A stretch of DNA of 64,000 nt, from contig NZ_KZ478003.1 of assembly GCF_002837185.1 (NCBI RefSeq), positions 1 to 64,000 of the forward strand, read 5' to 3'. Made by a program: the position numbers and the translations under genes. The DNA comes from Pseudomonas fluorescens. GTDB taxonomy: Bacteria > Pseudomonadota > Gammaproteobacteria > Pseudomonadales > Pseudomonadaceae. Below the pieces are notes generated by a model. It was not told the origin of the DNA. It made no database searches and worked only from the letters and a program-made list of their open reading frames with translations. Positions 1-64,000 of this stretch are shown here, one piece after another. Each line of letters begins with the position of its first letter. The stretch's first letter is position 1.

Positions 1-6092
<6,092 letters not shown>

Positions 6093-6110
6093 CGGGCAAG
6101 CCGACAGGCC

Positions 6111-6136
6111 TGCGGGAGAGGCGAGCCCCTCCCGCA
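6111..6136. terminator. Candidate bidirectional hairpin between convergent genes
   Basis: TGCGGGAG pairs with CTCCCGCA, and the inner GGC pairs with GCC around a 2-nt loop. It lies in the 51-bp gap between the NRPS stop and the convergent dhaL stop. No clear T-run follows on either strand, so intrinsic termination is likely but not proven. Confidence 0.5.
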
Positions 6137-6143
6137 TTGCCGG

Positions 6144-6788
6144 TCAGCTCAGTCGGGCCTGGATGGAGTCCGCCAGTCGCGTGAGTATCAGGCAGCACGA
6201 CACGGCCCCCGCATCCAGGACCCCCAGCGAACGCTCACCCAGACGGCTGGCCCGGCCGATCTTCGCTACCAGGTCCCTGGTCGAGTCGCGCCCCTGCGAA
6301 GCAGCGCTTTTCATTGCTTGCAGTGCATGGCTGAACGAAGCTCCATCAGCATGCGCCCGCGCGAAGGCCTCCACCGCCGGAATCAGCGTGTCCATCAGAC
6401 ACTTGTCACCCACTCCTGCCTCAGTGATGTCCTGCAACGAGGTCAGGCCACCGCGCAGCAGGCGGGCGAAGGTGGCGGCGTCGATGTCTTCACTGGCGCG
6501 TACCTCATCGGCCATGCCGATAAACAGGCTGCCATACAACGGCCCCATCGAACCGCCAATGCCTTCCATCAGGCTCAGGGTCAATTCATCCAGGGCTTCG
6601 GCCAGGGTCAGTTGGCGACCTTCGAGCGCCCGCCCGCAGTGGGCGAAGCCTTTGGCCATGTTGATGCCGTGATCGCCGTCGCCAATCGCGCCGTCGATTT
6701 CGCTGAGGTATTCACGGTTGGCCACGATCACGCTGACCAGGTCGGCGACGAGGGCGCCGCCGTCGTGGGTGGAAAAATGCTCGCTCAT
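6144..6788 (-). CDS. dhaL: DhaL-family kinase subunit (nucleotide-binding), tetrulose kinase candidate
   Basis: A 214-aa protein of the DhaL family, the subunit that carries ATP/ADP in dihydroxyacetone-type kinases. GDGDHG near residue 37 is the Mg-nucleotide loop, and GGSMGPLYG fits the second conserved glycine segment. It lies 3 bp downstream of the dhaK-like gene, so the two are surely co-translated. No DhaM phosphotransfer subunit is present in the window, which favours an ATP-dependent rather than a PTS-dependent kinase. The neighbours (two tetritol-type dehydrogenases, RpiB, ribose-type importer, SorC regulator) point to D-erythrulose rather than dihydroxyacetone as substrate. Family assignment is firm; substrate is inferred. 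Confidence 0.9.
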   Translation of the reverse strand: MSEHFSTHDGGALVADLVSVIVANREYLSEIDGAIGDGDHGINMAKGFAHCGRALEGRQLTLAEALDELTLSLMEGIGGSMGPLYGSLFIGMADEVRASEDIDAATFARLLRGGLTSLQDITEAGVGDKCLMDTLIPAVEAFARAHADGASFSHALQAMKSAASQGRDSTRDLVAKIGRASRLGERSLGVLDAGAVSCCLILTRLADSIQARLS

Positions 6789-6791
6789 GGT

Positions 6792-7793
6792 TCACTCCGC
6801 CTGGGTCATGCCGATGGAACGGCAGGGTTGGTCGATCAGTGTTGTCAACTCGGCATCCAGGCCGAGCAGGGTCAGGGTCACACCCATCATTTCCAGGGAG
6901 GTGAAGTAGTTGCCGACATAGCAACGGTGAATCTTCAAGCCCTTGGCTTCGAGCTGGCTTTGCACCTCGGCGTAGAACACGTACAGCTCCATCACCGGCG
7001 TGGCGCCGAGGCCTGAGACCAGCACCACCACGCTGTCATCCTGGCTGAAATCGCGATCTTCGAGGATGGGGGCGAGCATGCGTTCGGCCATGGCTTGAGC
7101 GGACTCGATGGGAATCACTTCGATGCCCGGTTCGCCATGGTGGCCGATACCCAGCTCCATCTGGCCGTCGGGGATCTGGAAGTTCGGCTTGCCCACGGCG
7201 GCGATGGTGCACGGCGTGAGGCCGATGCCAATCGAGCGGCAGTTGTCGACGGCTTTCTGCGCGACGCGAATCACCCCGTCCAGGTCGTAATGCCGGGCCG
7301 CCGCGGCGCCGCCGATCTTCCACATGAAGATTTCCCCGGCCACGCCGCGCCGCTTGGCGATGTCTGCCCGGGAGGCGGAGGCGACGTCGTCATTGGCGAC
7401 CACGGTGCGGACACGCATGTCTTTGCTGGCGGCCATTTTCATCGCCAGCTTCACATTCATGTTGTCGCCCGCATAGTTGCCGTACAGGCAGGCCACGCCC
7501 GCGCCATGGTCGGCGGCGCGCAAGGCGTCGAAAAAACTCTTGGCGGTGGGCGAGGAAAAAATCTCGCCGACCGCCACCGCATCCACCAGCCCCGGGCCGA
7601 CGTAACCGAGGAAGGCCGGTTCATGGCCTGAGCCGCCGCCGGTGACGATCCCGACCCGGCCCTGCGCCGAGGGCTTGGCCTTGACGATGACCCGTGGGTT
7701 GGTTTCGTACTGACGCAGCTCGGGGTGCGCGACCAGGATGCCGCGCAGCATGTCTTCGACCACTTGGTCCGGATCGTTGATGACTCGATTCAT
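6792..7793 (-). CDS. dhaK: DhaK-family kinase subunit (ketose-binding), D-erythrulose kinase candidate
   Basis: A 333-aa DhaK-type protein, the subunit that holds the ketose covalently before phosphorylation. The N-terminal GGGSGHEP loop and the GHHGEPG segment near residue 218 are visible; the latter carries the histidine that forms the hemiaminal with the substrate. The family acts on dihydroxyacetone, and related proteins act on erythrulose (DerK/LerK in Mycobacterium smegmatis tetritol catabolism). In that scheme it would make D-erythrulose-4-phosphate for the RpiB-like isomerase at 13838. It is separated from the upstream eltD-like gene by a REPIN but reads in the same direction. The split DhaK plus DhaL organisation differs from single-chain fused erythrulose kinases. 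Confidence 0.9.
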   Translation of the reverse strand: MNRVINDPDQVVEDMLRGILVAHPELRQYETNPRVIVKAKPSAQGRVGIVTGGGSGHEPAFLGYVGPGLVDAVAVGEIFSSPTAKSFFDALRAADHGAGVACLYGNYAGDNMNVKLAMKMAASKDMRVRTVVANDDVASASRADIAKRRGVAGEIFMWKIGGAAAARHYDLDGVIRVAQKAVDNCRSIGIGLTPCTIAAVGKPNFQIPDGQMELGIGHHGEPGIEVIPIESAQAMAERMLAPILEDRDFSQDDSVVVLVSGLGATPVMELYVFYAEVQSQLEAKGLKIHRCYVGNYFTSLEMMGVTLTLLGLDAELTTLIDQPCRSIGMTQAE

Positions 7794-7836
7794 AACGCGG
7801 GTTCCTGTTTTTTTATTGGTTCACCACACATCTAAT

Positions 7837-7860
7837 GTGGGAGGGGGCAAGCCCCAATGG
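7837..7860 (+). repeat. Degenerate single REP sequence
   Basis: A GTGGGAGGGGGC arm followed by AAGCCCC: half of the GTGGGAGG-type REP with a decayed second arm and no partner. It lies 22 bp before an intact REPIN of the other family, in the dhaK/eltD gap. Confidence 0.75.
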
Positions 7861-7881
7861 CCACTCATTCAAGGCTTTTTG

Positions 7882-7979
7882 GTAGGAGCGAGCTTGCTCG
7901 CGAAAAACGTCAACGATAACGCGTGCTTCCTGAATGAACGCGGTGCCTGTGAGTTTTTCGCGAGCAAGCTCGCTCCTAC
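7882..7979. repeat. REPIN, GTAGGAGC family
   Basis: Two inverted REP copies, GTAGGAGCGAGCTTGCTCGC at the left and its reverse complement at the right, about 98 bp overall. The interior shares TCAACGATAACGCG with the REPIN at 33901. REPINs are non-autonomous elements mobilised by a RAYT transposase encoded elsewhere. It fills the dhaK/eltD intergenic space. Confidence 0.93.
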
Positions 7980-8003
7980 AATCAGGGCAAGCCCCTCGCG
8001 AAT

Positions 8004-9119
8004 TTAAGGTTGCAGTACCACTTTGAGCGATTTATCACCGCGCTCCATCACCGCAAACGCTTCCTTGAAGTCAGCCAGGGCAAATGTATGGGTCACCACA
8101 TCGCGCATGTCGATCTTGCGGTTGCCGATAAAGTCGATGGCGCGCGGGTACATGTACGGCCCCAGGTGCGAGCCGAGAATGTCGAGTTCCTTGCGGTCGC
8201 CGATGATCGACCAGTCCACCGTGGCTTCATCATTGAACACACTGAACTCAACGAAACGCCCCAATTTGCGCAGCATCGCCAGGCCCTGGTTCACCGCCTT
8301 GTGGTGCCCGGTGGCTTCGATATAGATGTCGCAGCCGTAGCCATCGGTGATCTCGCGGATGTTCGCCAGCACGTCGACCTCGCCCGGGTTCCACACTTCG
8401 TCGGCGCCCATGCGCAAGGCCAGGGCGGCGCGCTCGGGCTTCATGTCCAGCACGATGAGCTTTTTCGGGTTGCGCAACCGCACCGCGCCGATGATGCCCA
8501 GGCCCAGGGTGCCGGCGCCGGCGACTACCACAATGTCGTCGTGGTCGACATCGGCGCGTTCTGCCGCGTGCAGCGAGCACGCCAGGGGTTCGATTAGGAT
8601 CGCTTCATCCGGTGCGATGGATTCCGGCACTTTATGGATGATGCCTTCCTTGGTGAAGATCATGTACTGGGCCATGGCACCCTGCACATTGTTCTGGAAA
8701 CCATAGAGGTCGTGCTTCTGGCACATCCAGTATTGTCCGTGGTTACAGAACCGGCAGCCCCAGCACGGCACGATCTGCTCGGAAATCACCCGGTCACCGA
8801 CCGCCACGCCGCGTTTTTCCGCGCCGGGGCCCAGGGCAACTACGCGGCACACGAACTCATGCCCGGGAATCATCGGCGGTTTCACGTAGCGCGGTTGCTC
8901 GGCATCGCCCCAGAACGACGGCGCGCCGCGATAGGTCTTGATGTCGCCCATGCAGATGCCGCACAGCTCGACCTTGGTGAGAATTTCATCCGGCCCCGGT
9001 GTGGGAACGTCGACGGTTTCCAGGCGATAGTCTTCCGGGCCATGGCACACCACGGCCTGCATGGTTTTCGGAATGACCGGGGCATGGTGTTCGGGGCTGC
9101 GTTCGGTAACGGTGGACAT
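8004..9119 (-). CDS. eltD: Zinc-dependent medium-chain alcohol dehydrogenase, erythritol/L-threitol dehydrogenase-like
   Basis: A 371-aa medium-chain dehydrogenase. Visible features are the catalytic zinc ligands (CGICMGD and GHEF), a four-cysteine structural zinc lobe around residues 115-129 (PCWGCRFCNHGQYWMC), and a Rossmann segment GAGTLGLG followed by an acidic residue (VLDMKPE) that favours NAD. Overall it resembles EltD of M. smegmatis, which oxidises erythritol to D-erythrulose and L-threitol to L-erythrulose. It lies 27 bp after the short-chain dehydrogenase in the same leftward operon. Sorbitol or galactitol dehydrogenase would be the alternative, but the DhaK/DhaL and RpiB partners argue for C4 substrates. 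Confidence 0.82.
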   Translation of the reverse strand: MSTVTERSPEHHAPVIPKTMQAVVCHGPEDYRLETVDVPTPGPDEILTKVELCGICMGDIKTYRGAPSFWGDAEQPRYVKPPMIPGHEFVCRVVALGPGAEKRGVAVGDRVISEQIVPCWGCRFCNHGQYWMCQKHDLYGFQNNVQGAMAQYMIFTKEGIIHKVPESIAPDEAILIEPLACSLHAAERADVDHDDIVVVAGAGTLGLGIIGAVRLRNPKKLIVLDMKPERAALALRMGADEVWNPGEVDVLANIREITDGYGCDIYIEATGHHKAVNQGLAMLRKLGRFVEFSVFNDEATVDWSIIGDRKELDILGSHLGPYMYPRAIDFIGNRKIDMRDVVTHTFALADFKEAFAVMERGDKSLKVVLQP

Positions 9120-9146
9120 GACATAACCTCACGACATCAAGATGAA

Positions 9147-9902
9147 TTATTGAATGCTGTAGCCGCCGTCGATCACCATGTTCGCGCCGGTGATCATCTG
9201 TGCGGCATCGCTGAGCAGGTACAGCGCCAGTCCGGCGATTTCCTCGGGCTGGGCAAAGCGGCCTGCCGGGATTTGCCGTTTGGCCCGCTCACCGACCTCG
9301 CCGGCCCAGGCTTTCTTGCCCAGCGCGGTTTCGACGATGGTGGGGGAGATGGCATTGACGTTGATCTGCGGTGCCCACTCCATGGCGAGCACCTTGGTCA
9401 TGCCGACAATGGCCGCCTTGCTCGCGCAGTACGCAACGTGGCGGTCCAGGCCGATGACGGCGGCCTGGGAGGCGAGGTTGACGATACGCCCGCTGCTCTG
9501 GGCCAGCATGTGACGGGCGCAGGCCTGGGCGACGAAGAAGCTGGCCTTGAGGTTGATATCCAGGGTGGTGTCCCAGGCGCTTTCGCTGACCTCGATGGCC
9601 TTGTCCAGCAACACCACGCCGGCACTGTTGACCAGGTAATCCAGACGTTGAAAGTGTTCGAATACGTGGTCGATGGTAGGTTGTATGCGGTCGACCCGAC
9701 CGAGGTCGACGGCAATGCCCAGGTGCCCGTCGCCGAGACGGGCGGCAACGTCAACCACTGCCGGATCGCGGTCGAGCAAGGCCACCCGGGCGCCGCGCTC
9801 CGCCAGCAGGGTGGCGCAGGCCAGGCCGATACCGGCGGCGCCACCAGTGATCACGGCGCAACGGCCGCTGAGGTCGAAGGCTTGGTTCCAGAAACCAGAC
9901 AT
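9147..9902 (-). CDS. dthD: Short-chain dehydrogenase, D-threitol dehydrogenase-like
   Basis: A 251-aa SDR. The N-terminal TGGAAGIG nucleotide-binding motif, NSAG in place of the usual NNAG, the S...YxxxK catalytic set (LASQ ... YCASK near residue 155) and the C-terminal GANMVIDGGYS are visible. The acidic residue after beta-2 (LLDRD) favours NAD. Its position between the importer genes and eltD suggests a polyol dehydrogenase that feeds the same ketose pool. DthD-type enzymes convert D-threitol to D-erythrulose. Substrate is inferred from context; another sugar alcohol is possible. Confidence 0.78.
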   Translation of the reverse strand: MSGFWNQAFDLSGRCAVITGGAAGIGLACATLLAERGARVALLDRDPAVVDVAARLGDGHLGIAVDLGRVDRIQPTIDHVFEHFQRLDYLVNSAGVVLLDKAIEVSESAWDTTLDINLKASFFVAQACARHMLAQSSGRIVNLASQAAVIGLDRHVAYCASKAAIVGMTKVLAMEWAPQINVNAISPTIVETALGKKAWAGEVGERAKRQIPAGRFAQPEEIAGLALYLLSDAAQMITGANMVIDGGYSIQ

Positions 9903-9938
9903 GAGTGACTCCTCTTTTCAAAGCGATGCAGATCCAGT

Positions 9939-10025
9939 GTGGGAGGGGGCTTGCCCCCGATGGCAGTGTGTCAGTCACCTGATCTATCACTGTTACACCG
10001 CTTTCGGGAGCAAGCCCCCTCCCAC
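9939..10025. repeat. REPIN, GTGGGAGG family
   Basis: Left arm GTGGGAGGGGGCTTGCCCCC is intact; the right arm is degenerate (CGGGAGCAAGCCCCC). It separates the importer genes from the dehydrogenase genes inside the leftward operon. Confidence 0.92.
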
Positions 10026-10050
10026 CGTTGACCCTATTTCAAGTCAGTGA

Positions 10051-11058
10051 CTACTTGGCGCCGCTGACCTGCTTGTACAGCGCATCGGCATTCGCATGGG
10101 TCACCGGCACCCACGGCAGGATGTAGTTCTTGTCACTGCCATCCCCCCATTTCACGTCCTTGGCATAGCGCTCCCAGATCACCGACTGCGGCGTGTAGTC
10201 CTTGCCGGCCAATGCGCGCAACGCCACGTCCAACGCGCCCTGAGACTGGGCCTGGGCGTCCTGGAGGAAGGTGGTGACTTCATCTTTTTTCGCCGCCTGG
10301 ATCGCATCCGGCATGCCGTCGATGGAGGTCACGGGCACGTCCTTGGACGTGAGGCCATGGGACTTCAGAGCCTGCACCGCGCCGAGGGCCATGTCGTCGT
10401 TCTGTGCGATCACGCCATTGATGCCCTTGGGATGAGCGTTCAGCCAATCCTCAGTCAGGGCCAGTGCCTGGGCGCGGTCCCAGTTGGCGGTTTTCTTCTC
10501 GATGATCTTGATGTCCGGGTGTTTGCCCAGCACTTCCAGTTCGCCTTTTTCACGGTCGATCTGTGCCGATTGGCCGATGGGCCCCTGGATGATCACCACA
10601 TTGCCCTTGCCGTTGAGCTTGTCGACCATGGCCTGGGCCTGCAGGCGGCCACCCTCCACATCGTCGTTACCCACATACGGCACGTTGGCGTCGGCAACTT
10701 TCGTGTTGGAGGCGATGACCACCACGTCGTTGCTCATGGCCGCCTTGACCGTGCCGACGCCGGCCTTGGTATCGATGGGCACGAACAGGATGGCGTCGTA
10801 GCGCTGGGTCACCATGTTTTCAATCTGGTTGTTCTGGGTCAGTGCGTCGTAGTTGCCGTCGAACACGGTCAATTGCACGGTGCCGTCCTTGACCGCAGGA
10901 TGCTCCTTGAGCTCGCGGACCCAGTTCTGCATGAACTGGCCCTTGAGGCCGTAGACGGCGGCGCCGATCTTGTAGGTCTTGCCATCGGCGGCCAGGGCGA
11001 TACTGCTGGCCAGCAGGGTGAGGGTCGCCGCAGCGGCCAAAGTGATACCCAGTTTCAT
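10051..11058 (-). CDS. Sugar/polyol ABC transporter periplasmic binding protein (RbsB-like)
   Basis: A 335-aa precursor of the ribose-binding-protein family (Peripla_BP_4 type). I chose the ATG at 11058 because it starts a clean signal peptide (MKLGITLAAAATLTLLASSIALA) and has a GGAG box 8-9 bases upstream; the longer frame to 11121 would run back over the permease stop. The family captures pentoses, tetritols and related small polyols in the periplasm and docks on the permease. It is the third gene of the importer (ATPase, permease, binding protein), as in rbs/ery-type loci. The ligand is predicted to be a tetritol from the catabolic genes downstream. Confidence 0.9.
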   Translation of the reverse strand: MKLGITLAAAATLTLLASSIALAADGKTYKIGAAVYGLKGQFMQNWVRELKEHPAVKDGTVQLTVFDGNYDALTQNNQIENMVTQRYDAILFVPIDTKAGVGTVKAAMSNDVVVIASNTKVADANVPYVGNDDVEGGRLQAQAMVDKLNGKGNVVIIQGPIGQSAQIDREKGELEVLGKHPDIKIIEKKTANWDRAQALALTEDWLNAHPKGINGVIAQNDDMALGAVQALKSHGLTSKDVPVTSIDGMPDAIQAAKKDEVTTFLQDAQAQSQGALDVALRALAGKDYTPQSVIWERYAKDVKWGDGSDKNYILPWVPVTHANADALYKQVSGAK

Positions 11059-11092
11059 AAGTCGAACTCCAGTTATTGTTATTGGTCGTTCT

Positions 11093-12070
11093 TCAGCGTT
11101 TTTTCTTGCGCCACACGTCAATCAGCACTGCGAACACGATGATCAGGCCCTTGGCGACCTGCTGGTAATAGGAGGACACGCCGAGCAGGTTCAGGCCGTT
11201 GTTGATCACGCCGATCAACAGCGCGCCAAACAGCGTGCCGACGATGCTGCCGGTGCCGCCCGACAAACTGGTGCCGCCGATCACCACGGCGGCAATCGCG
11301 TCCAGCTCATAGGAAACCCCGGCCTGGGGCAGGGCGGAGGTGGTACGCGCCGACAGCACCACGCCGGCCAATCCCGCGAGCAGGCCGGAGACCACGTACA
11401 CCGAGAACATCACCTTGCGCACGCCGATACCGGAGGTGCGTGCGCTCTTTTCATTGCCACCCACCGCGTACACATAGCGGCCGTAGGTGGTGTAGCGCAG
11501 CACCATCCAGAAGATCAGCGCGACCACCGCGAAGATGATGATCGGCACGCCTATCGGGCCGATCTTGCCGATGCCCAGCGCCAGGTAGGCGTCGGGCAGG
11601 TCGGTGATGGGGCTGCCGTCATTGAGAATGAAGGTCATGCCGCGCGCGATGCTGAGCATGCCCAGGGTGGCCACGAACGGCGGGATCGACAGGTTGGCGA
11701 CCATGAAGCCGTTGACCACGCCGAGCATCGCGCCGGCGAACATTCCCGCGCTGACCGCCGCCAGCAGGCCATAGCCCTGGGTCGCGACCATCGCGCTGCA
11801 CAACCCGGCAAACGCGAGGATCGAGCCCACCGAGAGGTCGATACCCTTGGTCAGGATCACATAGGTCATGCCCACGGCCAGGATGCCATTGATGGAGGTC
11901 TGGCGCAGGATGTCCATCCAGTTGCGCCAGGTCATGAAGTATTCACTGGAAAACGCCATCGCCACGCACAGCAGGATAAACACCAGCGGCAGGCCGAAGC
12001 GGTCGAGGGACAGGCGCAGTCGGCTGCGCGGCGCGGCGGTAACGGGCGCAACGATCGTTTTGGCATTCAT
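11093..12070 (-). CDS. Sugar/polyol ABC transporter permease (RbsC/EryF-like)
   Basis: A 325-aa inner-membrane permease of the branched BPD_transp_2 family with many hydrophobic segments. Typical family blocks are visible: the Asn/Gly-rich region GILAVGMTYVILTKGIDLSVGS near residues 61-82 and a GGTSLSGGTGS loop near residue 265. It forms the membrane dimer of the importer. The start overlaps the ATPase stop by 4 bp (ATGA), so translation is coupled. The C-terminus is basic (DVWRKKKR), facing the cytoplasm. Confidence 0.93.
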   Translation of the reverse strand: MNAKTIVAPVTAAPRSRLRLSLDRFGLPLVFILLCVAMAFSSEYFMTWRNWMDILRQTSINGILAVGMTYVILTKGIDLSVGSILAFAGLCSAMVATQGYGLLAAVSAGMFAGAMLGVVNGFMVANLSIPPFVATLGMLSIARGMTFILNDGSPITDLPDAYLALGIGKIGPIGVPIIIFAVVALIFWMVLRYTTYGRYVYAVGGNEKSARTSGIGVRKVMFSVYVVSGLLAGLAGVVLSARTTSALPQAGVSYELDAIAAVVIGGTSLSGGTGSIVGTLFGALLIGVINNGLNLLGVSSYYQQVAKGLIIVFAVLIDVWRKKKR

Positions 12071-13554
12071 GAGGCAAGACTCAACAAGGCTTCCTGGGAA
12101 AGGGCGGTGTCGCTGCTGACAGTGACCAGGCGGCCGCCCTTGAAGACGGCGATGCGATCGCTCAGGTGCAGCAGTTCCGGGGCTTCCGATGACACCACAA
12201 TGGCAGCGCCCCCGGCGCGCACGAACTGATCGAGCAGGTGGTAGATCTCTTGCTTGGCGCCTTCGTCGATGCCCCGCGTGGGTTCATCGCAGAGCAGGCA
12301 CACCGGTTGCGTGGACATGCATTTGGCGAGCACGACTTTCTGCTGGTTGCCGCCGCTCATGGACGCCACCGGCAGGTCCAGGGAAGTGGTCTTGATCTGC
12401 AGGCGCTTGACCATGTCCTCAGCCAATTGGGTTTCCTTGCGCGCGTTGATCAGTGACCAGTTCGACAAGCGCTTGTAGGCCGCCAGCGCAATGTTGGAAA
12501 CAATGCTGCCAGTGAGTACCAGGCCACTGTCCTTGCGGTCTTCGGTGACCAACGACATGCCGGCGTTGATGGTCGCTTTGGGCAGCCCGATGGGCAGGGG
12601 CTTGCCGTGCAGGGTGACGCTGCCCGAGTGCGGCGTGGTCAGCCCATAGATGCAGTTGAGGAACTCACTGCGCCCCGACCCCATCAGGCCGTAGATGCCG
12701 AGGATTTCGCCCTGGCGCAGTTGCAGGCTGATGTCGTGGAACTCGCCGCTGCGGCTCAGGTTGTCGACTTGCAGGCAGGTGGTGGCGGTGCATTCACGGC
12801 CGACCTTGTGGTCGATGCGCGTCAGCTCCTGGCCGACGATGCCGCGCACCAGGTGGTTGCGGTCGATATCGGCCATGCGCCCGCTTTCCACAAAGGCGCC
12901 ATCGCGAAAGATGCTGTAGTCATCGGCGATCTGCGCCAGTTCACTCAGGCGGTGCGACACGTACACGATGCCCGCGCCACGCGCGGTGAGGCGGCGAATG
13001 GCCTTGAACAGGGTGTCTGCCTCACGCTCGCCGATGGCCGAGGTGGGTTCGTCCATGATCATCACCTGGCAGTCATGGCTGAACGCCTTGGCGATCTCCA
13101 CCAGTTGGATCTGCGCCACGCTCAAGCGGTGCATGGGGCTGGTGGGGTCGACGTCGAATTCCAGGCCTTCGAGCAGCTCGCGGGTACGCCGGTTGAGGGT
13201 TTTGCTATCGACGATGCATCCAGCGCGGCGCGGTTCGCGGCCCAGCCAGATATTTTCGGCGACGGTCATGTAGGGAATGGGTTCCAGCTCCTGGGTGATC
13301 ATCGCGATCCCCGCCGCCAGGGCCTCGCTCGGGCGGTTGAACTGCACCGCTGCGCCGTTGAGCAGAATGCTGCCGGCATCGCGCGGGGTGATGCCCATCA
13401 GGATGCTCAGAAATGTCGATTTGCCTGCGCCATTGCCGCCACACAGGGCGTGTACGCTGCCGGCCCGCAAGGAGAGGCGCCCGTCACGCAGGGCAGGTAC
13501 CCCGGCGTAAGCCTTGGCGACGTGTTCAGCCTGGAGCAGTAATGGCGTGGCCAT
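12067..13554 (-). CDS. Sugar/polyol ABC transporter ATPase with two nucleotide-binding domains (RbsA/EryE-like)
   Basis: A 495-aa tandem ATPase. The first domain has Walker A GGNGAGKST and a Walker B ending in MDEPTSAIG; the second has the divergent Walker A GLMGSGRSE that is characteristic of RbsA/MglA-type proteins, and SGGNQQKVVLAKC as signature motif. I chose the ATG at 13554 (MATPLLLQ) because GAGGA lies 7 bases upstream; the frame also extends to 13599 without support. It is the first gene of the leftward tetritol operon and faces the regulatory region shared with rpiB. Confidence 0.92.
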   Translation of the reverse strand: MATPLLLQAEHVAKAYAGVPALRDGRLSLRAGSVHALCGGNGAGKSTFLSILMGITPRDAGSILLNGAAVQFNRPSEALAAGIAMITQELEPIPYMTVAENIWLGREPRRAGCIVDSKTLNRRTRELLEGLEFDVDPTSPMHRLSVAQIQLVEIAKAFSHDCQVMIMDEPTSAIGEREADTLFKAIRRLTARGAGIVYVSHRLSELAQIADDYSIFRDGAFVESGRMADIDRNHLVRGIVGQELTRIDHKVGRECTATTCLQVDNLSRSGEFHDISLQLRQGEILGIYGLMGSGRSEFLNCIYGLTTPHSGSVTLHGKPLPIGLPKATINAGMSLVTEDRKDSGLVLTGSIVSNIALAAYKRLSNWSLINARKETQLAEDMVKRLQIKTTSLDLPVASMSGGNQQKVVLAKCMSTQPVCLLCDEPTRGIDEGAKQEIYHLLDQFVRAGGAAIVVSSEAPELLHLSDRIAVFKGGRLVTVSSDTALSQEALLSLAS

Positions 13555-13608
13555 CGGCGTGTCCTCGTGCTGTGAATTCTTATTAGGTCGCACAGTCATG
13601 TTTCGCTG

Positions 13609-13801
13609 TGATCATATGTGTATCAAATGAAATTCTGATCAGTCAATCCCTTTCACTTAAAAGTGATGATTCTCATCTCGAGTGCTTTTATTCGCGCTTT
13701 ATGGGGCTTTGACTGGGAGGCCAGTAAAAACTCGCTTGACAGAATCAGGCTTATGCACGAGAAATGTCTGAATAAAATTTCACTGAATGATCAAATGATC
13801 A
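13609..13801. promoter_or_regulatory. Divergent control region with repeated TGATCA motifs
   Basis: Between the leftward importer operon and rightward rpiB there are four TGATCA hexamers: 13609-13614, 13636-13641, and a tight pair at 13788-13801 (TGATCA-AA-TGATCA). A TATCAAATGA variant at 13621-13630 resembles the inner part of that pair. The region is AT-rich compared with its surroundings. The sites lie next to the two divergent start regions, where a SorC/EryD-type repressor-activator would bind. Binding is inferred, not shown. Confidence 0.5.
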
Positions 13802-13837
13802 GTCGTAACAGCAGTAACGGCAGCGGAGCCAGACGCC

Positions 13838-14299
13838 ATGAACACACCTTTCCCGGTGGCTATCGGATGCGATGAAGCGGGTTTTGAGCTCAAGGAGCTG
13901 TTGAAGCGCCATATCGAGGCGCTGGGATACCCGCTGACCGATTTCGGCACGCATTCCACTGCGCCCGTGCTTTACCCGGACATCGCCCTGGCCGTGGCCA
14001 GCGCCATCACCGCCGGGCAGCAGCGCCTCGGCGTGCTGGTCTGCGGCACCGGGATCGGCATGGCGATTTCGGCCAACAAAGTGCTCGGGATCCGGGCGGC
14101 CCAGGCTCACGACACTTACTCGGCGGAGCGCGCACGCAAGAGCAACGATGCGCAGATCCTGTCCATCGGTGCGCGGGTAATCGGCGCGGAACTGGCCAAA
14201 AGCATCGTCACCGCGTTCCTGGCGTCGGAGTTCGAGGCCGCGCGTTCGGGGGCCAAGGTCGAGCGCATCAATGCGATCGAGCGCGATGGGCATCAATAG
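13838..14299 (+). CDS. rpiB: RpiB-family sugar-phosphate isomerase (D-erythrulose-4-phosphate isomerase candidate)
   Basis: A 153-aa RpiB/LacAB-type isomerase. The N-terminal GCDEAGFELK loop, the catalytic-cysteine segment VCGTGIGM near residue 68 and the NDAQILSIGARV stretch are intact. The family interconverts ribulose-5-P and ribose-5-P; paralogues in tetritol pathways (DerI, EryI/RpiB) convert erythrulose-4-P to erythrose-4-P. Being divergent from the importer and directly upstream of the regulator, it is more likely the pathway isomerase than the housekeeping enzyme. It would connect the DhaK/DhaL product to the pentose phosphate pathway. Confidence 0.88.
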   Translation: MNTPFPVAIGCDEAGFELKELLKRHIEALGYPLTDFGTHSTAPVLYPDIALAVASAITAGQQRLGVLVCGTGIGMAISANKVLGIRAAQAHDTYSAERARKSNDAQILSIGARVIGAELAKSIVTAFLASEFEAARSGAKVERINAIERDGHQ

Positions 14300-14362
14300 T
14301 GGACGGCGCGGGGCAAGAGCCGGGAGAATGCGCCTTTGACGCCGAAACGGAAGCCCGTCCCC

Positions 14363-15343
14363 ATGAGTGACAGTACCCAGCGCATGGCCAGTGATATCGA
14401 TCAGATGACCGAAGTGGCGATGCTCTATTACCTTGAGAACGTCACTCAGGAGGCCATCGCCAAGCGCTTCGACCTGTCGCGGGCCAAGGTCAGCCGTTTG
14501 CTCAAGCGCGCGCGGGATGAGGGCATTGTCGAGGTGCGCGTGTTGCAGCACCCGGCGATGAACAACGAGCTGGAGCGGGCGCTGGTGGAGCGCTTCAAGC
14601 TCGACCGTGCCTTGATCGCCGTCGACCACAGCGACGCCGACACCCAGCGCTCGGCCGTCGCCAGCCTGGTCGCCAATTACCTGAACAAAACCCTGGGCGA
14701 CGGCATGATCGTCGCCGTGGGCATGGGGCGTAATGTCGGCGCAGTGGCCGATAACGTGTTTCTGCCGGTGACGCGCAACTGCACCTTTGTCTGCGCCATC
14801 GGCGGTTCGCTCAAGGCTGGCGAGTACATGAACCCCGACCACATCTGCCGGCGCCTGGCCCTGCGCTTTGGGGGTGAAAGTGAGAGCCTGTACGCCCCGG
14901 CGCTGGTGGCCAACCCGGAACTGCGCGGCGTCTTGATCAATAACGACACGGTGCGCTCGACCCTGGACCGTGCGCGCCGCGCCGACATTGCCTTGATCGG
15001 CATCGGCGACATGAGCGAGAACAGCAACATGGTGCGCATGGGCTGGTTTTCGCCGCAGGAAATCGCCCAGGCCCGCTTGTCCGGCACGGTGGGCGACATG
15101 ATGGGCTATGACTTTATCGATATTCACGGCCAGCCGGCGGTCAACGCCATCCAGGGGCGGGTGATCGGGTTGACGGTGCAGGAGCTGTTTCGCATCCCGG
15201 ACGTGGTGGCGATTGCCAGTGAGAACACCAAGGCGGCGGCGACCTTGGGCGCGTTGCGCTCGGGGGTGATCAATACCCTGGCGACGACGGTGACCAATGC
15301 ACATACCATCCTGGCATTGGACGACGCCACCCGAAAAGCCTGA
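14363..15343 (+). CDS. SorC/DeoR-family sugar-responsive regulator (EryD-like)
   Basis: A 326-aa regulator. An N-terminal helix-turn-helix (about residues 13-50: YLENVTQEAIAKRFDLSRAKVSRLLKRA) is followed by a sugar-phosphate-binding C-terminal domain of the SorC type. I chose ATG 14363; a TTG at 14336 in the same frame is less likely. It lies 63 bp after rpiB, probably co-transcribed. EryD of Brucella belongs to this family and responds to erythritol metabolism, consistent with the gene set. It is the obvious candidate to bind the TGATCA cluster upstream of rpiB. Confidence 0.87.
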   Translation: MSDSTQRMASDIDQMTEVAMLYYLENVTQEAIAKRFDLSRAKVSRLLKRARDEGIVEVRVLQHPAMNNELERALVERFKLDRALIAVDHSDADTQRSAVASLVANYLNKTLGDGMIVAVGMGRNVGAVADNVFLPVTRNCTFVCAIGGSLKAGEYMNPDHICRRLALRFGGESESLYAPALVANPELRGVLINNDTVRSTLDRARRADIALIGIGDMSENSNMVRMGWFSPQEIAQARLSGTVGDMMGYDFIDIHGQPAVNAIQGRVIGLTVQELFRIPDVVAIASENTKAAATLGALRSGVINTLATTVTNAHTILALDDATRKA

Positions 15344-15753
15344 CTCAACACCCTTCCAGATGTGGACTGGAGACCAATCTGGAATGGGGACCAATGTGGG
15401 AGGGGGCTTGCCCCCGATAGCGGTGTGCCAGCCGGCTTATATGTTGACTGGCACACAGCCATCGGGGGCAAGCCCCCTCCCACATTGGTTTTATATAAGT
15501 CAGGGGACAGGTTTTGTAATAGTTTTGCCCTGTGGGAAATTTGTATTTGGGCTGTAGGATTCAAGCCCTTTCGTTATTTCAGGACTTGCATGAACAGCCT
15601 CTCGGAGCCCCCCAGTCGTCTTTCCCCAAGACACCCGCTGTCGTTGTTCCCGCTCATACACCCCGTATTTCGTCGACTAACCTTGTCCCGGTCCAATGAC
15701 CGCGTTTTGCCGTGTCCGGCATTCTGAACCCCTTGAATACAGAGAACCCCTAG
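15344..15753. other. 410-bp gap: REPIN plus terC leader
   Basis: The left third holds a REPIN (separate entry). From 15489 to 15753 I see no convincing gene, terminator or riboswitch. A 45-codon frame starting at ATG 15590 has an AGGA upstream but a low-complexity Pro/Arg/Ser-rich translation, so it is not called. The terC promoter presumably lies here. Confidence 0.5.
15391..15488. repeat. REPIN, GTGGGAGG family, with extended palindrome
   Basis: Intact inverted GTGGGAGGGGGCTTGCCCCC arms (15396-15483), further flanked by CCAAT on the left and ATTGG on the right. The interior also pairs (GTGTGCCAG with CTGGCACAC), so the whole element can fold into one long hairpin. Confidence 0.94.
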
Positions 15754-17322
15754 ATGGAATGGTTAGCGGATCCAACGGCCTGGCTCGGCCTTGCGACCTT
15801 GATTGTGCTGGAACTGGTACTGGGCATCGACAACCTGGTGTTTATCGCGATCCTCGCGGACAAGTTGCCGCCTGAACAGCGCGACCGCGCGCGGTTGATC
15901 GGTTTGTCCCTGGCCCTGCTGATGCGCCTGGGCCTGCTGGCGAGTATTTCCTGGCTGGTGACGCTGACCCAGCCGCTGTTCGAGGTGTTCGACAAGAGTT
16001 TCTCCGGGCGTGACCTGATCATGCTGTTTGGCGGTGTGTTCCTGTTGTTCAAGGCCACCATGGAACTGCATGAACGCCTGGAAGGGCATGTCGCCCAGCA
16101 CAAGGGCAACGTGACCTATGCGATGTTCTGGCCGATCGTGGCGCAGATCGTCGTGCTCGACGCGGTGTTCTCCCTGGATGCGGTGATTACCGCCGTGGGC
16201 ATGGTCGATGAGCTGGCGGTGATGATGATCGCGGTGATCGTGTCCATCGGCCTGATGATCGTGGCGAGCAAGCCGCTGACCCGTTTCGTCAACGCCCACC
16301 CGACGGTGATCATGCTGTGCCTGGGCTTTTTGATGATGATCGGCTTCGCGCTGACTGCCGAAGGCCTGGGCTTTCATATTCCCAAAGGCTACCTGTACGC
16401 GGCGATCGGCTTCTCGATCCTGATTGAAGTGTTCAACCAGATCGCTCGCTCGCGGCGCAAGAAGTCGGCGCAAGGCGTATTACCGGTGCGTGAACGGACC
16501 GCCCACGCGGTGATGCGCCTGCTTGGCGGTCGCACCCTGGCGGTGGAAGAGGTCGGTGAGGAGGTGGCTGACCTGCTGGGCGAGCCGGATGCTGCGCAGG
16601 GCCCGTTGTTCGATCGACGCGAGCGCGTGATGATCAGCGGTGTGCTGCAACTGGCTGAACGACCGATCCGCACATTGATGACGCCACGGGCCAAGGTCGA
16701 CTGTATCGATCTGGCGGACGATCCCGAGAGCATTCGCCTGAAACTGATGCACTCCTCCTACTCGCGGCTGCCGTTGATCCGTAACGGTGCGGTCGATGAG
16801 CCCCTGGGCTTCGTGCACAAAAAGGAATTGCTCAAGGAATACCTGGCCGGCAACGAGCCGAATCTGGAGCATTTGGCGCGTCGTGCGATCAACCTGCTGG
16901 AGCGCTTTTCGATCCTCAATGCACTGGAGCAAATGCGCCAGGAATCCACGCATATCGCCTTTGTGATCAACGAGTTCGGTGACTTCATGGGCGTGTTGAG
17001 CATGACCGATATCCTCGAATCCATCGCGGGTGAGCTGCCGGACGCCAGCGAGATCGAAGGGCCGGATATCGTCGAGGACGGCGCGGGGTATCGTGCCGAT
17101 GGCGCGTTGAACCTCGATCAGGTCCGCCGACGCACCGGCTTCAAGGCGGCCGCTACCGAGGATTACCAGACCCTGGCCGGGCTGGTCATGAGCCTGCTTG
17201 ATCGCCTGCCTGTGGTAGGTGATCACCTGGAACATGAAGGTTGGCGGTTGACGGTGGCTGCGGTGCGTGAGCGCCGGGTGACGCAGGTATGCCTTGAGCC
17301 TCTTTCAGGGCATAGCGCCTGA
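15754..17322 (+). CDS. TerC-family membrane protein with CBS pair and CorC/HlyC domain (YoaE-like)
   Basis: A 522-aa protein in three parts: an N-terminal TerC membrane domain (about residues 1-235) with acidic residues inside hydrophobic helices ([29 protein letters not shown]) that probably handle a metal ion; a CBS pair (about 290-410; [31 protein letters not shown]); and a C-terminal CorC/HlyC-type domain (about 430-515). This layout equals E. coli YoaE/YegH. Relatives are linked to Mn or other metal efflux and membrane stress; the exact ion is unknown. The 3' end overlaps the convergent thioredoxin-like gene by 137 bp. Confidence 0.9.
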
Positions 17323-17632
17323 ATATGCCTTCAAGGGTTTGCTCCTGGGTTGCCTGGGGGCCAAACCCTTCGATGAACTCCTCGACCTTGCCATTGACGT
17401 GGGGGACAAGGGTGGGTGTCGCTCTCACCCCCGGCAATGTGGGGGTTTTTGCGATATCGACCACCAGGCATTTCACCGTCTTGTAACGCCGTGCAACCGC
17501 TTCAAAGCGCTCGGCGGCGGGGCCGCATCCAGGGCAGGTCTCTGAAACAAACAGGATGAATACGATTGGAGCGGATCTGACGATCAACTGATACTGCTCG
17601 TTGGTTGCAATAGCGTCCTTTGCGATACCCAT
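17186..17632 (-). CDS. Thioredoxin-like protein with CPGC active site
   Basis: A 148-aa thioredoxin-fold protein. The redox motif is CPGC ([14 protein letters not shown] near residues 32-45), and [15 protein letters not shown] supplies the cis-proline loop. No signal peptide is seen, so it is probably cytoplasmic. I chose ATG 17632 because GAGGGA lies 6 bases upstream; the frame could extend to 17683. The Pro/Ala/Gln-rich tail (last 45 residues or so) is encoded antisense to the terC 3' end, which limits both sequences. The partner is unknown. Confidence 0.8.
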
Positions 17633-17702
17633 TTGACTTCCCTCTCGGCCAGCGTTTTTGCCAACGCTAGGCCGGTAGTGCATCGGTGTCTACTGTCAAC
17701 CT

Positions 17703-17951
17703 TCACAGGTCCGGCTGACGCTCCAGGCGTTCCCGGGCCTTGCGCGCCTGGCTGGCGCACTTGCGGTATTCCTCATTGTCACGAGATGCCTTGGCCTCAC
17801 GGTAGGCATGGTGATTCTGGCTGGTGTAGTTGGTGTCGAAGGCCTCCTTGAGTTTGCGCAGTTGTTCCTTGCAGTCGCGGCGGTCGTTGCTGGCCAGGGC
17901 GTTGCCGGCCATCAGGTAACACAGCATTAACAGGCCAAGCTTCAATTTCAT
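17703..17951 (-). CDS. Small secreted Lys/Arg-rich protein, unknown function
   Basis: An 82-aa product with a signal peptide (MKLKLGLLMLCYLMAGNALA) and a short, highly charged mature part with two cysteines (RDCKEQ and YRKCAS) that could form one disulphide. GGGACC upstream of the start on the minus strand is a weak ribosome site. I do not recognise a family. Location is predicted periplasmic. Confidence 0.7.
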   Translation of the reverse strand: MKLKLGLLMLCYLMAGNALASNDRRDCKEQLRKLKEAFDTNYTSQNHHAYREAKASRDNEEYRKCASQARKARERLERQPDL

Positions 17952-17995
17952 CCGGGGTCCCTCCGTGCAGGGGCTTGTTCGCTCTACAGGTTAGC

Positions 17996-18013
17996 CCAAC
18001 CGTACAAGGTTGG
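17996..18013. promoter_or_regulatory. Perfect dyad upstream of the sigma54-type promoter
   Basis: CCAACC-GTACAA-GGTTGG, six-base arms with a six-base spacer, 135 bp upstream of the -24 element at 18148. The distance suits an enhancer-binding protein site. It could instead be a weak terminator or a chance hairpin. Confidence 0.35.
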
Positions 18014-18147
18014 TGCGCAGTAACACCGTTGTGGGGCATTGAGTAGCAGAGCGCTGGGGTGATGGCGCAACGCCGCCGTGCTCCTCAATAACTATCTTGC
18101 TGATCCTTAAGGATTTTCTCTCCGGCATATTTTTCCTTCAGTCCCTG

Positions 18148-18163
18148 TGGCACACTTTCTGCT
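18148..18163 (+). promoter_or_regulatory. Sigma54-type -24/-12 promoter for the amino-acid-type ABC operon
   Basis: TGGCACACTTTCTGCT has the invariant GG and GC with exact 10-base spacing and a full TGGCAC -24 half. Transcription would start near 18175, giving a leader of about 55 nt before the ATG at 18229. No sigma54 activator gene lies next to it; the operon carries an IclR regulator instead. Confidence 0.7.
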
Positions 18164-18228
18164 GTCTATTCCGTTGTTACATACCAAGTTCCGGTACAGC
18201 GGAATACACATCTCCTGGAGTGCTTGTC

Positions 18229-19077
18229 ATGCATCACCGACCTTCCGTGTTCAAAGCGTGTGTTTTTCTCTTCGCCGCATCGGCGTGCGTTGTCAGCCTC
18301 GCGCAGGCGGCGGACAGCAAGCTCGACGACGTGCTCAAGCGCGGGCATCTGATCGTGGGTACAGGCAGTACCAATGCGCCGTGGCACTTCCAGGGAGCGG
18401 ATGGCAAGTTGCAGGGGTTCGATATCGACATTGGCCGCATCGTGGCCAAGGGGTTGTTCAATGACCCGAGCAAGGTCGAGTTCGTGGTGCAGTCGTCCGA
18501 CGCGCGGATTCCCAATCTGCTGACCGACAAGGTCGACATGAGTTGCCAGTTCATCACCGTCACCGCCAGCCGTGCGCAGCAAGTGGCCTTCACCCTGCCG
18601 TATTACCGCGAAGGCGTCGGCCTGCTGCTGCCCAACACCAGCCAGTACAAGCAAATCGAGGACCTGCAGGCCGCGGGCGATGACGTCACCGTGGCCGTGC
18701 TGCAGAACGTGTATGCCGAGCAATTGGTGCATCAGGCGCTGCCCAAGGCCAAGGTCGACCAGTACGACAGCGTCGACCTGATGTACCAGGCCGTGAACTC
18801 CGGTCGCGCCGATGCCGCCGCCACCGACCAGTCCTCGGTCAAATACCTGATGGTGCAAAACCCTGGCCGCTACCGCAGCCCGACCTACGCCTGGAGCCCG
18901 CAGACCTATGCGTGCGCGGTCAAGCGTGGCGACCAGGACTGGCTGAACTTCGTCAATACCGCGCTGCATGAAGCCATGACCGGGGTCGAATTCCCCACCT
19001 ACAAGGCCTCGTTCAAGCAATGGTTCGGCGTTGACCTGCCGGAGCCGGCGATTGGTTTTCCTGTGGAATTCAAGTGA
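18229..19077 (+). CDS. Polar-amino-acid-type ABC transporter substrate-binding protein
   Basis: A 282-aa precursor of the SBP_bac_3 family. The ATG at 18229 starts a signal peptide (MHHRPSVFKACVFLFAASACVVSLAQA) and has CTGGAG upstream; the in-frame start at 18097 would lie before the predicted transcription start. The mature start DDVLKRGHLIVGTGSTNAPWHF and the QSSDARIPNLLTDKVDMSCQF region are typical. It should deliver an amino-acid-like compound to the two permeases that follow. Downstream enzymes suggest a beta-hydroxy D-amino acid or amino-sugar acid. Confidence 0.9.
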   Translation: MHHRPSVFKACVFLFAASACVVSLAQAADSKLDDVLKRGHLIVGTGSTNAPWHFQGADGKLQGFDIDIGRIVAKGLFNDPSKVEFVVQSSDARIPNLLTDKVDMSCQFITVTASRAQQVAFTLPYYREGVGLLLPNTSQYKQIEDLQAAGDDVTVAVLQNVYAEQLVHQALPKAKVDQYDSVDLMYQAVNSGRADAAATDQSSVKYLMVQNPGRYRSPTYAWSPQTYACAVKRGDQDWLNFVNTALHEAMTGVEFPTYKASFKQWFGVDLPEPAIGFPVEFK

Positions 19078-19089
19078 TCCGCAACAATC

Positions 19090-19111
19090 GGGGCGCGCTT
19101 GACGGCGCCCC
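19090..19111 (+). other. Intercistronic GC-rich hairpin after the binding-protein gene
   Basis: GGGGCGC pairs with GCGCCCC around an 8-base loop in the 52-bp gap between the binding protein and the first permease. No T-run follows. Such stems often protect the upstream message from 3' decay, so the binding protein is made in excess over the permeases. Confidence 0.55.
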
Positions 19112-19129
19112 ACTCAGGTACTGTCGACC

Positions 19130-19792
19130 ATGAACTATCAGTTGAACTTTGCCGCCGTATGGCGTGATTTCGACACCTTGCTGGCGGGCCTCGGCCTGGG
19201 CCTGCAGTTGGCCTTGCTGTCGATCGCCATCGGCTGCGTGATCGGCCTGCTGATGGCGTTTGCCATGCTGTCCAGGCACCGCGCGTTGCGTATCTTTGCT
19301 TCGGTGTACGTGACGGTGGTGCGCAACACGCCGATCCTGGTGTTGATCCTGTTGATCTATTTCGCCTTGCCGTCGCTGGGCATTCGCCTGGATAAAATTC
19401 CTTCGTTCATCATTACCCTGTCGCTGTATGCCGGGGCCTATCTGACCGAGGTGTTCCGTGCCGGGCTGCTGAACATTCCCAAGGGCCTGCGCGAAGCCGG
19501 CTTGGCGATTGGCCTGGGTGAGTGGCGTATCCGCGCCTATATCACCGTGCCGGTGATGCTGCGCAACGTGCTGCCGGCGCTGTCGAACAACTTTATCTCG
19601 CTGTTCAAGGACACGTCCCTGGCCGCTGCGATTGCGGTGCCGGAGCTGACCTATTACGCCCGCAAGATCAACGTCGAAAGCTACCGGGTGATTGAAACCT
19701 GGCTGGTCACGACCGCGCTCTACGTGGCCGCCTGTTACCTCATTGCCATGCTGCTCCGTTACCTGGAACAGCGTCTGGCGATTCGTCGTTAA
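19130..19792 (+). CDS. Amino-acid-type ABC transporter permease (HisQM family)
   Basis: A 220-aa inner-membrane permease. The BPD_transp_1 signature is visible from YLTEVFRAGLLNIPKGLREAGLAIGL (about residues 104-130), where the EAA loop contacts the ATPase. It pairs with the second permease 12 bp downstream to form the heterodimeric channel. Confidence 0.93.
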   Translation: MNYQLNFAAVWRDFDTLLAGLGLGLQLALLSIAIGCVIGLLMAFAMLSRHRALRIFASVYVTVVRNTPILVLILLIYFALPSLGIRLDKIPSFIITLSLYAGAYLTEVFRAGLLNIPKGLREAGLAIGLGEWRIRAYITVPVMLRNVLPALSNNFISLFKDTSLAAAIAVPELTYYARKINVESYRVIETWLVTTALYVAACYLIAMLLRYLEQRLAIRR

Positions 19793-19803
19793 GGAGGGTT
19801 TCC

Positions 19804-20466
19804 ATGTACGAATCCCCCAGTTGGCTGCATGAATTGTGGATCGCCCGGGAGACGCTGTGGGCAGGGTTTCAGACCAGTATCTATTGCTCGGCGCTGGCAA
19901 TATTTTTCGGCACCCTGATCGGTATCTGCGCCGGGATGGTGCTCACTTACGGCACGTTCTGGATGCGTGCGCCATTGCGTCTGTATGTCGACCTGATTCG
20001 CGGCACGCCGGTGTTTGTACTGGTGTTGGCGTGTTTCTACATGCTGCCGGCGCTCGGCTGGCAGATCAGCGCGTTCCAGGCCGGCGCGGTCGGGCTCACG
20101 CTGTTTTGTGGCTCCCACGTCGCGGAAATCGTGCGCGGTGCGCTGCAGGCCATTCCCCGTGGGCAACTGGAAGCAGGCAAGGCGATTGGCCTGACGTTCT
20201 ACCAGTCCCTGGGCTACGTGCTGTTGCCCCAGGCGCTGCGGCAGATCCTGCCGACGTGGGTCAATTCCTCCACGGAAATCGTCAAGGCCTCGACCCTGCT
20301 CTCGGTCATCGGCGTGGCTGAGTTGCTGCTGAGCACCCAGCAAGTCATCGCACGCACCTTCATGACCCTGGAGTTCTACCTGTTCGCAGGCTTCATGTTC
20401 TTTGTCATCAACTACGCCATTGAATTATTCGGGCGCTACATAGAAAAGCGGGTGGCCTTGCCATGA
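19804..20466 (+). CDS. Amino-acid-type ABC transporter permease (HisQM family), second subunit
   Basis: A 220-aa paralogue of the preceding permease with the same EAA-loop signature ([23 protein letters not shown], about residues 109-131). GGAGGG precedes its ATG. The stop overlaps the ATPase start by 4 bp (ATGA), so the ATPase is translationally coupled. Confidence 0.93.
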
Positions 20467-21245
20467 ATCAACGTCAAACAACCGAACCGCTGCTGAATAT
20501 TCGTGGCCTGCGCAAGCAATACGGGGCAGTGGAAGTGCTCAAGGGTGTCGACCTGAGCCTGCAGCGCGGCAACGTGGTGACCCTGATCGGCTCCAGCGGC
20601 TCGGGCAAGACCACGCTGTTGCGTTGCGTCAACCTGCTGGAAGAATTCCAGGGCGGGCAGATTACCCTGGACGGCGAGTCCATCGGTTACAGCGACGTGG
20701 CCGGCAAGCGCGTGCGTCATCCCGAGCGCGTGATCGCCCAACACCGCGCAATGACCGGCATGGCGTTCCAGCAATTCAACCTGTTCCCGCATTTGACCGC
20801 CTTGCAGAACGTGACCCTGGGGTTGTTGAAAGTTAAGAAAATGCCTAAGGACGAGGCCGTGTCGCTTGCGGAAAAATGGCTCGACCGCGTGGGACTTCTG
20901 GAGCGTCGCAATCACTTTCCCGGTCAGTTGTCCGGCGGCCAGCAACAGCGCGTGGCGATTGCACGGGCGATTGCCATGAACCCCAGCCTGATGCTGTTCG
21001 ACGAAGTGACCTCGGCCCTCGACCCGGAACTGGTAGGCGAAGTGCTCAGCGTGATCAAGGGGCTGGCGGAGGAGGGCATGACCATGTTGCTGGTCACCCA
21101 CGAAATGCGCTTTGCCTACGAAGTGTCGGACAAGATCGTTTTCATGAACCAGGGGCGCATTGAAGAGCAGGGCAGCGCCAAGGATATTTTCGAACGCCCG
21201 CAGTCGCCGCGCCTGGCGGAATTTCTCAAGAACATTCGTTTTTAA
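20463..21245 (+). CDS. Amino-acid-type ABC transporter ATPase (GlnQ family)
   Basis: A 260-aa ATPase: Walker [11 protein letters not shown] near residue 39, Q-loop [11 protein letters not shown], signature [14 protein letters not shown], Walker [14 protein letters not shown] and switch His in LLVTHEM. It energises the importer formed with the two permeases. Slightly long for GlnQ because of an insertion in the helical domain (residues about 70-100). Confidence 0.94.
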
Positions 21246-21260
21246 TCAAGGAGCTATTTT

Positions 21261-21650
21261 ATGAGCATTACTCGTTACGGTGCCGGTAGTACTGCCGGCG
21301 GCGGCCAGCCACGTCCCTTCGCCCGCGCAGTGGAAGCGGACGGCTGGTTGTACGTCTCAGGCCAGGTGCCTGCGGTGGACGGCGAAATCATCACTGGCGG
21401 CATCATCGAGCAAACTCGCCAAACCATGCGCAACGTGGTGGCGATCCTTGAAGAGGCCGGCTACGAATTGAAAGACGTGGTGCGTGTCGGCGTGTGGCTG
21501 GAAGACCCACGGGACTTCTGGAGTTTCAACAAGGTGTTCGGCGAATACTTCACGGCCGAACACGCCCCGGCGCGGGCGTGCGTGCAGGCGAACATGATGG
21601 TCGATTGCAAGGTCGAGATCGATTGCGTGGCCTACAAGAAAAAGGGCTAA
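21261..21650 (+). CDS. RidA/YjgF-family enamine/imine deaminase
   Basis: A 129-aa RidA-family protein (VSGQVP near the start, ARACVQANMMVDCKVEIDCVAYK at the C-terminus, containing the RxxxQ-like functional segment). RidA proteins speed hydrolysis of reactive enamine or imine intermediates released by PLP-dependent eliminations. It lies 15 bp after the ATPase (AAGGAG start site) and two genes before a PLP-dependent deaminase, so it probably handles that enzyme's intermediate. Confidence 0.9.
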   Translation: MSITRYGAGSTAGGGQPRPFARAVEADGWLYVSGQVPAVDGEIITGGIIEQTRQTMRNVVAILEEAGYELKDVVRVGVWLEDPRDFWSFNKVFGEYFTAEHAPARACVQANMMVDCKVEIDCVAYKKKG

Positions 21651-21685
21651 ATTGGCCCCATTCTCTACACCACAGCTGCTCCAAT

Positions 21686-21772
21686 GTGGGAGGGGGCTTG
21701 CCCCCGATAGCGGTGTATCAGTAACAGCTGTAAGGACTGACACACTGCAGTCGGGGGCAAGCCCCCTCCCAC
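21686..21772. repeat. REPIN, GTGGGAGG family
   Basis: Both arms intact, interior partly self-complementary (GTGTATCAG against CTGACACAC). It occupies the gap between ridA and the IclR gene; the IclR frame extends upstream through the repeat, but that part is not coding. Confidence 0.94.
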
Positions 21773-21819
21773 AGGAGAACTTTGTCGCACACATCAACTT
21801 CGACCGGACCGGAACCGCC

Positions 21820-22584
21820 ATGACCGAAGACACCATCAAACGCCGCGCCAAAGGCCTGGACCGTGCGTTCGATATTCTCGATTTTCTCAAGGAAATCGGC
21901 CAGCCGCTGCGCCCGAATGATATCGCCAGCGGCATCGGCAGCCCCAAGTCCACGGTCTATGAACTGGTCGCCTCGCTGCTCGAGCGCCGCATCCTGGAAA
22001 CCGTGGGCAAGGACGGTCACGTCTACCTCGGGCGCCAGCTGTACTTCCTCGGCCAGGCGCACCTGCGCCACTTCGACCTGACGCGCGAGGCCGACCACGC
22101 CTTGCAGGAGATCGTCAGCAAGACCCACGAAACCGCGCAGATGTGCCTGCTCAACGGGCGCAAGTACACGGTAGCGCTGATGCGCGAAGGCCAGCGGCAT
22201 TTCCGTATTTCGTCGGATATCGGTGAAAACGCGCCGATCCCCTGGACCGCTTCCGGGCGCCTGTTGCTGGGGCATTTGAGCGACCAGCAGATCATCGACC
22301 TGATCGACCCCGACGATTTCATCCTGCCCGATGGCCTGCGCCTGCCCCTGGAGACCTTCCTGGCACAGATCCGCCAGGCCACCCTCGACGGGTTCTTCTC
22401 CTTCGACAGCGTGGCCGACACCTTTACCCACTGCTTTGCCGCCCCGGTGCGCGACGCGCAGGGCACCAGCATTGCAACGCTGTGCATCGTTGCCCCCCGG
22501 GCTGATGCGAGCAAAAACTACCATGACTATCGCCGGGTGCTGATCGACAGCGCCAACAACCTGGCCCGGCGCATCACCGAATAG
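21820..22584 (+). CDS. IclR-family transcriptional regulator
   Basis: A 254-aa regulator: an N-terminal winged helix (LDRAFDILDFLKEIGQPLRPNDIASGIGSPKSTVYELVASLL, about residues 10-51) and a C-terminal IclR effector domain (PWTASGRLLLGHL; CFAAPVRD). ATG 21820 follows the REPIN. It sits inside the transport/deaminase cluster and probably senses the substrate or a keto-acid product such as KDG; KdgR proteins in other bacteria belong to this family. Confidence 0.9.
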   Translation: MTEDTIKRRAKGLDRAFDILDFLKEIGQPLRPNDIASGIGSPKSTVYELVASLLERRILETVGKDGHVYLGRQLYFLGQAHLRHFDLTREADHALQEIVSKTHETAQMCLLNGRKYTVALMREGQRHFRISSDIGENAPIPWTASGRLLLGHLSDQQIIDLIDPDDFILPDGLRLPLETFLAQIRQATLDGFFSFDSVADTFTHCFAAPVRDAQGTSIATLCIVAPRADASKNYHDYRRVLIDSANNLARRITE

Positions 22585-22593
22585 GAATTTCCC

Positions 22594-23802
22594 ATGTCTG
22601 CCTTCAATGCCGTTGAAAAAGGCGCCGCCGCCATTGGCGCCCATCTGGTCCGCGACGTGAGCCTGCCGGCCCTGGTGCTGCACCGCGAGGCACTGGAACA
22701 CAACATCCGCTGGATGCAGGCATTCGTCAGTGCCAGCGGCGCGCAGTTGGCGCCCCACGGCAAGACCAGCATGATGCCGGCGCTGTTCCAGCGTCAGGTC
22801 GCTGCGGGTGCGTGGGGCATCACCCTGGCCAACGCCGTGCAGACCCGCGCGGCCTACGCCGGTGGCGTGCGTCGCGTGCTGATGGCCAACCAGTTGGTGG
22901 GGGCGCCGAACATGGCGTTGATTGCCGACCTGCTGGCCGATCAGGATTTTGACTTTCATTGCATGGTCGATCACCCGGACAACGTCGCTGACCTGGGCCT
23001 GTTCTTCGCCGCCCGTGGCCTGCGCCTGAACGTGATGATCGAGTACGGTGTAGTCGGTGGTCGCTGCGGCTGCCGCAGCGAGCAGCAAGTGCGCGAATTG
23101 GCCAAGGCGATCAAGGCTCAACCTGCGCTGGCCCTGACCGGTATCGAAGGCTACGAAGGGGTGATCCACGGCGAGCACGCCATCAGCGGCATCCGTGAAT
23201 TCGCCGCCAGCCTCGTGCGACTGGCAGTGGACCTGCAGGACAACGGCTTTTTTGACCTGCCCAAACCCATCGTCACAGCCTCGGGTTCGGCCTGGTATGA
23301 CCTGATCGCCGAATCCTTCGAGCAACAGAATGCCGCCGGGCGCTTCCTCAGCGTGCTGCGCCCAGGCAGCTACGTGGCCCACGACCATGGTATCTACAAG
23401 CAAGCGCAATGCTGTGTGCTTGAGCGTCGCAGCGACCTCGACGAAGGCTTGCGCCCGGCGCTGGAAGTCTGGGCCCATGTGCAATCGTTGCCGGAACCGG
23501 GCTTTGCGGTGATCGCCCTGGGCAAGCGCGACGTGGCCTACGACGCCGGTCTGCCGGTACCGCTCAAGCGCTACAAGGCCGGGATCGTGCCGGCCGAGGG
23601 CGATGATGTGAGCGCGTGCCAGGTGACCGCCGTGATGGACCAGCATGCGTTCATGACCGTGGCGCCGGGGGTTGACCTGCGCATTGGCGACATCATTTCG
23701 TTTGGTACGTCCCACCCATGCCTGACCTTCGACAAGTGGCAGGTGGGTTGCCTGGTGGATGAGCAGTTGCGGGTGATCGAGTCCCTGCGTACGTGTTTCT
23801 AG
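22594..23802 (+). CDS. PLP-dependent D-serine-dehydratase-like / D-threonine-aldolase-like deaminase
   Basis: A 402-aa fold-type III PLP enzyme with an alanine-racemase-like N-terminal barrel. The PLP lysine lies in APHGKTSMMP near residue 55. The C-terminal metal site of this family is visible as HPC (FGTSHPCLTFDKW). Relatives eliminate water and ammonia from beta-hydroxy D-amino acids, giving a keto acid, or cleave D-threonine. RidA upstream and a KDG-kinase-like gene downstream fit a reaction that yields 2-keto-3-deoxygluconate from D-glucosaminate; simple D-serine or D-threonine use would not need that kinase. Activity is inferred. Confidence 0.82.
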   Translation: MSAFNAVEKGAAAIGAHLVRDVSLPALVLHREALEHNIRWMQAFVSASGAQLAPHGKTSMMPALFQRQVAAGAWGITLANAVQTRAAYAGGVRRVLMANQLVGAPNMALIADLLADQDFDFHCMVDHPDNVADLGLFFAARGLRLNVMIEYGVVGGRCGCRSEQQVRELAKAIKAQPALALTGIEGYEGVIHGEHAISGIREFAASLVRLAVDLQDNGFFDLPKPIVTASGSAWYDLIAESFEQQNAAGRFLSVLRPGSYVAHDHGIYKQAQCCVLERRSDLDEGLRPALEVWAHVQSLPEPGFAVIALGKRDVAYDAGLPVPLKRYKAGIVPAEGDDVSACQVTAVMDQHAFMTVAPGVDLRIGDIISFGTSHPCLTFDKWQVGCLVDEQLRVIESLRTCF

Positions 23803-23816
23803 ACCGCGTCGCGCCT

Positions 23817-23879
23817 ATCGGGGGCAAGCCCCCTCCCACATTTGGAATGCGTTCCCCTGTGGGGGGCTTGCCCCCGATG
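23817..23879. repeat. Inverted-order REP pair, copy 1 (upstream of kdgK-like gene)
   Basis: Here the order is reversed: the CCCCCTCCCAC arm comes first and the GTGGG-GGGCTTGCCCCC arm second, around a 20-base centre. The centre is identical to that of the copy at 24832. This copy has lost three bases in its right arm. Confidence 0.88.
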
Positions 23880-23908
23880 AGGCCATCAGCCCCACCGAGA
23901 CAGCAGCC

Positions 23909-24814
23909 ATGACCACTAAACCGCGCATCGCCCTTATCGGCGAATGCATGATCGAACTGCAACACCGCGCCGACGGCAGCCTGCACCAGAGCTTCGGCGG
24001 TGACACCCTGAACACCGCGGTGTACCTGCGCCGCGAACTGGGTGATATCGGCAGCGTCGACTACGTCACTGCCCTGGGCGATGACAGTTTCAGCGATTCA
24101 ATGTGCGCACAGTGGCAAGCCGAGGGCATCGGCCTGGGCATGGTCCAGCGCCTGCCCGGACGCCTGCCGGGTTTGTATTGCATCCAGACCGATGCCAATG
24201 GCGAGCGTAAGTTTCTCTACTGGCGCAACGAAGCGGCCGTACGCGATTGCTTCACCACGCCTGCGGCCGAACCGATCCTGGCGGCGTTGCCGGAGTATGA
24301 CGTGGTGTATTTCAGCGGCATCACCCTGGCGGTGCTGGGTGCGGTTGGGCGCGAGCGCTTGCTGGACACCCTGGTAGAGACCCGCCGCCGGGGCGGCAAG
24401 GTGGTGTTCGATAACAACTACCGGCCACGCTTATGGGCCGACGTGGACACGGCTCGTGAGGCTTATCGCAAGGTGTTGGCTGAAGTGGACATCGCCTTGC
24501 TGACCGAGGATGACGAGCGCGCGTTGTTTGGTTATGAGGACAGCGAACAGGTATTTGCGGCCTATCCAGCGATTGCGCAGGTGGTGCTCAAGCGGGGCGC
24601 GGATGCGTGTTTGATGCGTTGCGCGGGGGAGCGCTATGCGGTGCCGGCGGTAACGGTGGAGAAGGTGGTGGACACCACGGCGGCGGGGGATTCGTTCAGT
24701 GCGGCGTATCTGGCCGGGCGGCTCAAGGGTGAGTCGCCGCAAGAGGCAGCGTTGGCGGGGCATCGGCTGGCGAGTCGGGTGATTCAGGTGCCGGGGGCGT
24801 TGATACCGAGGTGA
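23909..24814 (+). CDS. kdgK: PfkB-family sugar kinase, 2-keto-3-deoxygluconate kinase-like
   Basis: A 301-aa ribokinase/PfkB-type kinase: N-terminal IALIGECMIEL and FGGDTLNTA substrate-binding motifs, and the C-terminal anion-hole/catalytic motif DTTAAGDSFSAAY near residue 255. The pattern fits KdgK, which phosphorylates KDG to KDPG for the Entner-Doudoroff aldolase. With the PLP deaminase and RidA upstream it would complete conversion of an amino-hexonate. It is flanked on both sides by almost identical REP pairs. Fructokinase or another PfkB substrate is possible. Confidence 0.83.
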   Translation: MTTKPRIALIGECMIELQHRADGSLHQSFGGDTLNTAVYLRRELGDIGSVDYVTALGDDSFSDSMCAQWQAEGIGLGMVQRLPGRLPGLYCIQTDANGERKFLYWRNEAAVRDCFTTPAAEPILAALPEYDVVYFSGITLAVLGAVGRERLLDTLVETRRRGGKVVFDNNYRPRLWADVDTAREAYRKVLAEVDIALLTEDDERALFGYEDSEQVFAAYPAIAQVVLKRGADACLMRCAGERYAVPAVTVEKVVDTTAAGDSFSAAYLAGRLKGESPQEAALAGHRLASRVIQVPGALIPR

Positions 24815-24831
24815 ATGGCCGCCTGTGGCGG

Positions 24832-24897
24832 ATCGGGGGCAAGCCCCCTCCCACATTTGGAATGCGTTCCCCTGTGGGAGGGGGCTTGCCCCCGATG
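24832..24897. repeat. Inverted-order REP pair, copy 2 (downstream of kdgK-like gene)
   Basis: Same architecture and same central 20 bases as the pair at 23817, with a full-length right arm. The two copies form direct repeats of about 60 bp, 1.0 kb apart, around a single gene. Confidence 0.9.
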
Positions 24898-24917
24898 GCG
24901 GTGTAAAGCCAACCCCC

Positions 24918-25193
24918 TCAGTCCCGGTAAAACACCTGCACCAGGTGATACCCAAACTTGCTCTTGATCGGCCCATGCACCACCTTCACCGGCTTCTTGA
25001 AGATCACCGCATCGATGGCCCCCACCATCTGCCCGGGCCGCACCTCACCCAGATCGCCGCCACGCTTGCCCGACGGGCAGGTGGAGTACTTCTTGGCGAG
25101 CACGTCAAAGGCTTCGCCCTTGGCAATGCGCTGCTTGAGTTGTTCGGCTTCTTCGCTGGTTTTCACCAGGATATGGCGGGCTTGGGCTTTCAT
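24918..25193 (-). CDS. Parvulin-type peptidyl-prolyl isomerase (PpiC-like), copy 1
   Basis: A 91-aa single-domain parvulin. Visible: ARHILVKTSEEAEQL at the start, CPSGKRGGDLGEVRPGQM in the middle and SKFGYHLVQV at the end. No signal peptide, so cytoplasmic. It catalyses cis-trans isomerisation of prolyl bonds. A paralogue lies at 39645. Confidence 0.93.
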   Translation of the reverse strand: MKAQARHILVKTSEEAEQLKQRIAKGEAFDVLAKKYSTCPSGKRGGDLGEVRPGQMVGAIDAVIFKKPVKVVHGPIKSKFGYHLVQVFYRD

Positions 25194-25236
25194 TGATGTC
25201 TACCAGGTGTGCGACGGCGCGCGATTATGCCTGAAC

Positions 25237-27774
25237 TCAGGCATCGACGCCGATCATGCTGCGGATTTTAGTGGCCAACAGGTCGATGGAAAATGGCTTG
25301 GCGACCATGTCCATGCCGTCCTCCAGGAAGCCCTGGCGTTCAGCGGCTTTCTCGGCATAACCGGTCATGAACAGCACGCGCAGGCCCGGGCGATGCTGGC
25401 GGGCGATTTCCGCCAGTTGCCTGCCGTTCATGCCCGGCAGGCCGACGTCGGTCACCAGCAAATCCACGCGCAAGTCCGATTCCAGCAGCGGCAGCGCGGC
25501 ACGCGCATCCGCCGCCTGGTGAGCGGTATAGCCCAGTTCGTCGAGCAGATTGACCACCAGCATGCGCACCGCCGGGTCGTCCTCGACCACCACCACGGCT
25601 TCTCCGGCCAGGGCCACCGGGGCTTCGCTCAGGCTGGCGGGCAGGCTGCTTTCCAGCGCGGTGCCGTGCAGGCGCGGCAAGTACAGGCGCACGCACGTGC
25701 CCTGGCCCGGCTCGCTCTGGATAGTCACATGGCCACCGGACTGCTGGGCGAAGCCGTAGATCATCGACAAGCCCAGTCCGGTGCCTTGGCCGATGGGTTT
25801 GGTGGTAAAGAACGGGTCGAAGGCCTTGGCCAGGATCTTCGGCGCCATCCCGCTGCCGTTGTCGCGCACGCCGAGCATCACGTAGTCGCCGGCCTTGACC
25901 GGCTCCAGGGTGGTGATATCGGTGCCGTCCAGATAGCTGTTGGCGGTTTCGATCAGCAGTTCGCCGCCGTCGGGCATGGCGTCGCGAGCATTGATCACCA
26001 GGTTGAGCAGGGCGTTTTCCAGTTGGCTGGCGTCGGTGTTCACCGGCCAGATGTCTTTGCCAAGCTGCACGTTGAGGGTGATATGCGCGCCCTTGGTGCG
26101 GCGGAAGAGGTCTTCCAGGGACGCCACCAGTTGGTTGGGATCTGTGGGTCGCCGGTCCAGCGATTGGCGCCGTGAGAATGCCAGCAGTCGGTGGGTAAGG
26201 GCGGCGGCGCGGTGGGCGGACGTCACGGCGGCATCGGCAAAGCGGCCGATGTCCTCACTGCGGCCGTCGGCAATGTAGCGTTGCATCAGGTCGAGGCTGC
26301 CGATGATACCGGTGAGCATATTGTTGAAGTCGTGGGCGATACCGCCCGTGAGCTGACCCACCGCTTCCATTTTCTGCGCGTGGCGCAAGGCATCTTCGGC
26401 CCGCTCGCGCTCGAACATCTCGTTCTGCAGGCGCTGGTTGGCCTCGGCCAGTGCCTGGGTGCGCTGGGCCACGCGTTCTTCGAGATTCTCGTTGAGATGG
26501 CGCAGGGCTTCTTCGGTGAGCTTGCGTTCGGTCTCATCGATCACAAAGATGTAGAAACCGTTCACCGAGCCGTCGTTGCTGAAGCGCGGCAGGTACTTCA
26601 TCAAGGCATGGCGCGCTCGCCCGTCGCGATGGGGCGAGACGGTCATGAAGCTGCACGCCTTGCCGTTGAGCGCGGCGGCGATCTTGTCTGCGCGCCCGGC
26701 GTACACCTCGTCGCCGATGACTTCGCGGATGGTCTTGCCGTACAGCTCCTGTGGCGTCTTGCCGTACCAGTCGAGGTAGGCGCTGTTGTTCAGGCGAAAG
26801 CGCTGCTCGTGGTCGACATAGCCGATCAACACCGGCATGGCGTTGATGATCAGTTGCAGCTCGGTCTGGCTTTGACGCAGCGCCTGCTCGGTGTGCTTGC
26901 GCTCGGTGAGGTCCAGCGCGGCGCCAAGGAACCGCGCCGGCCGTCCCTGCGGGTCCTTGTAGCAACGGCCACGGGCAAACACCCAGCGCACCTGGCCGTC
27001 GGCTTGCTGCAGGCGGTATTCCTCGGCGTATTCGGTACCGTAGGTGATGCAGTGCTTGATGCTGCGCGTGACCGAGCCTCGGTCTTCGGGGTGCACGCCG
27101 AGCAGGTAGGCGCTGATGGGCAAGAGGCCGGCGTCATTCGGGTCGACGCTATGCAAGTAAGCGAAATGCGCGTCGGCGATAAAGCGGTCTTCGCCGATGT
27201 CCCAGTCCCAGGTGCCTACTGCGTCGGTCGCCGCCAGTGCCAGCTGCAGACGCTGCTCGGTACTGTGCTGGGCCTTGAGGCTGTCTTCGGAGCGCTGCTG
27301 CAATTCGAGGGCTTTGCTGCGCCGCTCGTTGGTTTCGATGGCGGTGACCAGGATGCCGGCCACGCGGCCGCTTTCATCGCGCACCGGGCTGTAGGTCAGG
27401 TCGAGCCAGATCTCAGTGTCGCGATGGTTGCGCTGCAGCACAAAACACTGCTCGCTGAAGGTTCGCACCTGGCCGCTGAGCACCGCGTCATAGATCGGCG
27501 CAGCAAAGCTCTGCAGTTCCGGCCAGGTCGTGTGTACCGGCTGGCCCAGGGCATCGGGGTGCTTGTTGCCGGCCAGCAGGGCGAAGCCATCGTTGTAGAG
27601 CTGGATGAGCTGCTCGCCCCAGAGCAGCAGCATCGGCATGGGCGAATGCACCACGATATCCACGGCGGTGCGCAGACTTTGCGGCCAGTCATTGGCCTCA
27701 CCGAGGGGGCTTTGCGCCCAGTCCAGCCGCTCGATCAGTGCAGCGGCCTCGCTACCGGTGGATGTTCCATTCAT
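25237..27774 (-). CDS. Hybrid sensor histidine kinase with PAS domains and C-terminal receiver
   Basis: About 845 aa from ATG 27774 (upstream in-frame ATGs at 27819 and 27867 cannot be excluded). N-terminal PAS-like sensor, then two more PAS/PAC units ([33 protein letters not shown]), a coiled coil, HisKA with the phospho-accepting His in GGIAHDFNN near residue 480, HATPase with DNGSGM near 638 and GTGLGLS near 664, and a receiver with the phospho-Asp in TDVGLPG near residue 773. No transmembrane segment is evident, so sensing is cytoplasmic. No partner regulator is adjacent. It follows aacS by 142 bp on the same strand. Signal unknown. Confidence 0.88.
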
Positions 27775-27916
27775 AAACAAGCCTTGCGCTTCACGCTCTG
27801 AAAAAAAGACAACACCCATTATCCCAAGAGACAACCACGGGTGGCTACCTCGAAAAATAGCATGCATTGCCGGTTTTTCTTCAAAACGCCGTATCAGCGC
27901 TGAAACCTTTCATCTG

Positions 27917-29869
<1,953 letters not shown>

Positions 29870-29919
29870 AGCGAGATCTCTTGTTCTTTTACTGGTGTTC
29901 CAAACAATAGAGTTCCAGT

Positions 29920-30006
29920 GTGGGAGGGGGCTTGCCCCCGATGGCGGTGGTTCAGCTGGCACATGTGATACTGATCCACTGCCATCGGGGGCAAGCCCCC
30001 TCCTAC
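29920..30006. repeat. REPIN, GTGGGAGG family
   Basis: Arms GTGGGAGGGGGCTTGCCCCC and its inverse (right arm ends CTCCTAC, one substitution). It separates aacS from the dehydrogenase gene in the same leftward transcription unit. Confidence 0.93.
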
Positions 30007-30028
30007 ATTTGATCTCCACTGCCTGGGG

Positions 30029-30802
30029 TTATTGGGCCAGCCAGCCGCCATCGATGTTCCACGCCGCACCACGCACCTGGGCGCCGGCCTCGCTGCATAA
30101 GAACAGCACCAACTCACCCAACTGTGACGGCGTCACAAACTCCAGCGACGGCTGTTTTTCCGCGAGCAGATCCTGCTGCGCCTGCTGCGGCTCCACCCCG
30201 CTGGCCACACGATCATCAATCTGCTTCTGCACCAGCGGCGTCAGTACCCAGCCTGGGCAAATGGCATTGCACGTCACGTTGCTGGTAGCGGTTTCCAGGC
30301 CCACGACTTTGGTCAGGCCGATTACCCCGTGCTTGGCCGCCACATAGGCTGCCTTGCCCACCGAACCGACCTGGCCATGCACCGAGGCGATATTGACGAT
30401 GCGTCCCCAGCCCCTGGCCTTCATGCCCGGCAGGCTCAAGCGGGTGCTGTGGAACACCGATGACAGGTTGATGGCGATGATCGAGTCCCAACGCTCCACC
30501 GGAAAGTCTTCCACTGCCGCCACGTGCTGGATGCCGGCGTTATTGACCAGAATGTCGACGCCGCCGAACTCGTGCTCGGCGTAGGCGAGCATCTCGGCGA
30601 TCTGTGCCGGGTCGCTGACGTCCGCCGGGTGATGCCCGACCTTGCCGCCCAATGCCTGCACCTGGGCGATCACCGCGCTGGCGTCGCCGAAGCCGTTGAG
30701 AATCAGGTTGGCGCCGGCCTTGGCCAGGCTCAGGGCAATGCCCAGGCCGATGCCGCTGGTGGAGCCGGTGACCAGAGCCGTCTTGCCGTTCAATCTCGTC
30801 AT
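30029..30802 (-). CDS. bdhA: D-3-hydroxybutyrate dehydrogenase (SDR)
   Basis: A 257-aa SDR: TGSTSGIG cofactor motif, NNAGIQH, S...YxxxK in ASVHGQVGSVGKAAYVAAKHG near residue 150, and the family-typical QVRGAAWNIDGGW C-terminus. It oxidises (R)-3-hydroxybutyrate to acetoacetate with NAD. ATG 30802 has GAGGTT upstream; five additional residues upstream are possible but unlikely. It lies 7 bp after the GntP permease gene, and acetoacetyl-CoA synthetase follows, so the three act in one pathway. Confidence 0.92.
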   Translation of the reverse strand: MTRLNGKTALVTGSTSGIGLGIALSLAKAGANLILNGFGDASAVIAQVQALGGKVGHHPADVSDPAQIAEMLAYAEHEFGGVDILVNNAGIQHVAAVEDFPVERWDSIIAINLSSVFHSTRLSLPGMKARGWGRIVNIASVHGQVGSVGKAAYVAAKHGVIGLTKVVGLETATSNVTCNAICPGWVLTPLVQKQIDDRVASGVEPQQAQQDLLAEKQPSLEFVTPSQLGELVLFLCSEAGAQVRGAAWNIDGGWLAQ

Positions 30803-30809
30803 GAAAACC

Positions 30810-32201
30810 TCACACAATGCCGGTGGCGTAGAAAGTACCGATCACCACGAACACCGCGAGGGTCTTGATGATCGTGATGCCGAAAATGTCCTTGTAGGCT
30901 TCGCGGTGAGTCAGCCCGGTCACCGCCAACAGCGTGATGACCGCGCCGTTGTGCGGCAGGGTGTCCATGCCGCCGCTGGCCATGGCCGCGACCCGGTGCA
31001 GCACTTCAAGGGGGATATTGGCCGCATGGGCCGCTGAAATAAAGCTCTCGGACATGGCTGCCAGGGCGATGCTCATGCCGCCGGACGCGGAGCCGGTAAT
31101 CCCCGCCAGCAGGGTCACGGTAATGGCTTCGTTGACCAGCGGGTTGGGGATGCCCTTGAGCCAGTCCGCCAGCACCAGAAAGCCCGGCAACGAGGCGATC
31201 ACTGCACCGAAACCGTATTCCGAGGCAGTGTTCATCGCTGCCAGCAACGCGCCGCTGACCGCACTTTTACTGCCTTCGGCCAGCTTGCTCTTGATCGCCG
31301 AGAAGCCGCACACCAGCACCACGATAATCCCCACCAGCAACGCCGCCTGCACCGCCCAGATCGCAGTGAGTTTGGCAATTTCAGTGGTCACCGGAGCGCT
31401 CATGCCGGGCAGGCTGAGGCTGTGGGTCTTGCCGTACCACTGCGGGATCCAGTGGGTGAACAGCAGGTTCATCACCCCCACCAGAATCAGCGGCGACAGC
31501 GCGATCCAGGGGTTGGGCAGGGTCAGGTTCTCGGCGGTTTCCGGTTCGTTGCGCAGCTCGGTGCCATAGCCTTCGCCCGCGCGCTGGGCCTTGTTGCGTT
31601 GGCGCGCCAGGTACAGCATGCCGGCGCAGAATACGAAGATCGTACCGATCAGCCCCAGCCACGGTGCGGCCCAGGCCGTGGTGTTGAAGAAGGTGCTGGG
31701 GATGATGTTCTGGATCTGCGGCGTGCCGGGCAGGGCGTCCATGGTGAACGAGAACGCGCCAAGGGCGATGGTGGCCGGGATCAGGCGCTTGGGGATATTG
31801 CTCTGGCGGAACATCTCCGCCGCAAACGGGTACACCGCAAATACCACCACAAACAGCGACACACCGCCGTAGGTGAGCAGGGCGCAGACCAGTACGATCA
31901 CCAGCATCGCCTGGCGCGTACCGAGCACACGAATGGCGGCGGCGACAATCGAGCGCGAAAAGCCTGACAGCTCGATCAGCTTGCCGAACACCGCGCCGAG
32001 CAGGAACACCGGGAAATACAGCTTGATAAAGCCGACCATCTTTTCCATGAACACCCCGGTAAAGGCCGGAGCGACAGCGGACGGGTCAGTGAGCAGCACA
32101 GCGCCAAGGGCAGCGATTGGGGCAAACAGGATGACGCTGTAGCCACGGTAGGCAGCCAGCATCAGCAGCGCCAGCGCTGCCAGGGCAATGATCACACTCA
32201 T
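30810..32201 (-). CDS. GntP-family permease, probable 3-hydroxybutyrate/acetoacetate importer
   Basis: A 463-aa inner-membrane transporter of the GntP family with about 12 hydrophobic segments; the SASGGMSIALAAMSESF block near residue 371 and the DTLPHNGAVITLL block near 415 are typical. The family imports gluconate and other small hydroxy-acids with protons. First gene of the 3-hydroxybutyrate operon, so hydroxybutyrate is the likely substrate, as for the P. aeruginosa PA2004-type locus. A sigma54-type promoter lies 54 bp upstream. Confidence 0.88.
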   Translation of the reverse strand: MSVIIALAALALLMLAAYRGYSVILFAPIAALGAVLLTDPSAVAPAFTGVFMEKMVGFIKLYFPVFLLGAVFGKLIELSGFSRSIVAAAIRVLGTRQAMLVIVLVCALLTYGGVSLFVVVFAVYPFAAEMFRQSNIPKRLIPATIALGAFSFTMDALPGTPQIQNIIPSTFFNTTAWAAPWLGLIGTIFVFCAGMLYLARQRNKAQRAGEGYGTELRNEPETAENLTLPNPWIALSPLILVGVMNLLFTHWIPQWYGKTHSLSLPGMSAPVTTEIAKLTAIWAVQAALLVGIIVVLVCGFSAIKSKLAEGSKSAVSGALLAAMNTASEYGFGAVIASLPGFLVLADWLKGIPNPLVNEAITVTLLAGITGSASGGMSIALAAMSESFISAAHAANIPLEVLHRVAAMASGGMDTLPHNGAVITLLAVTGLTHREAYKDIFGITIIKTLAVFVVIGTFYATGIV

Positions 32202-32254
32202 GGTGTGTCTCCATCGGATTGTTATTGTTGTGGGGTGGGGCTTTGGGGAGGTAT

Positions 32255-32270
32255 AGCGAGATGTGTGCCA
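32255..32270 (-). promoter_or_regulatory. Sigma54-type -24/-12 promoter of the 3-hydroxybutyrate operon
   Basis: Read on the minus strand: TGGCACACATCTCGCT, with invariant GG and GC at the correct spacing. Transcription would begin near 32244, about 43 bp before the gntP ATG. The adjacent gene encodes a sigma54 activator, which strongly supports the assignment. Confidence 0.78.
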
Positions 32271-32330
32271 AGTATTTAAGTTCTTGAAATAAAAGGTTAT
32301 TTATAGGATTTTGCGTTGATTTTTTTGGAG

Positions 32331-32353
32331 GCTATCTCAATAGTGAGACAAAC
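32331..32353 (-). promoter_or_regulatory. Candidate enhancer (UAS) dyad 1
   Basis: On the minus strand this reads GTCTCACTATTGAGATAGC, matching 15 of 19 positions of the site at 32477 (shared GTCTC.CTA..GAGA.AGC). It lies about 60 bp upstream of the -24 element. Confidence 0.5.
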
Positions 32354-32364
32354 ACAGCTCCAAT

Positions 32365-32451
32365 GTGGGAGGGGGCTTGCCCCCGATGGCGGTATATCAG
32401 GTGTATATGCTTAACCTGACACACTGCTATCGGGGGCAAGCCCCCTCCCAC
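32365..32451. repeat. REPIN, GTGGGAGG family, between two candidate enhancer dyads
   Basis: Both arms intact and flanked by CAAT/ATTG that extend the palindrome. It sits between the regulator gene and the gntP promoter, separating the dyads at 32331 and 32477. Confidence 0.93.
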
Positions 32452-32485
32452 ATTGGGTTGTCTTTATATTGAGAGCGCTGTCTCT

Positions 32486-33886
<1,401 letters not shown>

Positions 33887-33900
33887 GGGTACAAAATCCT

Positions 33901-33998
33901 GTAGGCGCGAGCTTGCTCGCGAAGGTTATCAACGATAACGCGGCGCTTCTGGAGGAACTTGGAGTATTCAATTTCTTCGCGAGCAAGCTCGCTCCTAC
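33901..33998. repeat. REPIN, GTAGGAGC family, overlapping the yejF stop codon
   Basis: Arms GTAGGCGCGAGCTTGCTCGC (one substitution) and the intact inverse. The interior shares TCAACGATAACGCG with the REPIN at 7882. The right-hand terminal GTAG contains the TAG stop of yejF. Confidence 0.93.
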
Positions 33999-35566
33999 AG
34001 GGGAATGTGCGCCGCTGCCAGAAGCTCCCGGGTGTAGGGGTGTTGCGGCGACTCAAATACGTCATGACTGGCGCCACGTTCCACTACCTTGCCGTCCTTG
34101 ACCACGATCATATCGTGGGCCATCGCACGCACCACCGTCAGGTCATGGCTGATGAACAGGTACGTCAGGCCGTATTTCTCCTGCAGTTCGCGCAGCAGCG
34201 CCACCACTTGTTTTTGCACCGTACGGTCCAGCGCCGAGGTGGGTTCATCCAGCAGCATCAGCGCCGGCTTGAGCACCAGCGCACGCGCAATGGCGATACG
34301 TTGCCGCTGGCCGCCGGAAAACTCATGGGGGTAGCGATGGCGGCTGGCGGGGTCCAGGCCCACATCCTTGAGGACCTGGATCACTTGCGCTTCGCGCGCG
34401 TCGAGGCTGCACGGGGCGTGCACTTGCAGGCCCTCGCTGATGATCTGCTGCACTGACATGCGTGGGCTGAGGCTGCCATAGGGGTCCTGGAACACGACCT
34501 GCATCTGCTTGCGCCACGGCCGCATCTGCTGATGAGTGAGCGGGTCGAGGGACTGGCCCTGGAAGCGGATGCTGCCGCTGGAGTCCAGCAAGCGCAAAAT
34601 CGCCTGGCCGAGGGTGGACTTGCCCGAGCCGGACTCGCCGACAATCCCCAGGGTCTTGCCCCGTTGCACGCTCAGGCTGATGCCGTCCACCGCGCGCAGG
34701 TAGGTCTTGGGCCGAAAAAGCCCGCCGCCGAGGCGAAACTGCACGGTCAGGTCATCGACCTGCAAGACCGTCTCGCGCTCGTCGCTGCACAGCGCATCGC
34801 TGGACGGTTCGGCGTCCAGCAGCAGGCGGCTGTAAGGGTGCTGGGGCGCCGTGAACAGCGTCTGGCAATCGGCCTGCTCGACGATCTCTCCGGCGCGCAT
34901 CACGCACACCCGCTGGGCAATGCTGCGCACCAGGTTGAGGTCATGGCTGATCAGCAGCAGTGACATGCCCAGGCGTTGCTGCAGGGACTTGAGCAACAGC
35001 AGGATCTTGCGCTGCACGGTCACGTCCAGCGCGGTGGTGGGTTCGTCGGCAATCAGCAGCTCCGGCTCGCAGGCCAGGGCCATGGCGATCATCACCCGCT
35101 GGCGCTGGCCACCGGAGAGTTGATGGGGATAGGCCTTGAGCCGCTCCCTGGGCTTCTGGATGCCCACCAGGTCGAGCAGTTCGAGGATGCGCGCCTGCGC
35201 CGCCTTGCCGCCCAGGCCCTTGTGCAGCAGCAGGGTCTCGCCGATCTGCTTTTGGACCGTATGCAGCGGGTTCAGAGAGGTCATCGGCTCCTGAAAGATC
35301 ATGGCAATGCGGTTGCCGCGCAGCTTTTGCAGGGCCGCAGGTGACGCGCCCATCAACTCCTGGCCGCGGTACTTCACCGAGCCTGTGCTGTGCGCGCCGG
35401 CGTCGGGCAGCAATTGCAGGATCGAATGGGCGGTCACGGATTTGCCCGAGCCCGACTCGCCAACCAGCGCCAGGCATTCGCCTGGGCGTACGTCCAGGCT
35501 CACATTGTGCACCACGGTCTGGCCGCCGAACGCCACGCACAGGTCACGGATTTCAATCAGGTTCAT
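33995..35566 (-). CDS. yejF: Peptide ABC transporter ATPase, two nucleotide-binding domains (YejF)
   Basis: A 523-aa tandem ATPase. Domain 1: Walker A GESGSGKS near residue 37, signature [14 protein letters not shown]; domain 2: Walker A GESGSGKS near 310, signature [14 protein letters not shown]. It powers YejABE-type import of oligopeptides (including microcin C-like compounds in enterobacteria). The start lies 10 bp after the yejE stop. The last sense codon is directly followed by a TAG that belongs to the REPIN. Confidence 0.93.
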
Positions 35567-35576
35567 ACGCGGTCAC

Positions 35577-36599
35577 TCATGAGCGAGGGTCGAAGGCATC
35601 ACGCAACGCCTCGCCGATAAACACCAGCAGCGACAGGATCAGCGCCAGGGTGAAAAATGCCGTCAGGCCCAGCCACGGCGCTTGCAGGTTCTGCTTGCCC
35701 TGGGCGATCAACTCACCCAGCGAAGCACTGCCGGCCGGCATGCCGAAGCCGAGGAAGTCCAGGGCGCTCAAGGTCGAAATCGCCCCGGTCAGGATGAACG
35801 GTAAATAGCTCAAGGTCGCGGTCATGGCATTGGGCAGGATATGCCGGGCGATGATCTTGCCGTCGCCCAGTCCCAGGGCGCGTGCGGCCTTGACGTACTC
35901 CAGGTTGCGCCCGCGCAGGAACTCGGCACGCACCACATCCACCAGGGCCAGCCAGGAGAACAGCGCCATGATCCCCAGCAGCCACCAGAAATTCGGCTCG
36001 ACGAACCCCGACAGAATAATCAGCAGGTACAGCACCGGCAGGCCCGACCATACCTCCAGGATGCGTTGGCCGAGCAAGTCCACCCAGCCGCCGTAGTAAC
36101 CCTGCAATGCGCCAGCAGCGATGCCGATGGCCGCGCTGATCGCGGTCAACGCCAGGGCAAACAGGATCGACACCCGCGCGCCGAAAATCACCCGCGCCAG
36201 CACATCCCGCGACTGGTCATCGGTGCCCAGCCAGTTCACCGTCGACGGCGGGCTGGGGGCAGGGCGGGTCAATTCATAGTTGGGTGTGTCGTCGCTGAAG
36301 GGGATGGGGGGAAACAGCATCCAGCCGCCGTCCTGCCTTATCAGCTTTTGCACGTAGTCACTGCGGTAGTCGGCCTGGAATGGCAGTTGCCCGCCGAACT
36401 GCTGCTCGGTGTAGCGTTTGAATACCGGGAAATACAGCTCGTTCTTGAAACTGAGCACCAGGGGCTTGTCATTGGCGATCAGTTCGCCGCCCAGTGTCAG
36501 AATGAACAGGCCGATGAAGAGCCATAGGGACCACCAGCCACGACGGTTCTTCTTGAATCGCTCAAAACGCCGACGTGCCACGGGAGACAGCTTGAGCAT
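35577..36599 (-). CDS. yejE: Peptide ABC transporter permease YejE
   Basis: A 340-aa permease of the OppC/DppC type: one N-terminal membrane segment (WWSLWLFIGLFILTLGG), a periplasmic region, then a five-helix BPD_transp_1 core with the EAA loop YVKAARALGLGDGKIIARHILPN. Start overlaps the yejB stop by one base (TGATG), implying coupled translation. Confidence 0.94.
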   Translation of the reverse strand: MLKLSPVARRRFERFKKNRRGWWSLWLFIGLFILTLGGELIANDKPLVLSFKNELYFPVFKRYTEQQFGGQLPFQADYRSDYVQKLIRQDGGWMLFPPIPFSDDTPNYELTRPAPSPPSTVNWLGTDDQSRDVLARVIFGARVSILFALALTAISAAIGIAAGALQGYYGGWVDLLGQRILEVWSGLPVLYLLIILSGFVEPNFWWLLGIMALFSWLALVDVVRAEFLRGRNLEYVKAARALGLGDGKIIARHILPNAMTATLSYLPFILTGAISTLSALDFLGFGMPAGSASLGELIAQGKQNLQAPWLGLTAFFTLALILSLLVFIGEALRDAFDPRS

Positions 36600-37657
36600 C
36601 AGGCGTTCCTCGCGGCAAAGTCGATACGCGGGTCCACCAGGGTGTAGCAGAGGTCACCGATGAGTTTGATCAAGAGGCCGAACAGGGTAAAGATAAACAG
36701 CGAACCAAACACCACCGGGTAATCCCGCGACACCGCAGCCTCATAGCTCATGCGGCCCAGGCCATCGAGAGAGAAGATCACCTCGATCAGCAGCGAGCCC
36801 GCGAAGAACACGCTGATGAACGCCTGGGGAATCCCGGAAATCACCAGCAGCATCGCGTTGCGAAACACATGGCCGTAGAGCACGCGACGCTCGCTCAAAC
36901 CCTTGGCGCGCGCGGTCACCACGTACTGTCGGGTGATTTCGTTGAGGAACGAGTTCTTGGTGAGGATGGTCAGGGTGGCGAACCCGCCGATCACCAGCGC
37001 CGTGACCGGCAATACCAGGTGCCAGAAGTAGTCGGCGATCTTGCCCACGGTGCTCAGTGCTTCGAAATTCTCCGACACCAATCCGCGCACCGGGAACCAG
37101 TTCAGCGAAGTGCCGCCGGCAAATATTACGATCAGGAACATCGCGAACAGGAACGCCGGCATCGCATAGCCGATCACGATGGCGGTGCTGCTCCATACAT
37201 CAAAGCTGCTGCCATGGCGCACCGCCTTGCGTATCCCCAGGGGGATCGACACCAGGTAAGTAATCAAGGTGGCCCACAGGCCGAGGGAAATGGTGACCGG
37301 CATCTTTTCCAGGATCAGGTCGATCACCGTCGCGCCGCGAAAGAAGCTGTTGCCGAAGTCCAGTCGGGCGTAGCTCTTGAGCATCAGCCACAGGCGTTCC
37401 GGCGCAGGCTTGTCGAAACCGTATTGCTTTTCGATGTCCTTGATCAGTTTCGGGTCCAGGCCGCGGCTGGCCCGCGAGCCGCTGATGCCTTCGCCGGCAG
37501 CGCCTGCGACACCGCCCCCGCCGATGCCTTGCAGGTGGGCAATGGCTTGTTCGACCGGCCCGCCCGGCGCGGCCTGCACGATCACGAAATTGACCAGCAG
37601 GATGATCACCAGGGTCGGGATGATCAACAGCAGGCGCCGCACGATATAGGCAAACAT
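36599..37657 (-). CDS. yejB: Peptide ABC transporter permease YejB
   Basis: A 352-aa permease of the OppB/DppB type ([35 protein letters not shown]-terminus; EAA loop [24 protein letters not shown]). A Gly/Ala-rich insert near residues 45-62 ([18 protein letters not shown]) looks like a flexible periplasmic loop. One-base overlap with the yejA stop. Confidence 0.94.
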
Positions 37658-39516
37658 CAGCGCTTAGCTCCACGTTGTTCCAGCTTGGCGCGCATCTGCT
37701 CGTCTGTCAGCGGCGTCGGGCTGACTTCCCACCAGGTTTCCAGGGCTTCATCGTTTTTCGCCTCGATGGCCGGGCGGCCGAAGCGATTCCACCACGCCGC
37801 GGAGGTGCCGGGTGGGTAGTAATTGGGAATCCACAGGTAGTTCCATTGCAGCACCCGATCCAGCGCGTGGGCGTAGGTGAGCATCTGCGCCTGGGTATCG
37901 GCCTTGACCAGGCCCTTGACCAGGCTGTCGACGGCCGGATCCTGCAGCACCATATAGTTATTGGCGCCCGGATCGAACGCGGCGGCGGAACCGAAGAAAT
38001 TGTACAGCTCCATGCCCGGCGATGCCGTGACCGGAAAGCCGGTGACAATCATGTCGTAATCCCGTGCCATCAAGCGGTTGACGTATTGGGAGGAGTCGAT
38101 GCGGCGGATATTCAAGGTGATACCGATTTGCGCCAGGTTGCGCTTGTACGGCAGCAGCAGACGTTCCACACCCGCCTGGGCATTGAGGAAGGTGAATGCC
38201 AGCGGCTCGCCCTCGGCATTGACCAGTCTGTCGCCGTCAGGCTTCCAGCCCGCTTGCTCCAGCAGGGCCAGGGCCTGCAACTGCTTATCGCGGATCACGC
38301 CGCTGCCATCGGTGACAGGCGCCTTGAACACCTGGGTAAACACTTCATCGGGAATCTGCCCGCGCAAGGGTTCAAGGATCGCCAGTTCTTCCTGGCTCGG
38401 TAACTGGGTGGCGGCAAGCGGGCTATTGGAGAAATAGCTCTGCTGACGGATGTACAGGTTGCGCATCATCTGCCGGTTGGCCCATTCGAAATCCCATAGC
38501 ATGGCCAGGGCCTGGCGCACGCGACGGTCCTTGAACATCGGCTTTTGCACATTGAACACATAGCCCTGAGCCGGCTGCGGCATCTCCTTGGCCAAATGCG
38601 CGCGCTGCAGGCGGCCATCGTCAAGGGCCGGGCCGTTATAGCCGATGGAGTAGCCGGTGGCGGAAAACTCCCGGTTGAAATCGTAGGCGCCGCCGCGCAG
38701 CACCTGGCGCGCCACTTCGGTGTCGCCGAAATACTCCAGGCTCAGGTGATCGAAGTTGTAGAGGCCACGGCTGACGGGCAAATCCTTGCCCCACCAATCG
38801 GGATCGCGGGTAAAGGTGATGGTGCTGCCGGAGTCGATCTTGCTCACTTTATACGGGCCACTGCCCAGAGGGGCTTCATAGCCGCCGCCATTGGCGAAGT
38901 CGCGGGTCTTCCACCAATGTTCGGGAAACACTGGCAGGGTGGCGATATCCAGGGGCAGGGTGCGGTTTTCATTGCTGGCAAAGTCGAAACGCACCTGGCG
39001 CTCGCCTTCGACTTCGACATGCTTGACGTCGGCAAACAGCGTGCGAAAACGCAGGCTGCCTTGGGTCATCAATAAATCGAAGCTGTAACGCACGTCTTCG
39101 GCGGTAATCGGTTTGCCATCGGCAAAACGCGCCTTGGGGTTGAGGTAGAAACGCAGCGACAGACCGTCGTCGGCGCGCTCCATTTTTTCGGCAACCAGGC
39201 CGTAGACCGTATAAGGCTCGTCCAGGGAGCGCTGGGCCAGCGGCGCATACAGCCAGCCATCCACCTGGGACACGCCGATGCCTTTGTCGATATACGGCAA
39301 GACATGGTCAAAGCGCCCGATCTCCAGGGCGGAGCGGCGCAGGCTGCCGCCTTTGGGCGCATCCGGGTTGGCATAGTCGAAATGGCTGAAGCCGTCGGGG
39401 TATTTGGCCGGCTCGCCGTACACCGTGAGGGAGGCTTGTGGCGCTGCTATCACGGCGGTGCCTGTCAGGAACAGGACCAGGGTGATGCCCAACAGTTTTG
39501 GAAAAGCCAATCGCAT
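37657..39516 (-). CDS. yejA: Peptide ABC transporter periplasmic binding protein YejA
   Basis: A 619-aa SBP_bac_5 protein with a signal peptide (cleavage probably after AVIA). The [11 protein letters not shown] and [19 protein letters not shown] segments are typical for the YejA branch. It binds oligopeptides in the periplasm and hands them to YejBE. First gene of yejABEF; all four are tightly spaced. Confidence 0.93.
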
Positions 39517-39592
39517 TATCAGCCTTGAGCGCGGATGAACATAAATAGAGAGCGGTACGTTAACGACTTAAGCGCCGTCAGTCATCACATGC

Positions 39593-39622
39593 ACAACGGC
39601 CCACCAAATGGCGGGCCGTTGT
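39593..39622. terminator. Candidate terminator hairpin downstream of the second parvulin gene
   Basis: ACAACGGCCC pairs with GGGCCGTTGT around a 10-base loop, in the gap between yejA and the parvulin stop. TTGTTTA follows on the plus strand; on the minus strand, where the parvulin transcript would end, no T-run is seen. Confidence 0.5.
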
Positions 39623-39644
39623 TTACAGCATCAGCACGGACCGA

Positions 39645-39926
39645 TCAGTCCTGGCGGCTGGTGACTTCCAGCAGGTGATAACCGAACTGGGTTTTTACCG
39701 GGCCTTGTACGGTGTTGACCGGGGCGCTGAAGACGACGCTGTCGAATTCCTTGACCATCTGGCCTGGGCCGAACGAACCCAGGTCACCGCCTTGACGGCT
39801 GGACGGGCAGCTGGAGTTGGCTTTGGCGACTTCGGCGAAATCAGCGCCGCCTTCGATCTGGGTCTTGAGTTCGTTGCACTTTTCTTCAGTGGAAACGAGG
39901 ATGTGGCGGGCGGTGGCTTTGGCCAT
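39645..39926 (-). CDS. ppiC: Parvulin-type peptidyl-prolyl isomerase (PpiC-like), copy 2
   Basis: A 93-aa single-domain parvulin closely related to the protein at 24918 (shared ARHILV, CPS..RQGGDLG..GPGQM, FGYHLLEV). No signal peptide. It looks like the small cytoplasmic PpiC. AAGGAG precedes the ATG. Confidence 0.93.
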   Translation of the reverse strand: MAKATARHILVSTEEKCNELKTQIEGGADFAEVAKANSSCPSSRQGGDLGSFGPGQMVKEFDSVVFSAPVNTVQGPVKTQFGYHLLEVTSRQD

Positions 39927-40040
39927 GGAAAATAACTCCTTAAGTGAAAAACGGTGAGCCTACCGGATTCAGGCGGTTATTTCCCGGCAAAGTTCCACCG
40001 GCGTGCCTGACCGGCTGAGGAATGGCCTGGCGCGCGGGTT

Positions 40041-40535
40041 TCAGGCCAAAACGATGTAGTCGTTCTGCTGGACGATGGGGGCGTGCGGGCCCTTGACCAG
40101 ATGGATATAGCGGCCGTCCACCAGGTCGATGGGCAGACAATCGTCGATATCCATGACCGCGTCGGTGTGGGCCTGGGACCAGTGGCGCAACAGGTGCTGC
40201 TTGCCCTTGCTCATCGCTTCGCGTTTGTCGCGCGCGACCAGCAACAGGTAGTGATGGGCCTCGCCAAAGCTGTTGGCCTCATAGCCGCCCAGGTTGATGA
40301 AATACAAGTGAGGCGCCTCGCCGTGCGGCGCCAATTGGCTGAATTGGACCTTCCAGCCATCGACACCATCGACCGCCATCCACGAATCGATGTGCAGGCC
40401 CTTGGGGCTGCCAAACCAGGCGTCGCGCAATTGCGGGTAGGTGGCTTGCAGCGTATCCGCGACGGCAAACGCCACATCGTGTACTTCGATCCGGGCCCTG
40501 GGGTGCTTGCCTCCGAGCATGACAACAAACAGCAT
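40041..40535 (-). CDS. DUF1543-domain protein
   Basis: A 164-aa protein that starts MLFVVMLGGKHPRARIEVHD, typical of the DUF1543 family; the family contains one or two copies of the domain. Function is unknown. The second half (residues about 100-164) could be the second, more divergent copy. ATG 40535 is chosen over an upstream start at 40562. Divergent from the aldo/keto reductase gene. Confidence 0.85.
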   Translation of the reverse strand: MLFVVMLGGKHPRARIEVHDVAFAVADTLQATYPQLRDAWFGSPKGLHIDSWMAVDGVDGWKVQFSQLAPHGEAPHLYFINLGGYEANSFGEAHHYLLLVARDKREAMSKGKQHLLRHWSQAHTDAVMDIDDCLPIDLVDGRYIHLVKGPHAPIVQQNDYIVLA

Positions 40536-40641
40536 TGCGGGTGATTCCTGGCGATTGATCAAAGGCCAACCATACTGCGATTGAACCCTTTTGTCCGGTC
40601 AATGCCACACTGTTAATTCGCGAACTCATCAGGAGGTTGTC

Positions 40642-41463
40642 ATGCGTACTATCGATCTGGCCGGCGTTCCCGTCCCTGTCATCGGCCAGGGAACCTGGCG
40701 CATGGGCGAAGACCCGAACCGGCGCCGCGCCGAAGTGGGCGCATTGCAACTGGGTATCGACGAGGGCCTGACCCTGATCGACACCGCTGAAATGTATGGC
40801 GAAGGCGGTGCGGAAAAGGTGGTCGGCGAGGCCATCCAGGGCAGGCGCGACCAGGTATTCCTGGTGAGCAAGGTGTACCCGCACAATGCCAGCCGCACGG
40901 GTGTGCCCCGCGCGTGCGAAGCGAGCCTTCAGCGCCTGGGCACCGACTACATCGATCTGTACCTGCTGCACTGGCGCGGCCAGTACCCTCTTGAAGAAAC
41001 CGTCGAAGCGTTCGAGCGTTTGCGCGAAGCAGGCAAGATCGGCCGTTGGGGGGTTTCCAATTTTGATGTAGCAGACCTGCAGGAACTGGCATCCCCTGTG
41101 TGCGCAACCAATCAGGTGCTCTACAACATTGAAGAGCGTGGTATTGAATTCGACCTGCTGCCGTGGTGGCAACAGCACCATTTGCCCCTGATGGCTTACT
41201 GTCCTGTCGCCCAGGGCGGTGCACTGTTGGCGAGCCCGACGCTCAAGCAGATCGCCCATCGCCATGAGGCGACCGCTGCGCAAGTCGCCCTCGCCTGGGT
41301 CTTGCGTCAGGAGGGCGTCATTGCCATCCCCAAGGCAGTGACGCCCGAACACATACGGCAAAACGCTGCGGCTGCGAAGCTGGTATTGGACGAGCATGAC
41401 CTGGACGCCATTGATCGCGTGTTTGGCGCGCCCAAGCGCAAGCACCCGCTGGCCATGGTGTAG
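40642..41463 (+). CDS. Aldo/keto reductase
   Basis: A 273-aa AKR with the catalytic set visible: Asp in LIDTAEMYGEGGAE, Tyr in the same motif, Lys in LVSKVYP, His in YLLHWRG; C-terminal NADPH site IPKAVTPEHIRQN. A near-perfect AGGAGGT precedes ATG 40642. It reduces aldehydes or ketones with NADPH; substrate not predictable. Stands alone between DUF1543 and hcp. Confidence 0.92.
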   Translation: MRTIDLAGVPVPVIGQGTWRMGEDPNRRRAEVGALQLGIDEGLTLIDTAEMYGEGGAEKVVGEAIQGRRDQVFLVSKVYPHNASRTGVPRACEASLQRLGTDYIDLYLLHWRGQYPLEETVEAFERLREAGKIGRWGVSNFDVADLQELASPVCATNQVLYNIEERGIEFDLLPWWQQHHLPLMAYCPVAQGGALLASPTLKQIAHRHEATAAQVALAWVLRQEGVIAIPKAVTPEHIRQNAAAAKLVLDEHDLDAIDRVFGAPKRKHPLAMV

Positions 41464-41512
41464 TCCCAGCAGGAACGGTGCCTTCCCTGGACCGTTCCCG
41501 CCTGCGCCGCGG

Positions 41513-42028
41513 TTAGCTGGCCACAGGATTGCGCCAGTCATCAGAGCCGGACGTGCCGGCTACTTCATGGGTCCAGACGATCTTGCGATAGCTGAAATAC
41601 ACGTCCTCCAGGTGGGTGAAATGGGCGTTGTCCGGGTCCTGGCAATTGGGCATGCGCGACTGGATGTCCACAATCGTCGCGCCTTCCAGTTCGACGGTGA
41701 AGTAGTGCTCCTGGGTGCCTGCCGAAGAGGTACGAAACCATTCCAGCCGGCACGACACTTCTTCTCCCGAAGTCAGTGCACTGAATAGCAGGGGCGAGGA
41801 CTTGTCGAAGACTTTGCTGATCATCAGCGGTTTGTGTGCACGCTGGCCGGTAGGCTGCCCCGATTGCGGATCCCGGGGAATGATCACCTGATGCGCAAAC
41901 GCCTGCACCAGGATCTGATCTTCATGGCCTTCCTGATAAATGTTTCCTACCGAGTCCTGGGTAAATGTACCTGCGGTGATCAAACCTTGTTTGACACCGG
42001 TGATGGAGAGGTACGCGGGTGTTGGCAT
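41513..42028 (-). CDS. hcp: Type VI secretion tube protein Hcp
   Basis: A 171-aa Hcp-family protein (MPTPAYLSITGVKQGLITAG, HKPLMISKVFDKSSPLLFSALTSGE, NAHFTHLEDVYFSYRKIVWTH). Hexamers of Hcp stack into the inner tube that is expelled by the T6SS. It is transcribed divergently from the tss operon, from its own sigma54-type promoter. AAGGAAA precedes the ATG. No vgrG or PAAR gene is present in the window, so the spike is encoded elsewhere. Confidence 0.95.
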   Translation of the reverse strand: MPTPAYLSITGVKQGLITAGTFTQDSVGNIYQEGHEDQILVQAFAHQVIIPRDPQSGQPTGQRAHKPLMISKVFDKSSPLLFSALTSGEEVSCRLEWFRTSSAGTQEHYFTVELEGATIVDIQSRMPNCQDPDNAHFTHLEDVYFSYRKIVWTHEVAGTSGSDDWRNPVAS

Positions 42029-42097
42029 GACGGGTTTCCTTGTCTGATTGAGTAGGTACCCCCGAACAGCAAAGTTGCCGGGCGGTTAAATGCCTAT

Positions 42098-42113
42098 AAC
42101 AAAAAGCGTGCCG
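42098..42113 (-). promoter_or_regulatory. Sigma54-like promoter of hcp
   Basis: Minus strand: CGGCACGCTTTTTGTT. The -24 half GGCACG and the TTG of the -12 half are at correct spacing, but the usual final GC is GT. About 70 bp upstream of the hcp ATG. Confidence 0.55.
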
Positions 42114-42210
42114 GAAAGTGCGTGGGTCAATGAAGTCAGGGCGATCTGGTTGGAAAAATTTAATAGCTCAATGCGTTGTGGGTTTTTGGCGGTTTTTCAG
42201 TAATTGAAGT

Positions 42211-42319
42211 TGCGCATAAGTGCGCAGTTAATTGCTCGTGGTAGTGAGTGAGCGATTAAGCGAAGGTGGCGGATAATTGAAGGATTTTTCAGTTGATTAA
42301 GTGCGCAAATCCTTGCGCA
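42211..42319. promoter_or_regulatory. Four TGCGCA hexamers in two pairs, candidate T6SS activator sites
   Basis: TGCGCA occurs at 42211-42216 and 42221-42226 (spacer TAAG), and at 42302-42307 and 42314-42319 (spacer AATCCT). Each hexamer is itself palindromic. The pairs lie about 100-250 bp upstream of both facing sigma54-type promoters. The rest of the 470-bp hcp/tssA gap is AT-rich and holds no gene. Confidence 0.5.
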
Positions 42320-42456
42320 GGCCACGATTTTAGAGGGTTGTAGGAAATTCCTTAAGTCCTGCTCTGCAGCTTGCTGGTTGTTTTTAAGGTGGCTAAGGTT
42401 TGTTCACTTCGTAGCGTGTTGAACGCGGGGTTAGCGGCACTCAGATACGTGTTTCA

Positions 42457-42472
42457 TGGTATCTGGTTTGCC
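42457..42472 (+). promoter_or_regulatory. Sigma54-type promoter of the tss operon
   Basis: TGGTATCTGGTTTGCC keeps TGG and TTTGC with invariant GG and GC in exact spacing. Transcription would start near 42484, only 20 bp before tssA. Supported by the sigma54 activator encoded in the same operon. Confidence 0.68.
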
Positions 42473-42504
42473 TATTCAGCCTTCTTAGTTGTGTGCGGCC
42501 AAAA

Positions 42505-44058
42505 ATGGTTCATTCAGAAAAGCTTTATGCTTATTATCAGGAACTTGCACGAACCCCCTGTTCGTCAGGGAATTTCGCTGGCAACGACGTGCGGTTTTCG
42601 AGTGAGTTTGAAACCATGGAAACCGAGGTCGCCAAAACACAATCGATACATGGTGGGAGCCTGCCGAATTGGCAACAGGTCTGCGACATCAGTGAGCGCA
42701 TGCTGCGTGAGCAATCCAAGGATCTTCGCGCCGCTGTATGGCTGACCTGGGCGCTGCACCAGCGTGATTCATTTCCTGGGTTGCTGGCCGGTCTTGGTTT
42801 GCTGGTTTATCTCTGTGAGCATCACTGGGCACCGGTGTATCCCGCCAAGCCATGTACCCGCGTTGCCGCGTTGGGCTGGCTGGTGACGCGCCTCGACTCG
42901 CTCTTCTCGCATAACCTGTCTCTCGTCGACCAGTTGCCCTTGTTCCGGGCACTGCATGAACACCTCGTACGCCTTGACGAACTGTTGAACGAGCACCTGG
43001 GTAGCGACGCGCCGTTGTTGTTGCCGAGCCGACGACAACTGTCGGAGCGTCTGGCGCGTGCCACCCAAGGCGGTGTGGAGCCGGCGGGCATCGCGGGCGT
43101 CATTGCCCAGGTCAAGCAGGCGGGCACGCAACTGCTCAAGCCTGAATCGCCCATCAACAACGAGAAGGATGCCCACAAAGCGCTGCGCGCCTTACAGGAA
43201 CAGGCCCGCACGTTATGTACCTGGTGGTTGCGCCAGAATGCCACCGACCTGCGCGCCTTGCGTCTGGGACGCACCTTGGCCTGGCTGAGCCTCGTCAACT
43301 ATCCCGATGCCAACAGTGAGGGGGTGACGGCGTTGCGCCCGCTGGCTCCCGACAAGCTTAACCGTTACCAGGATCGTCTCAGTCATGGCCATCACGCCGA
43401 GCTGTTGCTCGAACTCGAGGCCAGCCTGGCGGGCGCATTGTTCTGGTTCGATGGCCTGCGCATGGTCTGGGAATGCCTTGAAGCCTTGCATGCGAGCCAG
43501 GCGATGACTGAGCTGGAAATGAGTTTCGCGCTGTTATTGCAACGTTTGCCGAACCTGCCTGAATTGCGCTTTGACGACGGTACCCCGTTTGCGGCCCCGG
43601 CGACCTGTGAGTGGATCACGCTCCATGTGATTCGCCACCTGCACAAACCCGAGTCTTTCAGTGCTGTCGCCGATGTCGGCAGCGAACCCTGGGAAGCCGC
43701 CTTGCAGGCGGCCATGCCAAGCTTGCGCAAGGAGGGGCTCAAGACTGCAGTGAGCGTGCTCACGCAAGGTTTGAAGAGCGCGTGCAGTGAACGCGCGCGC
43801 TTTCATTGGCGGCTGGCGCTGGCCAGGTTATGCGTGCGGGCGGGCAAGCCTGACTTGGGCAGGATTCAACTGGAACAGCTGGACCTCGAATTACAGCGCG
43901 CGGGCCTGGACCGCTGGGAGCCGGAACTGGCCTTGCACGTCGGTCGGCTGCTGTACCGCTGCTATGACCTGTTGCCACAAAGCCACGCCGTGCGCGAAAG
44001 CAAGGACGCCACGCACCGCCGGTTGTGCCATTTCGATCTGGAAGCGGTACTCGAATAA
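42505..44058 (+). CDS. tssA: Type VI secretion protein TssA (ImpA N-terminal domain)
   Basis: A 517-aa protein with the ImpA-type N-terminal domain (about residues 40-160: W...CDISERMLREQSKDLRAAVWLTWALHQRD). TssA caps and primes tail-sheath polymerisation. First gene of the operon, matching hsiA2 in P. aeruginosa HSI-2. I chose ATG 42505; GTG 42493 is in frame. The ribosome site is poor, and the predicted transcript start leaves a very short leader. Confidence 0.88.
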   Translation: MVHSEKLYAYYQELARTPCSSGNFAGNDVRFSSEFETMETEVAKTQSIHGGSLPNWQQVCDISERMLREQSKDLRAAVWLTWALHQRDSFPGLLAGLGLLVYLCEHHWAPVYPAKPCTRVAALGWLVTRLDSLFSHNLSLVDQLPLFRALHEHLVRLDELLNEHLGSDAPLLLPSRRQLSERLARATQGGVEPAGIAGVIAQVKQAGTQLLKPESPINNEKDAHKALRALQEQARTLCTWWLRQNATDLRALRLGRTLAWLSLVNYPDANSEGVTALRPLAPDKLNRYQDRLSHGHHAELLLELEASLAGALFWFDGLRMVWECLEALHASQAMTELEMSFALLLQRLPNLPELRFDDGTPFAAPATCEWITLHVIRHLHKPESFSAVADVGSEPWEAALQAAMPSLRKEGLKTAVSVLTQGLKSACSERARFHWRLALARLCVRAGKPDLGRIQLEQLDLELQRAGLDRWEPELALHVGRLLYRCYDLLPQSHAVRESKDATHRRLCHFDLEAVLE

Positions 44059-44082
44059 AAAATCATCATAAGGAGAAACACC

Positions 44083-44592
44083 ATGGCCAAAGACGGTTCG
44101 GTAGCACCCAAGGAACGTATCAATATCACCTTCAAACCCGCGGTTGGTGGTGCGCAGGAGGAAGTCGAGCTGCCGTTGAAACTGCTGGCGCTGGGGGATT
44201 TTTCACAACGCGAGGACCCGCGCAAGCTTGAGGACCGCAAGCCTATCGGAATCGACAGGAACAGCTTCGACGAGGTGTTGGCCAAACAGGCCCTGAACTT
44301 GACATTGAGCGTGCCCAATCGCCTCCAGGAAGACGCTGACGTCGAAGACCTGGCGATCCAGGTCCGGATCAACTCGATGAAGGATTTCAACCCCGCCAAC
44401 CTGGTCGAGCAGATACCGCAGCTGCAAAAGCTGATGGTGCTGCGAGAGGCATTGGTGGCGCTCAAGGGGCCGCTGGGCAACACCCCGAGCTTTCGCAAAG
44501 CCATTGAGCAGGCACTGGCCGATGACGACTCCCGTGTTCGGGTACTGGCCGAGCTGGGGCTGAGCAACGCTGATGCCGAACCTATTCAGTAA
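44083..44592 (+). CDS. tssB: Type VI secretion sheath small subunit TssB
   Basis: A 169-aa VipA-family protein (ERINITFKPAVGGAQEEVELPLKLLALGDF; NLVEQIPQLQKLMVLREALVALKGPLGNTPSFRKAIEQAL). It forms the contractile sheath with TssC. AAGGAG precedes the ATG; 24 bp after tssA. Confidence 0.96.
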   Translation: MAKDGSVAPKERINITFKPAVGGAQEEVELPLKLLALGDFSQREDPRKLEDRKPIGIDRNSFDEVLAKQALNLTLSVPNRLQEDADVEDLAIQVRINSMKDFNPANLVEQIPQLQKLMVLREALVALKGPLGNTPSFRKAIEQALADDDSRVRVLAELGLSNADAEPIQ

Positions 44593-44607
44593 AAGGACAC
44601 TGACACC

Positions 44608-46089
44608 ATGACGACTACCCAGCATGACCCGCAGCCCCTGCCAAACGCCGCCGACGCGTGCAGCATTCTCGACAACATCATTGCCCATACGTTGCTGAGT
44701 GCCGATGACGAGGCGTATAGCATTGCCAAGCGCGGTGTGTCGGCGTTTATCGAAGAACTGGTCAAGCCCCACAACCGCGAAGAACCGGTCAAGAAACGTC
44801 TGGTCGATCGGATGATCGCCGAGATTGATGCCAAACTCAGCCGGCAAATGGATGAGATTCTGCACCACCCGGAGTTCCAGGCACTGGAGTCGGCCTGGCG
44901 AGGGCTGCAACTGCTGGTCGAGCGCACCAACTTCCGTGAGAACATCAAGATAGAACTGCTGAATGTCTCGCGGCAGGACCTGTTGGACGATTTCGAAGAT
45001 TCCCCGGAAGTTACCCAGTCGGGGCTCTACAAGCACATCTACAGTGCCGAATACGGTCAGTTTGGCGGGCAGCCGGTAGGGGCGATCATCGCCAACTACT
45101 TCCTCTCGCCCAGCGCGCCTGATGTAAAACTCATGCAATACGTGGCGGGTGTTGCCGGTATGGCTCACGCCCCGTTCATCGCGGCCGCAGGGCCAGGTTT
45201 CTTCGGTCTGGAAAGCTTTACCGGCCTACCTGACCTCAAGGACCTCAGGGATCATTTCGAAGGCCCTCAGTTTGCCAAGTGGCAGAGCTTTCGCCAGAGC
45301 GAAGATGCTCGCTACATCGGCCTCACGGTACCGCGCTTTTTGCTGCGCACGCCGTACGACCCCCTTGAATGCCCGGTCAAAACCTTTGCCTACCGGGAAA
45401 CTGTGGTCAACAGCCACGAACACTACCTGTGGGGCAATACGGCGTACGCCTTCGCTACGCGCCTGACCGACAGCTTCGCGCGCTTTCGCTGGTGCCCCAA
45501 CATCATCGGGCCCCAGAGTGGGGGAGCGGTCGAGGACCTGCCGTTGCATCACTTCCAGAGCATGGGTGAGATTGAAACCAAGATTCCTACCGAGGTACTG
45601 GTTTCAGACCGGCGCGAATATGAGTTGGCGCAAGAAGGGTTCATCGCCCTGACCATGCGCAAGGGCAGTGACAATGCAGCCTTCTTTTCCGCCAGCTCCG
45701 TGCAGAAACCCAAGACGTTCGGCATCAGCGAAGAGGGCAAGGCAGCCGAACTGAACTACCGGCTGGGTACCCAGTTGCCTTACATGATGGTGGTCAATCG
45801 CCTGGCCCACTACCTCAAGGTTCTGCAACGTGAACAATTGGGCTCGTGGAAGGAACGGACCGACCTGGAGTTGGAACTCAACAAGTGGATTCGCCAATAC
45901 GTAGCGGATCAGGAGAATCCCAGTGCAGAAGTGCGCGGGCGGCGTCCACTGCGTGCAGCGCGCATTGTCGTCAGCGATGTCGAGGGTGACCCGGGCTGGT
46001 ACCGCGTCAGTTTGAGCGTACGGCCGCATTTCAAGTACATGGGGGCAGACTTCACCTTGTCCCTTGTCGGCAAGCTCGATAAAGAATGA
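44608..46089 (+). CDS. tssC: Type VI secretion sheath large subunit TssC
   Basis: A 493-aa VipB-family protein (EFQALESAWRGLQLLVERT; PEVTQSGLYKHIYSAEYGQFGG; AYAFATRLTDSFARFRWCPNI). Forms the sheath with TssB and is the ClpV-recycled subunit. The stop overlaps tssE by 4 bp. Confidence 0.96.
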   Translation: MTTTQHDPQPLPNAADACSILDNIIAHTLLSADDEAYSIAKRGVSAFIEELVKPHNREEPVKKRLVDRMIAEIDAKLSRQMDEILHHPEFQALESAWRGLQLLVERTNFRENIKIELLNVSRQDLLDDFEDSPEVTQSGLYKHIYSAEYGQFGGQPVGAIIANYFLSPSAPDVKLMQYVAGVAGMAHAPFIAAAGPGFFGLESFTGLPDLKDLRDHFEGPQFAKWQSFRQSEDARYIGLTVPRFLLRTPYDPLECPVKTFAYRETVVNSHEHYLWGNTAYAFATRLTDSFARFRWCPNIIGPQSGGAVEDLPLHHFQSMGEIETKIPTEVLVSDRREYELAQEGFIALTMRKGSDNAAFFSASSVQKPKTFGISEEGKAAELNYRLGTQLPYMMVVNRLAHYLKVLQREQLGSWKERTDLELELNKWIRQYVADQENPSAEVRGRRPLRAARIVVSDVEGDPGWYRVSLSVRPHFKYMGADFTLSLVGKLDKE

Positions 46090-46505
46090 GTCGAGGCCAG
46101 GGAATGCGCCACCACAGAAGCCTCTTCGAGCGCCTTGAGCCCGACGCGTCCGCCAGCGTGTGCCGCGTGACGTCCGTCGCCGCGCATTTGACGAAAATGC
46201 TCAGCACCCGTGCAGGCAGCGTCCAGACGCTGCCGGATTACGGCTTGCCTGATCTCAATGATATGCGGCTCAGCCTGCACGAATCCCTGACCCAGTCGCG
46301 GCTGCTGATCGAGCGCTTTATCCAGGCCTACGAACCACGGCTGGTGAATGTACGCGTCAGGGTGCTCCCCCGCGTGCACGAAACGTTGGTATTGGCCTTT
46401 GCCATTGATGCCGGACTGCTTATTGACGGTGGCACCCAATCTGTCGTGTTCCATGCGCGCCTGGCGGATGCAGGGCAAGTGGAGGTCTGCGCAGATGGCC
46501 TTTAA
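46086..46505 (+). CDS. tssE: Type VI secretion baseplate protein TssE (gp25-like)
   Basis: A 139-aa protein of the GPW/gp25 lysozyme-like fold (SLFERLEPD near the start; TRAGSVQTLPDYGLPDLND; YEPRLVNVRVRV). Baseplate wedge component. Starts within the tssC stop (ATGA) and overlaps tssF by 11 bp. Confidence 0.94.
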   Translation: MSRGQGMRHHRSLFERLEPDASASVCRVTSVAAHLTKMLSTRAGSVQTLPDYGLPDLNDMRLSLHESLTQSRLLIERFIQAYEPRLVNVRVRVLPRVHETLVLAFAIDAGLLIDGGTQSVVFHARLADAGQVEVCADGL

Positions 46506-48282
46506 CCGTTATTTTCAAAGCGAACTCAGTGCCCTGCGGCAACTCGGGCGGCGCTTTTCCGAGCGCAACCCGGCCCTGGCACCGTTTCTCGCCGAGGCCG
46601 GTCAGGACCCGGATGTGGAGCGCTTGCTGGAGGGCTTTGCGTTTCTGACCGCGCGCCTGCGTCAGAAGCTGGATGACGAGCTGCCTGAGCTGACGCATTC
46701 GTTGATGCATCTGTTATGGCCCAACTACATGCGGCCGATGCCTGCTTTGAGCATCCTGCAATTTGACCCGTTGAAGTGCGCCGGCCCCAGTGTTCGAGTG
46801 GCACGGGATACCGCCGTGGAAAGCCTGCCCATCAAGGGCGAACGTTGCCGTTTCAAAACCTGCTATGCCACCGATGTCATGCCGTTGCAACTGCGTAGCC
46901 TGGATTACACCTGCCAGGGTGCAGTGGACTGGTTGGACCTGCGCCTGACCATGAGCGCAGAGGGTAATTTCAGTGCGTTGGCATTCGATTCGTTGCGCCT
47001 GCACCTGGCCGGAGACCGCTATATCAGCCAAGGCCTGTACCTTGGCCTGTTGCGCCATCTGGACAGCATTCAGGTGCAGCTATTGGACCAGAGTGGTTCG
47101 CCGGTCAACGGGGTCGACGATCAGCCGGCCACGCTGCGGCTCAGCGCCAGCCAGGTCCGGCCGGTGGGTTTTGCACAGGAACACGCACTGATTCCCTACC
47201 CGCAAAACACCTTTTGTGGTTATCGCCACCTGCAGGAATATTTCACGTTTCCCGAGAAGTACCTGTTTGTCGATATCGAAGGGTTGGCTGCCCTCCATCG
47301 GTTTCCCCAGGAAATCCTCAAACAGGCACACGGCATGCTGTTGCGCTTCGAGCTGTGCGGCCAGGGCCGTGCGCTTGCACGCCCCACCCTGGACAACGTG
47401 AAGCTGTACTGCACGCCTATCGTCAACCTGTTCAATCACGATGCGATACCCATTCGGCTGGACGGAAAACAGGACGAATACCTCCTGTTGCCCGGGGAAT
47501 ACTCCCCTGGAAATGCCGGTGTGTTTTCGGTTGACCGTGTTACAGGATGGCGGCCCGGTGGCGTGGGGTATCAGACGTATGTGCCCTTTGAGTCCTTCGA
47601 GCATGACGGCGACCTGCAGACTGCGGGGGCGTCTCCCAGCTTCAGCATCCGTCAACGGCCTTCGGTACAGCATGACGGGCTGGCTACCTGGATAGGGTTT
47701 GACGGTCGTCGCGAGCAGGGCCCGGAAACCCTGTCGATCGAGCTGACGTGCACCAACGCAGGCCTGCCGCGACAGTTACGGGCCGGTGACATCAACCAGC
47801 CCGGCGAGCACACCCCCGAGTCGTTGACGTTTTGCAATATCACCGCGCCAACCGCGAGTTTTGCGCCGCCGCTGGACCAGGATTACCTCTGGAAGCTGAT
47901 CAGCAACATGTCGCTCAACTATCTGTCGTTGACCGATATCAACGCGCTGAGGGTGATTCTCGAAACCTACGATCTGCCGCGCTATCACGATCGACAGGCG
48001 CTGAACATCAGCCGGAAAAAGTTGGGCGCGCTGCGCTCCATCCAGCATGAAGCGGTTGACCGCTTGCACCGTGGCCTACCGATTCGCGGATTGCGCGTGG
48101 ACCTGACGGTGGACCCCCTGGGGTTTGCCGGCCAAGGCGATCTGTTTGTGTTTGCTTCGGTCCTCAATCAGTTCTTTGCGCTGTACGCCAGCCTCAATTC
48201 CTATCACGAGTTGCGAGTGATCAGCACACAAGGAGACGTGTATCTATGGCCGTTCCAGATGGGGCAGCAACCCCTGCTTTGA
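46495..48282 (+). CDS. tssF: Type VI secretion baseplate protein TssF
   Basis: A 595-aa VasA-family protein (FNRYFQSELSALRQLGRRFSERNPALAPFLAE; DPDVERLLEGFAFLTARLRQKLDDELPELTHSL). I chose ATG 46495 with GGAGGT 9 bases upstream inside tssE; the longer frame from 46348 has no family similarity. Builds the wedge with TssE, TssG and TssK. Confidence 0.95.
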   Translation: MAFNRYFQSELSALRQLGRRFSERNPALAPFLAEAGQDPDVERLLEGFAFLTARLRQKLDDELPELTHSLMHLLWPNYMRPMPALSILQFDPLKCAGPSVRVARDTAVESLPIKGERCRFKTCYATDVMPLQLRSLDYTCQGAVDWLDLRLTMSAEGNFSALAFDSLRLHLAGDRYISQGLYLGLLRHLDSIQVQLLDQSGSPVNGVDDQPATLRLSASQVRPVGFAQEHALIPYPQNTFCGYRHLQEYFTFPEKYLFVDIEGLAALHRFPQEILKQAHGMLLRFELCGQGRALARPTLDNVKLYCTPIVNLFNHDAIPIRLDGKQDEYLLLPGEYSPGNAGVFSVDRVTGWRPGGVGYQTYVPFESFEHDGDLQTAGASPSFSIRQRPSVQHDGLATWIGFDGRREQGPETLSIELTCTNAGLPRQLRAGDINQPGEHTPESLTFCNITAPTASFAPPLDQDYLWKLISNMSLNYLSLTDINALRVILETYDLPRYHDRQALNISRKKLGALRSIQHEAVDRLHRGLPIRGLRVDLTVDPLGFAGQGDLFVFASVLNQFFALYASLNSYHELRVISTQGDVYLWPFQMGQQPLL

Positions 48283-49253
48283 CTCGGCTGTGCCGTGTCA
48301 TCCGCGAATACACGCTGTTCCAGGCGGTGGTGCAGGTGGTCGCACGCTTACGCGAAGCCCATCCACGGCTGGATGAGGATGCGCTGTACGACCTGCTGGA
48401 ATTCCAGGCCAATCCAGGCCTGGGGTTTGCAGGACACGATATCGATCACGTGGCGTTTTTCATCGACCACGGGACCTTGCGTGCGCGCCTGCGCATCAAT
48501 GTGCTGGGGTTGTTCGGCGCGGGTTCACCATTGCCCGCGTTTTATGCTGAGCAGGCATTGGCGGAACGAGCGGGTGGCAATCCCACGCGCGATTTCCTCG
48601 ATGTGTTCCACCACCGACTGCACCGCCTGATGTTACCGATCTGGCGGAAATACCGTTACCCGGCCTGTTTCCAACAGGGCGCCCGTGATGGGTTTTCACA
48701 GCAGATGTTTGCGCTGATCGGCCTCGGCAGTCACGCGATACGAGGGGCCTCGCGTCTCGATTGCAAGCGCTTGTTGCCTTACCTCGGGCTGCTGAGCCTG
48801 CGAACGCACTCGGCGACGTTGATCGAGACCGTCCTGCGGTATTACTTCAAACATGCCTCGGTGTTCATCGAGCAATGGGTCGCACGCACGGTGGACGTTG
48901 CGCAGTCGCAGTGCAATGACTTGGGCCGCGCCAACTGTGAGCTTGGCCAGGACCTGGTGTTGGGGCGCCGGATCGCTGACCGCAGCGGCAAGTTCAGGGT
49001 GCATATCACGGCGTTGGGTTGGCAGCGTTTTCACGATTTTCTCCCCACGGGAACGGCGTATGCCCCGGCGTGTTCGCTGGTGCGTTTAACCGCGCCGGAT
49101 GCGCTGCAATTTGACCTGCGCCTGGTGCTGGCGGCCGGCGAAATCCGGGCGCTGCACATCGGCGCAAACAATGTGTGCCGCCTGGGTTGGACCACGTGGC
49201 TGGACCATGAGCGAGCCGAGGGTGCGATCACACTCGACGGGCATTTTCATTAA
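48246..49253 (+). CDS. tssG: Type VI secretion baseplate protein TssG
   Basis: A 335-aa VasB-family protein (RLREAHPRLDEDALYDLLEFQANPGLGF; LPAFYAEQALAERAGGNPTRDFLDVFHHRL). Overlaps tssF by 37 bp with its AAGGAGA site inside tssF. Wedge partner of TssF. Confidence 0.94.
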   Translation: MAVPDGAATPALTRLCRVIREYTLFQAVVQVVARLREAHPRLDEDALYDLLEFQANPGLGFAGHDIDHVAFFIDHGTLRARLRINVLGLFGAGSPLPAFYAEQALAERAGGNPTRDFLDVFHHRLHRLMLPIWRKYRYPACFQQGARDGFSQQMFALIGLGSHAIRGASRLDCKRLLPYLGLLSLRTHSATLIETVLRYYFKHASVFIEQWVARTVDVAQSQCNDLGRANCELGQDLVLGRRIADRSGKFRVHITALGWQRFHDFLPTGTAYAPACSLVRLTAPDALQFDLRLVLAAGEIRALHIGANNVCRLGWTTWLDHERAEGAITLDGHFH

Positions 49254-49265
49254 GGATTGATGAGC

Positions 49266-51704
49266 ATGATTAATGTGGACCTGCAACAACTGATCCGCAC
49301 GCTGACGGACCAGACCCGCTGTGACCTCACGCGTTCTGCCGAGCGCTGCATGACAAGAGGCGGCCATGAAGTGTTAGTGGAGGATCTGCTCCTGGCCCTG
49401 CTCGAGCATCCCGCCGGGCTGATGGTCAAGGCATTGTCCGATGCCGGCATTCCCGTGGGCGAACTGCAGTCAGCCTTGCAGCCCAGGAGTGAGCAGAGCG
49501 CTACACGCAATCCGGTGTTCGCCCAGGCCCTGGTGCTGTGGTTACAACAAGCGTTGATCATTGCGCACGTGGAGTTGGGTCAACGTTTCGTCGATCACGG
49601 CGCCCTGTTGCTGGCACTTTTACAGCACCCGCTGGAACACGCGGGCAGCGGGTATTACGCCGTGCTCAGCCGCCTTGACACGGGCAGGCTGCGGGATTTC
49701 CTGAAGAGCCAGCCCAGCGAGAACCAGCCGATTGCCAACGAGTCGCTGTTGCAACGCTTTACCCAGGACCTCACCCGGCAGGCCCGTGAGGGCCGGATAG
49801 ACCCCGTGCTGTGTCGTGAGCGTGAAATACGCCAGTTGATCGATATTCTGCTGCGCCGGCGCAAGAACAACCCGATTCTTGTGGGGGAGGCCGGGGTAGG
49901 GAAAACCGCGATCGTCGAAGGACTTGCGTTGCAGATCGTCGCGTTGCAAGTGCCCGAGGCCCTTAAAGCGGTTCGCGTGCTGACCCTCGATATGGGCCTG
50001 CTGCAAGCGGGGGCCGGCCTCAAAGGCGAGTTCGAGCGGCGTCTCAAAGGGGTAATCGATGAAGTGAACGCATCGCCGGAGCCGGTGATCCTGTTTATCG
50101 ACGAAGCCCATACCCTGGTTGGCGCTGGCGGCCAGCCGGGAGGCCTGGACGCGGCCAACCTGCTCAAGCCGGCGCTGGCTCGCGGCGCGCTGCGTACGAT
50201 TGCCGCCACGACCTGGTCGGAATACAAGCAGTACATCGAAAAGGACCCGGCCCTGGCGCGGCGGTTCCAGCCGGTACTGGTCGCGCAACCCGGTGTCGAG
50301 CAGGCGGTGTCGATTCTGCGGGGACTGGTGCCTGCCTATGAAGCGAGTCATGGCGTGTACGTGCGTGATGATGCGGTGGTGGCGGCCGCTCGCATGAGTG
50401 CACGCTATCTTGCAGGCCGACAACTGCCGGACAAGGCAGTGGACGTGCTGGATACCGCCTGTGCCAGTGTTCGCACGCGTCAGGCCATGCCGCCGCAGGC
50501 ATTGCAGGCGCTACGCACCGAACTGATCGAGGGTCAGCGGCAGGCGCGGGCGCTGGGTCGAGACGCCGAGCTCGGTTTGCCGGTGGACGCACAGGCCTTG
50601 CAGGCGTTGACGCTGCGCCTGGAAACCCTTGAGCACGAGCGCCTGGCACTTGAGCGGCGCTGGCTTGAGCGGGGTGAGCAGCCGTCGGCTAAACCTGAGG
50701 TATGCCCGCGTGGCGTAGCGCAAGTCATCAGCGCGTGGACCGGTATTCCCACCGAGCAGTTGGCCCTGGAACAAAACGAAAAAGTCCTGGGGTTTGCCGA
50801 GGCTCTGCGCGCGCGCGTGCTTGGGCAGGAACACGCGGTGCAGGCCCTGGATCGCGCCATGCGCGCGGTCGCCGCTGGGCTTGACAAGGTCGATGCGCCT
50901 GTCGGGGTGTTTCTACTGGTGGGGCCAAGCGGTGTCGGCAAGACCGAAACGGCACTGGCGCTGGCCGATCTCTTGTACGGCGGTGAGCAGTTCGTTACCA
51001 CGATCAATATGTCGGAATATCAGGAGAAGCACGCGCTTTCCCGATTGATCGGCGCGCCGCCGGGTTATGTCGGTTATGGCGAAGGCGGGGTATTAACGGA
51101 AGCCGTACGCCAGCGTCCCTATTCGGTGGTGCTGCTCGACGAGGTGGAAAAAGCGGACCCGCAGGTATTGAACCTGTTTTACCAGGTGTTCGACAAAGGC
51201 CGTGCCAATGATGGCGAAGGGCGGGAAATCGACTTTCGCAACACCGTGCTGCTGATGACTTCCAACTTGGCAAGCGACTGTATCGACGCGCTTTGCGCAG
51301 ACGGTCAACGACCTGATCCCCAAGTGCTGCAAGACGCGATCTATCCAGTACTGCGTGCCCACTTCAAGCCCGCATTGCTCGCCCGCATGCGTGTCGTACC
51401 GTATTACCCGATTGGGGAAAAGGTGCTGCACGAGGTCGCCGCACTCAAACTGGCGAGCCTTGGCCAGCGGCTGCACCAACGTCAACTGGCGTTCACCTGG
51501 ACGCCTGGATTGGTGGCGCACATGGCCGAGCGTTGCGCTGACGGCGACAGCGGTGCGCGGTTCATCGACCAGTGGATCGAGCGGCATTTATTACCGCAGA
51601 TGGTGGATGGTCTGCTCGACGCCATGGCCGCGGACGCACCGGTTGTCTCGGTGCATGCCCGATTGGATGGCAACGGCCAGCCCGTCTGTGAGTTCAGCCA
51701 ATGA
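49266..51704 (+). CDS. tssH: Type VI secretion ATPase TssH (ClpV)
   Basis: An 812-aa Clp/Hsp100 protein: N-domain (MINVDLQQLIRTLTDQTRCDL), first AAA+ with Walker A GEAGVGKTA near residue 206, second with GPSGVGKTE near 552. It disassembles contracted TssBC sheath. I chose ATG 49266, eight bases after AAGGA; ATG 49260 and TTG 49257 are alternatives. The coiled-coil middle is short, as in ClpV compared with ClpB. Confidence 0.95.
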   Translation: MINVDLQQLIRTLTDQTRCDLTRSAERCMTRGGHEVLVEDLLLALLEHPAGLMVKALSDAGIPVGELQSALQPRSEQSATRNPVFAQALVLWLQQALIIAHVELGQRFVDHGALLLALLQHPLEHAGSGYYAVLSRLDTGRLRDFLKSQPSENQPIANESLLQRFTQDLTRQAREGRIDPVLCREREIRQLIDILLRRRKNNPILVGEAGVGKTAIVEGLALQIVALQVPEALKAVRVLTLDMGLLQAGAGLKGEFERRLKGVIDEVNASPEPVILFIDEAHTLVGAGGQPGGLDAANLLKPALARGALRTIAATTWSEYKQYIEKDPALARRFQPVLVAQPGVEQAVSILRGLVPAYEASHGVYVRDDAVVAAARMSARYLAGRQLPDKAVDVLDTACASVRTRQAMPPQALQALRTELIEGQRQARALGRDAELGLPVDAQALQALTLRLETLEHERLALERRWLERGEQPSAKPEVCPRGVAQVISAWTGIPTEQLALEQNEKVLGFAEALRARVLGQEHAVQALDRAMRAVAAGLDKVDAPVGVFLLVGPSGVGKTETALALADLLYGGEQFVTTINMSEYQEKHALSRLIGAPPGYVGYGEGGVLTEAVRQRPYSVVLLDEVEKADPQVLNLFYQVFDKGRANDGEGREIDFRNTVLLMTSNLASDCIDALCADGQRPDPQVLQDAIYPVLRAHFKPALLARMRVVPYYPIGEKVLHEVAALKLASLGQRLHQRQLAFTWTPGLVAHMAERCADGDSGARFIDQWIERHLLPQMVDGLLDAMAADAPVVSVHARLDGNGQPVCEFSQ

Positions 51705-53233
51705 CCGGAAAAAGCCTTGAGCAACTGCCTGACCCGCTTGCCCATGCCCGCGCCATGCTCGACTGTTTCACGCGAATAGGCCTGGACACCGACGTCGCTT
51801 CATTGCCCGGCGTGTGCGTTTCGGCTGCGGCACACATGAGCCACTGTGAACTGAGCCAGTTGTACCGGCTCGATGAAGGAACTGGTCGGCTTGATCTGAT
51901 CGCCCAGCACCTGAGCACGACACCCTCGTTGGAGGTTGCGGCTGCAGCTATCGATCTGCTGCAGGTGCCTTTGCTGCGCGACACCGTGAACCAGGGCGTT
52001 GCCGTCGATGTGGAAGATGGGCAAAACAGTCCCTACGACATGGCTTTTTTGCCGGTGCTCGCGTCACCTTGGCGCGCCATGTTGAGTGTGCCGCTGTTCA
52101 ACCGCCTCAATGCAGTCACGGGCGTGCTCCTATGCGCCGCTCAACGCCCGGCGCCGTTACGAGGATACGCGTGCTCGCTGGGCCAGTTCGGCAGCTTCGC
52201 CTTGCACCAATTGGCTCTGTTGCGCAGCCTGCGGTGGGTGCCGGCTGTTGCACCGCAAGGACACGAACAGTCGCTGGCCGGTACTTATGGCCTGATTGGC
52301 AGCAGCACAGCGATGGCCCAGACCTGCCAATTGATCGGCAAGGTGCTGCATACCCCTTATACCGTCCTGCTGCGGGGAGAAACCGGCACCGGCAAAGAAG
52401 TGGTGGCTCGGGCCATCCACCTGGCAGGGCCGCGTGCGGCCAAGGCGTTTGTGGTGCAGAACTGCGCGGCGTTCCCGGAAGGCTTGTTGGAGAGTGAGCT
52501 GTTCGGCTACCGAAAAGGCGCGTTCACCGGTGCCGAGCGCAACTATGCCGGGCTGTTCGACGCCGCGCATGGCGGCACTCTACTGCTGGATGAAATCGGC
52601 GACATGCCGCTGTCCCTGCAAGCGAAGCTATTGCGGGTATTGCAGGAAGGCGAGGTTCGTCCATTGGGCGCCAGTGCAGCGCACAAAGTTGATGTGCGTA
52701 TCATCGCGGCCACTCACCGCGACCTGGCAGCCATGGTCGCCGAAGGCCGCTTTCGCGAAGACCTTTATTACCGGCTTGCCCAGTTCCCCATCCACTTGCC
52801 CGCCTTGCGTGAGCGGGACGGAGATGTGCTGCAACTGGCACGCCATTTCGCCGTCAAGGCGTGCGCAAGCCTGGGGAGGACACCTGTGCAATGGTCGAAT
52901 ATCGCCCTTGATCAACTGTCGAGTCATCCCTTTCCCGGCAACGTGCGTGAACTCAAATGCCTGGTGGAGCGAGCGGTGCTGTTGTGTGACGACGACGTGA
53001 TTCTGCCGGTGCACCTGTCGCTGCCCCAGGCACCGGCCGCTACCGCCGTTGATGATGTAACGCTGCGCCAGCGTATGGAACGGGTAGAGCGGGTGTTCCT
53101 GCTCGATTGCCTGCACAAGAATCGTGGCAACCGAACCCGTACCGCCCGTGAACTGGGTGTTGCACGGCGCACGCTGCTGTACCGGCTGGCGCGCTTGAAC
53201 ATTGCCTGCGGCGATGCCCGTGGGGAGCGTTGA
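51701..53233 (+). CDS. sfa2: T6SS-linked sigma54-dependent activator (Sfa2-like)
   Basis: A 510-aa enhancer-binding protein: N-terminal GAF-like sensor region (residues about 20-190), AAA+ domain with Walker A GETGTGKE near 225, GAFTGA near 272 and Walker B TLLLDEIGD, then a Fis-type HTH (RTARELGVARRTLLYRL) at the end. Its place directly after clpV equals sfa2 in HSI-2. It is encoded inside the operon it probably activates, which predicts positive autoregulation. Overlaps tssH by 4 bp. Confidence 0.92.
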   Translation: MTGKSLEQLPDPLAHARAMLDCFTRIGLDTDVASLPGVCVSAAAHMSHCELSQLYRLDEGTGRLDLIAQHLSTTPSLEVAAAAIDLLQVPLLRDTVNQGVAVDVEDGQNSPYDMAFLPVLASPWRAMLSVPLFNRLNAVTGVLLCAAQRPAPLRGYACSLGQFGSFALHQLALLRSLRWVPAVAPQGHEQSLAGTYGLIGSSTAMAQTCQLIGKVLHTPYTVLLRGETGTGKEVVARAIHLAGPRAAKAFVVQNCAAFPEGLLESELFGYRKGAFTGAERNYAGLFDAAHGGTLLLDEIGDMPLSLQAKLLRVLQEGEVRPLGASAAHKVDVRIIAATHRDLAAMVAEGRFREDLYYRLAQFPIHLPALRERDGDVLQLARHFAVKACASLGRTPVQWSNIALDQLSSHPFPGNVRELKCLVERAVLLCDDDVILPVHLSLPQAPAATAVDDVTLRQRMERVERVFLLDCLHKNRGNRTRTARELGVARRTLLYRLARLNIACGDARGER

Positions 53234-53313
53234 ACGGTGTATCTGAAGATTGCCGAGATCATCGCCGCCGCCATCGATAGGCGTCGGCATGCCTTTCACC
53301 GAGGAGAAACCTG

Positions 53314-53445
53314 ATGCTTGATCGTCCCCGGCACCTCATCGTGCTTGTGCTGTGTCTGCTTGGCGGTTGTAACGCCAACTATGTATTCGATGACGCCCAA
53401 TACCGGCCTTTGGGTGAGCCTCAGGCAGTGATCCGTGGCCGCTGA
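53314..53445 (+). CDS. Small T6SS-linked lipoprotein (43 aa, HSI-2 OrfX position)
   Basis: A 43-residue product with a hydrophobic signal (HLIVLVLCLLGGC) ending in a lipobox LGGC, so Cys19 would be lipidated; the mature part is only 25 residues (ending AVIRGR). GAGGAG lies 6-10 bases upstream of the ATG. Its position between the sigma54 activator and fha is that of the small unnamed gene orfX in HSI-2. It is short enough to be missed by most gene callers. Function unknown; an envelope accessory of the TssJLM complex is one possibility. Confidence 0.72.
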   Translation: MLDRPRHLIVLVLCLLGGCNANYVFDDAQYRPLGEPQAVIRGR

Positions 53446-53465
53446 GCAGAGGAGGGAGCCTGACC

Positions 53466-54656
53466 ATGCAACTCGTGTTTGAAGTATGTGAGGCCGCAGG
53501 CGCCAGTCCTGCGTCCACGGTGCGCAAGGTGTTTGACGGCGTCGGCGGCGTGATTGGCCGTGGCTCCGGCTGTGACTGGGTAATCCACGATCCCAGCCGC
53601 TTGCTCTCAAGCCACCATGCCCTGGTGGGTTGCCGGGAAGGACGTTACTTTCTCACCGATATCAGCAGCAACGGTATCGGCATGCCAAGCAGTGGTGAGC
53701 GACTGCGCAAGGGGCAGGCGCGACTGATCGAGGAGGGCGATGTATTCGAGCTGGGGACGTTGTCGATACGCGCGCGGTTGATTGAACCCGCTCAACCCTT
53801 TGATGAACTGCCGATCAGCACGGGTATACCGATTCCCGATGACGCTTTCCTGGCGCTGGACCCGTTGCAGGCGCTGGACCTTGAGCACCAGCGGCATAGC
53901 GTCTCGGATGAGCTGGCGGCGTTGAGTGCAGGCGTCGGCGAACTCGGGGCATGGGCTGATCGGTATGCCGCCGACCGCGAGCATGTGGCGATGCCGCGCA
54001 GGGTTGATCCCCTCAGGGAGATGCCCGTGGCTGAATCTGTCGCGATGGCAGCCTCGTCCGACGAGGTCTTCTGGATCGCGTTCGCTGCGGCGCTGGGGCT
54101 CGACCTGGACAGGCTTGACAGTGCTGCCCGAGAGGCGCTGGCGATCAAGGTGGCGCGCTTGTTTCGGCTGGAGGTAGAACGACTGCAAAGCAGCCTGCGC
54201 ACCTGTGAACAATTGCAAGGCGAACTGGCAACGCTGCCTGTCGACGCGTTGCGCACCGCCCACAACCCCTTGCACAACTGTGTCGATACCGACGCGGCCT
54301 TAACCGCGATATTGGACATGGCGCAGGTGGCCCCGCTGTCTGGCGAACAGGCGATCGCCCAGGCTCACTGGGCGCTTCAGGTGCATCAGGTCGCGTTGCT
54401 GAGCGCCTGCCGCAGTACGCTGCGTAACGCTCGAGCCGCTTTCGCCCCAGGCCATTTACTGGCGTGTGCCGAATTTCAGGAAGCAGCCCCCCGATGGTTT
54501 TCCGACGGCGCGCGCTGGCGGGCATACCTGCGTCACTACCGGCGCCTGGTGGCGGATGAGCAGTCCGACGAGCGACCGCTGGGCAGCGACTTCGTCAGGG
54601 CCTATGAGGAACAGGTGCGCCTGATCTCAACCCTGCACAACGATTATCCAGGATGA
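53466..54656 (+). CDS. tagH: Type VI FHA-domain protein TagH/Fha
   Basis: A 396-aa protein with an N-terminal FHA domain (about residues 20-95: GRGSGCDWVIHDPSRLLSSHHALV) that binds phosphothreonine, and a C-terminal TagH-type helical region (about 195-390). With the PP2C phosphatase and kinase at the operon end it forms the threonine-phosphorylation switch of T6SS assembly. GGAGGGAG precedes the ATG. Confidence 0.92.
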   Translation: MQLVFEVCEAAGASPASTVRKVFDGVGGVIGRGSGCDWVIHDPSRLLSSHHALVGCREGRYFLTDISSNGIGMPSSGERLRKGQARLIEEGDVFELGTLSIRARLIEPAQPFDELPISTGIPIPDDAFLALDPLQALDLEHQRHSVSDELAALSAGVGELGAWADRYAADREHVAMPRRVDPLREMPVAESVAMAASSDEVFWIAFAAALGLDLDRLDSAAREALAIKVARLFRLEVERLQSSLRTCEQLQGELATLPVDALRTAHNPLHNCVDTDAALTAILDMAQVAPLSGEQAIAQAHWALQVHQVALLSACRSTLRNARAAFAPGHLLACAEFQEAAPRWFSDGARWRAYLRHYRRLVADEQSDERPLGSDFVRAYEEQVRLISTLHNDYPG

Positions 54657-54661
54657 TATTC

Positions 54662-55147
54662 ATGCATCGAGCCACCCTCATATCGCTGTTGCTCATGCTC
54701 GGACTGTTGGCTGGCTGCAGCGCCCTATCGCCGTTCTCGACGTTGACCAAACTGGATCTGGTACTGACCGCCAACGAGCACGTCAACCCGGATCTTCAGG
54801 GTCGACCCTCGCCGATCGTGCTGCAGTTGATTGAACTGCGCCATGGCGTTGCCTTTGAGAACGCCGACTTCTTCAGCCTGTATGACAACGCCGAGCAGAG
54901 TTTGCCAAAGGACTGGGTGAGCAGTGAGGAAGTTGAACTGCGCCCGGGCGATCGACTGGCACTCAAGTTGAGGGTCGAACCAAACAGTCATTTTGTGGGC
55001 GTCCTGGCGGCCTATCGAGACTTGCCACACGTTCAATGGCGGCTGCTCGTTCCGCTCACCGCCCGGCGCTTGAACCGTGCCGAGCTGGTGCTGGACCAGG
55101 ACGGAATCCGGCTTGCCGACCCGCGTTCCGACAAGGAGGTGCAGTGA
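54662..55147 (+). CDS. tssJ: Type VI outer-membrane lipoprotein TssJ
   Basis: A 161-aa lipoprotein, signal ending in the lipobox LLAGC (Cys near residue 19), then the TssJ beta-sandwich region (DLVLTANEHVNPDLQGRPSPIVLQLIEL, HFVGVLAAYRDL). Anchors the TssM complex at the outer membrane. I chose ATG 54662, 8 bases after AGGA; ATG 54653 overlapping the tagH stop is possible. Confidence 0.93.
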   Translation: MHRATLISLLLMLGLLAGCSALSPFSTLTKLDLVLTANEHVNPDLQGRPSPIVLQLIELRHGVAFENADFFSLYDNAEQSLPKDWVSSEEVELRPGDRLALKLRVEPNSHFVGVLAAYRDLPHVQWRLLVPLTARRLNRAELVLDQDGIRLADPRSDKEVQ

Positions 55148-55148
55148 T

Positions 55149-56477
55149 ATGCACGTACATAAAGTCATATGGCAGGAAGGCATGCTGTTGCGGCCACAGC
55201 ACTTGCAGCACAACGACCGGCATTACCAGCAACAGCTCAACCAGACGCGGTTGCTGGGCCCTGATGCCTGGGGCTTCCTCACACTGGAATTCGATGTGCA
55301 GTACCTCAACCTGGGCAAGCTGGTGGTCACTCAAGCCAGCGGTGTGTTGCCGGACGGCACCCTGTTCGACCACGGTACCGCCATGGAACCCCTGGTATTA
55401 CAGGTGCCCGCCAATACCGGGGAACAGGCCGTTTACCTTGCGCTGTTACTGGCGACCGACAATCAGATTGAAGCCCGGCAACCGGAGCAGGGCGATGTCC
55501 TGGCGCGCTACCTCAGCTGTGAAGTGGAGGTAGGCGACTCGAATGCCGGGACCGGCTCTCGTTGTCGGATTCACTGCGCGCGACCTGATCTGCGCCTCCT
55601 GTTGGGTGAGCCGCAGAGGGAGCAGGGTTACGTCACACTCAAGGTCGCACAGGTACTGGAGTCTACCGACGCGGGGGGCGTGCGCCTGGACGCGGAGTTC
55701 GTCCCTACGTTCATTTTTATGCATGACCGCGGGTATGTAGCCTCTTGTCTCAAGGAGGTGATCGGCTTGCTTGCATCGCGGGGGGATGCCATCGCCGCGC
55801 GGATCAGGGGGGAGAGCACCGCCGCCGGCACGCAGGTGGGCGATTTTCTGATGCTGCAGGTCATCAATCGTACCGAGCTTGCACTGCGCCACTGCTTGAG
55901 CCAGGCCCGGGTGCGCCCTGAAGCGGTGTTCGGTGCACTGTTGGCGCTGCTCGGCGAGTTATCAACGTTCGCCAGCGATAGCAGGCGCGCTGAGCTGGAC
56001 GTGCATTACCGGCACGCCGACCAGGGGGCAAGCTTCCGCGGGCTGATGGAAGCGGTGCGGGGCGTGCTGTCGGTCGTGCTGGAACAACACTCTATCGAGT
56101 TGACGTTGCAACAGCGACAGTACGGCGTATTGGTTTGCCCGGTAAGCGACTTGAAATTGCTGGGCACTGCGACGTTCATCCTGGCGGCCACGGCGCAGTC
56201 TGATTCGGAGCAATTACGCCAACGCCTGCCAGCGCATCTGAAAGTCGGCCCCGTTGAGCGCATACGCGAGCTGGTCAACCTGCACCTGGCGGGTATCAAG
56301 GTCAAGCCACTGCCCGTAGCGCCGCGCCAGATCCCGTTTCACGCCGGCAAGACTTATTTCATTCTGGACATGAGTGCCCGCGACATCGCGCAGTTGCAGC
56401 AGTCGGGTGGGTTCGCGTTCCACGTGGGGGGCGAATTCTCCGGGCTTGAGTTGGCCTTCTGGGCCATCAGGAATTGA
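55149..56477 (+). CDS. tssK: Type VI baseplate-membrane connector TssK
   Basis: A 442-aa protein (VIWQEGMLLRPQHLQHNDRHY at the N-terminus; YFILDMSARDIAQLQQSGGFAFHVGG at the C-terminus). Receptor-binding-protein-like link between wedge and TssL/TssM. AGGAGG lies just before the ATG. Confidence 0.95.
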   Translation: MHVHKVIWQEGMLLRPQHLQHNDRHYQQQLNQTRLLGPDAWGFLTLEFDVQYLNLGKLVVTQASGVLPDGTLFDHGTAMEPLVLQVPANTGEQAVYLALLLATDNQIEARQPEQGDVLARYLSCEVEVGDSNAGTGSRCRIHCARPDLRLLLGEPQREQGYVTLKVAQVLESTDAGGVRLDAEFVPTFIFMHDRGYVASCLKEVIGLLASRGDAIAARIRGESTAAGTQVGDFLMLQVINRTELALRHCLSQARVRPEAVFGALLALLGELSTFASDSRRAELDVHYRHADQGASFRGLMEAVRGVLSVVLEQHSIELTLQQRQYGVLVCPVSDLKLLGTATFILAATAQSDSEQLRQRLPAHLKVGPVERIRELVNLHLAGIKVKPLPVAPRQIPFHAGKTYFILDMSARDIAQLQQSGGFAFHVGGEFSGLELAFWAIRN

Positions 56478-56482
56478 ACGCT

Positions 56483-57343
56483 ATGGACAGTGAATATTCG
56501 CAGGATGAAAAAACCGTTCTGCTCGATCGCGACGGCCATGGGCCCGCACAAGGAGCGCTTACGCAGTTCCCCTCGCCGCCACGCTACGAACAGTTGCAGG
56601 ATCGGATGATCTACGCGAGCCAGGCGTTGGACGCACACAGCTTCGCGACAATGCTCAACCCGCTGGTGGTCGCGGCTTGGGACGTATTGTCGCAAGTGGT
56701 CCGGCTCAAGGGCTGCTCAGGTCGTGAAAACCTCGTCACGATCAACGATCGGTTGTCATCAGCGGTGACTCAATTCGAAACCCGTGCCTTGCAGGGAGGC
56801 GTTGAGAACACTCAGGTCATGTCTGCGCGCTACGTGTTGTGCAGCCTGATCGACGAAGCAGTCGTCACCACGGCGTGGGGCGCTCGAAGCGACTGGTCGA
56901 AGATGAGCCTGTTGAGCCGCTTTCACCACGAGACGTTTGGCGGCGAGAAGGTCTTCCAGTTGCTCGAACGCCTGGCGCGTGATCCGGTAAAACACGTGGC
57001 GATGCTTGAGCTGGGGTACCTGTGCCTGTCCCTGGGGTTCGAAGGGAAGTTTCGAGTGATGGAGCGGGGGATGCTGCACCTCGAGGCCGTTCGCGATGGC
57101 CTTTATCGACAGATCCGGCAGGTGCGCGGCAATCCGTCGTCGGCGCCGGTTTTGCCGCCCGGGCAGGGGCGTGCGCGCGGCAAGCGCCTATGCGTCATCC
57201 CTGCGCGCTGGTTTGTTGCCTTCACGCTGTGTTGTTTGCTCGCGATGTACGCAGGGTTCTCCTGGGTGTTGGAGCGAGACAGGACCAGCGCACTGCAGAA
57301 TCTTCAACTTTCGGCGTCGGAGCCTACCCGGACGCCCTTGTAA
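56483..57343 (+). CDS. tssL: Type VI membrane protein TssL (DotU family)
   Basis: A 286-aa DotU-type protein: cytoplasmic helical domain (residues about 40-215) and one membrane helix near the C-terminus (WFVAFTLCCLLAMYAGF, about 244-260). It lacks an OmpA-like peptidoglycan-binding extension. I chose ATG 56483, ten bases after AGGA; TTG 56474 is in frame. Partner of TssM. Confidence 0.93.
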   Translation: MDSEYSQDEKTVLLDRDGHGPAQGALTQFPSPPRYEQLQDRMIYASQALDAHSFATMLNPLVVAAWDVLSQVVRLKGCSGRENLVTINDRLSSAVTQFETRALQGGVENTQVMSARYVLCSLIDEAVVTTAWGARSDWSKMSLLSRFHHETFGGEKVFQLLERLARDPVKHVAMLELGYLCLSLGFEGKFRVMERGMLHLEAVRDGLYRQIRQVRGNPSSAPVLPPGQGRARGKRLCVIPARWFVAFTLCCLLAMYAGFSWVLERDRTSALQNLQLSASEPTRTPL

Positions 57344-57362
57344 AAAACGCAGGGAGCAATGA

Positions 57363-60300
57363 ATGAACGCATTCTTCAAGGGCGTGGGCGCCGTGCTGGG
57401 CAGAGTATGGGTTTGGAGCCTGATACTGGTGCTTTCCTGCGCTGTGCTGGTGTGGTGTGTCGGACCGCTGCTGGCCGTGGACGACCACCGGTTCTGGCAG
57501 GGCGCGACTGCCCGCCTGGTCACCATCAGCGTTTTGTTTCTGCTGTGGGGATTGGCGATGGTCCTGGCGGATGGGCGCCGTGCTGCCGGACGCGAACGGC
57601 CGGATTCGCCAACGAGCCAACCTTCGCTGGCGGCGGTGGAGGACGAGCGCAAGTACGTCCATGGCCGTTTCAAGCAAGCGTTGCACCGGTTGAACACGTC
57701 CCCTCGCTATGGAGAGCGCAATGCGCGTTGGCGCCATGATTTGCCCTGGTACCTGCTGATCGGAGAATCGCGCAGTGGCAAGACCCAGCTGTTGGAAGCA
57801 GCCGGCTTGCAGTCACCGCGCGATCAGATGGACACAGGGTCGACGGGCAGCAGCACACAGTGTGAATGGTACTTTGCCGACGAAGCTGTGCTCATCGACA
57901 CGCCAGGGCGCTATCTGGTTCAACCCGACCGTTCGGTGGACGTCGCCGGCTGGACCACACTGTTGAACAGGCTGAGGTGGCGGCACCGAGTGCGTCCGCT
58001 CAACGGCGTGGTGGTGACACTCTCGGCAGACAGGCTTCTGAGCGGTAACGAGCACGACCTGGAGCAATCGGCCCGCCATGTGCGTTCGCGCCTGCAGGAG
58101 ATCCAGCAGATGCTGCATGTGGAGGTACCCGTCTACCTGGTGTTGACCCAGGCTGATCGACTGTCGGGGTTCATCGAGTACTTCGACTCACCCTCGGCGG
58201 ACGATGTCGATGCGGTGCTGGGCCAGCCGCTGGAGGCTGACAAGGCGGGCAATGACATTACCCAGGTTCGCCAGGCGTTCGAGCAGTTACTGCAACGTCT
58301 GCACAATGAATTGATCGAGCGATTACACCAGGAACGCGATGTCGAGCGTCGCAGGCAGATGCTTGAGCTTCCCCAGCAGGCGGCGCGAATGGGCGAGCGT
58401 TTGTGCCTGTTCATCGAGGGGGTGTTCTGTGCCCATCGCTACCAGCGCAGCAACGGTTTACGCGGGTTCTACCTGACCTGTGCCAGTGACAGGCGCAGCC
58501 ATTTCGTGCAGGGGCTGTTCAGCCGGGTGATCTTTGCCGAGGCGGATCTCGCCACATTGCAGAGCCGCGAGCGACAGCGCATCTGGCGGCGCAACGGGGG
58601 GCTGGGAATCGCCGCTGCGCTGGTTCTGGCGTGTGCCGCAGGGCTGTGGATGCACAGTTACGCGATCAACCAACACCGTTTGGCTCACATCGCTGCACTC
58701 AGTGCGCCCGTTGCGCCGGGTAGCGATGAAACCTTGACGACCCTGGCGCTGCTGGACGCGCGCTGGGCGGCAACCCAGGTGTTTGCGCCTGCAGCCGACA
58801 CTCCGCTGATTGAGCGTGCCGGCCTGTATCAGGGCGAGGTCAGCCGTCCACGGGTGTCGCGCGCCTATGAGCAAGCGTTACAGCAGCGACTGCTGGGCCG
58901 AACCGCTGCCCTGCTCGAAGAGCAGGTACGCGCCAGCCTCGGCGATAGAGAACGCCTGCTCGACAACTTGCGTGCGTACCTGATGCTCAATCTGCGTGAA
59001 CGGCGTGATGCCGCGTGGCTGGCGCAGCATGTGGCGAGTTATTGGTCGCTGCGGTTTGCCGGTGATATGCCGGTACAGACGCGCCTGAATGAGCATTGGG
59101 CGCGACTGCTCCAACAGCCGTTCTCAGCCCCCCTCAATGACGACCTGGTGGCTCAGGCGCGTGCCGCGCTGCGGGGAGAGTCATTGGCCGATGTGGTGTA
59201 TCGGGTGCTGCGCGAACAATCGCGCGACCTGGAGCCGTTGCGCCTGGCCGAGGGCAAGGTATTTGCCGCCATCGAGCCATCTGTTCCCGGTTTCTACACC
59301 AGAAGGTACGTGCAGTACTTCGAGACCCAGGGCCCCAGGCTGGTGAACGCCATCGCCCAGGATAACTGGGTACTGGGGGAAGGCACTGACTTGAGCGGCC
59401 AGGATTTGCAGCGCTTGATGACCCAACTGCAACAGCGCTACTTCAGCGAATACGCCCAGGCCTGGAGCGACGCCTTGGGGCGTGTCAGGCTGTTGCCAAC
59501 CGACAGTCTTCGCGAGGATGCCGAACGGCTCGCGGGGCTGACCTCGGCGCAATCGCCGGTACTGCTGTTATTGCAGCAGCTTCGCGAGAACACCCGCTTG
59601 CTGCCTGGCCTTGAGCTGCCGGCCACGGTGGCCCAGCCGTCAGGTGCGTTGGGCACTATCGCCAAGGCCGCGTTGGCGCAGGGGCAGGCGAGCCTGGGCG
59701 ACTCGGCTCGCCGGGCCTTGCAGCGGCGTTTTGAACCGCTGCATCAATTGCTGGACGAGCAGCAGAACCCCGGCGCCGAGCTGACCCGGGGGTTGGGCCT
59801 GCTCGACCAATTGCACCTGCAACTGGCGGCGCTGAACCGTGAGGGTTCGCCTGAGCAGGCGGCTTTCTTACGGGCAAAACGGCGCATGGACGGCCAGCAG
59901 GACGTGCTGGGCGACCTGCGTGAAACGGCCACCCGTCTGCCGCTTCCGCTGGCCGGCTGGTTCGAAGGGATTGCTGAAGAAACCTGGCGCCATGTGCTGG
60001 ACCAGGCCTATGCCCACGTCAATCAGCACTATCAGAGCGAGGTGCAGGGTCTTTACGCCAGGACGATTCGCCAACGGTATCCGTTCGCTGCCCACGCCTC
60101 GAGTGATGTGGCCCTTGAGGATTTTCGTGAGTTTTTCAAACCCCAAGGTGTCCTGGCGCGTTTTTACGAGGCTTACCTGCGCTCTTTTGTCAGCGCGGAT
60201 GGCACGCGCTACCGGTTACGCGGAATGGACGGGCAGGGTTTACCCATCTCGCGCTCGCTGCTGGATCAACTGACGAAAGCCCAGGTTATCCGACGTGGCT

Positions 60301-60719
60301 TTTTCACCGAAGAGCAGGGCGAGCTGGCCGTGCGTTTTACCCTGGCGCCCTACAGCCTGGATCAGTCGGTCAACCGGGCGACTTTGCGATTGGGTGAACA
60401 GCAGCTGGAATACCGGCACGGCCCGATCATCCCCATGGCGTTCCGCTGGCCCATCGAAGCGGACAACGGTCGTGCCAGCCTCGTGCTGGACAGAGGCGCC
60501 GAACTGCGCCCGCTGGGTATCGAGAAGAACACCGGCGCCTGGTCGTTGTTCCGGTTTTTCGACCTGCTGCACCGAGAGCCTGCCAGTGGTGGCAACGCGC
60601 AAATGGTCAAGGCCGACCTGGCCGGGCTGCGCGCCCATTACCTGCTGGCGAGCCAGCGAACACCCAGCCCATTTGAAATGGACACATGGCGCACCTTTCG
60701 CCTGCCGGAGCAACTGTGA
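57363..60719 (+). CDS. tssM: Type VI membrane protein TssM (IcmF family)
   Basis: An 1118-aa inner-membrane protein: two N-terminal membrane helices (about 15-35 and 50-68), a cytoplasmic NTPase-like domain with Walker A GESRSGKT near residue 132, a third helix near 415 (LGIAAALVLACAAGLW) and a long periplasmic part that contacts TssJ. The Walker A motif is intact, unlike in some TssM proteins. AGGGAG precedes the ATG. Confidence 0.95.
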   Translation: MNAFFKGVGAVLGRVWVWSLILVLSCAVLVWCVGPLLAVDDHRFWQGATARLVTISVLFLLWGLAMVLADGRRAAGRERPDSPTSQPSLAAVEDERKYVHGRFKQALHRLNTSPRYGERNARWRHDLPWYLLIGESRSGKTQLLEAAGLQSPRDQMDTGSTGSSTQCEWYFADEAVLIDTPGRYLVQPDRSVDVAGWTTLLNRLRWRHRVRPLNGVVVTLSADRLLSGNEHDLEQSARHVRSRLQEIQQMLHVEVPVYLVLTQADRLSGFIEYFDSPSADDVDAVLGQPLEADKAGNDITQVRQAFEQLLQRLHNELIERLHQERDVERRRQMLELPQQAARMGERLCLFIEGVFCAHRYQRSNGLRGFYLTCASDRRSHFVQGLFSRVIFAEADLATLQSRERQRIWRRNGGLGIAAALVLACAAGLWMHSYAINQHRLAHIAALSAPVAPGSDETLTTLALLDARWAATQVFAPAADTPLIERAGLYQGEVSRPRVSRAYEQALQQRLLGRTAALLEEQVRASLGDRERLLDNLRAYLMLNLRERRDAAWLAQHVASYWSLRFAGDMPVQTRLNEHWARLLQQPFSAPLNDDLVAQARAALRGESLADVVYRVLREQSRDLEPLRLAEGKVFAAIEPSVPGFYTRRYVQYFETQGPRLVNAIAQDNWVLGEGTDLSGQDLQRLMTQLQQRYFSEYAQAWSDALGRVRLLPTDSLREDAERLAGLTSAQSPVLLLLQQLRENTRLLPGLELPATVAQPSGALGTIAKAALAQGQASLGDSARRALQRRFEPLHQLLDEQQNPGAELTRGLGLLDQLHLQLAALNREGSPEQAAFLRAKRRMDGQQDVLGDLRETATRLPLPLAGWFEGIAEETWRHVLDQAYAHVNQHYQSEVQGLYARTIRQRYPFAAHASSDVALEDFREFFKPQGVLARFYEAYLRSFVSADGTRYRLRGMDGQGLPISRSLLDQLTKAQVIRRGFFTEEQGELAVRFTLAPYSLDQSVNRATLRLGEQQLEYRHGPIIPMAFRWPIEADNGRASLVLDRGAELRPLGIEKNTGAWSLFRFFDLLHREPASGGNAQMVKADLAGLRAHYLLASQRTPSPFEMDTWRTFRLPEQL

Positions 60720-61447
60720 ACTCGCTGCGCCCCACATGGCGCAGTGCCGGGCGTACACAGCGCGGGCAGTCACGGCCGCGTAATGAGGATGCCTTGCTCG
60801 ATTGCCCGCAACTGGGCTGTTGGGCCGTGGCGGACGGCATGGGCGGGCACCGGCATGGCGATGTCGCCAGCCAGTGGGTGATCAGCAGCCTGGCTTCGTT
60901 GCCCGCACGGGGCAGTCTCGATCATCGGGTCAATGCGGTCCGGCAGAGCTTGCAGGGTGTCAACCAGCGGCTGGCGAATGCGCGGCAGGCGCCAGGGGCA
61001 CCCGGCAGTGGCGTGATAGGCAGCACGGTGGTGACGCTATTGCTGGAGCACGGGCGTGCGGCGTGTGTGTGGGCGGGGGACAGCCGCTGTTATCTGTGGC
61101 GCGAGCAGAACCTGTACCAGCTCTCCCGGGATCATTCGCTGTTGCAGCGTCTTATGGACGAGCGTCAGTTGAGTGCGACGCAAGCTGGCGCTCACCCTGA
61201 TGCCAGAGCCTTGACCCGTGCAGTTGGCGGGCACTCTACCTTGCGGCTCGAGGTGCTGGAACTCAGTACCCGCCCTGGCGATGTATTTTTACTGTGCAGC
61301 GATGGTCTCTACCAGGCACTCAGCCATGCCGACCTGGGTCTGGCGTTGAGTGCGGGCGGGCCGCGACAGGTGGTGGACAGATTGTTTGCCAGCGCGCTGC
61401 ACACCCCGGCGCGCGACGACCTGACCGCAGTGGTGGTGCAGTCATGA
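60716..61447 (+). CDS. stp1: PP2C-type protein phosphatase (T6SS Stp1-like)
   Basis: A 243-aa PP2C phosphatase: RPRNEDALL, VADGMGG with metal-binding Asp, GSTVVTLLLEHGRAACVWAGDSRCYL, FLLCSDGLYQ and ARDDLTAVVV. I chose GTG 60716, which overlaps the tssM stop (GTGA) and has GGAG six bases upstream; a longer ATG start at 60686 lies inside tssM. It dephosphorylates Fha and opposes the kinase that follows, as Stp1 in HSI-2. Confidence 0.9.
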   Translation: MNSLRPTWRSAGRTQRGQSRPRNEDALLDCPQLGCWAVADGMGGHRHGDVASQWVISSLASLPARGSLDHRVNAVRQSLQGVNQRLANARQAPGAPGSGVIGSTVVTLLLEHGRAACVWAGDSRCYLWREQNLYQLSRDHSLLQRLMDERQLSATQAGAHPDARALTRAVGGHSTLRLEVLELSTRPGDVFLLCSDGLYQALSHADLGLALSAGGPRQVVDRLFASALHTPARDDLTAVVVQS

Positions 61448-62322
61448 AGACAGGATCGACTCCGGTGTTGCTCGTCGGGCGCTACCACCTTGAGCAGGTA
61501 TTGGGCCGGGGCGGAATGGGCGTGGTGTACCGCGCACGCGACCTGTTGCAGGAGCAGTTCGGTGAACCTTGTTCTGGTGTGGCGCTCAAGCTGTTGGACG
61601 AGTCTTTATCGGCGTGCCCGGATGCCCATGTGTTGCTGCACAGCGAGTTTGCGTTGTCTCGTCGTCTGCGACATGAACATGTAGTGAGGGTGTATTCGTT
61701 CGAGGTGGATACCTGCAGCCAGATCGCTTTTTTCACCATGGAACTGCTGCATGGCATGACGCTTGACCGGTTGCTGCTGGAATGTCCCGACGGACTGCCC
61801 TGGGCCGAGCTGCAACCGATTGCCCTGCAACTGCTGGATGCGCTGGCTTACGCCCATCAACATAACGTGCTGCATGGCGATATCAAACCGGCCAATGTCA
61901 TGGTGGGAGAAGAGGGCGTGCGCTTGTTCGATTTCGGCCTGGGGCAGTCCATTGCGCTGACCACGGCGGATTTGCCGAGTGTGAGTCGCAGCCGCTTGAA
62001 TGCCTGGACTCGCGCCTATGCTGCGCCTGAATTACTCGCCGGTGGCACGTTGACGCCCGCGGCCGACCTGTATGGCGTGGCGTGTGTTCTGTATGAGCTG
62101 GCCCAGGGGCGTCGCCGTGACAATCACCCTCCGGGCCACAGACTGCCACGGCCCTGGCAGTTGCCCCGGCGCTGCTGGCCGGCCCTCCGTACGGCGTTGG
62201 CGGCGGACCCGCAACGGCGGACCCTGACGGTGGCCGAATTGCGCGAGGCCATCGGTTGCAAGCGGTCTCGCTGGTACGGCTGGCCGCAGGGTCAGCCGCT
62301 CAAGTCATGCAGTTGGCAGTAG
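61444..62322 (+). CDS. stk1: Ser/Thr protein kinase (T6SS Stk1-like)
   Basis: A 292-aa Hanks-type kinase: glycine loop GRGGMGVVY near residue 21, catalytic Lys in VALKLLDE, catalytic loop HGDIKPANV (Gly replaces Arg of HRD, a non-RD kinase), DFGLGQS and AAPELL. No membrane helix is seen, so it is cytoplasmic. Overlaps the phosphatase by 4 bp. It should phosphorylate Fha and set T6SS activity. The last 31 bp overlap the convergent next gene. Confidence 0.92.
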   Translation: MKTGSTPVLLVGRYHLEQVLGRGGMGVVYRARDLLQEQFGEPCSGVALKLLDESLSACPDAHVLLHSEFALSRRLRHEHVVRVYSFEVDTCSQIAFFTMELLHGMTLDRLLLECPDGLPWAELQPIALQLLDALAYAHQHNVLHGDIKPANVMVGEEGVRLFDFGLGQSIALTTADLPSVSRSRLNAWTRAYAAPELLAGGTLTPAADLYGVACVLYELAQGRRRDNHPPGHRLPRPWQLPRRCWPALRTALAADPQRRTLTVAELREAIGCKRSRWYGWPQGQPLKSCSWQ

Positions 62323-62621
62323 TCGGCCCAATTCATGCCGGCCATCTGTGCGACTTCCTTGTGCACCTCAAGGCGCTGGGTTTCGAAGGCTTCGCTGGAC
62401 TCTGTCGTCAGCTTGAGGGTCAGCTCCCAGGCGAACAGGCCTTCGCGCTCGGCCTGCGCTTCGAATGCTTCGTATAGACGCTCGGTACGATACTGCGCCA
62501 CGCTTTCCCCCCTGGCCTGGGCCGCCAGGGGGTTGAGGCTGTCCAGCTCGGTGGCCACATCCGGGTGTTCGCGCAGGAATCGGTCCAATGCGCGTTGGTA
62601 GTTATCGCCAGGTGCTGACAA
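62292..62621 (-). CDS. DUF6388-like small protein
   Basis: A 109-aa acidic, helical protein (YQRALDRFLREHPDVATELDSLNPLAAQARGESVAQYRTERLYEAFE). I take it for the Pseudomonas DUF6388 family; function unknown. Convergent with the kinase gene, overlapping by 31 bp, which marks the end of the T6SS operon. No signal peptide or membrane segment. Confidence 0.72.
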   Translation of the reverse strand: MSAPGDNYQRALDRFLREHPDVATELDSLNPLAAQARGESVAQYRTERLYEAFEAQAEREGLFAWELTLKLTTESSEAFETQRLEVHKEVAQMAGMNWADYCQLHDLSG

Positions 62622-62632
62622 CGCCAGGCCCC

Positions 62633-62911
62633 TCAGTGAGAGGGATGGGTGTCGACGTCGGGCGCGTGCCCACCGACGTGACGCCGAGCGCGCTTACGCG
62701 ACCTGCGCTGGATCCAGCGTTGCACCGGTGCCAATAAAAAGAACATCAGGTAGGCGACGAGCACCAACGCCAGGTCTATCCAGGTTTCCGCGACGGGCCC
62801 GGTAAACAGTTCGATGACATTCTTGATAACAAATAACAGCACCACACTGCACAACCACAACAGGATGGTGACGAACAGGGGACGCATGGTGCTGGACTGC
62901 TTATCGTGCAT
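62633..62911 (-). CDS. Small two-helix membrane protein, unknown
   Basis: A 92-aa product with two membrane helices (FVTILLWLCSVVLLFVIKNVI and IDLALVLVAYLMFFLLA) and a strongly basic, His-rich tail. GAGAG precedes ATG 62911; a second ATG at 62887 would remove eight residues. It lies 11 bp upstream of the DUF6388-like gene on the same strand, so the two may be one unit. Family not recognised. Confidence 0.65.
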   Translation of the reverse strand: MHDKQSSTMRPLFVTILLWLCSVVLLFVIKNVIELFTGPVAETWIDLALVLVAYLMFFLLAPVQRWIQRRSRKRARRHVGGHAPDVDTHPSH

Positions 62912-63224
62912 GGTAAAGCTCTCTCCTTTGTGCCTGCTTTCATCCAGGCCATATTCCCTGAGTAGACACCCGGTGTTATCCAGGTTTTACATCCTTCAAC
63001 ACTCGGAAAGGCGGGGATGATACCGACTCAGGCAGGATTAGGGAGCGGAATACATCAGAAAGTTCGATTTTTTATGTGGGTATTTTCCGATGTCTCCGAG
63101 TTTTTCGCCGAAAGCGCCAGTGGCGATGGCAAAAAGCTTTCGCTCCGAGCATCAGGGCGTGTAGCGTTGACGCGTATTCCGGCGCTGATCTCCAGAACCC
63201 GTGAATACGGGCAGAGGGCGGCTC
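62912..63224. other. 313-bp divergent intergenic region
   Basis: Lies between the leftward small membrane protein and the rightward EIIC-like gene. A TTGACG at about 63168 could be a -35 box, but I see no matching -10. No repeat or sigma54 element was found. A short frame overlapping the EIIC start from 63017 has no support. Confidence 0.4.
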
Positions 63225-64000
63225 ATGGCGCAAACGCTGTTCAAACTATTCCTGACCCAGCGCTTGGCGGCCCTGGCCAGTATCGAGTCGTTGCGTGCGA
63301 TTCGGGAGGGCTTGTTGTGGATCCTGCCCTGCCTGCTGGTCTCCGCCGGTTTCCTTATCCTGTCCGAGTGCGCCAGGATGCTCGGGTTCAGCCCTCAGAC
63401 CGTCAGCTTCCTGGCGGGTCTGCATGACCGCATCAGCTCGGTCATCCCGCTGCTCGTCGCAGCCTCCATCGGTTATATGTTAGCCATTCAGCACCGCTTG
63501 CCACAGCTGCCGATCGCTTTTTTGTGCCTGACCCATGTGGTGGTGGCCACGTTTCTCTTGCGTGACTACCCTCGGGCTTCAGCCACCTTTCTGCTGTTCA
63601 TTGCCATCGCTTCGCCGCTGATCAATGTGCCTGCCGTTGCCTGGCTGCACCGTTTTCGTTGGACACGCCTGGTCCATGAAGACCTGATCGGACACAACCT
63701 CAAAGGCACGATCAACATGGTGTTGCCCGGCGTGATCAGCGCGTTGGCACTGGTGGTGGTGCTGTCGTTGCTGCTGCAGATCCCCTACGTGGCGCAGCTG
63801 CAGGGGCCGCAGGTGCTCAATGCGTTACAGGCGCCCTACGGCAGCGGGTTGTTCGTGACCTTGATGAACTCGCTGTTGTGGTTTTTTGGCATTCACGGCG
63901 TGTACGCCCTGCAGCCGCTGTTCGATGTGCTGGATCAGGCCGTGACGCTCAACGGTGCGGCGCTGGCTGCGGGCGAGCCGGTCCGCTACCTGCTCAACAG
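63225..64000 (+). CDS. PTS EIIC-like membrane protein, 3' end outside window
   Basis: An open frame from ATG 63225 (AGAGGG seven bases upstream) to the window edge, 258 codons with no stop. The product is highly hydrophobic, with about six membrane segments so far, and carries the EIIC-type block WFFGIHGVYALQPLF near residue 222. In sugar PTS porters this domain binds and translocates the sugar. No EIIA/EIIB genes are near. Some Pseudomonas proteins join such a domain to a cyclic-di-GMP (EAL) domain; whether that is the case here cannot be seen. Confidence 0.8.
   Translation, partial: MAQTLFKLFLTQRLAALASIESLRAIREGLLWILPCLLVSAGFLILSECARMLGFSPQTVSFLAGLHDRISSVIPLLVAASIGYMLAIQHRLPQLPIAFLCLTHVVVATFLLRDYPRASATFLLFIAIASPLINVPAVAWLHRFRWTRLVHEDLIGHNLKGTINMVLPGVISALALVVVLSLLLQIPYVAQLQGPQVLNALQAPYGSGLFVTLMNSLLWFFGIHGVYALQPLFDVLDQAVTLNGAALAAGEPVRYLLN

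Follow-up and report, generated by a model that had tools for sequence, protein, structure and literature searches.

In an HSI-2-like type VI secretion (T6SS) cluster of Pseudomonas, the 479-bp hcp-tssA gap probably acts as a one-way sigma54 enhancer for hcp, with putative binding sites for the cluster's own activator, Sfa, and with the tss operon starting from a sigma70-like promoter and relaying its expression to hcp through Sfa. The architecture of the sites, their conservation, their fixed distance from the hcp promoter and their co-distribution with sfa were all observed directly in the genomes compared. This is a known kind of control; what is new is the motif, its arrangement as a fixed three-dyad cassette, and the spread of that cassette over operons for exported T6SS components.

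Dyad architecture of the hcp-tssA gap

The 64,000-nucleotide stretch that was analysed (the window) belongs to a 5.94 Mb genome in 74 contigs, and its cluster runs in the order hcp (minus strand), tssA, TssB, ClpV, Sfa and Fha (Table 1). As the initial annotation had it, the gene at 51701 encodes a sigma54 activator; its translation contains GAFTGA, the Sigma54_activat domain and a Fis-type HTH, which together with its location inside the T6SS cluster place it among the Sfa2/VasH-type activators, and a Pfam search returned no match to a GAF domain at its N-terminus at E 0.001. Nearly all of 89 aligned Sfa sequences have RRTLLYRL or a close variant of it as their recognition helix, in a set that includes duplicates, one sequence that stops short of the helix (L005) and two that are more divergent (L085 and L093). 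The positions given in that annotation for the TGCGCA sites, for both -24/-12 elements and for the activator gene were all correct. At six other loci (L009, L010 (= L038), L011 (= L040), L014, L030 (= L039) and L041) the operon has no clpV match, and sfa lies about 2.4 kb closer; these seem to form a clade of HSI-2-like clusters without ClpV at its usual operon place.

Table 1. Features of the hcp-tssA region, with positions numbered from the first letter of the window.
Feature	Position	Strand	Details
hcp	41513..42028	-	Pfam T6SS_HCP, E 3e-33
hcp sigma54 -24/-12 promoter	42098..42113	-	CGGCACGCTTTTTGTT; -24 GG at 42111-42112; -12 TGT
D1, reduced	42199..42216	.	left half lost; right half TGCGCA 42211-42216
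D2	42221..42238	.	TGCGCA 42221-42226 (left half); TGCTCG 42233-42238 (right half, decayed)
D3, intact	42302..42319	.	TGCGCAAATCCTTGCGCA
Conserved box	42339..42357	+	TGTAGGA-N5-CTTAAGT; upstream of the proposed tssA promoter
Proposed sigma70-like tssA promoter	42371..42399	+	TTGCTG-N17-TAAGGT; chosen after viewing the alignment
Initially annotated tssA sigma54 element	42457..42472	+	TGGTATCTGGTTTGCC; GG/GC spacing right; judged a chance match
tssA, first gene of the T6SS operon	42508..44058	+	Pfam ImpA_N and T6SS_VasJ
sfa, sigma54 activator, proposed binder of D1-D3	51701..53233	+	Sigma54_activat, E 4e-70; HTH_8

Orthologous gaps were collected from a TssA scan of public genomes, which gave 30 loci, and from a search for Sfa in which matches at E <= 1e-120 were taken as close Sfa (160 of 298 genomes of the genus). 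The 64 gaps extracted from these loci contained 52 unique sequences, and omission of L029, L082, L084 and L086 left the 48 rows of the alignment; a first alignment of 31 rows had omitted L029, L031 and L033. Conservation is given as a percentile among windows of the same length in the 48 gaps.

TGCGCA occurs in the gap at 42211, 42221, 42302 and 42314, against an expectation of 0.24, and four copies were reached in none of 20000 first-order simulations, while the window as a whole holds 57 copies against 51.9 expected and so shows no enrichment. Pairs of TGCGCA at any spacing from N4 to N6 arose in 0.04% of simulated gaps. The five hexamers tested rank at the 92nd to 98th percentile of conservation, so that the sites singled out in the initial annotation are indeed conserved in orthologous gaps. 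That annotation had also grouped them into two pairs, with distances of 10 and 12 bp. As read from the compared gaps, the real unit is an 18-bp dyad, TGCGCA-N6-TGCGCA, mostly in the form TGCGCAA-N4-TTGCGCA, and the four hexamers of the window are dyad halves, one from D1 (right), one from D2 (left) and two from D3. The full form in relatives comprises three dyads, with D2 22 bp after D1 and D3 about 83 bp beyond D2. The distant gaps L029 and L084 have hexamers at relative positions 0, 12, 22, 34, 105 and 117, in L124 dyads occur at 0, 22 and 107, and L082 has the first and second dyads with a decayed third; in L086 one half-site reads TGCACA. A complete D1 was found in L029, L082, L084 and L124, and these four gaps show the 10-bp (N4) pair to be the junction of D1 and D2, which rules out the pairs as units.

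Within the aligned clade the cassette is reduced in a consistent way. The right half of D1 is exact in 35 of 48 gaps and within one mismatch in 45, whereas the left half is never exact and comes within one mismatch once. The left half of D2 is exact in 38 gaps and the right half in one, with TGCTCA in 30; the D3 halves are exact in 37 (left) and 41 (right). TGYGCAANNNNTTGCRCA matches the 5.94 Mb genome twice, at D3 and on contig C24 (L155), and the genome has eighteen places with the looser TGCGCA-N3-7-TGCGCA, two of them in the window. The strict pattern TGYGCA-N6-TGCRCA was found 52 times in the 26,323 bp of the 52 unique gaps, with at least one match in 44 of them, and not once in 885,940 bp outside the gaps at the same loci. 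The initial annotation had considered the site undescribed for Sfa2-type activators; no description of the dyad as an Sfa site was found in the literature searched, supplements and some key papers lying outside its scope.

Promoter elements on the two sides of the gap

Neither -24/-12 element stands on its own, because the loose consensus, from which each differs by two mismatches, occurs in the window at chance level (109 matches against 112 expected); conservation decides between them. The hcp element lies at the 99.4th percentile and the tss element at the 39th. The hcp element has GG in all 48 gaps, and its -12 triplet is TGT in 42 of them and TGA in the other six; this GG-N9-TG (minus strand, from 42112) is the sole sigma54-type pair of columns conserved across the whole gap alignment. 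The GG and the G that define a sigma54 promoter are thus conserved at 12-bp spacing, upholding the hcp promoter with a non-C at -12 that had initially been annotated. A C at -12 is frequent but not absolute in sigma54 promoters, and its absence does not exclude membership. The initial annotation had proposed that the weaker -12 tunes Hcp; the substitution is, however, general, with C in just two gaps of a wider set of 57 and T, A or G in the other 55, and with A at all six vgrG or Rhs-like cassettes read, and we have dropped this proposal.

On the tssA side, the letters, coordinates and GG/GC spacing of the annotated sigma54 element are right, but the element looks like a chance match: both GG and GC are kept in only 8 of 48 gaps, and 11% of simulated gaps contain TGG-N9-TTGC on one strand. 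No other plus-strand position of the window exceeds 12 of 48 for GG-N10-GC or 13 of 48 for GG-N9-TG; alignment columns in which the window's row is gapped, pooled in the GG-N10-GC count, give 14. A sigma70-like TTG-N17-TAnnGT suits tssA better, and we infer from it a sigma70 start. In the aligned gaps TTG and TAnnGT are each present in 48 of 48 and the spacer is 17 in 47, with the -35 at the 83rd and the -10 at the 88th percentile, below the dyads. Among 36 more distant tssA upstream stretches (not all independent, L033 and L089 being the same locus, and with three too-short stretches and those lacking a tssA start omitted), TTG-N17-TAGGAT or TAGCAT occurs in ten, a count without a chance control. 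Fourteen of these 36 have dyads, allowing up to one mismatch, within 300 bp of tssA. In L107, L109, L110, L112, L115, L116 and L122 the dyad start lies 17-21 bp downstream of a promoter-like TTG-N17-TAGGAT or TAGCAT match, a position from which a product of the operon would be well placed to repress it.

The spacing of the cassette bears on its direction. From the start of D3 to the hcp -24 G the mean distance is 189.8 bp (sd 2.5, range 179-195; 54 of 57 gaps), whereas from D3 to tssA it is 245 bp (sd 96, range 182-683), and in the 11 gaps longer than 500 bp D3 stays with hcp. The range for the hcp -24 G was set to 65-95 bp and D3 was sought 170-215 bp from that G, which bounds the spread; shuffled gaps reached the D3 score within the 170-215 bp interval in 14 of 2850 cases. 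D3 is poor in the three remaining gaps (L105, L106 and L118). D1 starts about 88 bp, D2 109-110 bp and D3 about 190 bp from the hcp -24 G, which is the arrangement of upstream activating sites, repeated dyads some 80-200 bp upstream of a -24/-12 promoter. Because the distance to hcp is fixed while that to tssA varies, the putative enhancer is, on its spacing, set to hcp and not to tssA.

Two further features of the tssA side were noted. The leader at 42405-42515 folds no better than shuffled sequences (z -0.18), and a structured tssA leader was rejected. The box upstream of the proposed promoter reads TGTAGGA in 41 and CGTAGGA in seven of the 48 gaps, with CTTAAGT in 30; we presume a likeness to NarL/FixJ-type or GacA boxes. 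Of 86 stretches upstream of tssA, 68 contain GTAGGA or TCCTAC (all 47 from the aligned clade and 21 of the remaining 39), and the tssA2 fragment reported to be bound by CueR in P. aeruginosa starts AATAGGAAAATTCCC (PMC6907878).

Distribution of the cassette and of sfa

A search for the dyad pattern in 16 genomes found it in 15, with no match for the reversed control. Three-dyad sets are present in several of the 16, at up to four places among the matches listed, and in 13 of 20 stretches examined the set is accompanied on the same side by a GG...TTG sigma54 element ahead of an hcp, vgrG or Rhs-like gene. In the seven stretches with a set before hcp (L140-L143, L148, L152 and L154) the hcp start and the sigma54 -24 G are 79-85 bp apart, and a further 87-88 bp separate that G from D1. 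Sets precede vgrG in L145 and L151 and Rhs-like genes in L144, L146 and L150 (DUF6531) and in L149, where D3 is decayed and the gene was classed as Rhs-like by its start. L159 has hcp with one intact dyad, and L157 represents the tssA side. In L147 (G046:C1:1485000-1489000) about 700 bp are inserted between the hcp sigma54 promoter and the three-dyad set, an insertion that resembles a group II intron end.

The window's own genome shows no such wider regulon: of its three hcp and seven vgrG-type matches only the hcp of the cluster has dyads within 1.5 kb upstream, the two other hcp and all seven vgrG-type matches being without them. One of the seven scores below the family cut-off, and all seven lie on contigs other than the 104 kb contig that carries the T6SS cluster (C19 of G000).

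Of the 298 genomes, 83 have the tandem D1-D2 pair. Those with a close Sfa account for 79 of these (out of 160) and the genomes lacking one for four (out of 138; Fisher p 8e-22, a value that overstates independence since the genomes are related), and read backwards the pattern gave no match in the 298. An intact tandem pair is missing from 81 of the 160 close-Sfa genomes, the window's among them. Four genomes without a close Sfa (L168-L171, from G150, G063, G087 and G136) each retain one cassette, at hcp; they have only weaker activator matches, D3 is at its usual distance in three of them, and their cassettes may be a relic or may serve another activator. Beyond the family, the tandem cassette was absent from all 274 genomes of a class-level draw, whatever their Sfa/VasH content; two members of the draw, the window's genome and another, belong to the family.

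Regulatory readings of the cassette

In the mechanism that we consider probable, the tss operon would start from its sigma70-like promoter and yield Sfa, the putative dyad binder, which would occupy the 18-bp dyads upstream of the hcp -24/-12 promoter; the bound oligomer would then reach sigma54 RNA polymerase by DNA looping and open the promoter, so that the dyads would be activating sites. The window's species retains half of D1, most of D2 and the whole of D3. The relay would run from apparatus operon to Sfa to Hcp, and in multi-cassette species would extend to the VgrG and Rhs-like operons. Several dyads per promoter for Fis-type HTH dimers are familiar from the TyrR and NtrC boxes, which have other half-site letters. 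Sfa2 is required for Hcp2 in both P. syringae (PMC7283901) and P. aeruginosa (PMC8855297). The P. aeruginosa H2-T6SS likewise has a GAF-AAA-HTH activator gene inside the cluster, RpoN and Sfa2 there govern Hcp2 and orphan hcp-vgrG islands, and conserved or inverted repeats were noted upstream of hcp2 homologues, as here; in our analysis the repeat resolves into a three-dyad cassette of fixed spacing, and the parts examined of that study give no Sfa2 binding motif (PMC8855297). Chromatin immunoprecipitation of Sfa2 was poor in that work, with a single site 2132 bp from the RpoN site (PMC8855297). In Vibrio a cluster-encoded activator, VasH, drives hcp with sigma54, as we propose for Sfa, and in V. 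fischeri hcp alone has sigma54 sites within the main cluster, matching the hcp-side promoter here, although the V. fischeri hcp promoters have the canonical -12 TGC rather than TGT or TGA (PMC9972734).

The initial annotation had the enhancer driving both directions, with D1-D3 serving facing sigma54 promoters of hcp and tssA. The correctly spaced tss element of the window, RpoN at both tssA2 and hcp2 in P. aeruginosa (PMC8855297) and the rise of all three HSI-II promoters with Sfa2 in P. syringae (PMC7283901) speak for such an arrangement. In PA14, where RpoN and Sfa2 activate, RpoN binds at tssA2 (PMC8855297), and these observations disfavour a purely sigma70 tssA in P. aeruginosa and P. syringae; tssA here differs in having no conserved sigma54 site. 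With the tss element at chance level, no other plus-strand position of the window kept in more than 13 of 48 gaps and a spacing that tracks hcp rather than tssA, we reject two-way control in this clade on conservation and spacing, and regard it as very unlikely. The main rival is that the dyads are operators of CueR, which would repress hcp through D1-D2 while Sfa binds elsewhere. A 50-bp P. aeruginosa hcp2 fragment was bound in gel shifts and on that basis assigned to CueR repression, in a paper whose main text does not name Sfa2 (PMC6907878). When we located the dyads in it, the fragment proved to hold an intact D2 and half of D1, and their position, -198 to -160 when counted from the hcp2 start, resembles that in the window (-171 to -210). 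Against this, cueR is present in 295 of the 298 genomes, yet the tandem cassette follows Sfa, and CueR alone therefore cannot explain the pattern. The authors themselves remark that the sequence is unlike known CueR sites (PMC6907878). The dyad geometry is moreover tied to a sigma54 promoter some 90-190 bp away. MerR-type operators are not known to have such a tie to a distant sigma54 promoter, and we consider it unlikely that CueR accounts for the dyads.

It is highly improbable that another Fis-type or global DNA-binding protein occupies the dyads and that Sfa acts through it: the four cassette-bearing genomes without a close Sfa would fit, but their cassettes lie at hcp, three with the usual D3, as expected after recent loss or replacement of the activator, and the dyads otherwise co-distribute strongly with Sfa. 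A further reading gives the dyads opposite signs, Sfa activating the operons for exported parts and, at tssA in other genera, where tandem dyads follow a sigma70-like -10 by 17-21 bp, blocking its own operon, with CueR competing at D1-D2. It would give a direct reason why a PAO1 H2 promoter fusion rose 3.7-fold without Sfa2, a rise that its authors attributed to an unknown repressor (PMC3804575) and that conflicts with the activation published for PA14 and P. syringae. The fusion also rose 4.5-fold without RpoN, and overproduced Sfa2 lowered it only when RpoN was present (PMC3804575). A simple roadblock does not predict this dependence on RpoN, which makes the reading less likely; we hold it to be doubtful, and if it is true, CueR competition at D1-D2 could let copper gate the T6SS.

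That Sfa2-type activators coordinate scattered hcp-vgrG islands with T6SS clusters was already known. With a fixed three-dyad cassette under one-way control by Sfa, much of the regulon would become readable from sequence, unlinked T6SS operons would be assignable to a given cluster through their enhancer, and control of the apparatus, sigma70-like, would be separated from sigma54 control of the exported parts, as described in Vibrio. The cassette also allows a direct test of Sfa against CueR on one published fragment.

Elsewhere in the window, twelve copies of TGGGAGGGGGCTTGC were found, at 9940, 10010, 15397, 15468, 21687, 21757, 23824, 24839, 24875, 29921, 32366 and 32436. Eight of them form four inverted pairs about 70 bp apart, and we presume these copies to be REP/REPIN-like elements.
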